Shown here piece by piece: positions 1-64,000 of a stretch of 64,000 nt of DNA. Made by a program: the position numbers and the translations under genes. The stretch spans positions 62,001 through 126,000 of the forward strand of contig CAKZYA010000003.1 in assembly GCA_937883755.1 (NCBI GenBank), given 5' to 3'. Positions within the stretch are counted from its first letter, which is position 1; every line of letters starts with the position of its first letter. The notes beneath the pieces were generated by a model. That model was not told the DNA's origin. It saw nothing but the letters and a program-made list of their open reading frames with translations, and did no database searches. The stretch is from an uncultured Flammeovirgaceae bacterium (GTDB lineage: Bacteria; Bacteroidota; Bacteroidia; Cytophagales; Cyclobacteriaceae).

Positions 1-1
1 G

Positions 2-1303
2 CGACCGGTGTATCGTCTTCAGGATAAAGCGGGCAAATTCTACTGCTTCTTTGCCGACGACGGAGAGAAAGTGCCTCCTATTAGTGAAACCGAAGTGAGA
101 AGTATCATTAGTCGCTTTACCGGAAGTGAAGCCACGATAGCTAGCGTCGAAGAGATGAGCGAATTAGATCAGTGGACACCCCGCACCCGCTTTTTACCTT
201 ATCTGCCTGCGTACCGAGTACATCTGAATGATGATAAGGGAACAGTATGCTACGTTTCTTCCGTCACGGGAGAAGTATTTCAAAAGCTCAATACAGCGGA
301 TAAGATTTGGGCGTGGCTGGGGGCAATTCCCCATTGGATTTATTTTAAAGACTTACGAATCCGCACCCAACTGTGGCGGGATGTGGTGGTGGCGCTCAGC
401 ATCGTAGGCACAGTGATGTGTGCCGCAGGGCTGTATCTGGGTATTATTCGGGTACGACGTAAGAAGCAGCGTCAGTGGGCGTTTAGCCCTTACAAAAAGG
501 TGTGGTTCAAATGGCATCACTACACGGGCTTTGCGTTTGGGTTATTCACCTTCACTTGGATATTGAGTGGTCTCTTCTCGATGAATCCCTGGAAATGGAG
601 CCCTTCCACCAGCCTTAACGAACAAGCACGGACTACTTGGCAAGGAGGTGTGCTAACGCCATCACTATTTACGCTAAGCCCCCACCAAGCACTGGTCGCT
701 TTGGAAAACATCAACCCAAAGATCAGCGAATTAGTACTGACGCAATTTGCCGGAAAACCCTACTATCAACTACGGATGGCGGATGGTAGCCATCAACTGC
801 TCCTCGGCGACCGGATATATCCGCCGCTTGATCGCTTGGACACTAAGGCGTACGTCCGCCAGGTGCAGGCTATCCACCCCGAGACTATTTACCCCGAGGC
901 AAAGGATTTGCGAGTGACCGAGTTGATGGATTATGATGCCTATTACTACGACAAGCACCGCACCCGGCCACTGCCGGTGTTGAAAGTCGATCTTAACGAT
1001 AAGACCAACACGACCTACTACATCGACCCTAGTACGACTGAAGTGCTTATGAAATACGAGACTACGAGTCGGGTCAACCGCTGGGTCTACCACGGATTAC
1101 ATAGCTTAGATTTTCCGGCCCTATTCTTCCGAAGACCTCTGTGGGATCTGGTGGTAATCACACTCATGTTAGGTGGCATCAGCGTAAGTGTAACCGGACT
1201 TATGCTTACTTGGAAGTGGGGGAAGAGGAAGATACTTGGCAAAGTAGCAATAAAAGGAAACAGGCGTTACCCAGAGGCAAGTAGCCAGCGGGTCAGTCAA
1301 TAG
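2..1303 (+). CDS. PepSY-associated transmembrane protein, 5' end missing
   Basis: Membrane protein of the PepSY / PiuB-like family, whose members often accompany siderophore or iron uptake; the exact role here is unknown. The reading frame is open to the window edge and the first visible GTG lies inside the protein, so the N-terminal membrane segment expected in this family is probably upstream. Visible: a first PepSY-like extracytoplasmic domain (about residues 1-100), a membrane helix near residues 124-148, a short basic loop (VRRKKQR), the family-typical WHHYTGFAFG helix at about 169-192, a second PepSY-like domain, and a last helix at about 382-405 following WVYHGLHSLDF. It ends in a basic tail. 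The next gene, a beta-lactamase, looks unrelated. Confidence 0.8.
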   Translation, partial: RPVYRLQDKAGKFYCFFADDGEKVPPISETEVRSIISRFTGSEATIASVEEMSELDQWTPRTRFLPYLPAYRVHLNDDKGTVCYVSSVTGEVFQKLNTADKIWAWLGAIPHWIYFKDLRIRTQLWRDVVVALSIVGTVMCAAGLYLGIIRVRRKKQRQWAFSPYKKVWFKWHHYTGFAFGLFTFTWILSGLFSMNPWKWSPSTSLNEQARTTWQGGVLTPSLFTLSPHQALVALENINPKISELVLTQFAGKPYYQLRMADGSHQLLLGDRIYPPLDRLDTKAYVRQVQAIHPETIYPEAKDLRVTELMDYDAYYYDKHRTRPLPVLKVDLNDKTNTTYYIDPSTTEVLMKYETTSRVNRWVYHGLHSLDFPALFFRRPLWDLVVITLMLGGISVSVTGLMLTWKWGKRKILGKVAIKGNRRYPEASSQRVSQ

Positions 1304-1318
1304 ATGTTACTTCTTGGT

Positions 1319-1348
1319 GGTATACTTGTTCGTGGTATACTTGTTCAG
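1319..1348. repeat. 15-bp tandem duplication
   Basis: Two adjacent 15-bp units (1319-1333 and 1334-1348), both beginning GGTATACTTGTTC and differing only in the last two bases. They lie just after the PepSY stop codon. No function is apparent. Confidence 0.6.
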
Positions 1349-1440
1349 CAAAACCACCGTGCGTGGCTGTAGAAGCATACCCTCTGTAACCAATCATCTT
1401 TTAAAAGCATGCATAATTGGCTAGATTTACCTGACGCATA

Positions 1441-1474
1441 CATGATAAATAAACGCGCTGGTGCGTTTACCTAC
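1441..1474. repeat. REP-like palindromic element, copy 1
   Basis: Short element with the 7-bp stem TAAACGC / GCGTTTA around a six-base centre, preceded by an A/T-rich arm. A near-identical copy lies in inverted orientation at 30884-30917. The six central bases differ, but the closing pair remains pairable (G-T here, A-T in the other copy), suggesting the hairpin is what is conserved. It sits just upstream of the beta-lactamase gene. Confidence 0.5.
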
Positions 1475-1491
1475 AAGCAAGAGAAAACGCT

Positions 1492-2400
1492 ATGGCAAAA
1501 AAGACATCTATTACATTTTTAATTCTCCTAATAGTTTTTACACAAGGATACTCGCAAGAATTTGAAACATTAAGACTGAAAATAGAGGATATTATAAATT
1601 CCAAAAACGCAACTGTTGGAGTTGCAATTAATGGGGTAGAAGTTAGAGACACACTGAGTATCAATGGTCAAAGACACTTTCCTATGCAAAGTGTGTTCAA
1701 GTTTCCCATTGCCCTGACCGTTTTATCTGAAATAGATAAAGGCAATCTTTCTTTTGATCAAAAAATTGAAATCAAGAAAAGCGAGTTGTTACCTGGGTTA
1801 TGGAGTCCAATACGAGAAAAATATCCAGAAGGGGGTACACTTACCATAGCGGAAATTCTAGAATATACCGTTGCTTTAAGTGATAACGTAGGTTGTGATG
1901 TACTGCTAAAACTTCTTGGAAAACCTCAAGCGGTGGAAAATTATTTTTCTAGTCTCGGTTTTCAAGATATTTCTGTTAAAATAAATGAAGAGACTATGCA
2001 AGGCAATTGGGACTTGCAGTTTCTGAATTGGACAACGCCAAAGGAAGCTAACAGAATACTAGCAACATTTTATGAGAACAAAGATAGGCTACTTTCGAAA
2101 GAAAGTCATGATTTTGTGTGGGATGTAATGAAAGGAACCAAAACAGGAGAGAACAGATTAAGGGGACAATTACCTAAAGAAACGGTAGTTGCTCATAAAA
2201 CAGGCTGGTCAGGTGCCCATAGAGAAACCGGAATAACTGCTGCAGTTAATAATATTGGGATTGTCTTTCTGCCCGATAGAAAGTACTTTACCATAAGCGT
2301 TTTTGTTACCGAATCTGCAGAAAGTCTCGAAGCCAACGAGAAAATAATAGCTGATATTTCGAAAGTAATCTGGGATTACTTTACAAACAAACAGCTATAA
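1492..2400 (+). CDS. Class A (subclass A2-like) beta-lactamase
   Basis: Periplasmic serine beta-lactamase that would hydrolyse the beta-lactam ring. The N-terminal signal peptide ends near residue 22. Catalytic motifs are in the right order and spacing: S67-V-F-K70, S130-D-N132, E166 in NEETMQGNWDLQFLNW, and K236-T-G238. The omega loop, the LRGQLP segment and HKTGWSG resemble the PER/CepA/CfxA/CblA branch typical of Bacteroidota rather than TEM/SHV. The length of 302 residues is normal. The gene looks more A/T-rich than the PepSY gene before it and is alone on its strand, compatible with acquisition. No AmpR-like regulator is adjacent. The substrate range cannot be read from sequence. Confidence 0.92.
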   Translation: MAKKTSITFLILLIVFTQGYSQEFETLRLKIEDIINSKNATVGVAINGVEVRDTLSINGQRHFPMQSVFKFPIALTVLSEIDKGNLSFDQKIEIKKSELLPGLWSPIREKYPEGGTLTIAEILEYTVALSDNVGCDVLLKLLGKPQAVENYFSSLGFQDISVKINEETMQGNWDLQFLNWTTPKEANRILATFYENKDRLLSKESHDFVWDVMKGTKTGENRLRGQLPKETVVAHKTGWSGAHRETGITAAVNNIGIVFLPDRKYFTISVFVTESAESLEANEKIIADISKVIWDYFTNKQL

Positions 2401-2446
2401 ATTACCTTAGTCAAACATCTACGGGGTCAGTAGGCAACCATGTATA

Positions 2447-2496
2447 AGTAGCAGTGGCGTCTCCGGCAAATTCGCATTTGGCGCAGAGCTATTCGC
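2447..2496 (-). pseudogene. Fragment of a DinB-like gene (middle part)
   Basis: On the minus strand this stretch reads roughly LCAKCEFAGDAT, closely matching LCAECNFAGDT of the intact DinB-like protein at 5760-6314. An in-frame TAG lies just before the leucine, and no matching sequence continues on either side. It lies directly beyond the 3' end of the phosphoesterase gene. I read it as a remnant of a third copy of the gene. Confidence 0.65.
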
Positions 2497-2500
2497 AGGA

Positions 2501-4090
2501 TTACTTAACAATAAACTTTTGCGACGCTGACCATTCACTCCAGGTTAACCCTTTTGTTCGGTAGCGTACCCGCCAGTAATAGGTTGTCTTTTCTTTTAAA
2601 GAAGTAATTCGTTGTTGGGTTAAATCAATTCCCTTATTTAAATCCCGATTACCGTACCAGTCTTCGTGAGTGTTCCAAATGTCAATGTCAGGATTAGCGA
2701 AATTATACGTTCTACTTACCTGCCATTGGGTTTCCCCATGTTCACTATTATCAGTTGGTTTAAAATCTGAAGCAGTCAATATCACATTATCAATATTCAC
2801 AGTTACTTCTTCAATGGGAGAGATACACACTGGAGTTTCAGGTTTGGCGCTGTATCGCTTAACCTCAATGATATCGCTTACTTCATTGTCCTTCGGATTA
2901 GCAACGTCGCCTCTACTTAACCGGATCAATTTAAATTTTGGGTCTTCACCAGCCGCCACCTCCATTACTACAAATCCGTAGTCGCTGTGGCTTACTGAAA
3001 ACTCATCATAATTGGTTTGTGCATACTCCCCCCATCCGTCAATCTTACCGCCTGCTGTAGCCACATTCACCCACAAGTGGGTATGATCCCTCGATTGGCC
3101 TCTTGAGTAACCATGCGTATGACCATAAAAATGAACGGTGGGCTTACCGGTTCGAGCTGAGAATTTTTCTAATTGGAAAATTACATCTCCCGTATAATCC
3201 CGTTCTCCATCAATCCATAATTCAGACTTATAGGGATGGTGTAACTGGGCAAATACGAAATCAATATCATCATTTCGCTCAGCATCTTCTAGTACATCCT
3301 CCAACCAGTCTAGCTGCTCTTGGATTGTGTAGTCGTCATTTGAGTTAAGGCCAATGATTCTCATATTACCGTAATCCTTGTAGTACCAGTGCTCAAGGTA
3401 TCCGGGAGTGCCATTATCTGGCAAGTGAAAATAGTTGAAATAGAAATCACTATTGTTTTCGTGATTGCCTAAAACTGGGTAGACCGGAACATAGGGTAGT
3501 AGCTTTTTTGACTGACGGAAAAAGTCATTCGTCCAATCAGTATAAACTAATCCATCCTTGGTCAAATCGCCGGGGATAATGACCATTCCCAACTTCTCAA
3601 ACATGTCTTCTTCATCATTTTCTTGGGATAAGTAGGCCAGTACCCCTTCTTCAACAATTTCTTTGAATTTGTTAGGATGCTCATCGTCTCGCTGCATATC
3701 ACTCAAGGCAACCAGTTGGAAGGTTTTTTCTTCATCGGGTAGTGGTGGAGTAGTGAAATGATAGATTTCTGATTCAGTTTGACCAGTCATTACCTGATAG
3801 TAATAAGTGGTGGAAGGTGACAGATTTTCTAACTTGGCCCGATGTATTTGCGAGGGTCGTTCGTTTACAATGGAAAAGACTCTTTCTGATTGGTTGGCTA
3901 ACTCTTTGGTAGTCCCCCACTGTACTTTACAGGTACCTCCTTCCGTTGTTTCCCACATAATGTGAATACTAGTGGGAGTAGCATCTTGTAAGTAAGGTTC
4001 TACAATAATTTCTTGCCCAATAATCTCGGACACTGATAATAAGATAAAAAGAAATACAAGGAGGGTATAGTGCGTTTTATTTTTCATCAT
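2501..4090 (-). CDS. Exported purple-acid-phosphatase-like metallophosphoesterase
   Basis: Calcineurin-like phosphoesterase with a signal peptide (about residues 1-25), so it acts in the periplasm or outside the cell. An N-terminal fibronectin-like domain (about 28-115, ending in YYYQVMTG) resembles that of purple acid phosphatases. Metal-binding motifs of the catalytic domain follow in order: a DMQ motif, PGDLT, GNHE, LHHP and GHTHGYSRG. The C-terminal 110 residues, with TTYYWRVRYR, look like another fibronectin-type domain. No type IX sorting domain is evident. The substrate is unknown; phosphomonoesters or diesters are likely. The gene is flanked on both sides by fragments of a DinB-like gene. 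Confidence 0.85.
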   Translation of the reverse strand: MMKNKTHYTLLVFLFILLSVSEIIGQEIIVEPYLQDATPTSIHIMWETTEGGTCKVQWGTTKELANQSERVFSIVNERPSQIHRAKLENLSPSTTYYYQVMTGQTESEIYHFTTPPLPDEEKTFQLVALSDMQRDDEHPNKFKEIVEEGVLAYLSQENDEEDMFEKLGMVIIPGDLTKDGLVYTDWTNDFFRQSKKLLPYVPVYPVLGNHENNSDFYFNYFHLPDNGTPGYLEHWYYKDYGNMRIIGLNSNDDYTIQEQLDWLEDVLEDAERNDDIDFVFAQLHHPYKSELWIDGERDYTGDVIFQLEKFSARTGKPTVHFYGHTHGYSRGQSRDHTHLWVNVATAGGKIDGWGEYAQTNYDEFSVSHSDYGFVVMEVAAGEDPKFKLIRLSRGDVANPKDNEVSDIIEVKRYSAKPETPVCISPIEEVTVNIDNVILTASDFKPTDNSEHGETQWQVSRTYNFANPDIDIWNTHEDWYGNRDLNKGIDLTQQRITSLKEKTTYYWRVRYRTKGLTWSEWSASQKFIVK

Positions 4091-4118
4091 ACGTTTTCAA
4101 TAGATTACCATTCGAAAA

Positions 4119-4126
4119 CAAAAGTA
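4119..4126 (-). promoter_or_regulatory. Possible -7 box of the phosphoesterase promoter
   Basis: On the minus strand this reads TACTTTTG, fitting the Bacteroidota -7 consensus TAnnTTTG, about 30 bases upstream of the phosphoesterase start. The expected -33 TTG reads TTC at about the right distance. A single 8-mer match in A/T-rich DNA is weak evidence. Confidence 0.35.
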
Positions 4127-4297
4127 TGATAACCACGGGCATGATGAAAAGAATAGTAGTTTATGTAATTATTAAATTTTGCCATTATATACTGAAAGAA
4201 GCCCAAGTTTACCAATAATGACCGGTCATAAGTGATACCCTCTACCTCACTACTTTTACCGATCTCACAATTTCCCATCACGCCTCAACCTACCCTA

Positions 4298-4438
4298 CTA
4301 CCCGTAGTAGCCCTTCGGTATTACCCCGCTCAGGCGAAGGTAGACCACGCACTGCCTGCGGTGATGAATAATGTGGTTTTCCATCGAGTAGAACAGTTGC
4401 CAGACTGAAATGGTATCTCTGGCAAAGGTATTTTGTCT
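4298..4438 (-). pseudogene. Fragment of a DinB-like gene (C-terminal part)
   Basis: Minus-strand translation gives about 45 residues, including SVWQLFYSMENHIIHHR and YVVYLRL, ending at a TAG (4298-4300). This aligns over its whole length, without frameshift, to the C-terminus of the intact DinB-like protein at 5760-6314. The N-terminal three quarters are gone: upstream the frame runs straight into the stop codon (4439-4441) of the ammonia-lyase gene. The metal-ligand histidine cluster is kept, so the decay may be recent. Confidence 0.75.
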
Positions 4439-5560
4439 CTAAGCAATAGAGTATTCTTGTCCACCAATTATATTTTTGTAGGTCTCACTGTCAGTATCCC
4501 CCTCAGTATTAAATAACAATATTCTGCTATTGGTATTTATGTTTAAATGGTTTTTGACATCTATGTAATCTGGATTTTCCAGTATAGTAATTAATGCTGC
4601 CAGTCCAGCAGCCCCTGATTCGCCTGAAATAATCTTTGTGTCATTTCCTTGAGAATAATAAAAATTCCGCATCGCTTTTCTTGTGTCTGCGTCACTAACC
4701 ACTACTGAACAGTCTGCACCGTTTCTAATTAACTGCCAAGCTCCGTAGGAAGGCAATTCACAATTGAGGCCCGCCATTATGGTTTTGCTATTTCCACAAG
4801 ATGCTGTAATCCTATCATTCTTGAAAGACTGTAATATTCCGTTTGATTCTTCTGGCTCTACAATAACAATTTTCGGCCTTTTATTTCCATATACATTTAG
4901 ATAATAGAATATGCCTGCTGCCGCCATACTTCCAACTCCGGCTTGCAAGATTATTATATCATACTGCGCTACACCGCCAATGGGGTTTAGCTGAAGGTCT
5001 ATTTCAATGAACATTGTTTGATAGCCTTTCATAATCAAAGCAGGAATTTCCTCGTATCCTTCCCATGCGGTATCTTGTATGAGTAGCCAATTTTTTTCTT
5101 GTGCTTTTTCATTGGCTTTCTGGCACGTATCGGTATAGTTAAAACTTGTTTGGATGACTTTAGCACCTTCCGCTTCAATTGCCCTAATTCTGTTAACAGT
5201 AGTATCTCTTGGTACGTAGACGACAGAACTTTTCTTAAGTTTTGTAGCACTCCAAGCCACCGCGCGTCCATGGTTTCCATCAGTAGCAGTGCAATATGTA
5301 TCTACTTCTTTATATTTTTGCATTGCATATGATGCGCCTAGTCCTTTAAATGCATTAAGACCAAAACGAAAAGATTCATCCTTTACAAAAATTTGCCCGA
5401 CACCATATTCTTTTGAAAGTGCGTTTATTTCGTGTAATGGTGTCATATGATACTCAGAGAGACTCTGATGAAATTCCAACGCATTATCATCTTCAGCAAT
5501 AATTTTAGTTGTTTCATTATCAGGTATTATGTTGTTAGTTTTATTAATGAAAAACTTCAT
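4439..5560 (-). CDS. dpaL: Diaminopropionate ammonia-lyase
   Basis: PLP enzyme of the fold-II (threonine dehydratase-like) group. Diaminopropionate ammonia-lyases convert 2,3-diaminopropionate to pyruvate and ammonia in the cytoplasm. Family signatures are clear: VKDESFRFGLNAFKGLG, with K72 as the predicted PLP lysine, ATDGNHGRAVAW, QDTAWEGYEEIP, and the glycine-rich phosphate loop LQAGVGSMAAAG. The length of 373 residues is slightly shorter than E. coli YgeX, mostly at the N-terminus. No other gene of diaminopropionate or purine catabolism is nearby. The gene looks A/T-rich compared with its neighbours. A more general threonine/serine dehydratase is the alternative, but the RFGLNAFK and TAWEGYE motifs favour this call. 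Confidence 0.85.
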   Translation of the reverse strand: MKFFINKTNNIIPDNETTKIIAEDDNALEFHQSLSEYHMTPLHEINALSKEYGVGQIFVKDESFRFGLNAFKGLGASYAMQKYKEVDTYCTATDGNHGRAVAWSATKLKKSSVVYVPRDTTVNRIRAIEAEGAKVIQTSFNYTDTCQKANEKAQEKNWLLIQDTAWEGYEEIPALIMKGYQTMFIEIDLQLNPIGGVAQYDIIILQAGVGSMAAAGIFYYLNVYGNKRPKIVIVEPEESNGILQSFKNDRITASCGNSKTIMAGLNCELPSYGAWQLIRNGADCSVVVSDADTRKAMRNFYYSQGNDTKIISGESGAAGLAALITILENPDYIDVKNHLNINTNSRILLFNTEGDTDSETYKNIIGGQEYSIA

Positions 5561-5759
5561 TGCTACAGGTTATGACTTTATTCTTGATTGATAAAGGCAG
5601 GGGCTCTTGAATGCTATGACTAAGATAAGTTAACCATTCGTAGATTAGTGCCAATGATGTAATGGGTTTTTGCTCTTTCTAAAAAGGTCTGCTTACTGGG
5701 CTGTTGAAAATACCTATTTATCTCATTCTAATCAATTCCATGCTTTGTTAGCGCGGGTA

Positions 5760-6314
5760 CTACCACCCATAGAAGCCTTTAGGCACCACACCTTTCAGTC
5801 GTAAGTAGACCACGTACTGTCCCCGATGGTGAATGATATGGTTTTCCATGGCGTAGAATAGCCGCCAGACCGGAATGGTGTCTCCGGCAAAGTTGCACTC
5901 AGCGCAGAGCTGTTCAGTGGATAATTCTTGAATGGACTGCCGCACAAAGGTGTACATGTTTTTAAGCTCCTCAATAACATCCTCTTTAGGCATTTGCACC
6001 GGAAGCTTTACGTCCTGATAGGGATTCTTCAAACCCGCACGACTCGCTAGTTGGCCGCAGGTGTATACCACACAGTGTCGCCACTGTTCAGAAAAGGTCA
6101 TCGCTTCGTCGGTATAGCGGAAGGTAAACAGCTTCGGCGGCATCTGCTCCACGTTGGTGAGTGTCATTTTTTCAGAACGATACCATGCGGCCAGCAGCTC
6201 CTTTCGCTGCTGCTCAGCTTCGCGAAGAGTCGCTGCGTTGGCGACCTGAGAGGCTCCAAAAGACAACAGTCCTAAGCTGCCTAATTTTTTCAAAAAGATA
6301 GATCGTTTCATCAT
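5760..6314 (-). CDS. Exported DinB-family protein
   Basis: DinB/YfiT-like four-helix-bundle protein, a fold that usually binds a metal through three histidines and in some members acts as a thiol-dependent transferase; the function here is unknown. The N-terminus (MMKRSIFLKKLGSLGLLSFG, cleaved near residue 28) is a signal peptide, which is unusual because most DinB proteins are cytoplasmic. Candidate metal ligands are the His in EQWRHCVVY and those in NHIIHHRGQYVVYLRL. Fragments of two more copies lie at 4298-4438 and 2447-2496. The downstream side of the PhoX-like gene is 130 bp away on the same strand. Confidence 0.8.
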   Translation of the reverse strand: MMKRSIFLKKLGSLGLLSFGASQVANAATLREAEQQRKELLAAWYRSEKMTLTNVEQMPPKLFTFRYTDEAMTFSEQWRHCVVYTCGQLASRAGLKNPYQDVKLPVQMPKEDVIEELKNMYTFVRQSIQELSTEQLCAECNFAGDTIPVWRLFYAMENHIIHHRGQYVVYLRLKGVVPKGFYGW

Positions 6315-6443
6315 GATTTACGGATTATGGTACAGTTCTCTAAGCACACTGCCGGATCATTTTTCCGAAACCGGTTGGTTTGAGGTGACAACCGATAAAC
6401 ACCATGCGGCTGAGTTTTTCTTCTTCTGGCTTTTACCATCTTA

Positions 6444-8048
6444 CTAACCAAGTTGCTGTATTTGCTGAAGTAACGGCCCCTGAATGGTGACCACAGCGGA
6501 TCGGGGTATACTGCCGGGCTTACCCGGCCAATGGCTCGTAAGTGCTTCCAAAGATGACGATTGTTCTCCCGGATGCTGGACACTTAGAAACAGGGTGCTT
6601 CCATCTGGTGAAAAGCAGGGACCTGTAAACTCAGCATCCACCGGAGCACTCGCCATTTGAATCACTTCCCCGGCTTGCGAACCATCACGCATCACCAGGA
6701 ACAGCCCGTTGTTTTTGAATGCGCTGTATGGAGGCTGATTCATTTTAGAACCTGATATATCAGAGGTAAACCACAGGTTCCCCGCCCGGTCAAACACCAT
6801 ATTGTCCGGCGAAGCAAAACCCGTATCTTCTCCTCCGGTCAGATAGGTGGTCGCCTTAAACGTCAATGCAGCGTGATCGCCGTTCTCTTCCTCAATTTTA
6901 AGAATAGAACCAAAGTAATTCTCCCGAGGAATGTTGTTGGTCAGGGCAACTAACACATCGCCACTTACGGGGTCAATCTCAATATCTTCGGGGCGGTCGA
7001 GCCGCGTAGCACCCAAAATCTTAGCTGATTCCCGCAAATAGACCAGGGCTTCCGTCTGGGTCTTGAACTGCGCCATTAGTAGGGGTTGTTGCTCCACATC
7101 TACTGGAATCCACATGCCTACGCCTAGGTTGGCCACGTATAGCATACCTTCTCGCAGAGAGCCAGGCTCACTGGAAATGAACTTGTACAAGTGTTCATCA
7201 TTCTTATCATCTCCGGTATAGACCACCAGTCGTCCATCTTCTAACTCTTTGACCGTCGCGCACTCGTGGGCGCAACGACCGAGCGCCACATGTTTCTGCG
7301 CGGTTCCGGTGGCTGGGTCTACTTCTACCACCCAACCATAGTGCTCCGGCGGATTCGCATAAAACTTTTCCCAGCCTTCGGTACTGGGCGTAATATTTCG
7401 GTCACTGGAGGATCGGTCACTGTAGAAGTATTGATAGTTTTCTTCGCAGGTCAGCACCGTGCCCCAGGGGGTAACTCCACCCGCACAGTTACCTAGTGTG
7501 CCCATCGCTGCTTGCTTTCCCTCTATCGAGGTATCCCAGTTAAAGGGAATTTCGGTGAGCCCAGTAAGGCGTTTATTATCCGGGTGGGACACGACTAACC
7601 ACTGGCCGTTCTCTTTTTTCACGCGCACCAAAGACCCACCCACGGCGTACATTTCTTGCTCTACTTGTTCCAGGGTTTTGTCAGTGACCGTTTCCTGGTG
7701 AATCATCAAAGAGTTGATATACTCGTGGTTCACCCATAGGATACCTTCATCAGTTTTTTGTTCATCAGGTAGAAACGCAATGAAATCGTTGTTGAATCCG
7801 AAAGTGTCCTGCTCACTGATAGGATCGCCCCACTGGATCAATAAATTATAGTCCAGCTCTTCAGCTAACACTAAAGCATCGTCGGAAGAAGGGGCAATGC
7901 CCCGAACTCGCTTAGAACTTACTTTCGTGGCTTTACATCCACTGACGGCGTACGGCAATAAGGAGGCTGAAACCGTGCCTTTGGTTAGTATTTCCAGAAA
8001 TTTACGTCGGTTAGGCAGCATCGTGAAAGTAGGGTTAGAGCATTCCAT
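6444..8048 (-). CDS. PhoX-like (DUF839) exported protein
   Basis: PhoX/DUF839 beta-propeller proteins include calcium/iron alkaline phosphatases exported through the Tat system. Near the N-terminus, NRRKFLEILTKG followed by a hydrophobic run and SGC suggests a Tat- or lipoprotein-type signal lacking a perfect twin arginine-SRRxFLK motif. Typical segments follow: ILWVNHEY, TCEENYQYFYSDR, GRCAHECATV, DRPEDIEIDP, FASPDNMVFD and FTGPCFSPDG. An AAGGAGG lies only 2 bases before the ATG at 8048; the internal ATG at 8021 (MLPNRRKF) is a realistic alternative start. Phosphatase activity is inferred from the family only. A phosphate-stress role is possible, but no Pho box was recognised. Confidence 0.8.
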   Translation of the reverse strand: MECSNPTFTMLPNRRKFLEILTKGTVSASLLPYAVSGCKATKVSSKRVRGIAPSSDDALVLAEELDYNLLIQWGDPISEQDTFGFNNDFIAFLPDEQKTDEGILWVNHEYINSLMIHQETVTDKTLEQVEQEMYAVGGSLVRVKKENGQWLVVSHPDNKRLTGLTEIPFNWDTSIEGKQAAMGTLGNCAGGVTPWGTVLTCEENYQYFYSDRSSSDRNITPSTEGWEKFYANPPEHYGWVVEVDPATGTAQKHVALGRCAHECATVKELEDGRLVVYTGDDKNDEHLYKFISSEPGSLREGMLYVANLGVGMWIPVDVEQQPLLMAQFKTQTEALVYLRESAKILGATRLDRPEDIEIDPVSGDVLVALTNNIPRENYFGSILKIEEENGDHAALTFKATTYLTGGEDTGFASPDNMVFDRAGNLWFTSDISGSKMNQPPYSAFKNNGLFLVMRDGSQAGEVIQMASAPVDAEFTGPCFSPDGSTLFLSVQHPGEQSSSLEALTSHWPGKPGSIPRSAVVTIQGPLLQQIQQLG

Positions 8049-8146
8049 TTCCTCCTTAAAATTGAATAGACTTTATCTACAAAAATAAGGAAGTAATCAA
8101 TAAACGCAACCATGTTGCATAATTTTAGAAAAGCTCAATACTTTGC

Positions 8147-9067
8147 CTATAATTTGATTTTCGGCTTTTTGAAGCATTGGTTGAGGAAATACTTTATCGC
8201 TGACATAGCCTCTTCTGTTTTTTCCTCTTGCACAAAATGACCGCAATCATAGGTGTGTACTTCAGCATTAGGTAATCGTTCAGTCCAGCGTTCTAGGTAG
8301 TCTGGGATGATAAACTCGTCTTTTGTTCCCCACAGAATGAGCCAGGGCTTTTCGGTTAAAAAATCCAGCTTTTTCCATTGCTCCTGATACCATACTGAAG
8401 AACCATATAGTGACTTGGCTAACTGGAGGAGCGACTGCCGAGAATTTTTGGTAGGGAACGGACGAATATATTGCTGATGGATTTCTCTCGGTAGTCGACT
8501 TTTGTCGGCAAACCCTTTTTTGAGCAAAAACTTGGGTGAGAAGTTAAGATTGAGATAAAGAAATTTACCCAGCCAACTACGAGCAATTTTATCTATTTTC
8601 TTTACGGCGGGGTTTGAGGCCGTTCCCCACAGCCAGGTGTTAAACATCACTACCTGGCGAATACGCTCGGGTTGATCTAAAGCAGCACCTAAGCCAATGG
8701 GACCGCCAAAATCATGCACAACCAGTGTGATGTTTTTTAGATCTAGCTTCTGGATAAACTCGGATAGGTTTTGAGCGTGATCTTCCGGGCGACCTGCCAA
8801 GGTCTTAGGCTTCTCTGACAATCCAAAACCTAAATGATCTATGGCAATACAACGATAGCTCTTGGAAAACTCTTTAATAAAATCCCGGTACAGAAACGAC
8901 CAGGTAGGCGTTCCGTGAACGAATAAGATAACATCGCCACTGCCTTCGTCAATAAAGTGCATATTTCCGGCTGAAAGTGCAGTATAGCATTGCTCAAATG
9001 GGTACAGTTGGTTATCTAACCATTGTGGAGATTCCTTTTTCATGACGCACATTGTAAAGTTCAACAT
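8147..9067 (-). CDS. Haloalkane-dehalogenase-like alpha/beta hydrolase
   Basis: Alpha/beta hydrolase. The oxyanion segment HGTPTWSFLYR and the nucleophile elbow VVHDFGGPIG, with Asp119 instead of Ser, match haloalkane dehalogenases and related epoxide hydrolases. Other catalytic candidates are D250 in LILWGTKDEFI and H277 in YDCGHFVQEEK. The tryptophan of the PTW motif fits a halide-stabilising residue. The ATG at 9043 (MKKESPQW) is an alternative start, because the first eight residues look unlike the family. It is cytoplasmic, and neither a halogenated substrate nor a transporter is nearby. The native substrate is unknown. Confidence 0.8.
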   Translation of the reverse strand: MLNFTMCVMKKESPQWLDNQLYPFEQCYTALSAGNMHFIDEGSGDVILFVHGTPTWSFLYRDFIKEFSKSYRCIAIDHLGFGLSEKPKTLAGRPEDHAQNLSEFIQKLDLKNITLVVHDFGGPIGLGAALDQPERIRQVVMFNTWLWGTASNPAVKKIDKIARSWLGKFLYLNLNFSPKFLLKKGFADKSRLPREIHQQYIRPFPTKNSRQSLLQLAKSLYGSSVWYQEQWKKLDFLTEKPWLILWGTKDEFIIPDYLERWTERLPNAEVHTYDCGHFVQEEKTEEAMSAIKYFLNQCFKKPKIKL

Positions 9068-9207
9068 TATTTAAATGAAGCTCTTGACAAAGGTCATAGA
9101 TTACCGAATGGGGAATCTTGGTCTAAACCAATAATTTCAAATGTTTACTGAGTAAAGTAGTGTGCTAAGATAGGTAACTCAACTTATGTGCTTCCGTATT
9201 TTAGAGT

Positions 9208-9561
9208 ATGAGGAAGGTGGTAGTGATTTTGCCTTTTATTCTCTTCATTCAATGTTCTGACGATGATAGCCTGATGACTCTCAATCGTGACTACTTCCTA
9301 GGGTCGTGGCAAATCGATACTGATATTCCTGCCCTTAATCAACTTACTTTTAAATTCCGAGTCGATAGCCGCTACACTGCTACTTTTGATAGTGGTGGGA
9401 CGATTGAAGGAGCTTGATCATATAATGAACAAGGCCGAGAATTACTTATGACTAGTTCTGGCGGATTAGATTCTTATGTCATTCTGAACCACTCCAACAG
9501 TCGGTTCGAGGTTTTGCGACCAGATGACGATAGCTTACTGTTTTTTGAGCGGGTTCAGTAG
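9208..9561 (+). pseudogene. Small lipocalin-like lipoprotein gene with in-frame TGA
   Basis: The gene starts MRKVVVILPFILFIQCSDDDS, a lipoprotein signal with Cys16 followed by acidic residues, then a segment containing FLGSWQID that resembles lipocalin-like domains of Bacteroidota. At 9415-9417 a TGA interrupts the frame after TIEGA. The same frame continues for 47 more codons (SYNEQGRELLMTSSGG to LLFFERVQ) and stops at 9559-9561. Related domains commonly have a tryptophan at this point, so TGG to TGA is the simplest explanation. TGA is a normal stop elsewhere in this window. It could be a real nonsense mutation or a sequencing error. Confidence 0.65.
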
Positions 9562-9566
9562 TTTCA

Positions 9567-10181
9567 CTACTCATTATTCAGGGAAAAACGATAAGCCACT
9601 GAAAGCTGGAACGCTGAGTTTTTAGAATCCACTTCTTCTACGGAGCTATCAACAACATTGGTAAGGCCTAGACTATAGCGAGTAGTAATCACCCAGTTAG
9701 CTGGTGACTCGTAGCTTAATCCAGCATTGAGACCAAAATCCATTGTCTTATATATATCTCTCATATTTATAGATACATCGTTTCCGTTTTCGCCGCCTGT
9801 TAGCCGAGCACTTATTAAAAAACCTATTTGTGGGCCTATTTGTAAAGCAAAATTAGGAGCTACGTAGATCTTACCCATCAATGGAACTATAAGGTAGTTG
9901 TTGTTGAACCGAATAGTGACATTATCTTCTTTTCCCCGAGTACCCTGCTGAGAAAATAGCAGCTCAGGTTGAAACGCAAATTGCTCTGAAACCGGAATGT
10001 GCAACACCCCGCCGAATAGCAACCCGGCGTTTATTTTTCCTCCATCTGTATCCTTGCCATAGATATTCGCGAAATTAAGACCAGCTTTTATACCAGGTTG
10101 TAGTGATTGAGCCGTAACGAAGCAAGGTAGCAACACTCCTAACACAAGAATGATTGTGAAAGACATAAGTTTAGGTTTCAT
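9567..10181 (-). CDS. PorT-like outer-membrane beta-barrel protein
   Basis: Small barrel of the kind annotated as outer membrane protein beta-barrel domain / PorT family. A signal peptide (MKPKLMSFTIILVLGVLLPC, cleaved after FVTAQ) is followed by GIKAGLNFANIYG, typical of the first strand, and by alternating strands such as FAFQPELLFSQQG, YLIVPLMGKIYV and FALQIGPQIGFLIS. The final strand is FQLSVAYRFSL. I chose the ATG at 10181 because the in-frame codons upstream (to 10202) add a non-signal-like stretch. The gene stands alone. Its role is unknown. Confidence 0.75.
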   Translation of the reverse strand: MKPKLMSFTIILVLGVLLPCFVTAQSLQPGIKAGLNFANIYGKDTDGGKINAGLLFGGVLHIPVSEQFAFQPELLFSQQGTRGKEDNVTIRFNNNYLIVPLMGKIYVAPNFALQIGPQIGFLISARLTGGENGNDVSINMRDIYKTMDFGLNAGLSYESPANWVITTRYSLGLTNVVDSSVEEVDSKNSAFQLSVAYRFSLNNE

Positions 10182-10310
10182 AGAAGTTAGATTAAAAGCC
10201 AAGAAATAATAATTATCTATTGATCGGTAAAAAATTTTCTACGTAAAATATACGCTAAAAAAGGAGTTTCTCCTAGAGAATATTTCCTTTTGAGAGATCT
10301 GAAGGAGCAT

Positions 10311-10342
10311 AAAAAAGCCCCAACTCACGATGAGCTGAGGCT
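10311..10342 (-). terminator. Rho-independent terminator
   Basis: On the minus strand, a 12-bp stem (10316-10327 with 10331-10342, with G-T pairs) closes a 3-base loop and is followed by six T. It lies 27 bases downstream of the lipoprotein gene at 10369-11097. Confidence 0.85.
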
Positions 10343-10368
10343 TAGAAGTAAGGGTTGAATAGGCTAAG

Positions 10369-11097
10369 TTATTTGATAGTAGGGGTTTGACCTTGAATCA
10401 GATTGTTGTCCACCCGGGCACTTGCACTGTTGCTTACTTCTACCTGAGCGGGGCTAAGAAACTGCGCCTCTACGGGCATTTCGCCAGATACGATCTCGTA
10501 GTTTTCATCAATCTGTACCATATCACCTTTCAGCGTAATTAGATAGACACCGTTTTCTTGAGTTGCCTCTACTTGAATGGTACCTTCAGCAAGACGATAG
10601 CCAGTCTTATTTACGGCAAAGTAAGCAATATAGAAAGGAGCAACCATGCCAGAGTAAGAATTGTATTCGTAAGTGCCGGGTACGATAGTTCCAGGCTGAT
10701 CAGCACTGTAGATAAAAATGGCTGAACTTCCTTGGTCAAACCAACTAAGTTCTCCGTCAGACATGGCAGTTTGATCGGCATAAGCTAGTATGACTGAGTA
10801 CTTACCATTTTCATCAGCTTGTGCCTCGCCTGTGCTAATAAATTCGGTATAATCAAAGGTATTGTTGCCCGATGCCATTCGGCCTACTACTGTACTGTTA
10901 TTGGGTTGAGATGGAGTAGTAGGAGTGGTGGGTGTAGTAGGCGTTGATGGAGTAGTTGGGTTGCCAGCATCAGTAGGTATGCCTGGGGCGTTAGGGTCAG
11001 TTGGCACTGGGTCATTAGCTTCGGTGCAGGCAGTGAAAGCAGCAACTAAAGCTACCACAAAGATTTTAGTCAAGTTTGAGAGAGATAAAGTTTTCAT
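10369..11097 (-). CDS. Lipoprotein with Pro/Thr-rich linker, function unknown
   Basis: A lipoprotein signal ends at the lipobox AAFTAC (Cys24). Residues about 31-67 are low-complexity, with repeated TPTTP units, probably a flexible spacer holding the C-terminal domain away from the membrane. The remaining 170 residues (from VVGRMASGNNTFDY to SPAQVEVSNS) alternate polar and hydrophobic positions as in a beta-rich domain, and I recognise no family. It has its own strong terminator. Repeat number in the Pro/Thr linker may vary between strains. Confidence 0.75.
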   Translation of the reverse strand: MKTLSLSNLTKIFVVALVAAFTACTEANDPVPTDPNAPGIPTDAGNPTTPSTPTTPTTPTTPSQPNNSTVVGRMASGNNTFDYTEFISTGEAQADENGKYSVILAYADQTAMSDGELSWFDQGSSAIFIYSADQPGTIVPGTYEYNSYSGMVAPFYIAYFAVNKTGYRLAEGTIQVEATQENGVYLITLKGDMVQIDENYEIVSGEMPVEAQFLSPAQVEVSNSASARVDNNLIQGQTPTIK

Positions 11098-11363
11098 AAT
11101 TGTAAAATTTAAAGTTCGTTAAGTTCAGTGATTAATGATGTCGGTTAGTAGCCGACTTTCACTATACTATGCCTAAGGAAGGGGAGAGGTTAATGCAGAA
11201 GAGGAAAATAGTAGCTAAAAAATGGAATATTTCTGATAACTATTTGATAATCAGAATACTATAAGCTGATAATTTTCTTGAGTTGAATATACAAAAGTAG
11301 TTCCCGCTGAAAAAATCTGTTGCCGAACTGCTACTAACGAAGCTGGATACTTATGAATCGATT
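11098..11363. other. Intergenic region without recognisable gene
   Basis: Region upstream of the lipoprotein gene and downstream of the SusD terminator hairpin. The minus strand contains one TACTTTTG box (11292-11299) matching TAnnTTTG, which could start a transcript with a leader of about 190 bases. No -33 match was seen. Nothing else stands out. Confidence 0.4.
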
Positions 11364-11430
11364 AAAAAAGAGTTACAGTCATCAGGGGTAACATTCAATT
11401 GATGATAACCCTAATACTGTAACCCTTTTT
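11364..11430. terminator. Bidirectional terminator-like hairpin after susD
   Basis: Long imperfect inverted repeat: GTTACAG near 11372 pairs with CTGTAAC near 11417, with further pairing inward through AGGGGTAA / TAACCCT. An A-run lies on the left and a T-run on the right, so it could end transcription in either direction. It sits 38 bases beyond the SusD stop codon. Confidence 0.65.
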
Positions 11431-11467
11431 ACTTAGGCGAGTGCCTACTAACGATTATAGATTTACA

Positions 11468-12934
11468 TTAATAGCCTACTGTTTGATCTAATGCTGAATT
11501 AGCGTCTAACTCCTGCTGCGGTATCGGAAAAAGTATGTGGTGAGGTTGTGCTAAGGTAACACCCCGATCCTGAGCTGAGGAAATATATTTTCCGTGGCGA
11601 ATTAGATCCTGACGACGCAAACCTTCGGTAAAAAACTCCCATCCGCGCTCTACCAATATTTGGTCGCGCAAGGCCTCTTTACTCGGAAAGTCAGATAGTT
11701 GATAAAGAGGGGCTTCAGCCCGGGAGCGCACTTCGTTTAAAAGATCAATAGACGTTTGGCTAGGCCCTTGTAGCTCATTAAGTGCTTCGGCTCTAGAGAC
11801 TAACACCTCCGCATAGCGAAGAATAGGCATATCGTTACCATGAACGGCTCCTAAAGCGTTGGGGTCAGGCGTAAATTTGAAACTGCGAGGGTACGTTTTC
11901 TCGATACCCGGAATAATTTCATCGTTCATTAAATCTATTGGGTCACCGTCTTTATTGACGTATTGCTTCAGTATCCAACCAAACTTTCCATTATTGGGAT
12001 CGTACTCCAGTGCACGGCGGTCGTTCGGATCAAAAGAGCTAACGAAAGTGCGTCTTAGCTGAAACTGGGCACCGTAATTCACCTGACCCGTTGGATAACC
12101 TACCGGATAGGCGTGGGGAGTATAGTTCCATCCTGGACCAGTCGCTAACGACTCGAAGACGAATATCAACTCATCATTCCCCTCATTTTCAATATTGAAT
12201 AAGCCTTCTACGGGAGTAAACAATTGGTATTTGTTGAGCGCAATCACTTCTTCTAATACATTGGCACATTTCTGCCATTGTTTAGTATTCAGGTAGAACC
12301 TACCTAATAATGCCAATGCTGCTCCTTTGGTAGCTTTTCCTGAAAGCTCGGCATCTACTGATAGATTATCTTCTGCTGTGCGTAGCTCAGCTTCGATAAA
12401 GGCTTGCATTTCTTCGTCGGTAGCTCGCTCTACTTCAAAGTTAAGTTCTTCAGTAGAAGTTACGATGGGAACGGGGCCAAAGAAATCGTAGAGACTATAG
12501 TAGTTGTAAGCTCGGAGAAAAATGGCTTCTCCTTTCAGTTGGTTGACTTTATCGGCTGAGATGGAGGTTGCATTAGCGATATTGTCTAGCAAAGAATTGG
12601 CATTGCGGATAGCTTCGTAGGTTTCTCGCCAAACGTTCACAAAAAAGATATTACTAGGTTGCCATTGAAAGTTAGCAAAAGTGGCCGCTGGGGCAGCGTA
12701 TCCTCCGCCTCGCTCTAGTTGCAAGTCAGTAGTCCAGCCAGCAAACGAAAACCAGGTTTCCCGATAAAGTGGTCGCGATTGGCGGTACGTAGCGTTAAGT
12801 ACGGCATTAATACCTGCTTCGGTATTTAAAAACGATTCGGGGTCATATTCAGTAAAAACTTGCTCATCAAGGTAATCATTACAAGAAGAGAAGATGAGCA
12901 GGAAAATGGTGAAATATAAGAATATAGATTTCAT
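11468..12934 (-). CDS. SusD/RagB-family outer-membrane lipoprotein
   Basis: Surface-exposed ligand-binding partner of a SusC transporter. A lipoprotein signal with lipobox FSSC (Cys18) is followed by NDYLDEQVF, typical of the family. TPR-like helices carry family segments such as AINAVLNATYRQSR-like, AIFLRAYNYYSLYDFFGPVPIV, LALLGRFYLNTKQW and PILRYAEVLVSRAEALNEL. The C-terminus PHHILFPIPQQELDAN..L is the usual SusD ending. The length of 488 residues is normal. It starts 22 bases after the SusC stop on the same strand, forming an operon. The substrate cannot be predicted; no glycoside hydrolase, peptidase or regulator is next to it. Confidence 0.95.
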   Translation of the reverse strand: MKSIFLYFTIFLLIFSSCNDYLDEQVFTEYDPESFLNTEAGINAVLNATYRQSRPLYRETWFSFAGWTTDLQLERGGGYAAPAATFANFQWQPSNIFFVNVWRETYEAIRNANSLLDNIANATSISADKVNQLKGEAIFLRAYNYYSLYDFFGPVPIVTSTEELNFEVERATDEEMQAFIEAELRTAEDNLSVDAELSGKATKGAALALLGRFYLNTKQWQKCANVLEEVIALNKYQLFTPVEGLFNIENEGNDELIFVFESLATGPGWNYTPHAYPVGYPTGQVNYGAQFQLRRTFVSSFDPNDRRALEYDPNNGKFGWILKQYVNKDGDPIDLMNDEIIPGIEKTYPRSFKFTPDPNALGAVHGNDMPILRYAEVLVSRAEALNELQGPSQTSIDLLNEVRSRAEAPLYQLSDFPSKEALRDQILVERGWEFFTEGLRRQDLIRHGKYISSAQDRGVTLAQPHHILFPIPQQELDANSALDQTVGY

Positions 12935-12956
12935 ATAAGTTGTCTTTAGTAGCTAG

Positions 12957-15900
12957 TTAAAATTTTAGAGTGCCGCCTACCCGGATTGTTCTGGCTAGTG
13001 GATAGTCAGTAAAAGTAGCTCGGGATAGATTGTTACGATCGGAATTAGACCCAGGCTCAAAATCAGAATTTGCGTCAGGATCAAAGCCATCGTAGTCCGA
13101 AATGGTCAGCAAATTTTCACCTGATACATAAATATTAGCTCCTTTGAAAAATCCAGTACCACTTAACGGAAGATTGTAATTGAGGGTAATGTTCTTCAAT
13201 CGGATGAATGAAGCGTCTTGCACGGTAAAGGTATTTACTTTATTCTCTCCGTCAGAGTACGCAGTATAGTTTACGCCGGAGGGAAACTCAGCATCCGGGT
13301 TATCTACTGTCCATCGGTCTAGGTAATTCTGGGCAATGTGATTTCTTTCTTTATTAATTGGGTACAGCGATTCAGCCACCAGGTTGTTGAACGTTTCTAC
13401 TCCCTGTGAGCCCAAGACATAGATTTCCAGGTTGAAATTTTTGTAAGAGAATCGGTTGTTAATCCCAAAGGTCAAATCAGGGAAAGGGCTACCCAGAATT
13501 ACTCTGTCATCGGCATTGATTTCGCCATCGTTGTTAGTATCGCGGAAGATCGGGTGCCCCGGTTGAGCGTTGGGTTGAGGTGAGTTGGCAATATCATCTT
13601 CCACCTGAAAAATACCATCAATCACATAGCCGTAGAGTGAAGCAATCGGTGCCCCTTCCTGAAGGACTAAATAGTTTCCGGAGAAACCAAAACCACCGTA
13701 GACAATTTCTTGAGCAAATTCAGGTAAATCTACCACTTCGTTCTCCAGAACCGAAAAGACTATATCGGTTTCCCAACCTAGATCACCCACTAGGTTTTGG
13801 GAGCGTAGCGAGAAGTCAAATCCACTGTTCCGAACTTGCCCGATGTTTACCCGGACATTGTTAAAGCCAGTAGTTAAAGGAACAGGCTGCCGGAAAAGTT
13901 GATCGTACGTATTTCGCTCGTAATACTCTATACTACCCGCAATACGCCGATTGAAAATACCAAAGTCTAAACCTATGTTTAGTTCGCTGGTAGTTTCCCA
14001 CACCAGGTCTTCATTGGGTATGCGGGCAGGAATAGCACCGTTTTGTAATGACCCACCAAGCACTGCCGGACTCCCTGCCCGAAAGGTCTGGATGGTCTCA
14101 AAGTTGTCGATTCCCTGATTACCGATCTCTCCGTAGCCAACCCGTAGTTTAAGTTCATCAAACAGGCTTTGGTTTTGCATGAAGGCCTCTTCAGATAGCT
14201 TCCAACCAATAGATGCCGAAGGAAAAGTGGCGTATTTATTTTTATCAGAAAATCGGGATGTGCCATCGCGCCGAATAGAGGCGGTAAGTAGGTATTTATC
14301 TTTGTAGGAATAGTTGATCCGGCCTAGCTGAGAATTGAGGCGATTAATAAATTTACCACTTCGAAGTTGGTAAGTTTCTTGGTTGCCACTTTGTAGTAGG
14401 TTTGTGGTAGTAATGTTCGAGAGAAAATCATTGGCTCGATTAAAGAGCGTTCGGGTTTCAAAATTTTCGTAAGTAATACCCCCTAGCAATTGTAAGCTAT
14501 GGTCACCTGAGCTCAGTTCATAGGATAGTAAGTACTCTGCCAGCCAGTAAGTGCTTTCATCATCCTCTACCGTAGCTCGACCGTTCAGGCCGCGACCAAT
14601 CTGGGTTAAGTCATTCTCATAAGTATCGGAGCGGACGTTACTCAGTTCAGTTCCTAAGCGAACAGTGGCCTTAAACCCCGGAAGTATTTCGTAATCAGCT
14701 GAGGTGGTAGCGTAGATGGTATTTTCTACATCGAGCTGGTCAATACCTTCTAGAAGAGCCATGGGGTTTTCAATGGCTACCAGCGGGTTTACATCAAAGT
14801 AGCCTTCTGCATTACGTTCGGGACCGATAGTTGGGTCAAATAATAAAGCAGAAGAAAGTACTCCTACATTCTCATTGGTACCTCTTCCCATTTTTATCAC
14901 ATTAGTAAGTGAGCGGTGTGCGTTAAGGTTTAGGTTAAAGTTAAGGCGATCGTTAGGCTGAAGCTGATAATTTATCCGGGCATTATAACGTTGCTGCCCT
15001 GAGTTCATGATAACTCCGTCGTTATCCATGTAATTCAGCGATACATAGTATTGTGATTTATCCGCACCACCCTGGAAAGATAACTGGTGATTGTGGACGA
15101 TGGAGTTACGGAAAATAATATCTTGCCAGTCGTAGCCTTCACCTACTTCGGCAATTCTTTCGGGAGAATGAATAATGTCACCTCCAGACTCTACATTAAT
15201 TTCATTGAGAACCGTTAGGTATTCGCGACCATTGAGCATATCTACCCGGTCTTTCACATCCTGAAAGCCAACATACGTGCTGTAATCTATACTCATTTGC
15301 CCCTTACGACCTTTTTTGGTTGTGATGAGTAACACTCCGTTGGCTGCCCGAGAACCGTAAATTGCGGAGGCTGAGGCATCTTTCAGAACCTCAATAGACT
15401 CAATATCATCGGGGCTGAGTGCCGTTACCGAACCACCAGGTAGACCATCAATTACTACTAGTACTTCGTTGCTACTGTTAATAGAGTTAGCACCCCGGAT
15501 TTTAATATCTATTGCACCGCCGGGAGCCGAACTAGCCTGACTGATCTGTACCCCCGAAGCCTTACCGTTTAGCAGTTGCAAAGCGTTGGTATTGGCACCT
15601 TTTACGAAGTCTTCATTAGTGACCTGTACTACAGCTCCAGTTAGGTCACTCTTTTTCTGCGAGCCGTAGCCAACCACTACCACTTCATTCATGAGTTGCG
15701 TTTCCTCTTTCAGAGTAATATTGATTTTGTTCTGACCATTGACGGGCACTTCTAGAGGTTCGTAACCCAAGTAAGAGACCATAAGTACGGCATTCTCATC
15801 AGCCACCCTGAGAGTAAAATTTCCGTTAACATCAGTGATAGTACCTCGGGTTGGCTCACTTTGCTCTAATACATTGACCCCTACTAAGGGACCAGATTGA

Positions 15901-15992
15901 TCCCGGACTGTGCCGGTTACCTCAAAATTTTGGGAGTACGCGGAAAATGTGCTTATCAATAGTATGACAAGCAGCTTGGTAAACTTTTTCAT
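12957..15992 (-). CDS. SusC/RagA TonB-dependent transporter
   Basis: Outer-membrane TonB-dependent importer working with the SusD lipoprotein downstream. Signal peptide (about residues 1-20), then a carboxypeptidase-regulatory-like domain (about 25-95, with GTITDVNGNFTL). The SusC signature NEVVVVGYGSQKKSDLTGAV and a plug domain with AIYGSRAANGVLLITTKKG follow, then a 22-strand barrel ending in RTIRVGGTLKF with a terminal Phe. The length of 1011 residues is typical. No N-terminal FecR-interacting STN domain and no sigma/anti-sigma pair are nearby, so control is not by the common ECF route. Confidence 0.96.
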   Translation of the reverse strand: MKKFTKLLVILLISTFSAYSQNFEVTGTVRDQSGPLVGVNVLEQSEPTRGTITDVNGNFTLRVADENAVLMVSYLGYEPLEVPVNGQNKINITLKEETQLMNEVVVVGYGSQKKSDLTGAVVQVTNEDFVKGANTNALQLLNGKASGVQISQASSAPGGAIDIKIRGANSINSSNEVLVVIDGLPGGSVTALSPDDIESIEVLKDASASAIYGSRAANGVLLITTKKGRKGQMSIDYSTYVGFQDVKDRVDMLNGREYLTVLNEINVESGGDIIHSPERIAEVGEGYDWQDIIFRNSIVHNHQLSFQGGADKSQYYVSLNYMDNDGVIMNSGQQRYNARINYQLQPNDRLNFNLNLNAHRSLTNVIKMGRGTNENVGVLSSALLFDPTIGPERNAEGYFDVNPLVAIENPMALLEGIDQLDVENTIYATTSADYEILPGFKATVRLGTELSNVRSDTYENDLTQIGRGLNGRATVEDDESTYWLAEYLLSYELSSGDHSLQLLGGITYENFETRTLFNRANDFLSNITTTNLLQSGNQETYQLRSGKFINRLNSQLGRINYSYKDKYLLTASIRRDGTSRFSDKNKYATFPSASIGWKLSEEAFMQNQSLFDELKLRVGYGEIGNQGIDNFETIQTFRAGSPAVLGGSLQNGAIPARIPNEDLVWETTSELNIGLDFGIFNRRIAGSIEYYERNTYDQLFRQPVPLTTGFNNVRVNIGQVRNSGFDFSLRSQNLVGDLGWETDIVFSVLENEVVDLPEFAQEIVYGGFGFSGNYLVLQEGAPIASLYGYVIDGIFQVEDDIANSPQPNAQPGHPIFRDTNNDGEINADDRVILGSPFPDLTFGINNRFSYKNFNLEIYVLGSQGVETFNNLVAESLYPINKERNHIAQNYLDRWTVDNPDAEFPSGVNYTAYSDGENKVNTFTVQDASFIRLKNITLNYNLPLSGTGFFKGANIYVSGENLLTISDYDGFDPDANSDFEPGSNSDRNNLSRATFTDYPLARTIRVGGTLKF

Positions 15993-16206
15993 AGGTTGTT
16001 TATTAGGATTGAAAAAAGAGTTTACGGATAGAGAGGGAGAAGGGCATGGTAAGGTTAGATTGTATTAGTAGTTTATGCTATTAGCGACGTAGACATTGGA
16101 ATAGTGGAGAATGAAACACCAATCCAGGTCTTGTTTCTATAATTTAGAGGACAAATACTTCTAGAACAAATATTCCGATGACTTTGGCTATTTGTTAAGC
16201 AATTGC

Positions 16207-16770
16207 TTACTTATTCAGTAGAGAAAGGGTAGTTAATAGCTCTTCGGTAGTTACTACTGTACAAAATTCTTGGTGTAAGCTAGCTAGATGGATTTGGTGC
16301 ATTTCTTCGGCAGTGATTGATTGCCCGTCTACCCCGGTTCTCTCAAAGGTGGCTGTGGCATCAGCCACTAACTGAACGTCAAAACCGAGGTTTCCGGCTA
16401 TCCTAACACTAGTGGAGACACAGTGGTCAGTAGTTAACCCTACTACTACCAGCTTGCTGAAGTCGTTTTCTCGTAAATAATTTTCCAGATCAGTTCCAAT
16501 GAATGCACTATTTACGGTCTTGGTAAAAAGTAGTTCACCAGGTAGTGGTTGTACTTCAGGTTTGATTTGGCAGCCGGGTTGCTCGGGACGAAGTGGAGAT
16601 TTAGGGTTAGTAGAATGGTGCTTTACGTGAACTACTGGCCACTGCTTCTCTCGCCAGGCAGCTAACAAGCGAGCCATTTGTTGTTCGGCTTGCGGGTTAT
16701 TTCGCTTGCCCCAGTACGGATCGTCTAGGCCTTGTTGCACATCAATCAAAAGAAGTACAGAGGGTTGCAT
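16207..16770 (-). CDS. Isochorismatase-fold cysteine hydrolase
   Basis: Cytoplasmic hydrolase of the isochorismatase/nicotinamidase-like family. The predicted triad is intact: D10 in LLLIDVQQG, K84 in FTKTVNSAF and C117 in LTTDHCVSTS, with the cis-peptide-type VGLTTDHC turn. The length of 187 residues is typical. Nicotinamidase metal ligands (DxH) are not evident, so a ureido- or amide-hydrolase role is as likely. It is a single gene. A perfect 14-bp palindrome (16196-16209) overlaps the stop codon. Confidence 0.85.
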   Translation of the reverse strand: MQPSVLLLIDVQQGLDDPYWGKRNNPQAEQQMARLLAAWREKQWPVVHVKHHSTNPKSPLRPEQPGCQIKPEVQPLPGELLFTKTVNSAFIGTDLENYLRENDFSKLVVVGLTTDHCVSTSVRIAGNLGFDVQLVADATATFERTGVDGQSITAEEMHQIHLASLHQEFCTVVTTEELLTTLSLLNK

Positions 16771-16953
16771 AGGTGAGTTAATTGTAACGCGAAGATAAAA
16801 ATTAACATCTGTTCTTCAAGGAGTAAATGGCTGGGAGCTTGGGGCAAGGGGCGAGGAGTAGAAAAATACTACTCCCTGCATCTGCCCTCTTTTTTCGTCC
16901 ATTTTGAAAACCTTTCCAATCAATCTCGTAAAGTATTATTTACCCGTGTATTA

Positions 16954-18129
16954 ATGCCGACTAACCAAAACATTTATACCTTTCAGTTCGGTCTACTGTG
17001 TTTGAGCTCATTTCTGTTCTTTTCCAGCTTCAACATGATCATTCCTGAACTTCCTGCTTATTTAGATCAGATGGGCGGAGGAGAATACAAAGGGCTAATT
17101 ATTGCACTTTTTACCTTGACAGCAGGGTTGTCACGCCCCTTTAGTGGCAAGCTGGCTGATACGATCGGGCGGATTCCAGTCATGATTTTCGGAGCAGTCA
17201 TCTGCTTCATCTGTGGTTTTTTGTATCCAATAGCGACTTCAGTTTTCTGGTTTTTAGCGTTGCGATTTTTTCACGGACTATCTACAGGGTTTAAGCCTAC
17301 TGGAACAGCAACCTATGTAGCCGACGTAATTCCAGCTCACCGTCGGGGCGAAGCATTAGGAGTACTCGGATTATGCGGTAGTTTAGGTATGGCAGGTGGT
17401 CCCGCTATCGGTAGCACCTTAGCTAATATGTATTCACTGGAAGTTACGTTTTACGCTTCTTCGGCTTCCGCAATTATGTCAGTATTGATTCTAGCGGGAA
17501 TGCGCGAAACACTGGTCGACCGTGAACCCTTTCGGTTCAGACACCTTCAGCTAGATTGGAGCGAAGTACTAGAACCTCGGGTATGGGCACCCTGTGTGGT
17601 GATGCTGCTCACTACTTATTCATTCGGAGTAGCCCTCACGCTCTTACCTGACCAGAGTGATGCTCTAGGTATTGATAACCGGGGACTGGTATTTATGTAT
17701 ATGACAATTGCTTCGGTAGCAGTTCGCTTTTTTGCTGGCAAAGCCTCCGATCGTCACGGGCGGGTGATTGTACTGAAGTGGGCAGCTTTCATTTTAGTAT
17801 TAGGTTGCCTGTTTCTGGGATTTGCACCTTCAGGATTTTGGCTACTAACAGCAGGAGTTTTCTTTGGGCTAGCCGTAGGAATGAATACCCCTACTATTTA
17901 CGCCTGGACCATTGACCTCAGTCACCCGGAGCGGCGAGGAAGGGCAATTGCCACCATGTATATATCACTGGAAATAGGCATTGGGTTGGGAGCTTTGACT
18001 TCGGGTTGGTTGTATGATAATCAGTTGGAACGCCTGCCTTATGCCTTTATCGTAGCCAGCGTACTATCACTTTTTGCCCTTGTCTTTCTGATAGTCGCCC
18101 GGCCTCGGCAGTTAGTTACTAGTACATAA
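16954..18129 (+). CDS. MFS transporter
   Basis: Inner-membrane major facilitator with about 12 helices in 391 residues. The motif-A-like GKLADTIGRIPVMIFGA lies between helices 2 and 3, with a second copy GKASDRHGRVIVLKWAA between helices 8 and 9; RFFHGLSTGFKPTGTATYVAD is a typical helix-4 segment. It resembles drug or sugar efflux proteins, but the substrate cannot be assigned. The gene is transcribed alone toward a shared hairpin at 18127-18160. Confidence 0.88.
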   Translation: MPTNQNIYTFQFGLLCLSSFLFFSSFNMIIPELPAYLDQMGGGEYKGLIIALFTLTAGLSRPFSGKLADTIGRIPVMIFGAVICFICGFLYPIATSVFWFLALRFFHGLSTGFKPTGTATYVADVIPAHRRGEALGVLGLCGSLGMAGGPAIGSTLANMYSLEVTFYASSASAIMSVLILAGMRETLVDREPFRFRHLQLDWSEVLEPRVWAPCVVMLLTTYSFGVALTLLPDQSDALGIDNRGLVFMYMTIASVAVRFFAGKASDRHGRVIVLKWAAFILVLGCLFLGFAPSGFWLLTAGVFFGLAVGMNTPTIYAWTIDLSHPERRGRAIATMYISLEIGIGLGALTSGWLYDNQLERLPYAFIVASVLSLFALVFLIVARPRQLVTST

Positions 18130-18160
18130 AAAACCCGCCTTTGGCAAAAAAGGCGGGTTT
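18127..18160. terminator. Shared terminator between convergent genes
   Basis: An 11-bp perfect stem AAACCCGCCTT / AAGGCGGGTTT (18131-18141 with 18150-18160). On the minus strand it is followed by six T, ideal for the barrel gene ending at 18184; on the plus strand the T-run is short. It starts directly after the MFS stop codon. Confidence 0.85.
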
Positions 18161-18183
18161 CTTGGATTGCTAGTAAATTGTAC

Positions 18184-18801
18184 CTAAAAAAGCTTGTAGC
18201 CTACTGATAGTAACCACTGCTGATTTCTAAGGTCAGTATCAAACTGCTGACCGCCAAGAGAGACCTCATCACCCAGGCGACTAAGGTTATTTTCATAACG
18301 GAGGTCAAGAGTAAGCTTAGAAATATCTAACCCAACTCCGGCCTGGAACCCGACCGTAGCGTCATTGTAATTCTCTTCAATCTCATCCTGGGCATTGCCG
18401 TCACGGGCATCAGAGCTTAGAAGTAAGCTAAAAGAGGGACCAGCGTTGACTCGGAATAATGGACCAATTTTGAAACCAAATAGTACGGGTACGTCAAATT
18501 TATTGTATCGGATACTCTTTACTTGATCAACATTGGCGTTTATGTCGTCGCTGTCAATCACAATCTCGCCGCCACTAGAGGTAAATAATGCCTCAGGCTG
18601 AATATAAAAACCAAGTACTGAGAAGCGGGCAAATGCACCGACATGAAAGCCTACCGAGGCGTCGCCACCAGCGATGGCACTAACATCACTTTCAGTTAAT
18701 GTGGAATGACTAAGGCCAATTTTGGGCCCTAACGTTGCAAACTGTCCGTAGCTGCTGATAGATAGACCTACGGCAATGAGTATTAAACACACCTGTTTCA
18801 T
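18184..18801 (-). CDS. PorT-like outer-membrane beta-barrel protein
   Basis: A signal peptide (about residues 1-19, ending SSYGQ) is followed by a small barrel: TLGPKIGLSHSTL, VGFHVGAFARFSVLGFYIQPEALF, FDVPVLFGFKIGPLFRVNAGPSFSLLL, FQAGVGLDISKLTLDLRYENNL and a C-terminal WLLSVGYKLF with terminal Phe. This is the same architecture as the gene at 9567-10181, with little identity. It forms no operon with neighbours and its function is unknown. Confidence 0.8.
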   Translation of the reverse strand: MKQVCLILIAVGLSISSYGQFATLGPKIGLSHSTLTESDVSAIAGGDASVGFHVGAFARFSVLGFYIQPEALFTSSGGEIVIDSDDINANVDQVKSIRYNKFDVPVLFGFKIGPLFRVNAGPSFSLLLSSDARDGNAQDEIEENYNDATVGFQAGVGLDISKLTLDLRYENNLSRLGDEVSLGGQQFDTDLRNQQWLLSVGYKLF

Positions 18802-18977
18802 GAGGAAAAGTTTACGTAAGTGAATAATTAATTGATTTACTCTTTAGTGTTCGTGCACTAGGGATTGTATCCCGCTGTTTACAGTAGATTTTTTTCGAAT
18901 AGAGTAATCAGTTTTAATTAGTAAAGAGTGATTTCAACCCTTAATATCGTTTTTGAGGGTTACGTAAACATGGTAAG

Positions 18978-21900
18978 TCAAAAATCATACCCTAATGTAA
19001 AATAAAACTTAGGATCATCGGCTATTTCGCGGTCTTCAATGGGATAAGCGAGGTCGAATTTGAGATAGTAACCTAATAATACAGTACGTATTCCTGCCCC
19101 GTAGCTCATGAGCCAGGGAAACTTAAAATTCTGAATTTCGGCTACAAACGGTCCACCATCGCTGATAACTTCGGTATTGATACTATTTTCTTCCCGGAAC
19201 GGACTAGGACCCGTCCAGGCTGAGCCAATATCGTAGAAGCCAATAAGTTCGAGATTGCGGAAAAAGTTAGAAGCAATAGGGCCTCGGTAGAAATAGCTCA
19301 CTACTGGAAAGCGAAGTTCGGCGGTAAAGGTCAGTACATCAGTGCCATTGAACTTATTATAGTTGAAACCACGCAAATCGACGAATTCAGTAAACAATAT
19401 GTTGCTATTGTCCACATTTTGCTCAATAGCCAGTGGATTGCCTTCTTCTGGGGCATCGGTACGGTTAAATATCCAGTTATGCATTCCGCCCAATAGATAA
19501 GTTTGGGCATTCTCTCCGAAGAAGTTTCCGTAGTATACGCGGCCTACTAGTGTAAGCTCACGGTGAATTTTCAGATAATGGCGAATATCTACTTCAATAT
19601 TACTGAAGCTACGCGCCGCATCGTTTAATCCCTGATAATGAGTGAAAAACGCCCGGGCCTTCGTACCCTCGAATTTATTGAGACCATAATTGAGTGTATT
19701 ATCGAAAACTAATCCGGCTTTCAGCCCACCGAAAAAAGTAGTGTTTTCAAACTCTGGAACTGGAGCCGGAGGGAGCGGGATATTTGGGTTAGGATCAAGA
19801 TCAATGTAATGTGTATTGGCAAAAAACGGATTGATCTCTAGGCGAGTAGAAACATTAAATGGTACCGCTGCGCCCACCTGGAAGTGATTCATCGTATACT
19901 TCTTGATGTTCTGATCGTTAGCCTCTCGGTAGATTCCGTCGCGTTCGTAGCGGAATGAAAAGTCAACTCTATTTTTTAGATACTGGTACTCAGCAAAGAC
20001 ACTGGCACTGCGGAGATCAGTAAACTGTACAATGCCTCCGGCAAACCGATGGTTTTCCAGCATATCATTCATTTGTACCTGAATATGGAAACCAAAATTT
20101 CGGAGTGGGTCAATCGTCAAAGATGTGACTACATTATCAGCACTAAAGCGCGTTTCGTAAGGTGCCGGGCCATCAATCCGAGTCTCACGTCTCAGTCGGC
20201 GGTAGCGCGATAGGAACGAGTTTCCGGCCTGATCATTTGGTTGATCATTCTCAAAGCGGAAACCATCGGTAGACACTGCATCCTCCTGGCTGGGTTCTTC
20301 CACATCGAAAGCATAGTTATCCGTATCAATCATGCCCTCTTCTAGCTGAGGGGTGCGTTCGCCAAACTCATAAGCATCAGTATTGATCAATCCCTTCGGT
20401 AAAGTATCAGCATCAATTTCTAACGTATTATCGGAAAGCGACAGGCTATCTAAACTCAGGTCAGGGTCCACCGTGAGAGAGTCGCGAGGAACAAAGGGTT
20501 CAGCAAATGAGGCTGAATCGGATAGAGTAGGAGGAGTGGTGGTTGTCTCCGCTGTCTCCTGTTTTCTTTGTTTTTCGGCTAAGCGTTCGGAGACCATTTG
20601 GGCTTGAATCGCCTGCTGTCGCTGGGTTTTAGGAGTGAACGTACTTTGGCTGAGGTTGATATTCTCTTCTAGAAATACATAATCTCGCTCATCAGCCAGC
20701 ATGATAAAGGCAATCCGATTATTCTTGAAATCAATATCAAAATCCTGCAAACTGACAGCATAGTTAGAAATCTGGGTAAACAGGCTATCCTGAATTTGGT
20801 AGCGATAGAGATTGTAGATACCCTGCTGATCGCTTAGATAGTAGATCGTGTTATCATCTCCCGGAATAGGCTTAATATCCTTACTCACCGTATTAGTGAC
20901 GCGTGATAGCAGAGAGTCGGTAGGGTCTAAGTCAGTATTGTAGATGAAAAGGTTAAAGTTATCTTCAATGTCCTGATTTAACTGAACATCCCGAGGCTTG
21001 GTACGCGCAAAATAGAGAGAATCATTCGGTCGGTTACTGCTGAAAATAATCTCATCATCGTCGGGCATGAAGCGGGGGTGCAGATCGTCGTAAATATCAG
21101 TCGTAATGCGCTTGAACGTATTTCGATTAGGGTTGTACAAAAATAAATCGTTCTGGCCGTTGAGGTCAGCGCTCATCACGGCCAGGCGAGCACTTTCATT
21201 GAGGTCAAAATCTTTTACTTGATTAAATCGGCGAAGCTGAATCTGGCGTTTACGCTTACTACCTTGGTCGTATAGCCATAAGTAATTATGACCCCGTTCA
21301 GCGCCAACAATCCCGAGCACCTGATCATTCGCCCAGTCTAGTAGCGGAATATCTTGGTCAATGTCCTGATCAATAAGCTGAAATCCGCTGGTATGTACCG
21401 TTTTAGACTTTTTACGCTCAAGGTCGCGGATAATTACTTTATAACGGCCATTTTTATTTTCTGAGTAAGCCAAAAAGCGCCCACTCGGGCTAAAGGCAAC
21501 ATGGCTATACTTCAGTGACTGGCGATTTTTATTACGCAGTCGGTTATCATCATTAGGGTATAGGTACGCATCAGCCGCTTGGTTTGACATTTCACCATAA
21601 AACGATTGCCATTGGCGGGAAAATAAGCGGAAGGGAATACCAAGTGTATTAACAATACTACTTTCTTCGTTGCGGATAATCCGGGTGAGGTTCAGAATAT
21701 TAGAGATGCTGCTGCGTCCGTAGCGGGCTGCAATAAAATTCCAGACCGACTGTCCTACGATAGCCGCTTCTTCGTCAGTAAACTTAGTAAGTTTTACATT
21801 GCGTTTCTCGTGGAATAGCTCCCGCATAAAGTCATCCATCTCAATACTCCAACCTTGGGCAATGTAGCGAGCAGCTCCCTGGATAAACCACTCGGGTAGA

Positions 21901-22409
21901 GTGAGTAGGTACGCTGACTGAAACATATCCGTAAGGCTACCGCCAAACATCATATCGTTAATCAGCATCTCAGAGATTTGCTGTACCAACTCATTCTTAA
22001 AGGCAATCATGCTGCCGGGGTACGCTACTTCCACCTGCGATTTCACAAAATTAGTCTGACCACCTACGGTGTAGGTTTTTCCTTTCACCCCCACATTGCT
22101 TTGCTGAAGGTCAGTAGTAGAGTTGTAAAGGAAGATTTTGGTTTTGGAGTAAGGGGCGTAACCAATCACATCAGTGATACGCTCAAACTCTTTCTCCAGG
22201 AACTTAGCAGCGATGAGGGCATTATCTTGTCCGCCATCGTAGAAATACACATCGAAATTATCGGAACTGTAGTAACGCCAGTTAAAATTTTTGAATTGCA
22301 CCCGGTTTTTTCCAAAGCGTTCCCGGTTGATTTGAGCGTATGACTCTCCGGCAAATCCGCACAGCAGACTCAGCAGGATCGTCCATTTAAGTAGATTCAT
22401 TCCATTCAT
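18978..22409 (-). CDS. Large outer-membrane protein: pseudo-peptidase, beta-propeller and C-terminal barrel
   Basis: Unassigned envelope protein of 1143 residues. Signal peptide 1-26. Residues about 40-280 look like a gluzincin (peptidase MA-like) domain, but the zinc motif HExxH reads N139-E-L-V-Q143 and the downstream glutamate motif reads LPEWFIQGAARY (171-182), so catalysis is unlikely. Residues about 290-600 are PD40/TolB-type propeller repeats (HVAFSPSGRFLAYSENKNG, HPRFMPDDDEIIFSSNRP). An acidic low-complexity stretch (about 600-760) leads to a C-terminal surface-antigen-like barrel with LLGGMHNWIFNR and terminal FYFTLGYDF. The start codon overlaps the stop of the upstream oxidoreductase by one base (TAATG); ATG 22400 is an alternative start. 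Confidence 0.75.
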   Translation of the reverse strand: MNGMNLLKWTILLSLLCGFAGESYAQINRERFGKNRVQFKNFNWRYYSSDNFDVYFYDGGQDNALIAAKFLEKEFERITDVIGYAPYSKTKIFLYNSTTDLQQSNVGVKGKTYTVGGQTNFVKSQVEVAYPGSMIAFKNELVQQISEMLINDMMFGGSLTDMFQSAYLLTLPEWFIQGAARYIAQGWSIEMDDFMRELFHEKRNVKLTKFTDEEAAIVGQSVWNFIAARYGRSSISNILNLTRIIRNEESSIVNTLGIPFRLFSRQWQSFYGEMSNQAADAYLYPNDDNRLRNKNRQSLKYSHVAFSPSGRFLAYSENKNGRYKVIIRDLERKKSKTVHTSGFQLIDQDIDQDIPLLDWANDQVLGIVGAERGHNYLWLYDQGSKRKRQIQLRRFNQVKDFDLNESARLAVMSADLNGQNDLFLYNPNRNTFKRITTDIYDDLHPRFMPDDDEIIFSSNRPNDSLYFARTKPRDVQLNQDIEDNFNLFIYNTDLDPTDSLLSRVTNTVSKDIKPIPGDDNTIYYLSDQQGIYNLYRYQIQDSLFTQISNYAVSLQDFDIDFKNNRIAFIMLADERDYVFLEENINLSQSTFTPKTQRQQAIQAQMVSERLAEKQRKQETAETTTTPPTLSDSASFAEPFVPRDSLTVDPDLSLDSLSLSDNTLEIDADTLPKGLINTDAYEFGERTPQLEEGMIDTDNYAFDVEEPSQEDAVSTDGFRFENDQPNDQAGNSFLSRYRRLRRETRIDGPAPYETRFSADNVVTSLTIDPLRNFGFHIQVQMNDMLENHRFAGGIVQFTDLRSASVFAEYQYLKNRVDFSFRYERDGIYREANDQNIKKYTMNHFQVGAAVPFNVSTRLEINPFFANTHYIDLDPNPNIPLPPAPVPEFENTTFFGGLKAGLVFDNTLNYGLNKFEGTKARAFFTHYQGLNDAARSFSNIEVDIRHYLKIHRELTLVGRVYYGNFFGENAQTYLLGGMHNWIFNRTDAPEEGNPLAIEQNVDNSNILFTEFVDLRGFNYNKFNGTDVLTFTAELRFPVVSYFYRGPIASNFFRNLELIGFYDIGSAWTGPSPFREENSINTEVISDGGPFVAEIQNFKFPWLMSYGAGIRTVLLGYYLKFDLAYPIEDREIADDPKFYFTLGYDF

Positions 22410-23473
22410 TAGCTAATTGCCTGATAAAAACGTTCGAAGCGATGAATATCTATTTCTTGGTCGAGAGACGTGTTTTTAGTGAGAAATTGGACAAAATGTT
22501 GGGCAAAGTACGGAGCTAAGGATACTCCCTTAGTGCCTAACCCACCAAAAATACCTAATGTTTTGTGATATGGGTGTAATCCGATGAATGGGCGGCGGTC
22601 TTGGGTAGCCGGACGTACACCGGCCCACTGGTCTACCACCCGGTAGGGCATATCTATTAGCTTATTTAATTTCTCTTCCAAGATACTCCGCCCCTTTTCC
22701 GTAGGAGTGAAGGTTAAATCCTGATGGTCGTAAGTAGAACCTACTTTATACAAATCAGCAAAGGGCATTATAAATATTCCTCTATTAAAGACGATGTTAC
22801 TCTTTTTTCCGGTATCAATCAAGAGAATTTCCCCTTTCACTGGCCGATAGGGCAACCAATGAAAGAAAGCATTACGGTATCCATCGGATCCATCGCAGAA
22901 AATAAGCCAGCGAGCCCGGTAATCCTTGTATTGAATCCCCGAATTCTCGAATCGTATCCGTGTAACGTCAAAAATTTCTTCCTGGTATACAGCCTGTTCG
23001 CGAAAATACTGCTGAGTAGCCGATAAAAATGTCGGCAAATCTACGTAACCTGATTGTCGGAGCAGAATCCCACCCAGTGGATCGTGGATAAAACCACTGA
23101 AACTGCTCTGCTGATATACCTTGGCAATATAGGGTTGATAGTCCGGCTGCACCGCCTGGCTACTCCAATCAGAACGTTCAGCATTGGTCAGAAAAGGACG
23201 GTATATCGGAAGCGAATACAAAAATTTTTGTCCAGTCAGGCTTTCCATTTCCCGGTAAAATGGCTCAATCTGCGGGAAAATATCGTCGGCTCGCCAGGTT
23301 TTCACCATCTTTCGTCCAGTGACAGGGTTGTACAGTCCGGCCGCCGCCCGGGAGGCTGTTTCGGGTTTACTGCGGTTGAAAATCTGTACCCGACAACCTG
23401 CTTGCATCAGGTAATAACTGAGAGTTGTCCCGGCCAGCCCTTGCCCGACAATGATTACATCTACGGTTGTCAT
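22409..23473 (-). CDS. FAD-dependent oxidoreductase (DAO family)
   Basis: Soluble flavoenzyme of the glycine/D-amino-acid oxidase family. The Rossmann dinucleotide motif IIVGQGLAGTTLSYYL lies at residues 7-22, the substrate-domain segment AAAGLYNPVTGRKMVKTW follows, and the C-terminal flavin-binding segment GIFGGLGTKGVSLAPYFA is near residue 310. A GVRPATQDRRPFIG motif is typical of the family. The length of 354 residues is normal. It may resemble the oxidoreductase half of MnmC, but no methyltransferase part is present. It overlaps the next gene by one base, suggesting coupled translation. Confidence 0.85.
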   Translation of the reverse strand: MTTVDVIIVGQGLAGTTLSYYLMQAGCRVQIFNRSKPETASRAAAGLYNPVTGRKMVKTWRADDIFPQIEPFYREMESLTGQKFLYSLPIYRPFLTNAERSDWSSQAVQPDYQPYIAKVYQQSSFSGFIHDPLGGILLRQSGYVDLPTFLSATQQYFREQAVYQEEIFDVTRIRFENSGIQYKDYRARWLIFCDGSDGYRNAFFHWLPYRPVKGEILLIDTGKKSNIVFNRGIFIMPFADLYKVGSTYDHQDLTFTPTEKGRSILEEKLNKLIDMPYRVVDQWAGVRPATQDRRPFIGLHPYHKTLGIFGGLGTKGVSLAPYFAQHFVQFLTKNTSLDQEIDIHRFERFYQAIS

Positions 23474-23521
23474 AATCTTTGAAACCTGCTAACAAGTTGA
23501 TAAGTTGCCAAAAAAATCTGA

Positions 23522-24232
23522 TTGAAGCACCCAGTCAAGTATATTCCTAATATTATCACGCTGAGTAACTTGCTGTGCGGCTGCTTGGGCATTCTAGCTG
23601 CCAGCCGGGGAAATCTGGAAATGGCTGCCTATTTTATCTGGATCGCAGCCTTACTCGACTTTGCCGATGGCCTAGTAGCCCGCGCTCTTAAGGCCTACTC
23701 CACTATCGGGGGCGACCTGGACTCGCTGGCCGATATGGTGAGTTTTGGGGTGCTACCCTCCTTTATTATGTTTTATTTGATAGAGGATGCCTTAGTGGGA
23801 CAATATACCTGGCTGGCTTATCTAGCCTTTACCATTGCCACTTTTTCGGCGCTGCGACTGGCTATTTTTAACGTAGATACCCAGCAGACTGATAAATTCA
23901 TTGGCTTGCCTACTCCCTCTAGTGCTATGTTAGTCAGTTCATTACCTTTAGGTACGCTAGTCTGGTTTCAGGAGTTGGTAGCTAACCCAGTTTTCCTCAT
24001 TGGGCTGGCGCTGGTAGATGCGTACTTGCTAGTGGCGAATATTGAGTTGCTAGCATTTAAGTTTAAGAATTATAGTTGGGCTGAAAATAAGCTCAAGTAT
24101 ATTTTTATAATTGTTTCCATCACGCTATTTATATCGCTAAAGTCGATAGCTATCCCTATCGTTTTAGTATTTTATATTCTGGTTTCAGTAATAGTTTCAA
24201 CAAAGTCTACCAGTGAACCAAAAACCGAGTAG
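23522..24232 (+). CDS. pssA: CDP-diacylglycerol--serine O-phosphatidyltransferase
   Basis: Membrane enzyme making phosphatidylserine, precursor of phosphatidylethanolamine. The CDP-alcohol phosphotransferase signature D-G-x2-A-R-x8-G-x3-D-x3-D is intact in ADGLVARALKAYSTIGGDLD followed by SLAD. The N-terminus KHPVKYIPNIITLSNLLCGC and LRLAIFNVD are typical of PssA. Seven to eight hydrophobic helices fit the family, and 236 residues is the usual length in Bacteroidota. Translation appears to start at TTG (23522), as no ATG precedes the conserved start. It is divergent from the FAD oxidoreductase across 48 bases. Confidence 0.93.
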   Translation: MKHPVKYIPNIITLSNLLCGCLGILAASRGNLEMAAYFIWIAALLDFADGLVARALKAYSTIGGDLDSLADMVSFGVLPSFIMFYLIEDALVGQYTWLAYLAFTIATFSALRLAIFNVDTQQTDKFIGLPTPSSAMLVSSLPLGTLVWFQELVANPVFLIGLALVDAYLLVANIELLAFKFKNYSWAENKLKYIFIIVSITLFISLKSIAIPIVLVFYILVSVIVSTKSTSEPKTE

Positions 24233-24311
24233 AAAATTTTTATTTTTGGCGATGAGAATAGCAGAGTAAAAATACTTTATCAACTGTCAATTTTCAATTA
24301 GCATTACATCT

Positions 24312-24563
24312 ATGAACTATATCGCTAAAATTAATGTCATGCCCAAAAAAGAGATTCTCGACCCTCAGGGAAAAGCTGTGCGGTTGGGGCTAGAAAATCT
24401 AGGTTTGGAAAAGGTAGAAGATGTTCGGGTGGGACGACATATTACAGTGCAGCTTTCGGCTGATAATGAATCGCAGGCTAAGCAAATGGTAGAAGAAGCC
24501 TGTACTAAGTTACTGGCTAACCTGATTATGGAAAGCTACGACTATGAGTTAGAAGAAGCATAA
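24312..24563 (+). CDS. purS: Phosphoribosylformylglycinamidine synthase subunit PurS
   Basis: Small dimeric subunit that bridges PurL and PurQ in step four of purine synthesis. The length (83 residues) and sequence fit: KINVMPKKEILDPQGKAV, LGLEKVEDVRVGRHI, and a C-terminal ANLIMESYDYELEEA. PurL and PurQ are not adjacent. The gene lies between pssA and porU; the 67-base gap to porU could allow co-transcription. A TATTTTTG (24241-24248) upstream matches the -7 consensus. Confidence 0.93.
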   Translation: MNYIAKINVMPKKEILDPQGKAVRLGLENLGLEKVEDVRVGRHITVQLSADNESQAKQMVEEACTKLLANLIMESYDYELEEA

Positions 24564-24636
24564 ATATAAGTTTTTGTTCTTCTTTTTCTTAGTTTAATTA
24601 TACTAAAGTCCCCCCAAGAACGTGAATTAGTTGACA

Positions 24637-27600
24637 ATGCGGGTACTTTTACTATTTCTGGTGATCGGGCTATTTGCTACCCGAAGCGGAGCACAGGATG
24701 CCTCGGTACTGGCGGAAGGAAGTTGGTATAAATTTGCCGTGGTTGAAGACGGCTTATATCGCTTGTCGGGTAGTGAGCTCGCTGCTTTGGGAATTGATGT
24801 GTCGTCAGTTTCAGCTAAAAATATTCGATTATTCGGGAGAGGAGGCGGAATGTTGCCTCAGTCATTAGCTGAACCTCGCACTAATGATTTGCCCGAACTA
24901 GCTATTTGGGTAGAAGACGGTGGCGATGATCGCCTAGATGCTGATGATTACCTACTTTTCTACGGACAATCTCCCCACGATTTACATTTTGAGCCAGATA
25001 GTGAGCAGAACTACCGATCCGTTTACCAAAAAAATCTCTACAGCGATACTGCTTACTATTTTCTTAATCTAAGTGGTACTCCGGGAAAAAGGGTTCAAGC
25101 TGTCGCATCGATAGACAATCCGGCTTGGGTGACTGACTACTATCAGGATGCTTTAGTGCATGAAGAAGAACTATACAATTTGCTACAAACCTACTGGCAA
25201 GGCGGTTCGGGTCGTGAGTGGTTTGGGGAGCAATTGTCGGCGGGAGAATCGGTAGAAGTTGATTTTGAAGCAGGAAATTGGCGAGCGGACTTGCCCTTGC
25301 GGGTTCACACCCGAGTAGTAGGGCGTTCAGAAAGCTCAGCTGATTTGCAAATAGCAGTTAACGGGAGTTCCGTTGGGGAAATTTCCCTGGAACCTGTTTT
25401 ATCGGGCACGTACACTCAGAAAGGCAAAATTAGTCAAGCTACTTTTTCACTCACTCCTAATCCGTCAGCCAGTACGGAAGTTGCCATAACCTTGAACGGT
25501 AGCCGGGCAAAAGCTAACTTGGATCAAATCATAGTAGAAGGCGCACGTTCATTGGTAATTCCTTCTGATCAGCCCCTCCGCTTTCGTAATCTTGAAAGTA
25601 CCAATTATCCGTCTACCCAGTTTCGCCTGAGCGCAGCTCAAATGCCAATAGTCTGGAATGTAACGAATCCCCAAGAGCCAGCTCAATTATCAATAACATC
25701 AGTCAATGATCAGTGGGTGTTTGCCACTGTTACTGGTGATACACTGGAAGAGTTCGTGGCAGCTACGTCTGAGGGCTTTTTGAACCCTAGCTTCGCTGGA
25801 GCGGTAGAAAATCAAAACCTGAAGGGAAGTGCAGTGCCTAATTTATTAATTATCACCCACGAAGATTTACTGACAGAGGCTCAGCGATTGGCTGATTTTC
25901 GGCGCACATACAACCAAATTCAAGTGCAGGTTGTGAGTAACCAGCAAGTATACAATGAGTTTTCTTCAGGAGCACAAGATGTCACCGCACTGCGAAATTA
26001 CCTGAAGTACTTATACGACCGTCAGCCTGGTCAACTCCAGTCCGTACTACTTTTTGGAAAAAGCTCTTACGATTATAAAAACTATACTGAGGACAACACT
26101 AACGTGGTACCTATTTACCAATCGCGTAATTCAGTACACCCTATTTACAGTTACGCTTCGGATGACTACTATGGTTTTTTGGAAGATGACGAGGGTGATT
26201 GGGTAGAAAGTTTTGCTGGGGATCATACTTTGGATATCGGTGTGGGGCGATTACCCGTAAAAAATGCTGCCGAGGCTAAAGTTACAGTAGATAAACTGAT
26301 TCACTACCAAACCAGCGAAGCTACTTTTGGGCAATGGCGCAACCAAGTAATATTTGTCGCAGATGATGGCGATAACGATAAACATCAGCGGGATGCCGAG
26401 CAGCTAGCCAAGTTTGTTGATACGGCTTATGTTCCTTACTCAATTCAAAAAATTTACACCGATGCTTTTGAGCAAGAACGGCTTCCCAATACGGAAATTG
26501 CCCCAGCCGTAAGTCAGGCAATAGAGGATGTGATTAAGCAGGGTGCTCTCATTATTAACTACACCGGTCACGGAAGCGAAGATCAATGGGCGCAAGAGCA
26601 GATTCTAACTAACAGCATGATTAATCGCTTTCGCAATTATGATCGGCTACCGTTTTTCGTCACCGCTACTTGCGAGTTTGGTCGGCACGATAATCCCAAG
26701 GAAATTTCGGGGGCTGAGAGGTTGATTGTGAGCAAACAGGGCGGGGCAATCGGCTTGGTAACTACCTCCCGCCCGGTGTTCTCTAACTCTAACTTCCTGC
26801 TCAACCGGGCATTTTATAACGAAGTATTTCGTCGGGAGAATGGTCAGCCCCTAACGTTGGGTGAAATTTTCCGTCGAACGAAGAATAATGGACTGAACGG
26901 TCCGGTAAACCGCAACTTTTCACTACTAGGCGACCCGAGTATGGTGCTGGCGTATCCTGAAGCTCAGGTAACCATTGAGCGGTTAGCCATTCGGCAGGCC
27001 AGTAATCAATTTGTAGATACTGATACACTGCGGGCACTGGATTATGTGGCACTATCGGGCACAGTAGTTTCACCAGCTACTCAGCAAATAATCACAAATT
27101 TTAGCGGGAGCATAGAGGTAGAAGTGTTAGATAAAAGTACTTTCCGACGTACGCAAGGAAATGAGGGAACTTTTATGCAATTTGAAGAACGAAACTCCGT
27201 TATCCACCGAGGAAAAGCCCAGGTAAAGAATGGGCAGTTTGTTTTGTACTTCGTTGTACCCAAAAATATCGTGTATCAAACCGGACAGGGAAAAATTACT
27301 GCGTATGCAAGTGGTATGCTGGCGGATGGAGTAACAGATGCCCACGGGGCTTCGGTAGATTTTACGATTGGCGGTAGCCAACGCCCTCTGGTAGATGATA
27401 ACATTCCGCCTGACATTCAGTTGTTTATGGATGATACTACGTTTGTGAACGGCGGGCTTACCGGTACTAACTCCTTATTGTTGGCAAAACTTAACGATGA
27501 ACACGGTATTTCTATCAGTTCAAGCGGATTGGGGCAAGTAATTACCGCCGAACTCTTCTATGAAGAAACTGAAGAAAGTCGTACTTTTACCCTGAACGAT

Positions 27601-28071
27601 TTTTACCAAGCTGATATTGATGATTTCCAATCAGGATGGATTCGTTATCCGGTGGAGAATTTGGAAGCCGGAAATTATCGGTTAAGTTTACAGGCCTGGG
27701 ATACTTATAACAATGCCGGAACGGCTGAAATCTCGTTTCGAGTGGGAGAAGATGGCCAACTATGGGTTTCGGATTTTTACAATTATCCTAACCCTTTCTC
27801 AGAAGAGACCCAGTTTGTGCTTGATCATAATCAACCAGGCACAGTTTTAGACGTCACCATACAAATCTACAATAGTCAAGGGGAGTTAGTCCATCAGGTG
27901 CAGTCGTCTCAGCCTGAGTCAGCTACGCGGTTAAACGACTTGCTTTGGGATGGGCGAACCACAGCTGGTTCGCTGTTACCCTCAGGTGTTTATTACGCAC
28001 ATATAAAAGTAAAAGGTATTAATTCTGATGTAGTCGAACAGAAAACGCATCAACTTATTATTGCTCATTAA
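24637..28071 (+). CDS. porU: Type IX secretion system sortase PorU
   Basis: Cell-surface C25 (gingipain-like) cysteine protease that removes the C-terminal sorting domain from type IX cargo and attaches cargo to A-LPS. Signal peptide MRVLLLFLVIGLFATRSGAQ; the start is taken at ATG 24637 rather than TTG 24631. The catalytic pair is His645 in INYTGHGSEDQW and Cys679 in VTATCEFGRHDNP. The N-terminal SWYKFAVVEDGLYRLSGSEL is typical of PorU. The C-terminal about 100 residues (YNYPNPFSEETQF, GVYYAHIKVKG) resemble a type IX sorting domain, as known for PorU, which retains it. porV starts one base after the stop. Confidence 0.95.
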   Translation: MRVLLLFLVIGLFATRSGAQDASVLAEGSWYKFAVVEDGLYRLSGSELAALGIDVSSVSAKNIRLFGRGGGMLPQSLAEPRTNDLPELAIWVEDGGDDRLDADDYLLFYGQSPHDLHFEPDSEQNYRSVYQKNLYSDTAYYFLNLSGTPGKRVQAVASIDNPAWVTDYYQDALVHEEELYNLLQTYWQGGSGREWFGEQLSAGESVEVDFEAGNWRADLPLRVHTRVVGRSESSADLQIAVNGSSVGEISLEPVLSGTYTQKGKISQATFSLTPNPSASTEVAITLNGSRAKANLDQIIVEGARSLVIPSDQPLRFRNLESTNYPSTQFRLSAAQMPIVWNVTNPQEPAQLSITSVNDQWVFATVTGDTLEEFVAATSEGFLNPSFAGAVENQNLKGSAVPNLLIITHEDLLTEAQRLADFRRTYNQIQVQVVSNQQVYNEFSSGAQDVTALRNYLKYLYDRQPGQLQSVLLFGKSSYDYKNYTEDNTNVVPIYQSRNSVHPIYSYASDDYYGFLEDDEGDWVESFAGDHTLDIGVGRLPVKNAAEAKVTVDKLIHYQTSEATFGQWRNQVIFVADDGDNDKHQRDAEQLAKFVDTAYVPYSIQKIYTDAFEQERLPNTEIAPAVSQAIEDVIKQGALIINYTGHGSEDQWAQEQILTNSMINRFRNYDRLPFFVTATCEFGRHDNPKEISGAERLIVSKQGGAIGLVTTSRPVFSNSNFLLNRAFYNEVFRRENGQPLTLGEIFRRTKNNGLNGPVNRNFSLLGDPSMVLAYPEAQVTIERLAIRQASNQFVDTDTLRALDYVALSGTVVSPATQQIITNFSGSIEVEVLDKSTFRRTQGNEGTFMQFEERNSVIHRGKAQVKNGQFVLYFVVPKNIVYQTGQGKITAYASGMLADGVTDAHGASVDFTIGGSQRPLVDDNIPPDIQLFMDDTTFVNGGLTGTNSLLLAKLNDEHGISISSSGLGQVITAELFYEETEESRTFTLNDFYQADIDDFQSGWIRYPVENLEAGNYRLSLQAWDTYNNAGTAEISFRVGEDGQLWVSDFYNYPNPFSEETQFVLDHNQPGTVLDVTIQIYNSQGELVHQVQSSQPESATRLNDLLWDGRTTAGSLLPSGVYYAHIKVKGINSDVVEQKTHQLIIAH

Positions 28072-28072
28072 T

Positions 28073-29326
28073 ATGAAGTATTTTATTCGTAACTGTTTTA
28101 TCCTAATTGTCGCCTTTGTTAGTCTGGGACTCAGCAAAAATGTTCTAGCTCAAACCGGGGCACCTGCTATCTTAGGGCAAGATGAAGACCGGAGGGTTAT
28201 CACTACCGCTGTTCCTTTTCTGGCCATCTCACCCGATTCTCGAGCTAGTGGTATGGGTGATGTTGGGGTAGCTACTTCTCCCGATGCGAACGCTACGCAC
28301 TGGAATCCGGCTAAGCTGGCGTTTTTGGAGCCAAGTTTCGGGATTTCCGCTTCATTTACTCCCTGGTTGTCTAAGGTGGTAAACGATATGTCGATTTCAT
28401 ACTTATCGGCCTACAAAAAAATTAACCAGCAACAGGCGTTAGGATTATCCATGCGCTACTTCGATTTGGGCGATATTCAGCTGACCGACCGTCAGGGTAA
28501 CTTGCTAAATTTGGTAAGTCCCCGGGAATTCTCACTAGCGGCTACTTTTGCGTTGCAACTGAGCGAAAACCTGAGTGCAGGATTGAGTGGGCGATTTATT
28601 CATTCTAATCTACTCTCAGGAACTAACAGCAACGGTACCGATGGGCAGGCAGGTATCAGTGGCGCTGCCGATGTCGGAATTTATTATAATAAGGACATTG
28701 TATTCAACGGTAATGAAGGAAGCTGGGCTTTTGGTGCCAACATTTCCAATATCGGGGCGAAGATTACCTACCTGGATGAAAACCAGGCAGACTTTATTCC
28801 AACTAATCTGCGAGTAGGTGGCGCTTTCACTACCTATCTTGATCCGTACAATAAGCTAACATTTGCGGTAGATCTAAATAAGCTGCTCGTGCCTACTCCA
28901 CCTATTTATCTTCGTGATTCTGTTACCAATCGCATTGTATTTGATGCTAATAATAATCCGCAAATTTTGCGAGGAGAAGACCCTGATCGTGGCCTTTTAT
29001 CAGGAATGTTCGGTTCTTTTGCTGATGCTCCTGATGGTTTCAGCGAAGAATTGCAAGAAGTGATGATCTCCGCTGGGGTAGAATACTGGTACAACGATTT
29101 ATTTGCCGTGCGGACGGGCTACTTTTACGAACACGCCAATAAAGGAAACCGAAAATACTTTACCGCTGGGTTAGGATTACGCTATCAGGTGTTTGGGGTA
29201 GACTTTGCCTATTTGCTTCCTCAGCAGCAGAATCACCCGCTTCAAGAAACCCTGCGTATATCACTTCATTTTAATATTGATGCTACTCCTACCGAGTCCA
29301 TTGGTGAGGAATCAGACTTGAATTAA
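28073..29326 (+). CDS. porV: Type IX secretion system outer-membrane protein PorV (LptO)
   Basis: FadL-like outer-membrane barrel that collects cargo from the SprA translocon and delivers it to PorU. Signal peptide of about 30 residues ending in VLAQ, then the family-specific TTAVPFLAISPDSRASGMGDVGVATS and HWNPAKLAFLE. A C-terminal strand reads LRISLHFNID. The start is taken at ATG 28073, one base after the porU stop, so porU and porV are translationally linked. The length of about 417 residues is typical. Confidence 0.95.
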   Translation: MKYFIRNCFILIVAFVSLGLSKNVLAQTGAPAILGQDEDRRVITTAVPFLAISPDSRASGMGDVGVATSPDANATHWNPAKLAFLEPSFGISASFTPWLSKVVNDMSISYLSAYKKINQQQALGLSMRYFDLGDIQLTDRQGNLLNLVSPREFSLAATFALQLSENLSAGLSGRFIHSNLLSGTNSNGTDGQAGISGAADVGIYYNKDIVFNGNEGSWAFGANISNIGAKITYLDENQADFIPTNLRVGGAFTTYLDPYNKLTFAVDLNKLLVPTPPIYLRDSVTNRIVFDANNNPQILRGEDPDRGLLSGMFGSFADAPDGFSEELQEVMISAGVEYWYNDLFAVRTGYFYEHANKGNRKYFTAGLGLRYQVFGVDFAYLLPQQQNHPLQETLRISLHFNIDATPTESIGEESDLN

Positions 29327-29339
29327 GTAAAACTTCAGT

Positions 29340-30083
29340 ATGGCCGGACATAGTAAATGGGCCAATATTAAGCGCCGCAAGGGTGCCCAGGATGCTAAAC
29401 GGGCTAAGATTTTCACCAAACTCATTAAAGAAATCACGGTAGCTGCCAAAGAAGCTGGCTCTGATCCCGATGGAAACCCTCGGTTACGTTTGGCTATTCA
29501 AAACGCCAAAGGGGCTAATATACCTAAAGATACTATTGAGCGGGCAATCAGTAAGGGCGCTGGGGCTGACAGTGAGGACTATATCGACGTAACTTACGAA
29601 GGCTACGCTCCGCACGGAGTGGCGGTATTTGTGGAATGTACTACCGATAATCTGAATCGTACCGTAGCCAATGTGCGGGCGGCATTTACCAAACACGGCG
29701 GGAGTTTGGGCAAAAATGGTTCGGTAGAGTATATGTTCGACCGAAAAGGAGTATTCATCTTTCCTCAGCCTAGCAGCATGGATGAAGACGAACTAACTTT
29801 GGAACTGATTGACGGCGGAGCCGAAGACGTAGTTTTTGAAGATGGTTTGGTGCAAGTCACTTCTGCTATGGAAGACTTTGGCTCATTACAAACTAAACTA
29901 GACAAACTATCCATTGAGCCCGAAAACGCCGAACTCCAGCGAATTCCGACTACCACAGTGTCCCTAGATGATGAAGCTCTACTCAGCGTAATGAAACTCA
30001 TTGACGTATTGGAAGATGACGACGACGTATCCAAATTCTACCACAACGCTGATGTAACCGAGGAGCAGATGGAGCTGATTTGA
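29340..30083 (+). CDS. YebC/PmpR-family protein
   Basis: Cytoplasmic YebC/PmpR/TACO1 family protein, described as a transcriptional regulator and, more recently, as a translation factor. Conserved N-terminus AGHSKWANIKRRKGAQDAKR, then NPRLRLAIQNAKGANIPKDTIERAI, and the central YEGYAPHGVAVFVECTTDN are all present. The length of 247 residues is normal. It begins 13 bases after the porV stop, so it probably shares a transcript with porU-porV. Confidence 0.93.
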   Translation: MAGHSKWANIKRRKGAQDAKRAKIFTKLIKEITVAAKEAGSDPDGNPRLRLAIQNAKGANIPKDTIERAISKGAGADSEDYIDVTYEGYAPHGVAVFVECTTDNLNRTVANVRAAFTKHGGSLGKNGSVEYMFDRKGVFIFPQPSSMDEDELTLELIDGGAEDVVFEDGLVQVTSAMEDFGSLQTKLDKLSIEPENAELQRIPTTTVSLDDEALLSVMKLIDVLEDDDDVSKFYHNADVTEEQMELI

Positions 30084-30190
30084 GTAGTGTTCTAGCGACT
30101 ATCGCTCGGTGTTATGGTATAAAGTGCTACAGTATTTGACCTTTTACGTAGTTCTCAGTGATTGAGGACAGGTGAATTGTTGTAACGACC

Positions 30191-30297
30191 AGCACAGCCA
30201 CAGGCCGGACTTGATGCTTTTTTCGTTCGTTTTATCAATATCATTTCTTGGCGCAACAAGCGTGCTAGCTAATTTTTGCTAGGTTTGTGGCTGTGCT
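30191..30297. repeat. 12-bp inverted repeat flanking about 80 bases
   Basis: AGCACAGCCACA (30191-30202) and its perfect complement TGTGGCTGTGCT (30286-30297) enclose a segment that also contains the smaller hairpin CTAGC / GCTAG (near 30266-30283). It sits between yebC and the broken NTR-like gene, which are convergent. It could be a terminator, a small non-autonomous element or an RNA; no coding frame is seen. Confidence 0.5.
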
Positions 30298-30313
30298 TTA
30301 CTGGGTACCGTAT

Positions 30314-30856
30314 TCATTCAAACAATCGTTTGTACTTTGCTGTCTTGGTTCCAAATGTTCTACAGTCATTCGTCCTTAGCGTCGTATACCTGCTAACCAG
30401 ATCGTTATGAAATTCAAAGTCAAAGAATAATTGCGATGTAACCTTTAACTCATTTGCTTCTTCAGTGTACCCGCGAGATCCCGCTTCAGTGACCTCCTCT
30501 TCAGTCATCAATTTATATTCTTTGATATGATATCCGAAAATCATGTATTCTTTTCCCAAATAAAAAGTCTTACTACAGCTATCTTCAAAATACTGACTAA
30601 CAAATACGGTATCAGAACCTAACTCTCCTTTGATCACTTTTTTCACTTCAACCAAGACGTCAGTTCCGTATCCTTCTTCGTTAAGGTATCTTTCTGTAAT
30701 TGGTTCTCCGTGAATGCTCTGGATAGCAGTTCCAATCAGCACAAAATCTGCCTCTTCTGTCAATTCTTTGATATCTTCTCGATCAATCGGAAAGCATAAC
30801 AGGCAAAGCCTTGAAGAGTATTCAGAATCAGAAAGATTAAAGTAACTATTTTCATC
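30314..30856 (-). pseudogene. NTR-like exported protein, frameshifted near the start
   Basis: From ATG 30856 the minus strand encodes a good signal peptide (MKIVTLIFLILNTLQGFAC) whose frame soon ends in TGA. A different frame continues without ATG as CFPIDREDIKELTEEADFVL and on for about 150 residues. Restoring one base near 30793 would join them as FA-C-Y-C-F-P, giving the Cys-x-Cys and 'EADFVLIGTA' start expected for NTR/TIMP-like domains, with SKTFYLGKEYMIFGY further on. I therefore read a one-base deletion or a sequencing error. Alternatively translation starts at TTG 30763, giving a protein without signal. Confidence 0.65.
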
Positions 30857-30883
30857 TTCTTTATGGTACCCAACAACTGTATA

Positions 30884-30917
30884 AACGCACCGCTGCGTTT
30901 ATTTGTCATATACCTAC
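30884..30917. repeat. REP-like palindromic element, copy 2 (inverted)
   Basis: Reverse-oriented copy of the element at 1441-1474, with the same 7-bp stem TAAACGC / GCGTTTA and the same A/T-rich arm. It lies just upstream of the broken NTR-like gene; the first copy lies just upstream of the beta-lactamase gene. Confidence 0.5.
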
Positions 30918-31009
30918 AGTATTTTTGGTTATTCTTTGAATTACACGTATATCCATTTTCAAATCATTAAATATTTAAAAACGTTCATAACCGTTTGTCA
31001 GCAGTTTTC

Positions 31010-32377
31010 CTAATATTCTACCACTTCATTCACTCTTTGGCGAGGGATGAGGAATAACTCTTTTTGGCGACCATCCAGGTAGCGGACGGTTTTGCCATCA
31101 AAGAAGGCATCTTCTTCCACCATCATGCGTACTTCTTTGTTCCACTCAGGGATAAATACGGCAGCGTTTAATTCAATAGAGTAGGCGGTATTGGCGTACA
31201 TGGGGTAGTCGCCCTTCACGGGTACGCCACCCTGCTGATCCCAGAGGCCAATGGTAGGGCCCGAACCGTGACCGTAGTAGCCAATGGGGTGCGTATAAAT
31301 AGTGGGCTTAATGCCTTCGGCTTTGGCTTCGTCAATAGCAGCTAGTAGAATTTCGTTGCCAGTACGACCTACTTTAAAGTTATCCGTCAGAATGTCCATC
31401 AGGTGCAGGGCGGTTTGGTGAGCCTGGCGTAGATAAGTAGGAGCTTCGGTCTCGCCCGGTTTAAGGATGTAGGCATTTTCCTGGGTATCGGTATTCATAT
31501 CCAGGTAGGTAATCCCAAAATCAACGTGCACCAAATCACCGGGCATAATTACTTGTTTATCCGGTCGCTTAGAAAAAGATCGTTGACTTGCAACGTTCTC
31601 AACATCAGCTCGTTGCACATCTACTGTCGGGTGAAACCAAGTGTCTAATCCCAGTTCATTTACCCGGTTGCGGTACCACCAAACTACATCTTCAGTAGTG
31701 GTGATGCCAGGGTGGATAACCTTTTCCGAAAAACCTTCAGCGATGATGTGGTGGGCTATCCGAGTAATGTGTTCGTACAACACCACTTCGCGTTCAGTAC
31801 GGGTTTCTAGCCAGCTAATTGCCAGCTTCTCCGCCGAAGTCACCTTTTTGGCTTGGGAGGTAGAAAGAGCATCTATCAGGTGGAGATAGTCAGTATGCGC
31901 TAGCCCATCAGCCTGGGCAAAGTGTTCAGAAGTGTTTATGCCAATCTGTTCAGGATCGCGCTCGGCAATGATTTCTGCCAGTCGTTTCCACTGATTGGGT
32001 TCTTCTTCAGGGTTCCAGGCCTTTTTAAAGACACTGCCTACATCGTATCGAGCTACGGCTAAACACTCTACCAAGTCGGCTCCTTCGGGGTGGTACATTA
32101 CCAGCATGGTAGTTCGTCGGGCGGAGAGCCAGGTAGGGGGTAAGAGCGTTTTGAGCACCGGGTCTTCGTTGTATTCGCGGGAGATTAGTAGCCAGAGATC
32201 AATGCCGCTACGTTCCATCAAATCGGGTAAAAGGGTCTGGATGCGTTCTTCCAAAATTTCTTCTTCTACCTGCGCCCGGGCTTGTAAATCCAGAATTTTG
32301 GGTAAGGCTGATTGAGCTAATGCAGATAAACTGACAAAGAGGTAAGCTGTGGTTGCAATCAGGTATTTCATTTTCAT
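31010..32377 (-). CDS. Exported M24-family metallopeptidase (Xaa-Pro aminopeptidase-like)
   Basis: Creatinase/prolidase-fold protein, 455 residues, with a signal peptide (about 1-22, ending SALAQ), so it is periplasmic. The N-terminal domain carries SGIDLWLLISREYNEDPVL; the C-terminal pita-bread domain carries the dimetal ligands: two Asp in HVDFGITYLDMNTDTQ, His in THPIGYYGHGSGP, Glu in YSIELNAAV and Glu in MMVEEDAFF. It would cleave proline-containing peptides; a creatinase-like activity is less likely. It is a single gene. Confidence 0.88.
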   Translation of the reverse strand: MKMKYLIATTAYLFVSLSALAQSALPKILDLQARAQVEEEILEERIQTLLPDLMERSGIDLWLLISREYNEDPVLKTLLPPTWLSARRTTMLVMYHPEGADLVECLAVARYDVGSVFKKAWNPEEEPNQWKRLAEIIAERDPEQIGINTSEHFAQADGLAHTDYLHLIDALSTSQAKKVTSAEKLAISWLETRTEREVVLYEHITRIAHHIIAEGFSEKVIHPGITTTEDVVWWYRNRVNELGLDTWFHPTVDVQRADVENVASQRSFSKRPDKQVIMPGDLVHVDFGITYLDMNTDTQENAYILKPGETEAPTYLRQAHQTALHLMDILTDNFKVGRTGNEILLAAIDEAKAEGIKPTIYTHPIGYYGHGSGPTIGLWDQQGGVPVKGDYPMYANTAYSIELNAAVFIPEWNKEVRMMVEEDAFFDGKTVRYLDGRQKELFLIPRQRVNEVVEY

Positions 32378-32393
32378 AGGTTTCGGTCAATTT

Positions 32394-32401
32394 CAAAACT
32401 A
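32394..32401 (-). promoter_or_regulatory. Possible -7 box of the M24 peptidase gene
   Basis: The minus strand reads TAGTTTTG, fitting TAnnTTTG, 17 bases before the start codon. No TTG is seen at the -33 spacing, so this is tentative. Confidence 0.3.
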
Positions 32402-32430
32402 CAAAACGAAGAGTAGGCTTCCTAGCAGGA

Positions 32431-32560
32431 GAATAATGATTGATGAGTAATGAATAATGAAGAGTTGATATCGGTTGTCGCACGGTTGAAAATGGATAAT
32501 TGATAGTGGATAATTAATAATATGTCATCAATCACTAGTCATCCGTCATTAATCATTATT
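32431..32560. repeat. Intergenic inverted-repeat region (ATGA-rich family), site 1
   Basis: Arms AATAATGATT (32432-32441) and AATCATTATT (32551-32560) are perfect complements. Between them lie further copies of short words such as GATAATT. The right arm contains the stop codon of the GNAT gene (32556-32558). Similar regions occur at 44529-44652 and 60709-60785. Confidence 0.55.
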
Positions 32561-33080
32561 TGTTCTGGCTTCGTTGGTAAAGGTATACTGGTTCTGAGAA
32601 GTTGAGATTCTTGACTAGCCCCTGACTCTCAAATCCGTTTTTTTCAGCTACTCGTTTGGAGCCTTCGTTGTCAGGAGTGATAAAGGCTTTGAGGGTAGTA
32701 AATGGCAGATTTTCAAAAGCATAATCAGCCATTTGGGCAACAATTTCGGTAGCAAAGCCTTGCCCCCAATAATCAGGTGAAACGGCGTAGAACAGCTCGG
32801 CTTCGTCTTCATCCAGCGAATTGTAGCCTGTAGCTCCGACCAACTTACCTGATTGCTTTTCTTCTACTGCAAACATCAGAATGGGATTGTCCGAATCGTA
32901 AAAGGAGGTTATAAGTTCTAGTAGATGTTTTGCTCCTCGCTCGGTAGTAGTTTCTTCGTCAAAAGCCAGGGTAGACGTCACCCGACGGTCTCCTATTAGA
33001 GCTACGAAATCGGTTTCATCGGTGGTAGTAAAGCGGCGAATGTGGGTGCGGGGTGTTTCTAAAGAATGGAAAGTGCCCAT
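32556..33080 (-). CDS. GNAT-family N-acetyltransferase (RimJ/RimL type)
   Basis: Acetyl-CoA-dependent transferase. Visible motifs are TPRTHIRRFTTTDETDF at the start, GATGYNSLDEDEAELFYAV, the acetyl-CoA loop PDYWGQGFATEIV (about residues 108-120), and NEGSKRVAEKNGFESQG. The length of 174 residues is typical. The acceptor is unknown. It is the last gene of a minus-strand series beginning with ribA (21 bases after the previous gene), and its stop codon lies inside a repeat arm. Confidence 0.88.
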   Translation of the reverse strand: MGTFHSLETPRTHIRRFTTTDETDFVALIGDRRVTSTLAFDEETTTERGAKHLLELITSFYDSDNPILMFAVEEKQSGKLVGATGYNSLDEDEAELFYAVSPDYWGQGFATEIVAQMADYAFENLPFTTLKAFITPDNEGSKRVAEKNGFESQGLVKNLNFSEPVYLYQRSQNK

Positions 33081-33101
33081 AGTTGGGTTTTGGTGACAGA
33101 T

Positions 33102-33680
33102 TTAAGTATCCTTCTTGGGAAGTAGCGGATGATTAAATTTAGGATATTGATCCCTCAATTTATAAAGTTCTTCCATTCTTTGGTATCCTGCCTCAGAATC
33201 CTGGGCGAGATATCTTCCGAAGTATAAGTAACCTTCATGAAAATGTACTAGACACCAGTTACCTGATTGGTCAAAAATTACCAAATCGTCCGCAAAAAAC
33301 AGTGTAGAGCTGTACTTGATGAGCATCTTCCAGGTAAGGTACACTGAGTGCTTTGAGTAATTGGGAAGCACGAATACCCAATTCTTAAAAGATATTTTAC
33401 GTTCATAAAGCCATTTTTTAAGCACTTTTTCCTCTTTGGGCAGCGGAATGCCTTGTGTTTCTTTGAAACAACTTTTCTCGAACGGATTCCAGAGTGGGCC
33501 AGTCAACAGCCCAGTGTGCTCTACAAAATCTTGTAATCGCTGGTTGGTTTCTTGACTGAGGAAAATAATCTGATCTCGATGCTTGGGAGGTAAAGCTTTA
33601 AAATCTTTGGGTGAGCCGAAAATGGTAGGGCTGTCGGGTAGTTCTACAAAAAATGGAGCGATGTCCTTGTGCGCTAACAT
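33102..33680 (-). CDS. Unrecognised 192-residue protein
   Basis: No family is recognised with confidence. No signal peptide or membrane segment is visible, so it is probably cytoplasmic. It contains many aromatic residues (PLWNPFEKSCFKE, FKNWVFVLPNYSKHSVYLTW, WCLVHFHEGYLYFGRYL), as in small globular immunity-like or DUF domains. It lies 32 bases downstream of the dehydrogenase and 21 upstream of the GNAT gene, so it is probably part of the ribA-led transcript. Confidence 0.65.
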   Translation of the reverse strand: MLAHKDIAPFFVELPDSPTIFGSPKDFKALPPKHRDQIIFLSQETNQRLQDFVEHTGLLTGPLWNPFEKSCFKETQGIPLPKEEKVLKKWLYERKISFKNWVFVLPNYSKHSVYLTWKMLIKYSSTLFFADDLVIFDQSGNWCLVHFHEGYLYFGRYLAQDSEAGYQRMEELYKLRDQYPKFNHPLLPKKDT

Positions 33681-33712
33681 AATACCTCAATATAGAAATA
33701 TTCTAGCAGGAT

Positions 33713-34675
33713 CTAATAGGCAATTGTCCAGCTTAGCTGCGAACGATCACCCTGCCTAAGTTTATCAAACAAAGCAGGGGTGTCGGTAAAATCTACCGTG
33801 GCGGTTAAAAAACTATCCCATACATCATCTTTTAGCAACTCCAGCACAGTTTGCTTGCGACGACGATAGTCCCAGCGGCTCTGCCGATGGGGTGGTAGTT
33901 GTGAGACTTGTGAGCTGATGATTTGCTTGCGTTGCTGGTGGAAACTTCCACCAAGCTGGACTTCTACTGCTCGGGTTCCGTACCAGCTTAGCTCTACTAT
34001 TTTTCCTTCATAGCCTACTGCATCTACACAGGTTTGCAGTCCGGCACTACTACCGCTGGTATGAAAAGCTATATCAAACGAAGCATCGGAAGGCTCGTAT
34101 AACGAAAAGCCTTGCTGGCGGGCAAACTCTCGCCGAACATCATTAGTATCAACTACACTAACCTGAGTAGCCGGAAACTGATCGACCAATTGCGCTACTA
34201 GCGAACCAATCAGTCCCATGCCGACGACTAGTACCCGGTCTCCGGCGGAAATGCGGCTGTCCCAGATAGCATTTAGCGCAGTTTCTAGATTACTAGCTAA
34301 CACTGCTCGCCGGGACGGGACTTCTTCCGGAATAATGGTAACATCCTGAAAATTCACCACGCACTGTGACTGATGAGGGTGAAGTAAGTGAACGTGTTTA
34401 CCAATAAGCTCAGTTGTGCCTTCTACGACTTTTCCCACCAACGAGTAACCATATTTAACCGGAAAAGAAAAATCGCCCTCCTGGTAAGGAACCTGCATCA
34501 GCTCATGAAGTTCAGCGGGTACTCGCCCGGTAGCAACCAGTGTTTCAGTCCCACTACTAACCAGCGAAAAGGCAGTCTCTATTCGGCACTCGCCAGCCTG
34601 TATTGGGGAAAGAGACTGGGCTTGGATTTTACTTTCCTTAGAAGAAAGATGCCAGAGTGCTGAAGCTTTAGTCAT
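33713..34675 (-). CDS. MDR-superfamily (zinc-type alcohol) dehydrogenase
   Basis: Medium-chain dehydrogenase with an N-terminal GroES-like part (SSGTETLVATGRVP, EGDFSFPVKYGYSLVGKV) and a Rossmann part with VLVVGMGLIGSLVAQL (about residues 150-165) and DIAFHTSGSSAGLQTCVDAVG. The SGTE...GRVP...EGDFxxPVKYGY pattern belongs to a subfamily that I recall near pterin- and RibD-like genes, which matches this location. The classical structural-zinc cysteines are absent. The start ATG 34675 overlaps the end of the RibD-like gene by eight bases, indicating coupled translation; ATG 34687 is an upstream alternative. Confidence 0.8.
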   Translation of the reverse strand: MTKASALWHLSSKESKIQAQSLSPIQAGECRIETAFSLVSSGTETLVATGRVPAELHELMQVPYQEGDFSFPVKYGYSLVGKVVEGTTELIGKHVHLLHPHQSQCVVNFQDVTIIPEEVPSRRAVLASNLETALNAIWDSRISAGDRVLVVGMGLIGSLVAQLVDQFPATQVSVVDTNDVRREFARQQGFSLYEPSDASFDIAFHTSGSSAGLQTCVDAVGYEGKIVELSWYGTRAVEVQLGGSFHQQRKQIISSQVSQLPPHRQSRWDYRRRKQTVLELLKDDVWDSFLTATVDFTDTPALFDKLRQGDRSQLSWTIAY

Positions 34676-35624
34676 GGTGCATTTCACCTACGAACATAAA
34701 TGTATCGCCCACAGGCTTGAAGTAAAAGCGGTCAAATTCTACCGCATCGCTTACCGAAGAGATTTCGGGTAGAGTAAAGCTATCTAGCCCCGATCCAAAA
34801 ATGAGTGGGGCGATATGCAATTGCAGTACATCAATGGATTTTTGCGCCAAAAAGCTGGATGTAGTGGCTGAGCCACCTTCTACGTATACAGTGTACAGTC
34901 CCTTCTCAAAGAGCAGCTTCAATATATCAGTACAGGCAACCTTTCCATCTTTATCAGCCGCTAGTTGAACATATTCGGTATTTTTTAGGCAAGGGTCATC
35001 CCCGCTGCCAATCACCAGTACCGGATTGTCAGAGCCACTTTGTAAGCTGCTAAAATCGCTCTCGGTAGAGCAAAGTACTACTCGGCGGGGATTGCTACCT
35101 TCTACCAAGCGCACTGTGAGCGATGGGTGATCGTAATTAAGCGTGTGCGAACCAATTAAAATACTAGAGCACAAAGCCCGCATTCGATGAGCGTGTATCA
35201 GATTATCATCGTTGCCAATCCACTTAGAATCGCCTTGCGAGGTAGCAATTTTTCCGTCTAGTGACTGAGCAAAGTGAGTGATGGCTACTGCCCGCTGTCT
35301 TTTTCGGGCTTGCAGGGGTAAAAAGCAGTAGGGCATGTAGGTTGCCAGAAAATCGATAACTTCCTCATCTAGCTGGTACTCGTAGTCTAGCACTAATACG
35401 GTGTTATCCAAAAGGAAAGACGTAGCCTTATGGTGCTGAATGTCGGCGTCTTGGTCGACAATCACCAGTACCAGCGATTTCTGAGGATCGGGTACGGGCA
35501 AGCGGTTGAGATACACCTCGCAAGTATCGCCGAAGTTGATGAAGCAAAAACGCACTGCTTCGGAAGTATCAGCAATAGTTTGTTTTAATAAAAGTAAGCC
35601 TTGCCAATAATTCTCCAGCGACAT
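34668..35624 (-). CDS. RibD C-terminal-like (dihydrofolate-reductase-fold) reductase
   Basis: The C-terminal 200 residues match the reductase domain of RibD: THFAQSLDGKIATSQGDSKW, GNDDNLIHAHRMRALCSSIL, IGSHTLNYDHPSLTVR and VYVEGGSATTSSFL. The N-terminal 110 residues do not contain the cytidine-deaminase motifs (HAE, PCxxxGxTPPC) of bifunctional RibD and are unrecognised. It is thus a reductase for a ribosylaminopyrimidine-like substrate with another N-terminal domain. It begins five bases after ribA and overlaps the dehydrogenase gene. It may serve riboflavin synthesis or a related side pathway. Confidence 0.82.
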   Translation of the reverse strand: MSLENYWQGLLLLKQTIADTSEAVRFCFINFGDTCEVYLNRLPVPDPQKSLVLVIVDQDADIQHHKATSFLLDNTVLVLDYEYQLDEEVIDFLATYMPYCFLPLQARKRQRAVAITHFAQSLDGKIATSQGDSKWIGNDDNLIHAHRMRALCSSILIGSHTLNYDHPSLTVRLVEGSNPRRVVLCSTESDFSSLQSGSDNPVLVIGSGDDPCLKNTEYVQLAADKDGKVACTDILKLLFEKGLYTVYVEGGSATTSSFLAQKSIDVLQLHIAPLIFGSGLDSFTLPEISSVSDAVEFDRFYFKPVGDTFMFVGEMHHD

Positions 35625-35629
35625 AAATA

Positions 35630-36238
35630 TTAGTGATTGTTGTTTTTAGGAAGGTCAATCATATGCCCCATCAGCTTTTGCTTGGTTTGCAAATATCCGT
35701 AATTTTCTTGGTGGGGTTTAATTTCCAGTGGTACCCGGTCTATCAAGTTAATTCCTGAGTCTATAAAACTATCTATTTTTTCGGGATTGTTGGTCATCAG
35801 TTTAATGGACTGTGCACCTAAGTCTTTGAGCATTTGAATGGCAATGTCGTAATCGCGGGTGTCAATTTCAAATCCTAGGTGTAAATTGGCTTCGGCAGTA
35901 TTTAAGCCTTTATCTTGTAGGTTGTAGGCTCTCATTTTGTTAATTAGACCAATACCTCGACCTTCTTGCCGTAGGTAGATAACGATTCCGCCTTCCTCGC
36001 CTGTCTTCCGAAGGGCTTCATCTAGTTGCTCACCGCAGTCGCAGCGTAGTGAGCCGAATACATCACCCGTCATACATTCCGAGTGAATTCGTACTAAAAC
36101 GGATTGGGAGGTATCGGTTTTTTCGCTCACCATTGCAATATGGGGCATTGGGTTATTTTCTTCATCGGCATACGCAATAATGCGGAATGTGCCGTGGGGG
36201 GTAGGAAGTGGAGTTTCAGCCTGTCGTTGGATGGGCAT
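35630..36238 (-). CDS. ribA: GTP cyclohydrolase II
   Basis: Cytoplasmic enzyme that opens GTP to 2,5-diamino-6-ribosylamino-pyrimidinone phosphate, formate and pyrophosphate. The zinc ligands Cys55, Cys66 and Cys68 are in HSECMTGDVFGSLRCDCGEQ; the catalytic segment YLRQEGRGIGLINKMRAYNL and NNPEKI are intact. At 202 residues it is the stand-alone form without the RibB (DHBP synthase) domain. Bacteroidota often have a RibBA fusion elsewhere, so this could be a second, pathway-specific copy. It heads a tight minus-strand operon with the reductase and dehydrogenase. Confidence 0.93.
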   Translation of the reverse strand: MPIQRQAETPLPTPHGTFRIIAYADEENNPMPHIAMVSEKTDTSQSVLVRIHSECMTGDVFGSLRCDCGEQLDEALRKTGEEGGIVIYLRQEGRGIGLINKMRAYNLQDKGLNTAEANLHLGFEIDTRDYDIAIQMLKDLGAQSIKLMTNNPEKIDSFIDSGINLIDRVPLEIKPHQENYGYLQTKQKLMGHMIDLPKNNNH

Positions 36239-36602
36239 AATCTTTTTCTCTTCTGCTATCTGCTCAGGCAGCGGGCATTTTTTAAAGTTCTAATTGGTAA
36301 ACATACAGAGTATCAGAATGATTTCCCAATTCAACCAATAGGGGAAATGTTCTTTTCAAAGGAGACCGAAGGCCGAAGAAGGGAGACCGGAGTTGGAAGT
36401 GAGAAGAGACTGGTGGCTAGAAATTGATAGAAACTGTCGTGGTGCGATTAAGAAATTGCTTCATAGAAATTGGGGAATTAGGTACACGGCTCAGTTTTTC
36501 TGACTCCTTTCTTCGGTTCTCAATCGTCAACTTTCCCTTATCCACTGTCAATTGTCAACTAAAAAACCTACTTTTCTATCTCACTAAACCTCCTACCTAG
36601 CC
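36239..36602. other. Intergenic region with repeated words, no gene
   Basis: Between divergent ribA and ribokinase. It contains the words GGAGACCG (twice, about 36360-36390; also seen at 41722-41750) and a cluster of TCAAC/TCAATTGTCAA words at about 36520-36555 that recur before other genes (24280-24300, 50280-50330, 59580-59620). No convincing open frame, promoter box or RNA structure was found. Confidence 0.4.
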
Positions 36603-37547
36603 ATGAGCCAGTCAATTGTTGTTATCGGAAGCTCTAATATCGATTTAATCGCTCAAGTACCTCATTTTCCTCAACCCGGTGAAACTGTTGGAAACGCTCG
36701 CTACAGCCAGGCTTACGGGGGAAAGGGGGCTAACCAGGCCGTAGCCGCTGCCCGAGCCGGAGGTAACGTTACGTTTATATCTAGCTTAGGGAACGATTCG
36801 TTTGGGCAGAATATGCTCGCTAACTTTTCCAAAGAAGGCATCAATACCGACTACATTGTACAGTCTGGGCAAGAGGCGAGTGGCACTGCCTTAATTTTGG
36901 TGAACGAAGCCGGAGAAAACTGTATTGCGGTAGCGCCTGGTGCTAATGGCTTGCTTTCGCCTGAGATAATAGATGAGTCTCGCATTGCGATATCCAGTGC
37001 TGAGATTATCCTTCTTCAGCTAGAGATTCCACTAGAAACAGTGACTTATATAGTAGAGCTTGCTAGTGGGTTGGGAAAAAAAGTCATGCTCAATCCTGCC
37101 CCAGCTCAAGCATTGAGTGACCAATTACTCCGGCATCTGCACTTTTTGGTGCTGAACGAAACAGAAGCAGAATTGCTAGTAGGGCACCCGGTAGAGACTA
37201 CCGAGCAAATACAACAAGCGGCTGATGAACTTTTACAAAAGCGAGTTCAAACAGTAATTATTACGCTGGGCGCAAGAGGGGCTTATGTGGCTACTCGCCA
37301 GGAACAGCAAATGGTTTCGGCGTATAGCGTCCAGCCAGTAGATACTACTGCTGCTGGTGATACTTTCTGTGGAGCGTTGGCTGCGGCGTTATCGAGAGGG
37401 CAGAAGCTGAAAGATGCAGTGGCCTTCGCTAACGCGGCGGGAGCTTTGGCTACTACCAAACTAGGCGCTCAACCGTCAGCACCCACTGCCTCCGAAGTTA
37501 CTAGTCTAATGAATACGCAGTCATTCTCAGCCAATGAGGACTTTTAG
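36603..37547 (+). CDS. rbsK: Ribokinase
   Basis: PfkB-family sugar kinase phosphorylating D-ribose at O5. Both signatures are present: [16 protein letters not shown] (residues about 40-55) and [17 protein letters not shown] near residue 250, with the catalytic Asp in GDTF. NSSNIDL-like start ([20 protein letters not shown]) and EILLLQLEIP are ribokinase-typical. The length of 314 residues is normal. No rbsABC or rbsD is adjacent, so ribose may come from nucleoside breakdown; a purine nucleoside phosphorylase lies 9 kb away. Confidence 0.92.
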
Positions 37548-37759
37548 TGATGTTCCTTATCGCTGAATAAATATTACTATTCTGAGTATATTTTCCCGTT
37601 TTTGGGGTGTTATTCCTCAAATATTTTCAAATAAAAATGACTCTATCCTCTTAAAACCTTCGTTTTCTGATGATTTAGGCAGATTTAAACGTTCTCCAGA
37701 CTGTGGCATATAATTTTCATAAGTACTTATCAATTAGTACAATTTAAATTTTTAAACTT

Positions 37760-38641
37760 ATGAAACTATATGCCATCCTCGTAGCAGCTGGAGTAACTTT
37801 ATTTGGCTGCAATCACAAAGAATTAGAGAATCAAGTAGCTGCCTTAGAGGCAGAAAGACAGCAAATGGTAACTGCCGTAGAGCAGAAAGATGTAGCACTC
37901 ACGGAATTTATGGAGTCATTAGCAACGGTAGAAGATAACCTTCAGAAAATCCGGGAGCGGGAACTGAATATTGAAATCACTAAACAAGAGAAAGGGTTAA
38001 GCACCAAAGAATCGCAGAAGCAGATTGTGAGCGATATTCAGGCCATTGATGCTTTGTTGGTAGAGAACCGGAAGAAAATTCAGGACTTAAATGAAAAACT
38101 AGCCGGGGCTTACGGTAAGAGTAATAAGCTAAGAAAGTCACTCACTAAACTAAAGGATGAACTGACTGAGCAGATTAAAGATCGGGAAACCCAGATCGGG
38201 ACGCTTAAGGATCAGCTAGTGGCGATGGAAATGAAGATCGATACGCTGAACGTAAATTTAGCCAGTTTAGAAGAGACCAACTTGGAAAAAGATGCAGTGA
38301 TTGAAGAAAAGACTATCGAACTGCACGAAGCCTACTACGTAGCCGGAACGTCTAAAGAACTACAAGAAAAATCAGTAATTGACCGTAAGGGGGGAGTACT
38401 TGGCTTAGGACGAACTACTACCTTAGCTGATAAATACGATGCTCAGCAGTTTACCAAAATCGATATTCGCGAACAGATGAGCTTTCCACTACCTAGTGAA
38501 GATATAAAATTAGCGACTACACACCCGGCTGGATCGTATCAGATTAAGGCGGACGAAGAAGCTAAAACTACCCAACTAGTAATTGCTGACCCCGAAAAGT
38601 TCTGGGAGTCGTCTAAGTACCTAGTGATGGTAGTGAAATAA
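37760..38641 (+). CDS. Coiled-coil lipoprotein, function unknown
   Basis: Lipoprotein signal with lipobox LFGC (Cys17), then a long heptad-rich region (about residues 20-190: ELENQVAALEAERQQM through KIDTLNVNLASLEE) forming one or two coiled coils. The C-terminal 90 residues (YVAGTSKELQEKSVIDRKGG, LGLGRTTTLAD, TTHPAGSYQIKADEE) form a small domain found in Bacteroidota lipoproteins of unknown role. It is a single gene with its own terminator, probably a periplasmic structural or scaffolding protein. Confidence 0.8.
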   Translation: MKLYAILVAAGVTLFGCNHKELENQVAALEAERQQMVTAVEQKDVALTEFMESLATVEDNLQKIRERELNIEITKQEKGLSTKESQKQIVSDIQAIDALLVENRKKIQDLNEKLAGAYGKSNKLRKSLTKLKDELTEQIKDRETQIGTLKDQLVAMEMKIDTLNVNLASLEETNLEKDAVIEEKTIELHEAYYVAGTSKELQEKSVIDRKGGVLGLGRTTTLADKYDAQQFTKIDIREQMSFPLPSEDIKLATTHPAGSYQIKADEEAKTTQLVIADPEKFWESSKYLVMVVK

Positions 38642-38668
38642 CCACTTATTTTTTTCTAATATCCTCCG

Positions 38669-38704
38669 AACCACGGAAGTCATTGGCTTTCGTGGTTTTT
38701 TTTA
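38669..38704 (+). terminator. Rho-independent terminator
   Basis: Stem AACCACGGAAG / CTTTCGTGGTT with loop TCATTGG-like centre, followed by nine T. It lies about 30 bases after the coiled-coil lipoprotein stop codon. Confidence 0.88.
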
Positions 38705-38782
38705 TTTACGTTAAATCATAAAAACAATAATGGGTGCGTTAAAGAGGGTGAGTCAGAATTTTTAGCACCAATCTAACCAACC

Positions 38783-39880
38783 ATGAACCGACGCGATTTT
38801 ACCCGCACTCTAGCTGTGGGAGCTTCTACCTTACCCTTTACCCATTCATTTGCCACTTCTTTTTCCCAGGATAAAAAACTGGGAGTTGCTCTAGTGGGCT
38901 TAGGTGGTTACAGTCGAGGACAACTAGGTCCCGCCTTACAGGAAACCGAAAATTGCTACTTGGCGGGAGTAGTTACCGGTACACCCGAAAAAGAGAAAAT
39001 TTGGGCGGATAAATACGGTATCCCTGAGAAGAATATCTATAATTACGAGAGTTACGATCAGATTGTCGATAACGAAGATATTGACATCATTTACGTAGTA
39101 TTACCCAACTCTATGCACGCCGAATACACCATTCGGGCAGCAGAAGCTGGAAAACATGTAATCTGCGAGAAGCCAATGGCAATGAACGTAGAGGAGTGTC
39201 GCCAGATGATGGATGCTTGCGAGAAAGCGGGCGTGAAATTATCGATTGGTTATCGTCTCCATTTTGAACCGTATAATCAAAAGGTAATGGAGGTAGCGAA
39301 GGAAAAAACTATGGGTGATATTAATTTTGTGCGTTGCGGAGCGGGTTACCGCATGGGCGATAATTGGGATCAGTGGCGATTACAAAAAGACTTAGCTGGA
39401 ACCGGAGCATTGGGTAATATGGGCGTTTATGCCATTCAGGGAGCGATTTATGCTGTGGGCGAAAACCCAATTTACGTGCGGGCGCAAGAGTTTAAAACCA
39501 TGCCTAAGAAGTTTGATGAAACCGATGAGACAGTCACCTTTCAATTTGAATTTCCGAGTGGGGTAGTAGCCAACTGCGAGACCAGCCACAATGCTAGTAT
39601 GAATTACCTCTATGTTTCGGCGGATGAGGGGTGGATAGAGCTTGATCCGTACTCGCAGTATGGTGGATTGAAAGGTAAAACCAGCCAGGGAACGTTAGAT
39701 TTTCCGCAGGTAAACCAGCAAGCTCAGCAAATGGACGACTTTGCCGCCTGTATTCTGAAAGATACCCAAACTCCTGTACCCGGTGAAATGGGACTACGCG
39801 ACATTCAGATTATCGACGGAATTTTAGCTTCTATTGCATCTGGAGGTGATAAGGTGAAACTGGAAAGCTTGGCATTTTAA
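38783..39880 (+). CDS. Exported Gfo/Idh/MocA-family oxidoreductase
   Basis: NAD(P)-dependent sugar oxidoreductase like glucose-fructose oxidoreductase. It starts with a Tat-type signal (MNRRDFTRTLAVGASTLP), so it would fold with cofactor before export. The Rossmann motif ALVGLGGYSRGQLGPAL follows, then HVICEKPMAMN with the EKP signature, and the C-terminal domain with GTGALGNMGVYAIQGAIYAVG. The length of 365 residues is typical. The substrate is unknown. The stop codon overlaps the end of the convergent MOSC gene by four bases. Confidence 0.88.
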   Translation: MNRRDFTRTLAVGASTLPFTHSFATSFSQDKKLGVALVGLGGYSRGQLGPALQETENCYLAGVVTGTPEKEKIWADKYGIPEKNIYNYESYDQIVDNEDIDIIYVVLPNSMHAEYTIRAAEAGKHVICEKPMAMNVEECRQMMDACEKAGVKLSIGYRLHFEPYNQKVMEVAKEKTMGDINFVRCGAGYRMGDNWDQWRLQKDLAGTGALGNMGVYAIQGAIYAVGENPIYVRAQEFKTMPKKFDETDETVTFQFEFPSGVVANCETSHNASMNYLYVSADEGWIELDPYSQYGGLKGKTSQGTLDFPQVNQQAQQMDDFAACILKDTQTPVPGEMGLRDIQIIDGILASIASGGDKVKLESLAF

Positions 39881-40512
39881 GCTAGCTTTTTCGCAAAATA
39901 TTCTTGCCAATCTTGCGGTAGGTACGGATCATTTGCCGCAGCTTTGATTCCCGTTTGGTCATCTTTATCAAAGGCATAAAGCCGAACTATATCAGTAATT
40001 GTTAATTGGGAATCTGACTTTTTCAGTAGAGTCAGCAAATCCCCTTTCTTTACTGAGCCTTCCTTGACAACAGAGAAGTAGACTCCCGGTTGGTTGCGCT
40101 GTAGGAAGTGCTTGATCATTTTTGGGTCACCAAAGCGGATGCCTAGCTTGAAACAAGGAAAACGGGGTTGAGTAACTTGCAACTCACATTCTCCGGCCTG
40201 AAAGCGGTCGCCAATATTAATGGTAGTTTCATCCAGACCGTCTATCGTCAGGTTTTCACCAAATACCCCAATCGGGAAATCATGCTGTGGGAAATCCTGT
40301 TGCCAGCCCATATAGTGCTGATACGGATAAGCGTAGACGGCTTTTTCCCGCCCGCCGTGTACTCTCAAATCCGCTTGTTCGTCACCATCCAGGTTAAGCA
40401 TACGTACCATCACTGCGCCATCAACCGGAGACTTGAAAATACCAGTACTCACTTCTTTTCCTAGAAAAGGTACGACTCGAGGTTTTCCCACATTGACGGA
40501 TACAATCTGCAT
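39877..40512 (-). CDS. MOSC-domain protein (YiiM-like)
   Basis: MOSC domains bind molybdenum cofactor sulfur; YiiM-type members help detoxify N-hydroxylated compounds. Motifs: GDEQADLRVHGGREKAVYAY, GVFGENLTIDGLDE, and the cysteine-bearing QPRFPCFKLGIRFGDPKM, with the likely catalytic Cys. A C-terminal helical domain (about residues 160-211) is typical of the 3-alpha type. The length of 211 residues is normal. It is convergent with the Gfo/Idh gene. Confidence 0.9.
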   Translation of the reverse strand: MQIVSVNVGKPRVVPFLGKEVSTGIFKSPVDGAVMVRMLNLDGDEQADLRVHGGREKAVYAYPYQHYMGWQQDFPQHDFPIGVFGENLTIDGLDETTINIGDRFQAGECELQVTQPRFPCFKLGIRFGDPKMIKHFLQRNQPGVYFSVVKEGSVKKGDLLTLLKKSDSQLTITDIVRLYAFDKDDQTGIKAAANDPYLPQDWQEYFAKKLA

Positions 40513-40660
40513 GGCACTGATAGTTTTCTTGAAGATAAGTTTGCTGCCTAAATTTCTAAATTGCCCGCCAGATTACAAATAATATTGATAAAACATTATC
40601 ACCAGCTTAGCACTTCATAGAGTGAAAAGCCATAGTATTCATTAATTCAACTTTATACTT

Positions 40661-40981
40661 ATGCTAGTTACTACTACATCAACTTTACAAGACAAATCAA
40701 TTACTGAGTATCTCGGTTTAGTCTCGGGAGAAGCTATCATTGGAGCAAATGTCTTCCGTGATTTTTTTGCGGGTATCCGCGATATTGTGGGTGGACGCTC
40801 GGGCTCTTACGAACGAGCTTTGCGAGATGCTAAGGAAATTGCCCTCCGCGAGATGCAGGAAGGAGCCCAAAAACTGGGTGCCAATGCTGTTATTGGCGTA
40901 GACCTCGATTACGAAACGGTTGGCAAAGAATCCAGTATGCTGATGGTAACCGCTAGTGGAACAGCGGTTATTTATCGGTAA
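40661..40981 (+). CDS. YbjQ/UPF0145 family protein
   Basis: Small protein of the YbjQ (UPF0145) family, which forms a pentameric heavy-metal-binding-like fold; biochemical function is not established. Family features: [49 protein letters not shown], and [16 protein letters not shown]. At 106 residues it has the usual length. It is a single gene between convergent/divergent neighbours. Confidence 0.9.
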
Positions 40982-40992
40982 TTAGTTGACTT

Positions 40993-41709
40993 TCAGCGGC
41001 GAAGTGCTGCAAAAACCAGGTTTTCTATGTAGTCATACACTTGCTGATGCAGGTCACTGCCATTTTTCTTAATCTCGGTAAGGGAAGGTAAGTGCAAAGC
41101 AAAATACGCCTGTTGGTGAGAGGCCTCTAGCACTGTGCTGATTAATGCGTGAGGATAAGGATAGTCAGGGTTAATCTCTTTTGCGATAGAAGCTATTCGT
41201 TTGCACAAATCTTTATAGCCCCGGAACAAGCCCTCCTTGTTATCCTCATCCACTTGCTTGGTCAGATAGGTTTTATTTGACTCCGAAACCACAATACGGT
41301 ATAAGGCAGTTTCATCGATGTCGGCGAAGGCAGGATCAAACTCCGCTTCGTCACATATAGCTTTTAAGGCTACTTTGAGTCTTTCTTCCGGGTCAGCCAG
41401 ATGGTTAGTACGGTAATCAATTAGGTACTCCATCCACTTCCAGTACCAGGCAATCAGGTAAATAAGTAGCTTATGCTTGTTCTCAAAGTAACGATAAATA
41501 GAAGCCTCGGTAGATTGAATTTGAGTGGCTAGCTTTTTGAAAGTAAATTGTTCAAATCCTAATTCATCAATCATCTGAATGCCCTGACTGATAATTTTTG
41601 AACCTAACTCGGTATGCTGGGGGTCGCGGGTGAAGTACCGCTCGCTTAAACGTAGTGTGACCATAAATAGATAATGTGCTGCAATGTAGTAAATAAGTAA
41701 TACTTCCAA
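40993..41709 (-). CDS. TetR/AcrR-family transcriptional regulator
   Basis: DNA-binding regulator with an N-terminal helix-turn-helix (FTFKKLATQIQSTEASIYRYFENKHKLL, the recognition helix being STEASIYRYF) and a C-terminal ligand domain (about residues 95-235). The first 15 residues look poorly conserved; ATG 41664 (MVTLRLSERYF) is a plausible start, giving 223 residues. The target is unknown. Neither neighbour is an efflux pump. It may autoregulate, but no operator palindrome was identified. Confidence 0.88.
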   Translation of the reverse strand: MEVLLIYYIAAHYLFMVTLRLSERYFTRDPQHTELGSKIISQGIQMIDELGFEQFTFKKLATQIQSTEASIYRYFENKHKLLIYLIAWYWKWMEYLIDYRTNHLADPEERLKVALKAICDEAEFDPAFADIDETALYRIVVSESNKTYLTKQVDEDNKEGLFRGYKDLCKRIASIAKEINPDYPYPHALISTVLEASHQQAYFALHLPSLTEIKKNGSDLHQQVYDYIENLVFAALRR

Positions 41710-41858
41710 AACATAACAGGTGGAGACCAGATGCCTAAGACTGGAGACCGAAATCAGGAACAGCTGGTAAAAGAGAATTGTTTAGTTAATTAGAGAAAGA
41801 GATTATCAAATCTTTGTTTTTGGTTTCCAGGCTTTGGGTTCCGGATTTCAATCTCCGC

Positions 41859-42896
41859 TTAAACTTTCAATTCTTGACCACTTTCATGGCTTTGGTAGGC
41901 TAGCTCAATTAATTGAATTACTTGTTTGGCCTCTTCAGGAGAAACCAGCAATTTTGATTTACCCGAAATAGCTTGGGCTAGATTATCGTAGAAAGCTAAG
42001 TAATTTCCTGCTTCGGAAGTTACTTTTCCCCGGAAGGGTAGACCGTAGAGTTCAGTATCTAAGATCCCCCAGATAGTTTCTGGTTCAATACCCCAGTGCC
42101 CACTATTGGGAGTTTTTCCCACTTTTAGGTCATCTTCCTGCGGGTCGAGTCCGTATTTGGTAAAAGTACCCAGGTCACCCAAAATTTTGTAGCGAGGACC
42201 TTCGTCTCGCACCAGATAACTTGATTTTAAGACGACTTGCTTATCAGGATACCCCAAAATCAGGTGATAAGCATCGGGGGCTTTTCCTCCTGCGCGTTGA
42301 ATACTAAGTTTAGCAAAAATGGTCTGGGGCATTCCGAATAATACTAAGGCCTGGTCAATCATATGGGAGCCCAGATTGTACAAAATCCCTGAGCCAGGGC
42401 CACTGTCTTCCTTCCAAGTATCAGGTTGAATGTAGTTGCGGTAGCGGTCGTAATGAGCTTCGTACTCTACTACTCGTCCGCACAATTGCTGATCTAGCAC
42501 TTTTTGTACAGTTAAAAAGTCACTATCCAGTCGTCGGTTCTGAAATACGGTAAATAAGCGATTCTGTTGATTTGCTATGTTAATAAGCTCTTCAGCTTCA
42601 GCAACTGTATTAGTAAATGGTTTTTCCACTACTACGTGCTTACCTGCTTCTAGCGCAGCTTTTGTCATATCGAAGTGATAAGCGTTGGGAGTATTAACCA
42701 CAATTATGTCAATTTCCTCGTCGTTCAGCAAATCATCGAACTGCCGAACTGTGTTAATATCCGGATAATCAGCCTTAGCATCGTTCCGATGACGCTCGAG
42801 TACTTTGGATAAATGAAAACCTGGGTGAGTAGTGATAAGGGGAGCGTGAAAGACTTTCCCGGACATACCGTAAGAGGCTAGAGCAACCTGAGTCAT
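41859..42896 (-). CDS. Gfo/Idh/MocA-family oxidoreductase
   Basis: Cytoplasmic NAD(P)-dependent oxidoreductase, without signal peptide, resembling YhhX/YvaA-type and scyllo-inositol dehydrogenases. Motifs: the Rossmann start VALASYGMSGKVFHAPLI (GMSGxxFH is typical of this branch), HVVVEKPFTNTVAEAEEL with EKP, VFQNRRLDSDFLTV, and the C-terminal GSGILYNLGSHMIDQALVLFG with the catalytic His/Asp. The length of 345 residues is normal. It is unlike the exported homologue at 38783-39880. The substrate is unknown. Confidence 0.88.
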   Translation of the reverse strand: MTQVALASYGMSGKVFHAPLITTHPGFHLSKVLERHRNDAKADYPDINTVRQFDDLLNDEEIDIIVVNTPNAYHFDMTKAALEAGKHVVVEKPFTNTVAEAEELINIANQQNRLFTVFQNRRLDSDFLTVQKVLDQQLCGRVVEYEAHYDRYRNYIQPDTWKEDSGPGSGILYNLGSHMIDQALVLFGMPQTIFAKLSIQRAGGKAPDAYHLILGYPDKQVVLKSSYLVRDEGPRYKILGDLGTFTKYGLDPQEDDLKVGKTPNSGHWGIEPETIWGILDTELYGLPFRGKVTSEAGNYLAFYDNLAQAISGKSKLLVSPEEAKQVIQLIELAYQSHESGQELKV

Positions 42897-43112
42897 GGTG
42901 TAGTATTTTGGATGCTCAAACTACATAAAATTGATAGTCGGTTCAAGGAAGCTTGGTAGAGTATTACCTATTTTCTATTAGAATAGTAGGAACGTAGTGG
43001 GAATATGAGATCTAGCACTCGGAATGAGTGGAGCTTCTTTTATAAACATAGCTAGGTACTCCAGGTACTGGAAATAGGATTGATTTTGACATACTAATAA
43101 TTAGGGTAAAAG

Positions 43113-43143
43113 TAAAAAGCACATATCCTGATGGACATGTGCT
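43113..43143 (-). terminator. Rho-independent terminator of the small lipoprotein gene
   Basis: On the minus strand, the stem AGCACATGTCC / GGATATGTGCT (one mismatch) is followed by a T-run. It lies 23 bases after the stop codon of the 47-residue lipoprotein gene, supporting that this small gene is real. Confidence 0.8.
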
Positions 43144-43165
43144 TAATCAGAAAATACTGCTAAGC

Positions 43166-43309
43166 CTATCTAGGCACTACCTCTGACTTTTTAGGCATTG
43201 TCATTGAGTCGTCAGGGTTGATAGCTTCTTCGCTGCAACTAAATAGAGTTGCTGCTAGAATAGCAAAAGCGAATGAAAGTTTAACAGTTTTTGAAATAAT
43301 ACTTCTCAT
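43166..43309 (-). CDS. Small lipoprotein of 47 residues
   Basis: A gene below the usual length cut-off. ATG at 43309, then a basic start and hydrophobic core with lipobox LFSC (MRSIISKTVKLSFAFAILAA and TLFSC; Cys25), followed by SEEAINPDDSMTMPKKSE and a TAG at 43166. The mature peptide is only about 23 residues. A clear terminator follows at 43113-43143, and very A/T-rich DNA precedes it. The acidic SEE after cysteine resembles a surface-export signal for lipoproteins. Function is unknown. Confidence 0.65.
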   Translation of the reverse strand: MRSIISKTVKLSFAFAILAATLFSCSEEAINPDDSMTMPKKSEVVPR

Positions 43310-43902
43310 AGTGAAATTAATTTAGGTGAAACAATAAAATAAAAGTACATCCAAATGATGTAAGAAAAAGTTGATCAACTGTAGCACAAATATAACTATT
43401 TAACTTAAAAATAATATATAATATAGTTAGTTTGTGATGAATAATTGAAAAAAGAACAAAAAATTACAGAATAGTATTTACTCGAATTTGTAAAAGTATT
43501 GCCATGTTTTGATCCGAAGATCAATAAATTTTAGAAAAAAACAATAGTAAAATAAAAATTTATCAATCTAATTTTTAATAAATATTAAAAATTATGTGAT
43601 AATATGAATAATAAATTATGAAAATAGAAATTATGTATCTCTTGATAGACTTATTTGAAATCAGATAATTATTTCTATGTCTAGAGTTTAGAATAAAAAA
43701 ATAAACAATATCTAACTCATATTAAACGATAAATTACGATGTAAGAAATGAAAGAAAAATGTATTTTTTCTTAGCACTAAAAAGTTTTGCTGATGTATGA
43801 TTTAACAAAAAAAAGCTTCCTATTCGATAAAATTTGGCGGAGTATTGGTGCTATATTTTAAGCGCTATTATGTAATTAAGTGGAGAGTGGTAAAATAATT
43901 CA
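43310..43902. other. A/T-rich intergenic island without recognisable gene
   Basis: Nearly 600 bases, strongly A/T-rich by eye, with runs of A and T and words like AATAATATATAATATAG. No coding frame of useful length and no RNA gene was recognised. It separates the small lipoprotein gene from the unknown membrane protein and could contain promoters for both, or be recently acquired or protein-bound DNA. Confidence 0.5.
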
Positions 43903-44532
43903 ATGAAGATATTAGAAAAGAAACGGGTAGATTCACTAGCTAAAACGTTCCGGTATACGCTAAGAGATCGGCGTAAATTAGTGAGCCTAATTATTGTATT
44001 ACTACTTCCCCTGATGCTTTTTGCGTGGAGGTTTATTCCTGAAGATATTGAGTTTCCTTACTATGGACAACTGCATGTGTTCATTTGGACATTTAATCTA
44101 TATTTTGTCATAGTTATGCTATCGTCGGCTTGGTTTCTATCCATACCTCGAAGAGACTTTGCTATGCAAATAATTGTTCTGGCAGCTTTATTCTTAGGAA
44201 TCTCCTTAACACTTAATACTTTGCCATTTAGTAATGAGTCGCCGTGGTGGACCGATGTATTAATCAGCTTAACTTTGTTTGCAGGAGCGAGTATTTATCT
44301 CTATTACGTCTACAATAATTACGTTAACAAAACTATTGACTACAAACAGTTGCACGACGGTATTGTGCATGATTTGCACCATGAGCGCTTTTTAAACTCC
44401 ATTAGTCGGGTAGAAGGGTTAATGAAGGTAGCTGAGATGGAAGAGCCTTACAAAAGTATGTGTGAAGATGAAATTGCCGAGCTTAAAGAATCAGTATCCT
44501 ACATCGCCGAGAAATATAAAGCTCTTTATTAA
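43903..44532 (+). CDS. Unrecognised membrane protein with a C-terminal helical tail
   Basis: Family not recognised. A basic start (residues 1-27) is followed by about four membrane helices: near 28-44 (LVSLIIVLLLPLMLFAW), 57-80, 86-103 and 118-137. The cytoplasmic tail of about 65 residues reads LHDGIVHDLHHERFLNSISR and continues with an acidic helix to KYKALY. The histidine-rich start of this helix superficially resembles the phospho-acceptor helix of histidine kinases, but no ATPase domain follows. It is a single gene after an A/T-rich region, convergent with the ABC transporter gene. Confidence 0.7.
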   Translation: MKILEKKRVDSLAKTFRYTLRDRRKLVSLIIVLLLPLMLFAWRFIPEDIEFPYYGQLHVFIWTFNLYFVIVMLSSAWFLSIPRRDFAMQIIVLAALFLGISLTLNTLPFSNESPWWTDVLISLTLFAGASIYLYYVYNNYVNKTIDYKQLHDGIVHDLHHERFLNSISRVEGLMKVAEMEEPYKSMCEDEIAELKESVSYIAEKYKALY

Positions 44533-44652
44533 TGACGAATGACTAATGAATTGGATAAGGTGCGTATGTAAGCCTCCGATTCAATACCTACACATACGTG
44601 TAACAATGCGCCAGCTAACATTAATCATTATTCATCACTCATCGATCATTAT
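44529..44652. repeat. Intergenic inverted-repeat region (ATGA-rich family), site 2
   Basis: The left side (TTAATGACGAATGACTAATG, about 44529-44548) and right side (ATTAATCATTATTCATCACT and on to 44652) are imperfect complements and reach the stop codons of the two convergent genes: TAA of the membrane protein at 44530-44532 and TGA of the ABC gene at 44639-44641. The right arm therefore encodes the last residues (YNDR) of the ABC protein. Confidence 0.55.
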
Positions 44653-46210
44653 AAAGGTGTTCCTTCAAATCAGAGATGCTTTCTATTTTTAACTTCTTAG
44701 CTTGTAGTTCTCTCATCATCAACGCGGTGGTATTGTTAAAACCCAACGGGGGCATCCAGATTAAGCCATACTGCTGCTGTACTTGGTTTTGAACATAATT
44801 ATATACCCAATCTTTATTCTGAGATAAACTGTCTATTGCTTCTGAAGACGGTTTTAGCAGAACTAGTAAAACAGTTCCTGTATATTCGGGGTAAATGTCT
44901 ACGTAGTCATTGATGATGGCATCCATCAGTAGTTTGGTGCCACCGAAGCCCTGCTTAAGTTCTACGGTTAAATTGGTTTGCCCTTCAATGAGCAGGGTGA
45001 ATAGTTCGGCAAGAACAAAGTTTTCGGTGAAAGCCTTAGAGCCGATAATCAGGTCAGGCTTGCCCTCTTTTTTGGCTACGGTTGTAAACCCTAGAGAGTT
45101 TAAGAAGTTAGTGGCTGCTTCCCGGGGCGAGCGCTTGTTTTGGTCTACCTCAAGGTTCATCTGGGTCATAGCAGTTTCATCAATCTTACCACTTAATTGC
45201 TGAAAAAGTGGTTCTAACTCAGGAAAGCGAGCGATAGTTTCTTGACGGATTAATGGGGCAGCGTAGTAAGGAGGAAAGTAGCCCAAGTCATCTTCTAATA
45301 CCCGCAGATTATAGGCAGCAATTCGTCCGTCAGTAGAGAAACCGCTGATAACATCTACTTTTTTCTGATGGAGTGCTTCGTACATCAGCCCAATCTCCAT
45401 TTCGCGGGCTTCTATTGAAAAACCGTACTTTTCCTGCAAGCCCGGATAACCGTCGGCTCGCTCCATAAATTCCGAATTAAATCCGGCTACCAATGATGAA
45501 GTGCTTTCTGATGCTTCAGACCAGACTACCTGCCCGATAAGTACTAAACATAAAATAGCAAATCCTACCGCTAACGGTTTCAAAAGCTTTTGGATGTATC
45601 GTTGAATCAGGCTGAGTAAAGTGTCCAATACAATCGCTAATAGCGAAGCGGGAATAGCTCCTGCTAGAATCATGTAGGTATTGTTCACAGCAATCCCCCG
45701 GAAAATAAATTCGCCTAAACCACCGGCGGCAATCAGGGCGCAGAGGGTAGCTACGCCAATGTTGATGACCATGGCGGTGCGCACTCCGGCAAAAATAATC
45801 GGGGCAGCCAGCGGCAATTCTACCATTCGTAAAATTTGTCCGTCGGTCATGCCCATACCCAGAGCTGCTTCCTTAATAGTCCCATCCACTCCCTGAATAC
45901 CCGTGTAAGTATTACGGACAATGGGCAGTAGGGCGTACAAAAACAAGGCGATAATCGCCGGAAGTACTCCAATGCCGAAAAAGGGTAACATAAAACCCAG
46001 CAGCGCAATACTAGGGATGGTCTGGATAATATTGACAAAGCCTAGCATAGGTTGGGCAGCAGTTTCGTAGCGAGTTAGCAGGATACCAATGGTAATACCG
46101 ATGACGGTGGCGACTACCAAGGCTATGGTAGTGATCCAGAGATGTTCGTAGGTTTGCTGAAGAATTTCGGCACGTTGCTCAATCAGAAATGAGAAAAACT
46201 CAGCAAGCAA
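44639..46210 (-). CDS. ABC permease fused to a glycine-betaine/choline-type binding domain in permuted order
   Basis: Osmoprotectant (OpuC/OsmF/ProWX-type) ABC transporter protein. Residues 1-205 form a permease domain with the EAA-type loop KEAALGMGMTDGQILRMVELP. A last helix is at about 211-230. Then comes the part that normally ends the binding protein: LVAGFNSEFMERADGYPGL, GFSTDGRIAAYNLRVLEDD and FPPYYAAPLIR to ATNFLNSLGF. Only after that comes the part that normally begins it: DLIIGSKAFTENFVLAELF, DIYPEYTGT, LGFNNTTALMM and ISDL, where the protein ends. The binding domain thus looks circularly permuted. No ATPase gene is beside it. Confidence 0.88.
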   Translation of the reverse strand: MLAEFFSFLIEQRAEILQQTYEHLWITTIALVVATVIGITIGILLTRYETAAQPMLGFVNIIQTIPSIALLGFMLPFFGIGVLPAIIALFLYALLPIVRNTYTGIQGVDGTIKEAALGMGMTDGQILRMVELPLAAPIIFAGVRTAMVINIGVATLCALIAAGGLGEFIFRGIAVNNTYMILAGAIPASLLAIVLDTLLSLIQRYIQKLLKPLAVGFAILCLVLIGQVVWSEASESTSSLVAGFNSEFMERADGYPGLQEKYGFSIEAREMEIGLMYEALHQKKVDVISGFSTDGRIAAYNLRVLEDDLGYFPPYYAAPLIRQETIARFPELEPLFQQLSGKIDETAMTQMNLEVDQNKRSPREAATNFLNSLGFTTVAKKEGKPDLIIGSKAFTENFVLAELFTLLIEGQTNLTVELKQGFGGTKLLMDAIINDYVDIYPEYTGTVLLVLLKPSSEAIDSLSQNKDWVYNYVQNQVQQQYGLIWMPPLGFNNTTALMMRELQAKKLKIESISDLKEHLYNDR

Positions 46211-46288
46211 ACTAGGATAGGTTTTAAATTGAAAGCAGTAAGTTACGCTATTTTGTCTAGATGCAAGAATCCGCCAAGGGCAATAGCT

Positions 46289-47107
46289 TTAAAAGTTATA
46301 TTCGTTAATCATCCGATAAAATAAGCGGGTTAGTTTGGGCTCAGCTTCTCCGGCAATTTGAATGATTTCGGCTACACTGACGGGCTCTAAATTATCAGGA
46401 TCACCAATATCGGTAATGATTGAGGCGGCAAATACCTTCATGCCTTGATGTTTGGCAACAATTACTTCCGGCACCGTCGACATCCCCACCAAATCAGCTC
46501 CGATGGTACGGAGGAAACGGTATTCGGCGCGAGTTTCTAGATTTGGACCCGGAACAGCCACATACACCCCCTTATGTATCCGGTAACCTTCTTCCTTAGC
46601 AATTTGCCAGGCAGTGTGAATCATCTCTTGATCGTAAGGTTCACTCATATCCGGAAACCGAGGGCCAAACCCATCCCAGTTCAAGCCCGTTAGCGGATTG
46701 GCCGTTTGTAGGTTGATATGGTCATCAAGAAGTACTAAATCTCCCTTGTGGTAAGATAAATTCATAGCTCCGGCTACATTAGAAATATACAGCGTCTTGA
46801 TTCCCAAGTGATGCATGAGTCGAACCGGATAGGTAATCTGCTGCATGGAGTAGCCTTCGTAATAATGAAAGCGCCCTTGCATAGCTAGCACTCGCTTGCC
46901 GCCTAGTGTTCCGTAAATCAGTTTTCCTGAATGACTTTCTACTGTACTCACCGGAAAGTGAGGAATATCGGCGTAGGAGAGTGTTTGTTCGGCTTTAATT
47001 TCTCCCGCCAATCGGCCTAAACCTGTTCCAAGAATAATACCTGTTTCAGGTGGTTCAGTAATATGCTGAGATATAAAGTCATAGGTTTCGGAAAGATGTT
47101 GGAGCAT
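46289..47107 (-). CDS. Purine nucleoside phosphorylase
   Basis: Trimeric-type phosphorylase splitting inosine/guanosine with phosphate into base and ribose-1-phosphate. Motifs: GIILGTGLGRLAGEI with the phosphate-binding Ser replaced by Thr, HFPVSTVESHSGKLIYG, GRFHYYEGYSMQQITYPVR, SNVAGAMN, VYVAVPGPNLETRAEYR with the conserved Glu, and GADLVGMSTVPEVIVAKH. The base-contacting segment reads TDIGDP rather than the TN of mammalian enzymes. The length of 272 residues is typical. It could feed ribose to the ribokinase-linked pathway. Confidence 0.93.
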   Translation of the reverse strand: MLQHLSETYDFISQHITEPPETGIILGTGLGRLAGEIKAEQTLSYADIPHFPVSTVESHSGKLIYGTLGGKRVLAMQGRFHYYEGYSMQQITYPVRLMHHLGIKTLYISNVAGAMNLSYHKGDLVLLDDHINLQTANPLTGLNWDGFGPRFPDMSEPYDQEMIHTAWQIAKEEGYRIHKGVYVAVPGPNLETRAEYRFLRTIGADLVGMSTVPEVIVAKHQGMKVFAASIITDIGDPDNLEPVSVAEIIQIAGEAEPKLTRLFYRMINEYNF

Positions 47108-47225
47108 ACATTAGGGTTTTTAGGTTAAGATAATAAAAATGAGGCTGCAAAGCTTCGTGTTTAGTGTTTCAAGTTATTGAATGTATTGAGAAACTTTAAG
47201 CAATGTACTACACCGATAGTTCATT

Positions 47226-48044
47226 CTAAATGTAGGGTGAAATATTGGGAGCCTGTGGCCAATTTCCCTCAATCGATAGGGGAGTAAATTCAGCAAATAG
47301 TTCTTCTCGATACCATCCTAAGATTCTAGTTTTCTTGATCATCTCTCGGTGTTTGGCACTCTGATAGGCATAAGCTACCATCGCATCACGATTTTTCCAT
47401 AGGCTGAACGTGGCCTGTTGTAGTAACGGAAGCTCGCCAATACCTTTGGAAAATAGCAAGCCTGCCTGATGTTGTTCTAAGCGATTACTGACCTTAGGTA
47501 CGTTCTTCCAAAAACTCCATAGCTTCTGAGGATAAATGGTAGCTCGGGTTAAGACAGCGATGGGGCCTTGAGATACTTTCACTTTGTGAACGGGAAACGG
47601 TTGTTTAGCCTCCCAGGAGCCTTTTACTTTTGTAGTGCAAAGAGAAACTGTCCAATGATGTTGGGCATAAGCACACGCCTGATGCCAAAATGAATTCTGT
47701 TGGAAGAAATTTTTAGCAATAGTCTGTTTATCCCACACTGCTAGAAAAGCATAGGTGCTCATATCAGGAATAATACTGAACCCATTACCACCACCGCTTC
47801 CGAGAAGTTTGTAGAAGCCAAGACCGGGTATTGACCGAAGTATGCGATGGGAATCTCGCATTTGGCGTAAAGCCCACCATTTAGCGGATAATCTCTCAAA
47901 TTCTAGGAAAGTTATTGTAGTAATTTGCTGATTTAGATACGCCAATAGAATATTGCTTAAAAAAAAGAGAGACGCAATGAAACAACGCCATCTACGAACA
48001 TGATTGAAGGCGAACTGTTTAAAACGTGCTAAGTGTTTGCTCAA
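47226..48044 (-). CDS. Spheroidene monooxygenase (CrtA)-like protein
   Basis: CrtA-family oxygenase; characterised members oxidise acyclic carotenoids to ketocarotenoids. Conserved blocks: [66 protein letters not shown] and [15 protein letters not shown]. The first 40 residues, with one hydrophobic stretch, do not look like the family; homology begins near [15 protein letters not shown], so a non-ATG start such as the TTG near 47943 is possible. From ATG 48044 it overlaps rocD by 26 bases. No other carotenoid gene is in the window. Confidence 0.8.
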
Positions 48045-49251
48045 TAATATCGCAGCACTCGTGGAGTTGCTCTTCTGTAATCACCAAAGGAGGGGCGAAT
48101 CGAATGATATTACCGTGGGTGGGTTTGGCTAATAAACCGTTATCTTTCAGTTTCAGACAAATATTCCAGGCAGTACCGCTATCGGGGCTATCGTTGATAA
48201 CAATAGCATTTAGTAGTCCTTTGCCCCGTACTAGGGTTACCAGGTCACACTTTTCAGCTAGTTGCTGCATTCGTTCCCGGAAAATTTGACCAAGCTGCTC
48301 GGCCCGTTCAGCTAAGTTTTCATCAATGACAACTTGCAAAGCTGCCATGGCTACTTCGCAGGCGAGGGGGTTACCACCGAAGGTAGAACCATGTTCACCG
48401 GGTTTGATAGTCAGCATAATTTCATCGCTGGCTAAAATGGCTGATACTGGGAAAACTCCTCCCGAAAGGGCTTTTCCTAAGATCAGTATATCTGGTTTAA
48501 AATCTTCGTGCTGACAGGCAAATAGTTTTCCAGTGCGGGCAATGCCGGTTTGTACTTCGTCGGCAATAAATAGTACGTTATGTTCCTTGCACAGATTGTA
48601 AGCATTTTTGAGATAGCCTTCATCGGGTACAACCACTCCGGCTTCGCCCTGGATAGGTTCTACCATAAATCCAGCCACGTTTGGGTCTTGTAAAGCAGCT
48701 TCCAGAGCAGCTAAATCATTGTAGGGAATAATCTCATAACCCGGCATAAAAGGGCCAAACCCAGTAGTGCTGCTGGGATCGGTAGAAGAGGATATAGCAC
48801 CTAGGGTTCGCCCCCAGAAATTACCTTCCACAAAAATAACTTTGGCTTGGTTGGTTGGCACCCCCTTTACTTCGTAAGCCCACTTTCGGCAGAGCTTCAC
48901 CGCGGTTTCGCCTCCTTCTACTCCGGTATTCATTGGCAATACTCGGTCGTAGCCAAACAGTTCAGTCACAAATTTCTCGTAGCGTCCGAGCACATCATTA
49001 TAGAATGCTCGCGATGTGAGCGTAAGCCGTTGAGCCTGTTCGGTAAGAGCTTGAACAATTCGAGGGTGGCAATGCCCCTGGTTTACTGCACTATAAGCTG
49101 AAAGAAAATCGTAATACTGTCGCCCCTCTACATCCCAAACCAGCACACCCTCACCCCGGGAGAGCACTACCGGAAGGGGATGATAATTATGTGCGCCGTA
49201 CTTCTCTTCTAGGGCGATAACTTCTGAGGTAGTTAATGTTGTTTCTAACAT
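48019..49251 (-). CDS. rocD: Ornithine aminotransferase
   Basis: PLP class-III aminotransferase converting ornithine and 2-oxoglutarate to glutamate semialdehyde and glutamate. Motifs: [20 protein letters not shown] at the N-terminus, [68 protein letters not shown] with the cofactor Asp, and [17 protein letters not shown] with the Schiff-base Lys. [17 protein letters not shown] closes the site. The 410-residue length and NYHPLPVV favour RocD over acetylornithine transaminase. Confidence 0.94.
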
Positions 49252-49259
49252 ACTCGTAG

Positions 49260-49390
49260 TGTTATGGTATTTTAGTATTGTTGTGTTAAGGTATTCGTGT
49301 GTTCAAGTGTTCAAGTGTTCATGTAAATTTAAAGCTCAAGCACTCACAGACATAAACACCAGAACACATTAATACTCTAACACAATGACT
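49260..49390. repeat. GTGTT-word repeat region upstream of rocD
   Basis: Contains GTGTTCAAGTGTTCAAGTGTTCATG (tandem 8-base units, about 49300-49323) and, on the opposite strand, similar words (GTGTTCTGGTGTTT, about 49350-49365), so the region is an imperfect inverted repeat. The same words appear before the YdcF gene at 56410-56475. No coding frame seen. Confidence 0.45.
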
Positions 49391-49515
49391 TTGAACTATT
49401 ACTCTACAAATTTGATTAAAAGTGGTGGAGAAAAACAAATTAATGAGTTTTTCTTTCTAAAGATATTTTTAGATATTTGCAACCCTGAATTTAAAAGACA
49501 AGAAAATACAGAATT

Positions 49516-49755
49516 ATGTCTAAGGTTTGTCAGATTTCCGGTAAGCGTCCTCGCGTAGGAAATAATGTATCCAAGGCGAATAATAAAACTAAGCGCAAGT
49601 TCTCTCCGAATTTACAGCGTAAGCGTTTTTATCTACCCGAAGAGGATAAGTGGGTAACTATTCGGGTAGCAACTTCTACCTTGCGTACAATTAATAAAAA
49701 AGGTATTACTGCGGTGCTGAAAGAAGCCAGAGCTAAAGGAACCGCACAAATCTAG
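49516..49755 (+). CDS. rpmB: 50S ribosomal protein L28
   Basis: Large-subunit protein. Typical start [20 protein letters not shown] followed by [20 protein letters not shown] and a C-terminal [11 protein letters not shown]-like [17 protein letters not shown]. The length of 79 residues is the usual Bacteroidota form. It begins a three-gene ribosomal operon with rpmG 22 bases downstream. Confidence 0.97.
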
Positions 49756-49777
49756 CAACTATTAAATAGTACCTACT

Positions 49778-49966
49778 ATGGCTAAGAAAGGAAAAGGTAA
49801 TCGCATTCAGGTAATTTTGGAATGCACCGAACATAAGGATAGTGGTCAGCCGGGAACCTCCCGCTATATTACGACCAAAAATCGGAAGAACACCCCGGAT
49901 CGGATGGAACGCAAGAAGTATAATCCTATCTTGAAAAAATATACTGTTCACAAAGAAATTAAATAA
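49778..49966 (+). CDS. rpmG: 50S ribosomal protein L33
   Basis: Large-subunit protein of 62 residues. [20 protein letters not shown] and [20 protein letters not shown] with [10 protein letters not shown] at the end are typical. It keeps only one Cys of the possible zinc ribbon, so it is the zinc-independent form. It lies between rpmB and the DUF4295 gene. Confidence 0.97.
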
Positions 49967-49968
49967 TC

Positions 49969-50121
49969 ATGGCTAAGAAAACAGTTGCAACCCTACGTAC
50001 TAGTACTGGAAAAGACTTTGCCAAAGTGATTAAGGCAGTAAAGTCAGAAAAAACCGGAGCGTATACCTTCAAGGAGGAGATGGTTCCGGTAGATAGTGTA
50101 AAAGAACACTTCAAGAAGTAG
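49969..50121 (+). CDS. DUF4295-family small basic protein
   Basis: A 50-residue protein starting MAKKTVATLRTSTGKDFAKV and ending EHFKK, too short for many gene-length cut-offs. DUF4295 proteins are found next to rpmG throughout the Bacteroidota and are probably ribosome-associated; the role is not established. It starts two bases after the rpmG stop and is followed by a terminator. Confidence 0.92.
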   Translation: MAKKTVATLRTSTGKDFAKVIKAVKSEKTGAYTFKEEMVPVDSVKEHFKK

Positions 50122-50151
50122 CTTATATCTACTTTCTTAAGAGACAAAACT

Positions 50152-50172
50152 AGCCCGTTCAGGGCTTTTTTT
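50152..50172 (+). terminator. Rho-independent terminator of the rpmB-rpmG operon
   Basis: Stem AGCCC / GGGCT with loop GTTCA (50152-50166), followed by a run of T. It lies 30 bases after the DUF4295 stop. Confidence 0.85.
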
Positions 50173-50204
50173 GTTTATCTTTGACGCTATTCCACGCGTT
50201 ACAA

Positions 50205-50269
50205 ACGCGCAGCAGTTGGTGGAGTAAGTTTTTTGTTGCGTTACTACGCCTTCCAGACGCGTAGCAGTT
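50205..50269. repeat. Direct repeat with hairpin between rpmG operon and ftsY
   Basis: ACGCGCAGCAGTT (50205-50217) recurs as ACGCGTAGCAGTT (50257-50269). The second copy can pair with the preceding CTACGC (50244-50249) to form a small hairpin (CTACGC / GCGTAG). Function unknown; it may affect the ftsY leader. Confidence 0.45.
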
Positions 50270-50331
50270 AATTAACTTTCCATTTTCAACCCCGGTCTGG
50301 AGCCGGAGTCAAATTTCAATTATCAATTGAC

Positions 50332-51300
50332 ATGGCACTTTTTGGTTTATTTTCTAAGGATAAAAAAGAATCGCTAGATAAAGGGCTAGAGAAATCTAAG
50401 CAGAGCTTCTTTGAGAAGATGGGGAAAGCTATCGCGGGTAAATCTACGGTCGATGAAGAAGTATTGGATGAACTGGAACAGGTACTAGTAACCAGCGATG
50501 TGGGAGTAGACACCATGGTGAAAATTATTGATCGGATTGAAGCCCGCGTAGCTCGCGATAAATATCTGAATACTTCGGAGCTTGATCGTATTTTACGAGA
50601 AGAAATTGCCGAGCTGTTAACAGAGGTTGATCATTCTTATACTACCACCCAGGCTAGCGACTTTAATATTCCAGAAAATCATCAGCCCCACGTGGTACTG
50701 GTGGTAGGCGTAAACGGAGTTGGTAAGACAACAACCATTGGTAAGTTGGCGCATCAGTTTAAGAAGCAGGGTAAAGACGTAATTCTAGGAGCAGCCGATA
50801 CCTTTCGGGCGGCGGCAGTTGATCAACTCAAACTCTGGGGTGAACGGGTAGGTGTACCCGTCGTCTCGCACGGGATGAATACTGATCCGGCTTCGGTAGC
50901 CTACGACGCGGTGAAACAAGGTGTAGAGCAGAAAGCTGATTTGGTGATTGTAGATACCGCCGGACGCTTACATAATAAAGTGAACCTGATGAACGAGCTT
51001 TCTAAGATCAAGCGCGTGATTCAGAAGTTTGTGCCCGAAGCCCCCCATGAAGTACTGCTGGTACTAGACGGTAGTACCGGGCAAAACGCCTTTATTCAAG
51101 CTCGGGAGTTTACCAAAGCTACCGAAGTGACGGCGCTGGCAATTACTAAACTGGATGGTTCCGCTAAAGGTGGTGTGGTGATTGGTATTTCCGATCAATT
51201 TAAGATTCCAGTAAAGTATATCGGGGTAGGGGAGAAAATGGAAGACTTACAGGTTTTCAACAAAATGGAATTCGTGGATTCGCTTTTTGGCAAAAACTAA
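50332..51300 (+). CDS. ftsY: Signal recognition particle receptor FtsY
   Basis: SRP-type GTPase receptor that docks ribosomes at the inner membrane for cotranslational insertion. NG domain: helical N part (residues about 20-100), G1 loop GVNGVGKTTTIGKLAHQ from residue 126, DTFRAAAVDQLKLW, the DTAGRLHNKVNLMNEL G3 segment, TKLDGSAKGG, and GVGEKMEDLQVF. At 322 residues it lacks the long acidic A domain of E. coli FtsY, as usual in Bacteroidota. Confidence 0.96.
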   Translation: MALFGLFSKDKKESLDKGLEKSKQSFFEKMGKAIAGKSTVDEEVLDELEQVLVTSDVGVDTMVKIIDRIEARVARDKYLNTSELDRILREEIAELLTEVDHSYTTTQASDFNIPENHQPHVVLVVGVNGVGKTTTIGKLAHQFKKQGKDVILGAADTFRAAAVDQLKLWGERVGVPVVSHGMNTDPASVAYDAVKQGVEQKADLVIVDTAGRLHNKVNLMNELSKIKRVIQKFVPEAPHEVLLVLDGSTGQNAFIQAREFTKATEVTALAITKLDGSAKGGVVIGISDQFKIPVKYIGVGEKMEDLQVFNKMEFVDSLFGKN

Positions 51301-51345
51301 TTTTCCCAAGGTTAGTTCTTTTATTTTTACCGTTGTGCGTTAAAA

Positions 51346-52644
51346 ATGAAAAGACTAGCCCTCCTATTTTTTAGCTTGTGTTCGCTATTTTCCGCTCAAG
51401 CTCAGGTTGATACCACTGTTTACACCCAAGAGTATATTGATCGGAGCACAAAGTTCGCCTGGTTCACGCTAGGGGGAGATATTTTAATGTTACCGGGAGG
51501 CGATACTGAATTTCTTCAAAACGGAGCGATACAAAATACTTCATTCGGCAACACTTTTATCCCGCGAGTAACGCTCGGTGGGATACACTTCTGGGGACAC
51601 GCTGATTTCTACGTTACTTTTCCTCTTTCTTTTCTATCATTACAAAATAAACCTGACTTTTTCGATCAGCTTTCCTACTCCCAAGGAATAGAAACGGGTA
51701 TGCGGGTTTATCCGCTAAAGCTACAACCCCAGCGGGTAAGCCCATTCGTCGGCATCAGTTTCCGCAACTTATCCTATCAACACACACTCGATGAAGATGA
51801 GTATCCCGAAGAGAGTCCTCGCTACCGAAGAATGATTGCCCCGCTGCAATTTGGAGCTACCTACACCACCGATAAATATTTAATCTCTGCTTCAGTGTAC
51901 TATCAGTTTCAGGACGAAATAAACTATGCGATTTCCCCAACTCAAACAGGGCGCACTACTTTTAATCCTGTCTCTTTTAATCTCAGCTTTTTACGATACT
52001 GGGATACGGATCGGTTTATGAGAAACCCTAAAGTAGTTCGAGATCTCAATAATCAGTATCACGTTCTGCAAAAGGAAAATCGCCTGAGTACCTGGTATTG
52101 GGGGCTGGGACCTTCGGCTGGGCTACAAATGTCTAAGTCGGGGTATCTGGAGCGTAACTTTCCCTATTTGTATGATGAATACTCTAGTGCTTTCATGCCT
52201 GATATAACCTTCGGTCGATTTTTCAACAAACCGGATATGAACGTGGGGTTATCATTTCGGACTTTGGGAGATCGCCTCATTGGGTTTAATACGGAGATTC
52301 GGTTGAGACGTTATTCCTTTATGCTGGAAACCTACAAAAATCTATTCAACTGGTTAGGGTTCGTGCCTTTCGTCGGAGTAACTGGTTCAGTAGAAAATCT
52401 CAGGGCTAATGTGAACGGAACCGAGTATCAAGAAACTAAGCCAGCTCTGGGGTTAATATTTGGTTGGGACATTCGTGTAACTAAGACCGGAACTAGTTTG
52501 CTTCGCACCAATTTACGCTGGATACCTGATTTACACCTAGAAATAGAAGGAGATAAAATGATGTTTGATCACTTAGAGTTTAATTTTATCCAGTGGGTAC
52601 AATTTATTGGTCGAAAGAAAGCTTACGAGAAATATCGTCCTTGA
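51346..52644 (+). CDS. Outer-membrane beta-barrel-like protein, unknown function
   Basis: Signal peptide (residues 1-20, ending SAQAQ) followed by 410 residues rich in alternating aromatic strands: FIPRVTLGGIHFWGHADFYVTF, VSPFVGISFRNLSYQ, YLISASVYYQF, MNVGLSFRTLG and YSFMLETYKNLFN. This suggests a barrel of about 16 strands. No family was recognised. It follows ftsY by 45 bases on the same strand and may be co-transcribed, but no functional link is known. Confidence 0.75.
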   Translation: MKRLALLFFSLCSLFSAQAQVDTTVYTQEYIDRSTKFAWFTLGGDILMLPGGDTEFLQNGAIQNTSFGNTFIPRVTLGGIHFWGHADFYVTFPLSFLSLQNKPDFFDQLSYSQGIETGMRVYPLKLQPQRVSPFVGISFRNLSYQHTLDEDEYPEESPRYRRMIAPLQFGATYTTDKYLISASVYYQFQDEINYAISPTQTGRTTFNPVSFNLSFLRYWDTDRFMRNPKVVRDLNNQYHVLQKENRLSTWYWGLGPSAGLQMSKSGYLERNFPYLYDEYSSAFMPDITFGRFFNKPDMNVGLSFRTLGDRLIGFNTEIRLRRYSFMLETYKNLFNWLGFVPFVGVTGSVENLRANVNGTEYQETKPALGLIFGWDIRVTKTGTSLLRTNLRWIPDLHLEIEGDKMMFDHLEFNFIQWVQFIGRKKAYEKYRP

Positions 52645-52659
52645 TGAGTGATTACGGTA

Positions 52660-53292
52660 CTAGGAAATAAATAGCCACACCGACACTAAGCTAATCGACA
52701 AGCCGATGAGACTGCCTACCAGAACATCCATTGGTTTGTGGGAACCAATATAGAGGCGAGCCGACATTACCAGTCCACTGATAATCAGGACTACAACTAG
52801 TGGAGTAACCAGAAATGCCTGGGGATATTCGGCTCCTAGCCCGATAATAAACCCAATTAGGCCACAACAGCTGGCACTATACGCACTTACTTTAATAAAT
52901 AGTGTAGCTATGCTGACCGATATAATAATGGCAGTGAACGCAGCTAGAAGCATACCCAACACTGGGCTAGCGTTAAATTTATAGACAAACAGAAAGGTGA
53001 CAATAATGTAGAACACACTGATGAAGAAGAATGGGAGTATCCGTTCTTGTCGGGTGGGCATTGAAATAATTGCCAGATAATTGGCTCGAATAACCAAGAA
53101 GCGGGACACTGTTACGTATACCAGCGGGATAAGAAAAGTGGTAAGGAAGATGGCCAGCAGCAGATAGTCGGCATTAGAGATTCCGGGACGAATAATAATG
53201 GGTGCGTAATAGAAAAGTAGGGCAAAGAGGTACGTAGGCATCAGTAAGGGGTGCATCAGCACCGAACATAAAACCGCCAGTTTTCGTACCAT
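52660..53292 (-). CDS. PAP2-like membrane protein
   Basis: Integral membrane protein with about six helices. The C-terminal segment SARLYIGSHKPMDVLVGSLI keeps the third PAP2 motif (S-R-x5-H-x3-D: Arg, His and Asp present), but the first motif KxxxxxxRP is not found; MPTRQERILPFFFIS has only partial similarity. It may be a divergent lipid-phosphate phosphatase or an inactive relative. Its start codon overlaps the stop codon of rpoN by one base, so it is probably translated from the rpoN transcript. Confidence 0.75.
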   Translation of the reverse strand: MVRKLAVLCSVLMHPLLMPTYLFALLFYYAPIIIRPGISNADYLLLAIFLTTFLIPLVYVTVSRFLVIRANYLAIISMPTRQERILPFFFISVFYIIVTFLFVYKFNASPVLGMLLAAFTAIIISVSIATLFIKVSAYSASCCGLIGFIIGLGAEYPQAFLVTPLVVVLIISGLVMSARLYIGSHKPMDVLVGSLIGLSISLVSVWLFIS

Positions 53293-54746
53293 TAAAGTTC
53301 TTTTCTAAGCCGGGCTACCGGAATTTGCAGTTGTTCACGGTACTTAGCTACCGTTCGTCGGGCGATGTTATAGCCTTTATCTTTTAGTAATTTTTCCAGC
53401 TTATCATCCGAAAGAGGCTTGCGTTTATCTTCGTTATCGACTAATTCTTTTAAATAATTTTTTACTTCCCGGCTACTCACATCCTCACCCGAGTCGGTAG
53501 CAATACCTTCAGAGAAGAAATACTTGAGCTGATAGGTGCCGTACTCGGTTTGCACCGATTTACTATTCGCCACTCGCGAGACCGTAGAAATATCCATCCC
53601 AATTTCATTGGCAATATCCTTCAAAATCATCGGACGCAATTTACTTTCATCTCCGGTCAGAAAGAAATCATACTGATATTTTACGATCGTCTCCATCGTA
53701 TTCAGCAAAGTATTTTGCCGTTGCTTGATGGCATCAATAAACCATTTAGCTGAATCGAGCTTCTGCTTTACAAAAGAAACTTCTTCTTTAAGTTTTTTAT
53801 CCTTCTTATCGCTCTTATCATAAGCCTGCAACATATTTGAGTACGAACGACTGACTTTCAGTTCGGGTGCATTCTTAGAGTTTAGAGCGAGTTCTAGTTT
53901 GCCATTGTCGTTGGTGAGAATGTAATCAGGTATGACATACTGGGTGCGAGCCGCCAGACCAGTTTCTATCCCACCAGGCTTAGGGTTAAGTTTCGTAATG
54001 ATACTAATTGCCTCCCGTAGGGTATTTTCATCTACACCTAGTTTACGACAAATCTTATCAAAATGCTTTTTTGTGAACTCTTTGAAGTTATTTTCTAGAA
54101 TATCGATGGCCACTCGAGTGTAACGATCTTGATCAGGTTTGCGCTCTAGTTGTAATAGCAGGCATTCCTGAAGGCTGCGCGCTCCAATGCCCGGTGGATC
54201 AAACTGCTGAATCTTACTCAGGATTTCCTCCAGTTCTTCAGCGCTGGTATCAATATTGAGGGAAAAGGCCAAATCGTTCACGATGGCATCCAGGTCGCGC
54301 CGAATGTAACCGTCACTCTCAATACTGCCTATCAGCTGTAAGCCTATCTGCTGGCGGCGTTCATCTAGTCGGAGAAAGTTGAGTTGGGTAATGAGTTGCT
54401 CCACTAGCGAGACTGCGGTAGGCATGGGCAGGTCTTTATCATCCTCGTCGTTGTACGATCCGTCGCCCTGCATTTTATAGCCACTGAACTCATCTTCGGC
54501 CAGGTAATCTTCTACGCTAATTTCTTCTGAGTAATCTTCTTTCTCACTCTCGCCAAAGTCATCTTCCGCCTGAGCCGGAACTTCTTCCTCCTGGTCTCGG
54601 CCTTCCTCTAACGCGGGATTTACCTCTAATTCTTGCTCAATACGGGCTTCTAACTCAGCCGTAGGTATCTGGAGCAGCTTGATAAATTGGATCTGCTGCG
54701 GCGATAATCGTTGACTAAGTGTTTGGTTTAAACCAAGCTTTTGCAT
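53292..54746 (-). CDS. rpoN: RNA polymerase sigma-54 factor
   Basis: Alternative sigma factor requiring AAA+ activators. Region I is glutamine- and leucine-rich (LNQTLSQRLSPQQIQFIKLL, residues about 5-24), region II is acidic (about 50-95), then the core-binding domain and the HTH with DISTVSRVANSKSVQTEYGT. The RpoN box ARRTVAKYRE is at about 462-471 near the C-terminus. The length of 484 residues is normal. No activator is in the window. A PAP2-like gene follows with one-base overlap. Confidence 0.96.
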   Translation of the reverse strand: MQKLGLNQTLSQRLSPQQIQFIKLLQIPTAELEARIEQELEVNPALEEGRDQEEEVPAQAEDDFGESEKEDYSEEISVEDYLAEDEFSGYKMQGDGSYNDEDDKDLPMPTAVSLVEQLITQLNFLRLDERRQQIGLQLIGSIESDGYIRRDLDAIVNDLAFSLNIDTSAEELEEILSKIQQFDPPGIGARSLQECLLLQLERKPDQDRYTRVAIDILENNFKEFTKKHFDKICRKLGVDENTLREAISIITKLNPKPGGIETGLAARTQYVIPDYILTNDNGKLELALNSKNAPELKVSRSYSNMLQAYDKSDKKDKKLKEEVSFVKQKLDSAKWFIDAIKQRQNTLLNTMETIVKYQYDFFLTGDESKLRPMILKDIANEIGMDISTVSRVANSKSVQTEYGTYQLKYFFSEGIATDSGEDVSSREVKNYLKELVDNEDKRKPLSDDKLEKLLKDKGYNIARRTVAKYREQLQIPVARLRKEL

Positions 54747-54787
54747 ACTATTTTTTCATAATAAAAAGTAAGCCCTTTAGTAAGGCG

Positions 54788-54795
54788 CAAATTTA
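54788..54795 (-). promoter_or_regulatory. Possible -7 box of the rpoN promoter
   Basis: The minus strand reads TAAATTTG, fitting TAnnTTTG, about 42 bases upstream of the rpoN start. A TTG lies upstream but at a spacing of 11 rather than about 19 bases, so only the -7 element is supported. Confidence 0.4.
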
Positions 54796-54935
54796 TGATA
54801 TTATCACAAATCTTTGTTAAAAAGACCAAAATATCGTTGTTTTACGCCCTGTTTTACTACATCCGTAAGGTATTAACTAACATTACATCGGGGTAGTTTC
54901 GGCGTCATAATAACATATTATTTGCAGGTTTTAGT

Positions 54936-56390
54936 ATGCAAAACTTACGGTGGAAAATCAAGCGAGTACTTGCAGAAGGAGAGTCTGCAGTGGGTAAGTC
55001 AGTAGTAGTAAAAGGCTGGGTGCGAACCAAGCGGGGCAGTAAAAATGTGAACTTCATCGCACTAAATGATGGCTCAACCGTTCGGAACTTACAAGTGGTA
55101 GCTGACCCCGAGCAGGTTGATGAAGATATTTTGCGCCGCATCAATACCGGAGCTTGTCTGGCAGTAACAGGTAAACTTGTGGCTTCCCAAGGAAAAGGAC
55201 AAACGGTAGAATTGCCTGCTGAAACGATTGAAGTTCTGGGTGAAGCTGACCCAGATGAATATCCCTTACAGCCTAAAAAACACTCATTTGAATTTTTGCG
55301 AGAGATTGCCCACTTGCGTCCTCGCACCGCTACGTTCGGAGCGGTCTTCCGTTTGCGTCATGCCATGACGTTTGCTATTCATCAGTTTTTTCACGAGCGG
55401 GGATTCTTCAACCTGCATTCTCCGATTATTACGGGTTCAGACGCCGAAGGTGCCGGGGAAATGTTTCGGGTGACTACCTTAGATGCTAAAAAACCTCCGC
55501 TCAACGAAGAAGGTGAGATAGACTACAAGCAAGACTTTTTCGGGAAAGAAACCAACCTTACGGTTTCGGGGCAGCTAGAGGCAGAACTAGGCGCATTGGC
55601 TTTGTCCGATGTGTACACCTTCGGGCCAACCTTTCGGGCTGAGAACTCAAATACTTCTCGGCATTTAGCTGAGTTCTGGATGATTGAGCCAGAAATGGCT
55701 TTCTACGATCTAAACGATAATATGCAGTTGGCGCAGGAGTTTGTTCAGTACTTAGTACGCTTTGCTTTGGATAATTATGCTGATGACTTAGAGTTTCTGA
55801 ATCAGCGCCAGTTAGACGAGGAAAAGAACAAGAAAAAAGAGGAGCGTAGCGATATGTCGCTACTAGAACGCTTACAATTTGTGGTAGATAATGATTTCGA
55901 GCGAATTACTTACACCGAGGCAATTAATATACTGAGGAGCTCTAAGCCGAATAAGAAGAAAAAGTTTCAGTTTTTGATTGATGAGTGGGGGGCAGATTTG
56001 CAGTCGGAGCACGAACGGTTCTTGGTAGAAAAGCACTTTAAGAAGCCCGTGATTCTGTACAACTACCCCAAGGGAATTAAAGCATTTTACATGCGGCAGA
56101 ACGAAGACAATGAGACAGTTGCGGCTATGGATGTATTGTTCCCCGGTATCGGTGAAATCATTGGAGGTTCGCAGCGGGAGGAGCGGTTAGACAAGTTACA
56201 GCAGCGTATGGCGGAAATGGAGATTCCCGAACAGGAAATGTGGTGGTATCTGGAAACCCGTAAGTTCGGAACAGCTCCGCACAGTGGCTTTGGCATTGGC
56301 TTTGAGCGACTCATCATGTTCGTTACCGGAATGCAAAATATCCGCGATGTAATTCCATTCCCCCGTACCCCGCAGAATGCTGAATTTTAA
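54936..56390 (+). CDS. asnS: Asparagine--tRNA ligase
   Basis: Class II aminoacyl-tRNA synthetase charging tRNA-Asn. N-terminal OB-fold anticodon domain (about residues 1-120, with [20 protein letters not shown]), then motif 2 [20 protein letters not shown] and motif 3 [16 protein letters not shown]. An insertion with a charged stretch ([12 protein letters not shown]) lies before the catalytic C-terminal part. The length of 484 residues is in the usual range. Divergent from rpoN across about 190 bases. Confidence 0.96.
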
Positions 56391-56436
56391 TTCTACTGTA
56401 CTAATGTTTTCATGTATTCATGTGTTTATGTAGTTT

Positions 56437-56475
56437 GAACACCCGAACACCCGAACACCCGAACACCCGAACACC
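56437..56475 (+). repeat. 8-bp tandem repeat (GAACACCC, about five copies)
   Basis: Four complete GAACACCC units and a fifth lacking one base, ending exactly one base before the likely TTG start codon of the YdcF-family gene (56476). Such short tandem arrays can change copy number by slippage, which here would change the spacing between promoter, ribosome-binding site and start. Confidence 0.75.
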
Positions 56476-57231
56476 TTGTTCTTCATCCTCTCCAAAACGT
56501 TATATTTTCTGGTAATGCCGATTACGCTGGTAGTAATGGCGTTTTTGCTGTGTATTGTGTGGAAGCGGTATCGCAAGCTATTTTTTACTATGGGGTTTGC
56601 TTTGTTGTTACTCTTTACCAATACCTTTCTAAGTAATTTACTGCTGTTGGCTTGGGAAGTGTCTCCGCAACCCATTGCCTCTTTGCCTCAGTATCCGGTA
56701 GGAGTAGTGCTAGGCGGAATTACAACTGATAAAGAACCCCACGATCGTAGTCATGTAACAGGTGATGCTGATCGTATTCTGCATGCCGTTCAACTATACC
56801 GAGAGGGTAAAATTGAAAAGATTCTGCTGACGGGTGGTTCGGGGAAATTGTTAGTAGATAGTATTCCTGAAGCTATCTCTTTACAGCGAATTTTGCGTAA
56901 TGCCCAAATTCCTGAACGTGATATTTTGATAGAAGCAGCTTCTCGCAACACTCGTGAGAATGCGCTGAATAGTCAGAATATGTTGAAAGAAAATGGCATT
57001 ACCTCTAAGGTGCTTCTAATCACTTCGGCCTACCATATGCGCCGGGCTAAAGCCTGTTTCAAAAAGGTAGGAGTAGAAATTGACGGTTTCCCTGTGAGTA
57101 TGCGGGGGCAAGAGATCCAGTTTACTCCTGACTGGCTAATTATTCCCAGTTCTGGGGCCATCGGCAATTTTGAAGTAGTAATTCGAGAAATAGTCGGAAC
57201 AGTAGCCTACTGGGTAGCGGGGTATGTTTAG
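56476..57231 (+). CDS. YdcF/DUF218-family membrane protein
   Basis: Two N-terminal membrane helices (residues about 3-27 and 35-56) followed by a DUF218 domain: GVVLGGITTDKEPHD, AVQLYREGKIEKILLTGGSG, EAASRNTRENALNSQNML and the conserved LLITSAYHMRRAKACFKKVG. Members such as SanA and ElyC act in envelope biogenesis; this function is inferred. TTG at 56476 is the likely start, because FFILSKTLYFLVMP resembles family N-termini; ATG 56515 would cut into the first helix. An 8-bp tandem repeat abuts the start. Confidence 0.85.
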   Translation: MFFILSKTLYFLVMPITLVVMAFLLCIVWKRYRKLFFTMGFALLLLFTNTFLSNLLLLAWEVSPQPIASLPQYPVGVVLGGITTDKEPHDRSHVTGDADRILHAVQLYREGKIEKILLTGGSGKLLVDSIPEAISLQRILRNAQIPERDILIEAASRNTRENALNSQNMLKENGITSKVLLITSAYHMRRAKACFKKVGVEIDGFPVSMRGQEIQFTPDWLIIPSSGAIGNFEVVIREIVGTVAYWVAGYV

Positions 57232-57289
57232 AGGTTGCAATTCATTATGCTTACTGCTACATTGACCCAAAGAAACAACCTTACCTTTT

Positions 57290-58183
57290 ATGATTCACAC
57301 CCTTGACCTCCATTTTTTAGGTATACCGCAAGCCATCGCTAGCTTTTTGATAGAAACCTCTGATGGTCCAATTCTTATCGAAACTGGACCGTATTCTACT
57401 TACGATAATTTAAGGTTGGCTGTTCAAAAAGCGGGCTTTGATCTGGCGGATATTCAACACGTTCTGCTTACGCATATTCACTTTGACCACGCTGGAGCTG
57501 CTTGGGCTTTAGCCGAGCAAGGAGCAAAAATTTATGTTCATCCGTTCGGGGTTCGGCATTTGGCAAGCCCTCAGAAATTATGGGAGTCAGCCAAGCGAAT
57601 TTATCAGGATGAAATGGATCGGCTTTGGGGTGAAATGAAACCTATTCCCGAAAGTCAACTGCAAGCAGTAGAAGATGGAAATGAACTTACTTTTGACGAT
57701 ACCAAAATAATCGCTCATCATACTCCGGGTCATGCCGTTCACCATATTGCGTATCAGTTAGGTGATGTGATATTTACTGGCGATGTAGGCGGAGTTCAGA
57801 TTAACGGTGGATTAGTGGAACCGCCTTGCCCTCCACCCGATATTAATTTAGAAGATTGGCAAAACTCCATTCAGCTACTGAGGGGACTAGACCCACGAGC
57901 TTTGTATCTCACTCATTTTGGTCGAGTTGAGAATATAGACACCCATTTGAATCATTTAGAGGAACAATTACTGGATTGGGCTGAGTGGATTAAGGAAAGA
58001 ATAGAAGCCGGACAATCTTCTGAAGAACTGGTTCCTCAGTTTCAAGCCTACGTGGCTGATCAGCTTCGAACGAAAGGAGCTGATGAAGAAACCATACAAC
58101 AGTACGAAGCGGCCAACCCTTCCTGGATGAGCGTAGCTGGATTGATGCGATATTGGAAGAAAAAGGGGCTAATTGAAAGGTGA
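57290..58183 (+). CDS. MBL-fold metallo-hydrolase
   Basis: Metallo-beta-lactamase-fold hydrolase. The zinc motif HxHxDH is in LLTHIHFDHAGAAWAL (residues about 60-75), followed by the later ligands in HHTPGHAVHHIAYQ, FTGDVGGVQ and LTHFGRVENI. A C-terminal helical part (about residues 220-297) may aid dimerisation. No signal peptide is seen, so it is cytoplasmic. The substrate is unknown; glyoxalase-II- or lactonase-like roles are possible. Confidence 0.88.
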   Translation: MIHTLDLHFLGIPQAIASFLIETSDGPILIETGPYSTYDNLRLAVQKAGFDLADIQHVLLTHIHFDHAGAAWALAEQGAKIYVHPFGVRHLASPQKLWESAKRIYQDEMDRLWGEMKPIPESQLQAVEDGNELTFDDTKIIAHHTPGHAVHHIAYQLGDVIFTGDVGGVQINGGLVEPPCPPPDINLEDWQNSIQLLRGLDPRALYLTHFGRVENIDTHLNHLEEQLLDWAEWIKERIEAGQSSEELVPQFQAYVADQLRTKGADEETIQQYEAANPSWMSVAGLMRYWKKKGLIER

Positions 58184-58305
58184 AAATTGACAATGGAAAG
58201 TTGGTAGTTCTCAATTATGTGCTACCTAACTACAACTAGTTTTTACCGACTGGCTAATGCAAGTTTGCCTACATCATCACTAACCAGTAACATTGAAGTA
58301 AACAG

Positions 58306-59550
58306 ATGGAAAAAATACTATCGGTACTATTTATCAGTGCTTTCCTTCTCTCTTGTAATCAGAAACCAGCGTCTGAAAATCCTAAGAGTGAACTTGGTAG
58401 CATACAAGATTCTCTCTCCTCTGAGTTAAATGAAATACAAGCCAACTGAGTAATCAATGGTTTCTCGGTGGCTATTGTGAATGAGGACGAGGTGCTGTAT
58501 CAAAATGGGTTTGGGGTTTCAGATATTTCAAACGACGCTCCCTATTCAGAAAACACTCTGCAAAATATTGCTTCAGTATCCAAAACTCTGATTGGAATTG
58601 CGTTGCTAAAGGCTCAAGAGATGGGAAAACTAAATCTGGACGATCCTATCTCTAAATTCTTAACTTTTGATGTCAAGAACCCCGATTTTCCTGACCAAGC
58701 AATCACGATACGGCATCTGGCAACCCATACTTCTTCAATTACTGACGGAGATATTTACGGAGAAAAATCGTATATCCTAAAATCTCCTAGGGATAGTATT
58801 CAGTCCGATTCAATAAAGATTCCCGAAGAGTTTAATCCTCCTTCGGATCATACGTCTATGCAAGTATTCTTAGAGAGTCTGCTCAGTGAAAAAGGGAAGT
58901 GGTATTCCCAAGAAGTATTCCTGAATGAAACTCCGGGCCAACTGTTTGAATATACTAATTTGGGAGCCACCTTAGCGGCGCTTGTCTTAGAAGCTGCCAC
59001 TGGAGAAAAATACAGCGAGTTTACGAAGAAACACATTTTAGAACCCTTAAAAATGGAATCTTCGGGATGGTATTTTGATGAAATAGACTTTTCCAGGCAC
59101 ACGAAATTATACGCCAGCAAAACGGAGCAAATACCCTTCTATTCCCTCATCACCTATCCAGATGGTGGGTTAATCACATCCATCAGTGATTTGAGCAAAT
59201 ATCTGGTTGAGCTGATCCGGGGTTATTCCGGAAATGGAACACTGTTGACAGAAGCTAGCTATAGTGAATTGTACAAACTGCAACTAGGTGACGAAAACTT
59301 TGAAGAGCGTGATGCCGAAAGCCCTTACAACGATGAGTATAATTTTGGCATTTTTATTGGGTTCTCAGCCCAAGACTACGTAGGCCATACGGGAGGAGAT
59401 CCAGGGGTATCGTCTTTTATGTTTTTTAACACAAAAAATAAAATCGGACGAATCTTACTGATAAATACTGATTTGACTAGTGATGAGGGTGTTCAGCAGT
59501 TTTTCTCCATATGGGATAAACTAGAAGAATACCAGCAAAAACTAAACTAA
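58306..59550 (+). pseudogene. Serine hydrolase (beta-lactamase/PBP family) lipoprotein gene with in-frame TGA
   Basis: ATG 58306 gives a lipoprotein signal (MEKILSVLFISAFLLSCNQK, Cys17). The frame reaches ELNEIQAN and then TGA at 58447-58449. It continues in the same frame as VINGFSVAIVNEDEVLYQNG and then a complete beta-lactamase-family domain: SVSK (NIASVSKTLIG), the YTN motif (FEYTNLGATLAALVLE) and VGHTGGDPGVSSFMF. GGA to TGA is the simplest explanation. An internal start (for example near 58468) would give a domain without signal. Otherwise the gene is intact, suggesting recent inactivation or a sequencing error. Confidence 0.75.
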
Positions 59551-59624
59551 GCCAGTAGAATAGATGGTTTACTCAGCCTCCAATTATTCATTTTCAATTT
59601 TCCCCTGTCAATTTTCAACTACCT

Positions 59625-60701
59625 TCAGTAACTGCTTTCGTTTAACTCTGTTTTGCCGCGGTATGTCCAGTAGATTAATGAGGTGTAGCCGATCACGAAA
59701 GGTAGCCCCCAAATAGCTACCCAGAACATGGTTCGTAAAGTGTATTGACTAGAGGAGCCATTGTAAATATCAATATTAAAGTCGGGCGATAGATTAGATA
59801 CCAGCATGTTGGGAAAAATGCCCAGGGCGAATAGTAGTACGATAGCGGTAATCGTACAGGCTGAGGAAATAAACCCTTGCATCGGTTTATCTTTCGCTAG
59901 AGCCCGAGGAATGTTGGCGATAGAGAGCACATTAAGTATGACAATGAGCCAGGCAACTACTGAAACCAGCGTTTGATGCTGCCGAACCAACTCGTGCGAT
60001 TCACCGGGCACATCTGCTAGGCCAAAGGAGAAATTGGCAATCATCGTTGGTTGCAAGTAGAGAGTTGCAGCCGTAGTTATGGTAAACATTATGAGGAAAA
60101 CTAAGTAAGCATTCTTGGCCCAGCGTTGCACCTGAGCTTGCAAATCCCCCTGCGTTTTTAGGTTAAGGTACATCGCGCCATGCATGGTAAACATCGCTAG
60201 GTTGAAGAAACCAGTGAGCAGTGTATACGGGCTAATCAAATCTAGAAAGCTGCCTTGGTGAACTTTACTGGCATCAATAGCAAAGCCGACTACCACATTA
60301 CCAATAGCAATACCAAATAGAATAGCGGCGATAATAGAACCCAAACTAAACCCTGTATCCCAGGTGCTTCGCCATCTTTTGCTAGGTTCTTTGCTTCTAA
60401 ACTCAATAGATACTGCCCGGAAAATTAGCGCAATCAGCAGTAGCATGAACGGTAGATAAAAGCCTGAGAAGGCCGTTGCGTATACTTCCGGAAAAGCCGC
60501 GAATAATGCACCACCCGCTGTAATCAACCAAACTTCATTACCATCCCATACAGGACCGATAGAATTGAGCATAATTCGCCGATTGGTATCGCCTTTACTC
60601 AGCAGGTGCAACGCTCCTACCCCCAAATCAAACCCATCCAGAATGGCGTAACCAATCAGCAATAAACCGATAATGATGTACCAGATGACATTGTAGTCCA
60701 T
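59625..60701 (-). CDS. cydB: Cytochrome bd ubiquinol oxidase subunit II
   Basis: Inner-membrane subunit of the bd oxidase, which reduces oxygen to water with quinol. Typical N-terminus MDYNVIWYIIIGLLLIGYAI followed by LDGFDLGVG, then GPVWDGNEVWLITAGGALFA and AFPEVYATAFSGFYLP; about eight helices. The start is set at ATG 60701: an in-frame extension to 60749 would add 16 residues encoded by the intergenic ATGA-rich repeat and is unlike CydB. It lies downstream of cydA across a hairpin-forming gap. Confidence 0.95.
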   Translation of the reverse strand: MDYNVIWYIIIGLLLIGYAILDGFDLGVGALHLLSKGDTNRRIMLNSIGPVWDGNEVWLITAGGALFAAFPEVYATAFSGFYLPFMLLLIALIFRAVSIEFRSKEPSKRWRSTWDTGFSLGSIIAAILFGIAIGNVVVGFAIDASKVHQGSFLDLISPYTLLTGFFNLAMFTMHGAMYLNLKTQGDLQAQVQRWAKNAYLVFLIMFTITTAATLYLQPTMIANFSFGLADVPGESHELVRQHQTLVSVVAWLIVILNVLSIANIPRALAKDKPMQGFISSACTITAIVLLFALGIFPNMLVSNLSPDFNIDIYNGSSSQYTLRTMFWVAIWGLPFVIGYTSLIYWTYRGKTELNESSY

Positions 60702-60708
60702 AATCAAA

Positions 60709-60785
60709 TGATGATTGATGATGAATGAGTAATGAATGATGAGAGACAATTTCCATTAGTCATTATTCATTACTCATCAGTCATT
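60709..60785. repeat. Intergenic inverted-repeat region (ATGA-rich family), site 3, between cydA and cydB
   Basis: ATGAGTAATGAAT (60725-60737) pairs perfectly with ATTCATTACTCAT (60765-60777). The right arm runs over the stop codon of cydA (60777-60779) and encodes part of its C-terminus. In the cyd mRNA it could form a hairpin in front of cydB. Further ATGATGATTG words lie at 60709-60724. Confidence 0.6.
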
Positions 60786-62183
60786 AAAACTAGTTAGTTT
60801 CTTCACAGCATCTACTCGTTCACCCTTTTGCGAATATCCTGCTTCGGGAGCAAGAGTATGATCTTCCGGCCCATGTTTGATTTCCCGATCTAATACATAA
60901 AGCCAGACGAAAAAAAGTAAGGCGTACACGATAGCAAATAAGATCAATGAAATTAAAACCTCAGGGGCTTGCACCGACTCGGACAATCCGTCTTTGGTAC
61001 GGAGTAATCCTTGCACAATCCAGGGCTGACGGCCTCGTTCAGCGGAATACCATCCGGCCTGGTTGGCAATGACGGGCAAGGCTACCATCGGAATAAATAG
61101 GCGCATCAACCAGGTTTTATCAAACAATGCTTTTCGCCAAAGTAAAAACAAGCTCAACAGCGTAACTCCAATAAACAAGCCGCCTAGCCCTACCATCAAA
61201 TGATACGACTGAAAGACCTGAGCTACTGGCGGCCAATCTTCTTCAGGAAATTGATCTAGTCCCGTGACTTCGGCATCCAAATCTTCGTACAGCAGCCAAC
61301 TCAGCATTCCTGGAATTTCCAAAGCTACTGTTTTTTGCTTTTCGGGATCAGTATAGCCAACAATTGCCAAAGGGGCGCGGGTTTGGGTTTCGTACAACCC
61401 TTCAAAAGCCGCCAGCTTAGCCGGCTGGTATTCTCCCACTACTTGCGCGTGATTGTGTCCGATAAGTGGTTGAGCTAATGAAGCTACGGCAGCGACAATG
61501 AGGGCGATGGTGAACGAACGATAGGCAAACTCTAAATTTCTCTTTTTGACGATAAAGTAAGCCGATACACTCAGCACCAGAAATGCTCCCTGAACGAAAG
61601 CACCAACAACCGAGTGAGAGAACCGAACCATCGACGATGGATTAAATACTACTGCCCAAAAATCGGTAATTACGGCTCGGGTGTAGCCATCTACCGTAGT
61701 TGCTAGCTCATACGCTACCGGGGTTTGTTGCCAGGAATTGGCCACTACAATCCAGAAGGCTGACATCATTGAGCCTAGTGCGACCATGCAGGTAGAAAAT
61801 AGGTGAACACCGGGTTTTACTTTGTTCCAACCAAACAGCAAAATAGCCAGGAAGCCCGATTCCAGAAAAAAAGCAAAAACGCCCTCAGCCGCTAAAGGCG
61901 AACCGAAAATATCTCCGACAAAACGAGAGTACCTTGCCCAGTTAGTACCAAACTCAAATTCCATAACAATACCCGTGGCTACGCCGATAGAGAAATTAGC
62001 CGCAAAGATTTTTATCCAGAAACGAGTAATCGACTCGTATACCTTCTTTCGGGTGAAAAAATACAGCGACTCATAGATCACCAGCAGCAATCCCATCCCG
62101 ATGCTAAAGGGCGGGAAGATATAGTGAAACATGATGGTGAAGGCAAACTGAAGGCGAGAGAGGAATTCTACGTCAAGGTTCAT
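60777..62183 (-). CDS. cydA: Cytochrome bd ubiquinol oxidase subunit I
   Basis: Heme-bearing subunit of the bd oxidase. Conserved N-terminus [20 protein letters not shown] with His20 (high-spin heme b ligand), His190 in [12 protein letters not shown] (low-spin heme b558 ligand position), the Met in [10 protein letters not shown], and [18 protein letters not shown]. Proton-channel Glu100 and Glu108 lie in [15 protein letters not shown]. At 468 residues it has a shorter quinol loop than E. coli CydA, typical of the short-Q-loop form. The stop codon is inside a repeat arm. Confidence 0.95.
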
Positions 62184-62373
62184 GACGGGAGCGGTGAGCG
62201 CGTAAATACCAAATTAAAGTAATTGTTCCGAAGAGAATACCGAGGGCTGCTTTCCACCACTTGGTTGCCGGAAGCCACTGTTCTAGGCCGGGAATCCGGG
62301 TAATCAGAAAGTAGAGCACCATCAGGCCGAGGGCTAACAAAAAAAGCCGTTGGATGGAAGAAAGTGTGTTCAC
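62173..62373 (-). CDS. Small two-helix membrane protein at the head of the cyd operon
   Basis: From GTG 62373, 66 residues with two membrane helices (about 8-25 and 42-59) and a basic C-terminus (RAHRSRHEP). It overlaps cydA by 11 bases, suggesting coupled translation. The GTG start is preferred because a promoter box lies at 62396-62403 directly upstream; a longer TTG start (62406) would begin inside that box. No known family recognised. It could be an assembly or accessory peptide of the bd oxidase, by position only. Confidence 0.65.
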   Translation of the reverse strand: MNTLSSIQRLFLLALGLMVLYFLITRIPGLEQWLPATKWWKAALGILFGTITLIWYLRAHRSRHEP

Positions 62374-62395
62374 AAGAATACGGCTTGGGTCAGGG

Positions 62396-62425
62396 CAAAG
62401 GTACAACCCAGCTATTCTGAGGCAA
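62396..62425 (-). promoter_or_regulatory. Bacteroidota-type promoter of the cyd operon
   Basis: On the minus strand a TTG (62423-62425) is followed after 19 bases by TACCTTTG (62396-62403), matching both the -33 (TTG) and -7 (TAnnTTTG) elements at their usual spacing. It lies directly upstream of the small membrane protein gene and of cydA-cydB. Confidence 0.65.
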
Positions 62426-62442
62426 GAAAAATCTACGCTATT

Positions 62443-62946
62443 TTATCTCCACATAAGAGAGGTATTCGCCAATGGATTGATAGTACGCTTTTGCTCAAAA
62501 GAAGCAGGATCGTTCCACCAATCGGAGTAGGCTTGTACTGCTTCTAATACTTCTTCGTCGGTAGCTGATTGCCCTTCATTACGTTGAGTTGGAGAGTTGA
62601 TTAAAATAGGATTTAGTGAAGGGTATCGCTCGATAGAAGTAAGTTCTTGTCCATGGCTAACGCGAATACTTTCAATTGTCCAAAGCAAACATTCACCCAA
62701 CCTTAATTTTTGAGGAAGAAATGAAGAAACCGGGTTAGTAGGGAAAGCTGAAATTTCTTCCAGACTATTGGCGTAGCGAAGCAATTCAGATATTTGCTCC
62801 GGCTGAAAATTAGGAATAGGTTGGTTCTGGCTGTATTCGCCGCTTCGTAACGACTTAACAAATTGATCTACCGACGGGGCGTTGGGATTGAATTCTTCTT
62901 CCTGACAAGCAACCAGTATCAGCAATAAGAAAAGTAGCTTCTTCAT
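62443..62946 (-). CDS. Lipoprotein, possibly DUF4943-like
   Basis: Lipoprotein signal with lipobox LVAC (Cys14) followed by QEEEF, an acidic start typical of surface-exported lipoproteins. The rest (SVDQFVKSLRSGEYSQ, LRLGECLLWTIESIR, AVQAYSDWWND) is helical and resembles small Bacteroidota lipoproteins grouped as DUF4943; that assignment is from memory of the pattern. It is 14 bases downstream of another lipoprotein gene on the same strand, so they probably form a pair. Confidence 0.7.
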   Translation of the reverse strand: MKKLLFLLLILVACQEEEFNPNAPSVDQFVKSLRSGEYSQNQPIPNFQPEQISELLRYANSLEEISAFPTNPVSSFLPQKLRLGECLLWTIESIRVSHGQELTSIERYPSLNPILINSPTQRNEGQSATDEEVLEAVQAYSDWWNDPASFEQKRTINPLANTSLMWR

Positions 62947-62960
62947 AATAGCTCTCTTTA

Positions 62961-63335
62961 TTAGTTAAAGTGAATATTGGTGCTTTCTCTTACTGAGTCA
63001 ATAGCTATTTCAAACGTATGTCTTCCTCGGGGTAGGGGTGGACTAGGAGTTATCTGTGCTACCTTTGCTAAGAAATAGGTGTAAGTATATAAAGTATCGC
63101 CACCAATGTTGACTGAGAGTGTTGGTTCATCGAGGATATCATATGGATAGTATCGGTAATCAGTAGTATCACTGGGAGCTAGAGAGCCAAAGAACTGTGA
63201 GTTATCGACGTATAAAATCACTTCATCAATAGGTTGTCCAGTTTGGTTAACAACTCGAACAAAATTGGGATCAGGTTCTTCCGAACAAGCACTTAATATC
63301 ACGGAGAAAAGTAGAGCGATACCTAATTTTTGCAC
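62961..63335 (-). CDS. Small lipoprotein, unknown family
   Basis: Signal with lipobox LSAC (Cys17) followed by SEEPD. The 100-residue mature part has an immunoglobulin-like pattern (FVRVVNQTGQPIDEVILYVD, DTLYTYTYFLAKVAQI, RHTFEIAIDSV). No family recognised. It precedes the 62443-62946 lipoprotein gene by 14 bases and is divergent from the YfcE-type phosphoesterase. Confidence 0.7.
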   Translation of the reverse strand: MQKLGIALLFSVILSACSEEPDPNFVRVVNQTGQPIDEVILYVDNSQFFGSLAPSDTTDYRYYPYDILDEPTLSVNIGGDTLYTYTYFLAKVAQITPSPPLPRGRHTFEIAIDSVRESTNIHFN

Positions 63336-63387
63336 ACTGCTAACAATTTCTACTAAGACTATCTTTTCTTCTAAAAGGTTGTAAACT

Positions 63388-63891
63388 ATGCTAAAGATTG
63401 GTCTGCTTTCCGATACACATAGCTACCTCGATCCGCAGATTTTTACCTACTTTGCCAATTGCGATGAAATATGGCATGCCGGAGATATTGGTAGCCTGAA
63501 AATTCTTGAGGCACTGGAATCTTTTAAGCCAATCCGAGCTGTGTTTGGAAATATCGATAGCAGTGAGCTTCGGCAAGAATTACCGATGGACTGTTGGCTG
63601 GAACGGGAAGGGCTAAGAGTCTGGATGACGCATATCGGCGGTTATCCACCCAAATACAATCCTCGCGTACGAAAAATACTAGCAGAGCAACAGGCTGACC
63701 TATTCATCTGTGGCCATTCTCATATACTGAAGGTGATAAAAGATAAAGAAAGAAATAATATGCTTTGCCTGAATCCGGGTGCGGCGGGAAGGCAGGGGTT
63801 TCACCGGACACGAACTATTTTACGGTTTCAGTTAAACAACGGCTTGGTTAACAAGTTAGAAGCCATTGAACTCGGTTCAAAGTCAAACTAA
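63388..63891 (+). CDS. YfcE/MJ0936-family metallophosphoesterase
   Basis: Small cytoplasmic phosphodiesterase with all motifs in order: GLLSDTHSYLD, WHAGDIGS, AVFGNIDSSELR, VWMTHIGG and FICGHSHILKV, with LNPGAAGRQGF at the C-terminus. The length of 167 residues is typical. Members hydrolyse phosphodiesters in vitro; the natural substrate is unknown. The next gene starts seven bases downstream, suggesting an operon. Confidence 0.92.
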   Translation: MLKIGLLSDTHSYLDPQIFTYFANCDEIWHAGDIGSLKILEALESFKPIRAVFGNIDSSELRQELPMDCWLEREGLRVWMTHIGGYPPKYNPRVRKILAEQQADLFICGHSHILKVIKDKERNNMLCLNPGAAGRQGFHRTRTILRFQLNNGLVNKLEAIELGSKSN

Positions 63892-63897
63892 CCAAAC

Positions 63898-64000
63898 ATG
63901 GCACTTTATGTACTTTCCTTGGGCGGCTCTATTGTGGTTCCGGGCGCAATAGATACGGATTACCTAGTCAAGTTTAAAGAATTTATCCATCGGCGTATTG
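63898..64000 (+). CDS. Amino-acid-kinase family protein, probably UMP kinase, cut by the window end
   Basis: Only the first 34 codons are visible. ALYVLSLGGSIVVPGAIDTD matches the N-terminal phosphate-binding strand-loop of UMP kinases of the archaeal/short type (LSLGGSxxxP). It starts seven bases after the phosphoesterase stop. The assignment to UMP kinase rather than another amino-acid kinase is an inference from the LSLGGS motif. Confidence 0.6.
   Translation, partial: MALYVLSLGGSIVVPGAIDTDYLVKFKEFIHRRI

Follow-up and report, generated by a model that had tools for sequence, protein, structure and literature searches.

A conserved permease fusion with a circularly permuted type II binding domain in Bacteroidota

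The window, i.e. the whole stretch of 64,000 nucleotides from an uncultured Flammeovirgaceae bacterium that was analyzed, encodes a fusion protein in which a permease (P) is followed by the second half (B) and then by the first half (A) of a type II binding domain. The P-B-A order is real and conserved, and amounts to a familiar machine with its parts rearranged, not to a new one. Very probably, the protein provides both the membrane part and the binding part of a type I importer in the OpuC/EgtU/OsmF group of ABC transporters (binding-protein subcluster F-III), and its binding domain is a genuine circular permutant that most likely works.

The fusion gene and its segments

The features of the gene are summarized in Table 1. 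The protein matches the permease profile PF00528 (BPD_transp_1) with 74.1 bits against a curated cut-off of 26.4, and PF04069 (OpuAC, subcluster F-III) with 174.5 bits against a cut-off of 21.2 (E value of 4.2e-51 for the protein). The latter profile is split in two, with its second part matched at residues 233-371 and its first part C-terminal of that. A phmmer search of the PDB returned the same swap relative to EgtUC, where residues 239-375 align with the second half and residues 384-517 with the first. Pfam and phmmer thus agree with the initial annotation, which had described a fusion of a permease and a binding domain with the second half before the first, and, judged from these matches, the swapped order is far beyond chance. 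The window protein does not share the canonical A-B order of EgtUC, OpuCC and AfProX, and its score for the OsmF family (NF049931, 113.1 bits) lies below the equivalog cut-off of 400. The new C-terminus is found in segment A, just past the ISDL motif. The frame that is open upstream of the start codon (46208-46210) contains no ATG, and L033-L035 present TTG at the matching place.

Table 1 Features of the P-B-A fusion gene in the window. Residues are numbered along the fusion protein.
Feature	Position	Strand	Basis
Whole P-B-A fusion gene	44639..46210	-	523 aa, TTG start, single uninterrupted frame
P: BPD_transp_1 permease core, residues 14-208	45587..46171	-	Pfam PF00528, residues 38-210, 1.5e-20
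Putative extra transmembrane helix, residues 209-230, anchoring the binding domain	45521..45586	-	Hydropathy peak centred at 214-226; model helix 206-230
Short flexible linker, residues 231-239	45494..45520	-	pLDDT < 50 at 230-238; spacing of 9-11 residues in 36/36 rows
B: second half of the binding domain, residues 240-372	45095..45493	-	PF04069 positions 108-256; EgtUC 138-274; ligand residues E247, R251, F291, Y315
Joint of the old C- and N-termini, residues 373-386	45053..45094	-	Length and sequence variable
A: first half of the binding domain, residues 387-523	44642..45052	-	PF04069 positions 2-111; EgtUC 5-134; ligand residues K392, Y443, T446, N493

Conservation of the P-B-A order

The three segments were sorted by BLAST in 71 loci, three of which are the window's own. 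The P-B-A order was found in 38 distinct loci of Cytophagales, other Bacteroidota and Fodinibius (Balneolota). Among these, L006 and L047 are identical, L012 is interrupted by a stop codon in frame and L051 is truncated where its contig ends; the alignment used below leaves out L006 (duplicate) and L012 (stop) and thus holds 36 rows, in which the 35 relatives are 47-84% identical to the window protein. All 38 proteins terminate 2-10 residues past ISDL or a variant of it. The circular permutation that had been proposed for the type II binding domain is supported, with homologues of the same order in hand. The mean majority-residue fraction over the 36 rows is 0.73 in the permease core and 0.63-0.64 in the two halves, against 0.37 in the joint, where the spacing varies between 14 and 21 residues.

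The same parts are also found in other orders, namely A-B-P in 15 fused loci of other Bacteroidota (L018-L032) and P-A-B in three fusions of Acidobacteria. In a draw of 296 genomes from the phylum, 15 genomes, counting the window's own, showed a single collinear match over the full length and 23 others had the A-B-P order, among the matches listed. It should be noted that 15 of these 23 were read as loci and eight from coordinates, and that for G239 the first half is absent among the matches listed. No genome of this draw contained both P-B-A and A-B-P among the matches listed. Within the order, 40 of 194 genomes matched at 1e-40, and one collinear full-length match was present in 35 of the 194, again including the window's own; of the other five matches, two were broken into overlapping pieces, one ran into a contig end, one had the A-B-P order and one was a partial copy interrupted by six in-frame stops. 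A partial B-A domain of 39% identity (G397:C29:78826-79662, minus strand) carries five TGA and one TAG codons in frame and is either a decayed copy or something else. In other phyla, seven plasmid-borne relatives (out of 1079 matching records) are canonical, fused or not, and five records or genomes that were searched whole revealed only the canonical order. On the Synechocystis plasmid pSYLB (L098:1474-3015), a P-A-B fusion has no ATPase among the genes annotated in its 1.5 kb flanks. In the window's clade, the fusion gene lies behind a purine nucleoside phosphorylase gene, and L033-L036 have the same upstream neighbour.

Ligand site and inferred function

Out of ten EgtUC ligand positions, the window protein keeps six (K392, T446, N493, E247, R251 and Y315), has a different aromatic at two (Y443 for F and F291 for Y) and departs from EgtUC at the remaining two (F394 for G244 and T495 for Y341). 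Across all 36 rows, K392, Y443, T446, N493, E247, R251 and Y315 are invariant, while position 291 is F or Y and position 394 is F in 34 rows and Q in two. Position 495 is the most varied (F in 14 rows, Y in 13, T in five, H in three and S in one), and the rows with T all belong to the window's own clade. The carboxylate contacts of EgtUC (K242, T296 and R379) are present as K392, T446 and R251, each in 36 of 36 rows. The cage of EgtUC, made of four aromatics and an Asn (F293, Y341, Y419, Y443 and N339), corresponds to Y443, T495, F291, Y315 and N493 in the window protein, with three of the four aromatics. This residue set fits a carboxylated quaternary amine, such as glycine betaine, carnitine or a similar betaine, as the most likely substrate, and ATP-driven import is most likely the function of the system. 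As T495 takes the place of a cage aromatic, the ligand of the window protein itself may differ. Ergothioneine specificity of the EgtU type was considered and is not supported: the excerpted text of PMC9732360 gives G244 and a Y-to-F switch, which we assume here to be F293, as its marks, and the window protein has F394 and Y443 instead.

The probable ATPase partner

An ABC ATPase gene, recognized by its Walker A and signature motifs, lies immediately upstream of the fusion in 30 of the 38 P-B-A loci. For the remaining loci, the contig begins at the fusion gene in L051, the ATPase is found about 9 kb upstream on the same contig in L038 and L043, and it is located on another contig in the window's clade (the window's own locus and L033-L036). 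In Fulvivirga kasyanovii (L103:2287-11421), about 9 kb of mostly opposite-strand genes stand between the ATPase and the P-B-A gene, as if an operon had been split. An ATPase adjoins two of the 15 A-B-P loci, a count that is not informative because the flanks mostly end before the upstream gene is complete. The statement that no ATPase gene is adjacent is accurate within the window; that the ATPase is missing is not upheld, given its position in most relatives and a clear candidate on another contig of the window's genome. A missing or non-ABC partner is rejected on the same grounds.

The candidate is an ATPase of 324 amino acids on contig C9 (L084:5703-6677, minus strand), which scores 278.9 bits, against 131.4 for the next of the 63 matches in the genome. 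Its best NCBIfam family is TIGR01186 proV with 290.5 bits, below the cut-off of 326.6, and the ATPase that adjoins the fusion in L037 also remains below this cut-off (273.1). The window's genome contains two BPD_transp_1 permeases in all and one OpuAC-family locus; since there is only one other such permease, the C9 ATPase is likely to pair with the fusion.

With the ATPase gene no longer in the operon and one cage aromatic replaced, the protein of the window's own clade might be regarded as a degenerate relic that no longer transports. The separation of the ATPase in the window's genome and in L033-L036, as well as T495, would fit such decay. We consider this quite unlikely, as the reading frame is full-length, is 83-84% identical to L034 and L033 and keeps the seven invariant ligand residues, and as a closely similar ATPase, 53-81% identical to that of the window's genome, is kept in five of five clade genomes (in one of the five as two pieces on two contigs).

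Origin of the permuted order

The rearranged order is not unique to the fusion, as B. subtilis OpuAC also has B before A. In a phmmer comparison of this protein with L. lactis OpuA, query residues 169-269 align with 3-102 and residues 11-161 with 104-255, a half swap that makes OpuAC the B-A form and L. lactis OpuA the A-B form, with the cut after SIEDL. The cut after SIEDL/ISDL is common to OpuAC and the P-B-A family. OpuAC and L. lactis OpuA superpose at 0.98 Å according to passages of PMC2861598, so that the permutation of OpuAC leaves fold and site intact; the words "permut" and "swap" are absent from the text of that paper. Circular permutation among glycine betaine-binding proteins (2b4l, 1r9l and 1sw1) is listed in the 2008 CPSARST work, as excerpted from PMC2395249. 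The topology as such is already known from OpuAC. A search of the open-access literature by titles and abstract openings found neither a permease fused to a permuted OpuAC-type domain nor any paper on the combination of a fused permease, the EgtU/OsmF branch and a second use of this loop.

For the domain tree, all 78 rows were put in canonical order. The P-B-A proteins form one clade (98/96), while OpuAC clusters with L. lactis OpuA and 3tmg (100/100). The order thus changes twice on this tree, and a single clade of the P-B-A proteins and B. subtilis OpuAC is rejected with a p-AU of 1.45e-31, although the OpuA branch is divergent and the topology test therefore leans on the alignment. In a permease tree calculated by a quick method, P-B-A and A-B-P together form one clade (97), in which P-B-A is not one clade: the order changes twice, and A-B-P is placed beside 11 P-B-A rows with a support of 84. 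On the domain tree, the P-B-A and OpuAC permutations are separate events that do not share a common descent, and the order most likely arose once in the P-B-A family, independently of OpuAC.

The shared cut after SIEDL/ISDL would also be expected if B-A were the ancestral order, retained by B. subtilis OpuAC and the P-B-A family, with the canonical A-B members permuted again. This is distinctly unlikely, since the nearest solved sequences of both permutants are canonical (L. lactis OpuA for OpuAC and EgtUC for the P-B-A family), and since the tree of 78 rows requires two changes and rejects the joint clade. Returning to an independent origin, P-B-A does not result from rotating the whole of P-A-B; a tandem duplication of the binding domain or gene (P-A-B-A-B), followed by loss of the first A and the last B, would yield it directly and is the most likely route. 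In Desulforhopalus vacuolatus (L056:6637-8664), two near-identical binding-protein genes stand in tandem right behind a permease gene, which indicates that the required duplication does occur. Among the loci examined, such an intermediate was seen only outside Bacteroidota.

Predicted fold and position of the cut

Structures were predicted by AlphaFold2 from 24 P-B-A rows only. The best of five full-length models has a pLDDT of 83.0 (70.4-80.5 for the others), with low values at residues 230-238, while the binding domain alone is predicted at a pLDDT of 91.8 and a pTM of 0.87 as one compact domain with two lobes. Both lobes are thus predicted to form, as had been supposed, and two incomplete, unrelated half domains are rejected on the basis of the model. 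When the domain alone was searched by Foldseek (best 50 of 677 matches with E <= 0.001), the top five matches were all B. subtilis OpuAC, covering 292-299 columns at a TMt of 0.62-0.64, although the superposition is loose (rmsd 5.4-5.6). Among the same 50 matches, EgtUC, OpuBC, OpuCC-type and sensor domains align over only 133-146 columns even though they are 35-40% identical. AfProX (3mam) is an exception that is long and poor (319 columns, rmsd 8.1, TMt 0.39); in the search with the full-length model, EgtUC (7txk_B), 6v1r and 3mam likewise align over 323-324 columns at an rmsd of 7.6-8.3. As the main pattern in these predicted models, closer relatives that fit well only by half are the signature of a permuted domain. 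The top Foldseek matches of the full-length model are L. lactis OpuA; this protein was therefore considered as a possible P-B-A member and rejected, since phmmer shows its binding domain to be canonical.

As both halves would hang on a homodimer and the joint is variable, B of one protomer could in principle pair with A of the other within the permease dimer. We regard such pairing in trans as highly improbable, given that a chain modelled singly forms one compact domain (pTM 0.87) and that closure within the chain looks easy with a joint of 14-21 residues and both old termini in lobe 1. There is virtually no chance that the order stems from an ordinary permease-SBP fusion disrupted by misassembly or by a recent rearrangement of the locus, a reading for which the lack of an ATPase beside the fusion in the window and the TTG start might speak: the identical order with a shared end in 38 loci from many assemblies, the collinear matches within the order, the purine nucleoside phosphorylase gene upstream also in L033-L036 and the seven invariant ligand residues rule it out, and homologues are not confined to the normal order.

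The break had been placed exactly where the chain crosses between the lobes, and in this respect the annotation has to be corrected. The excerpted text of PMC9732360 assigns EgtUC residues 232-331 and 445-503 to D1 and 341-432 to D2, with N339 and Y341 in the interdomain linkers. These two residues map to N493 and T495, so that the crossing corresponds to NNT (residues 492-495) and the cut past ISDL falls some 20 residues beyond it, within lobe 2. For L. lactis OpuA, a passage of PMC2861598 names Lys404 as a hinge residue, and chain position 421 is the last of the equivalent SIEDL, which agrees with a cut beyond the hinge if chain positions equal residue numbers. The new termini are thus in lobe 2 and the old termini both in lobe 1, joined by the variable stretch, and, by the published EgtUC lobe boundaries as excerpted, the tether from the permease goes into lobe 2 and not into lobe 1. 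The change thus lies in the point of attachment; the ligand site might, as the initial annotation supposed, also be placed differently relative to the membrane.

In the transporter that we envisage, two copies of the fusion would form the permease dimer, and five core helices and the anchor helix would put the domain in the periplasm on a linker of about ten residues. Packed together, B and A would make up the usual two-lobed flytrap, which would shut around a carboxylated quaternary amine. The domain would then dock on the dimer, perhaps in the manner of other type I importers apart from the tether, while uptake would be powered by a ProV-type ATPase whose gene lies elsewhere in the window's genome.

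It is possible, though we hold it as a tentative and rather doubtful suggestion, that the lobe-2 loop is a recurrent permutation site in the superfamily and that membrane-anchored binding domains have made use of it on at least two occasions because the tether is thereby shifted from lobe 1 to lobe 2, with the tether position itself under selection. If this were so, the moved tether would alter the docking, opening or twin pairing of the domain on the dimer, and Bacteroidota would provide a natural comparison of P-B-A and A-B-P (with P-A-B elsewhere) made of the same parts.

Comparison with known systems

B. subtilis OpuAC (PDB 2b4l and 2b4m) resembles the fusion in B-A order, in the loop that is cut and in the full-length Foldseek match. 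It is likewise membrane-anchored, being described as a lipoprotein in PMC6207618 and as N-terminally lipidated in PMC2861598 (both as excerpted). However, it is a separate, unfused lipoprotein of 12-14% identity with a Trp-type site and lies on another branch of the tree. The closest solved sequences, with 38-40% identity in B among the best 50 of 677 Foldseek matches, are fusions of the EgtU/OpuF type (EgtUC, PDB 9o5f and 7txl), which are permease-fused and share the ligand position set of the window protein (for OpuF, as far as the excerpted source describes it). EgtU differs in its canonical A-B order and in G244, where the P-B-A family has F (34 of 36) or Q (two of 36).

L. lactis OpuA (OpuABC, PDB 7ahd and 7ahh) shows the same succession of permease, anchor helix, short linker and SBD, with a linker of 11 residues in the excerpt of PMC11065425, while its SBD is canonical A-B with a Trp-prism site. 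Its partner ATPase is described in the excerpted literature as having CBS domains, whereas Pfam found none in the three ATPases scanned here. The A-B-P fusions consist of the same parts, with a permease 45-57% identical to that of the window, but carry the domain in front and in canonical order. Treponema TpMglB-2 is likewise a natural circularly permuted binding protein, for which the authors named tethering as a possible reason for the permutation; it differs in its type I/cluster B sugar-binding fold, in another cut and in being unfused (all as excerpted from PMC4990184).

Natural permutants whose close relatives are well studied and unpermuted offer a way to learn how chain order matters to a binding protein. 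The present importer family comes in three fused orders (P-A-B, A-B-P and P-B-A), and OpuAC arrived independently at the same cut, so that the effect of the tether point is directly testable by comparing orthologues. In practical terms, profile searches split the P-B-A proteins in two and can mislabel them. The solved relatives of the domain include several published fluorescent sensors, for which the natural permutation site may be of use.

Neighbouring genes in the window

Two neighbours of the fusion gene were also noted. The gene at 47226-48044 (minus strand) lies between those for ornithine aminotransferase and purine nucleoside phosphorylase; its product is similar to spheroidene monooxygenase CrtA (NF045923, 210.5 bits for a cut-off of 300), yet matches nothing in Pfam at 1e-3. 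The gene at 43903-44532 (plus strand), which is convergent to the fusion, encodes a protein of 209 amino acids, with no match at 1e-3 in Pfam or NCBIfam, which is kept beside the fusion in L033 (80%) and L035 (60%).
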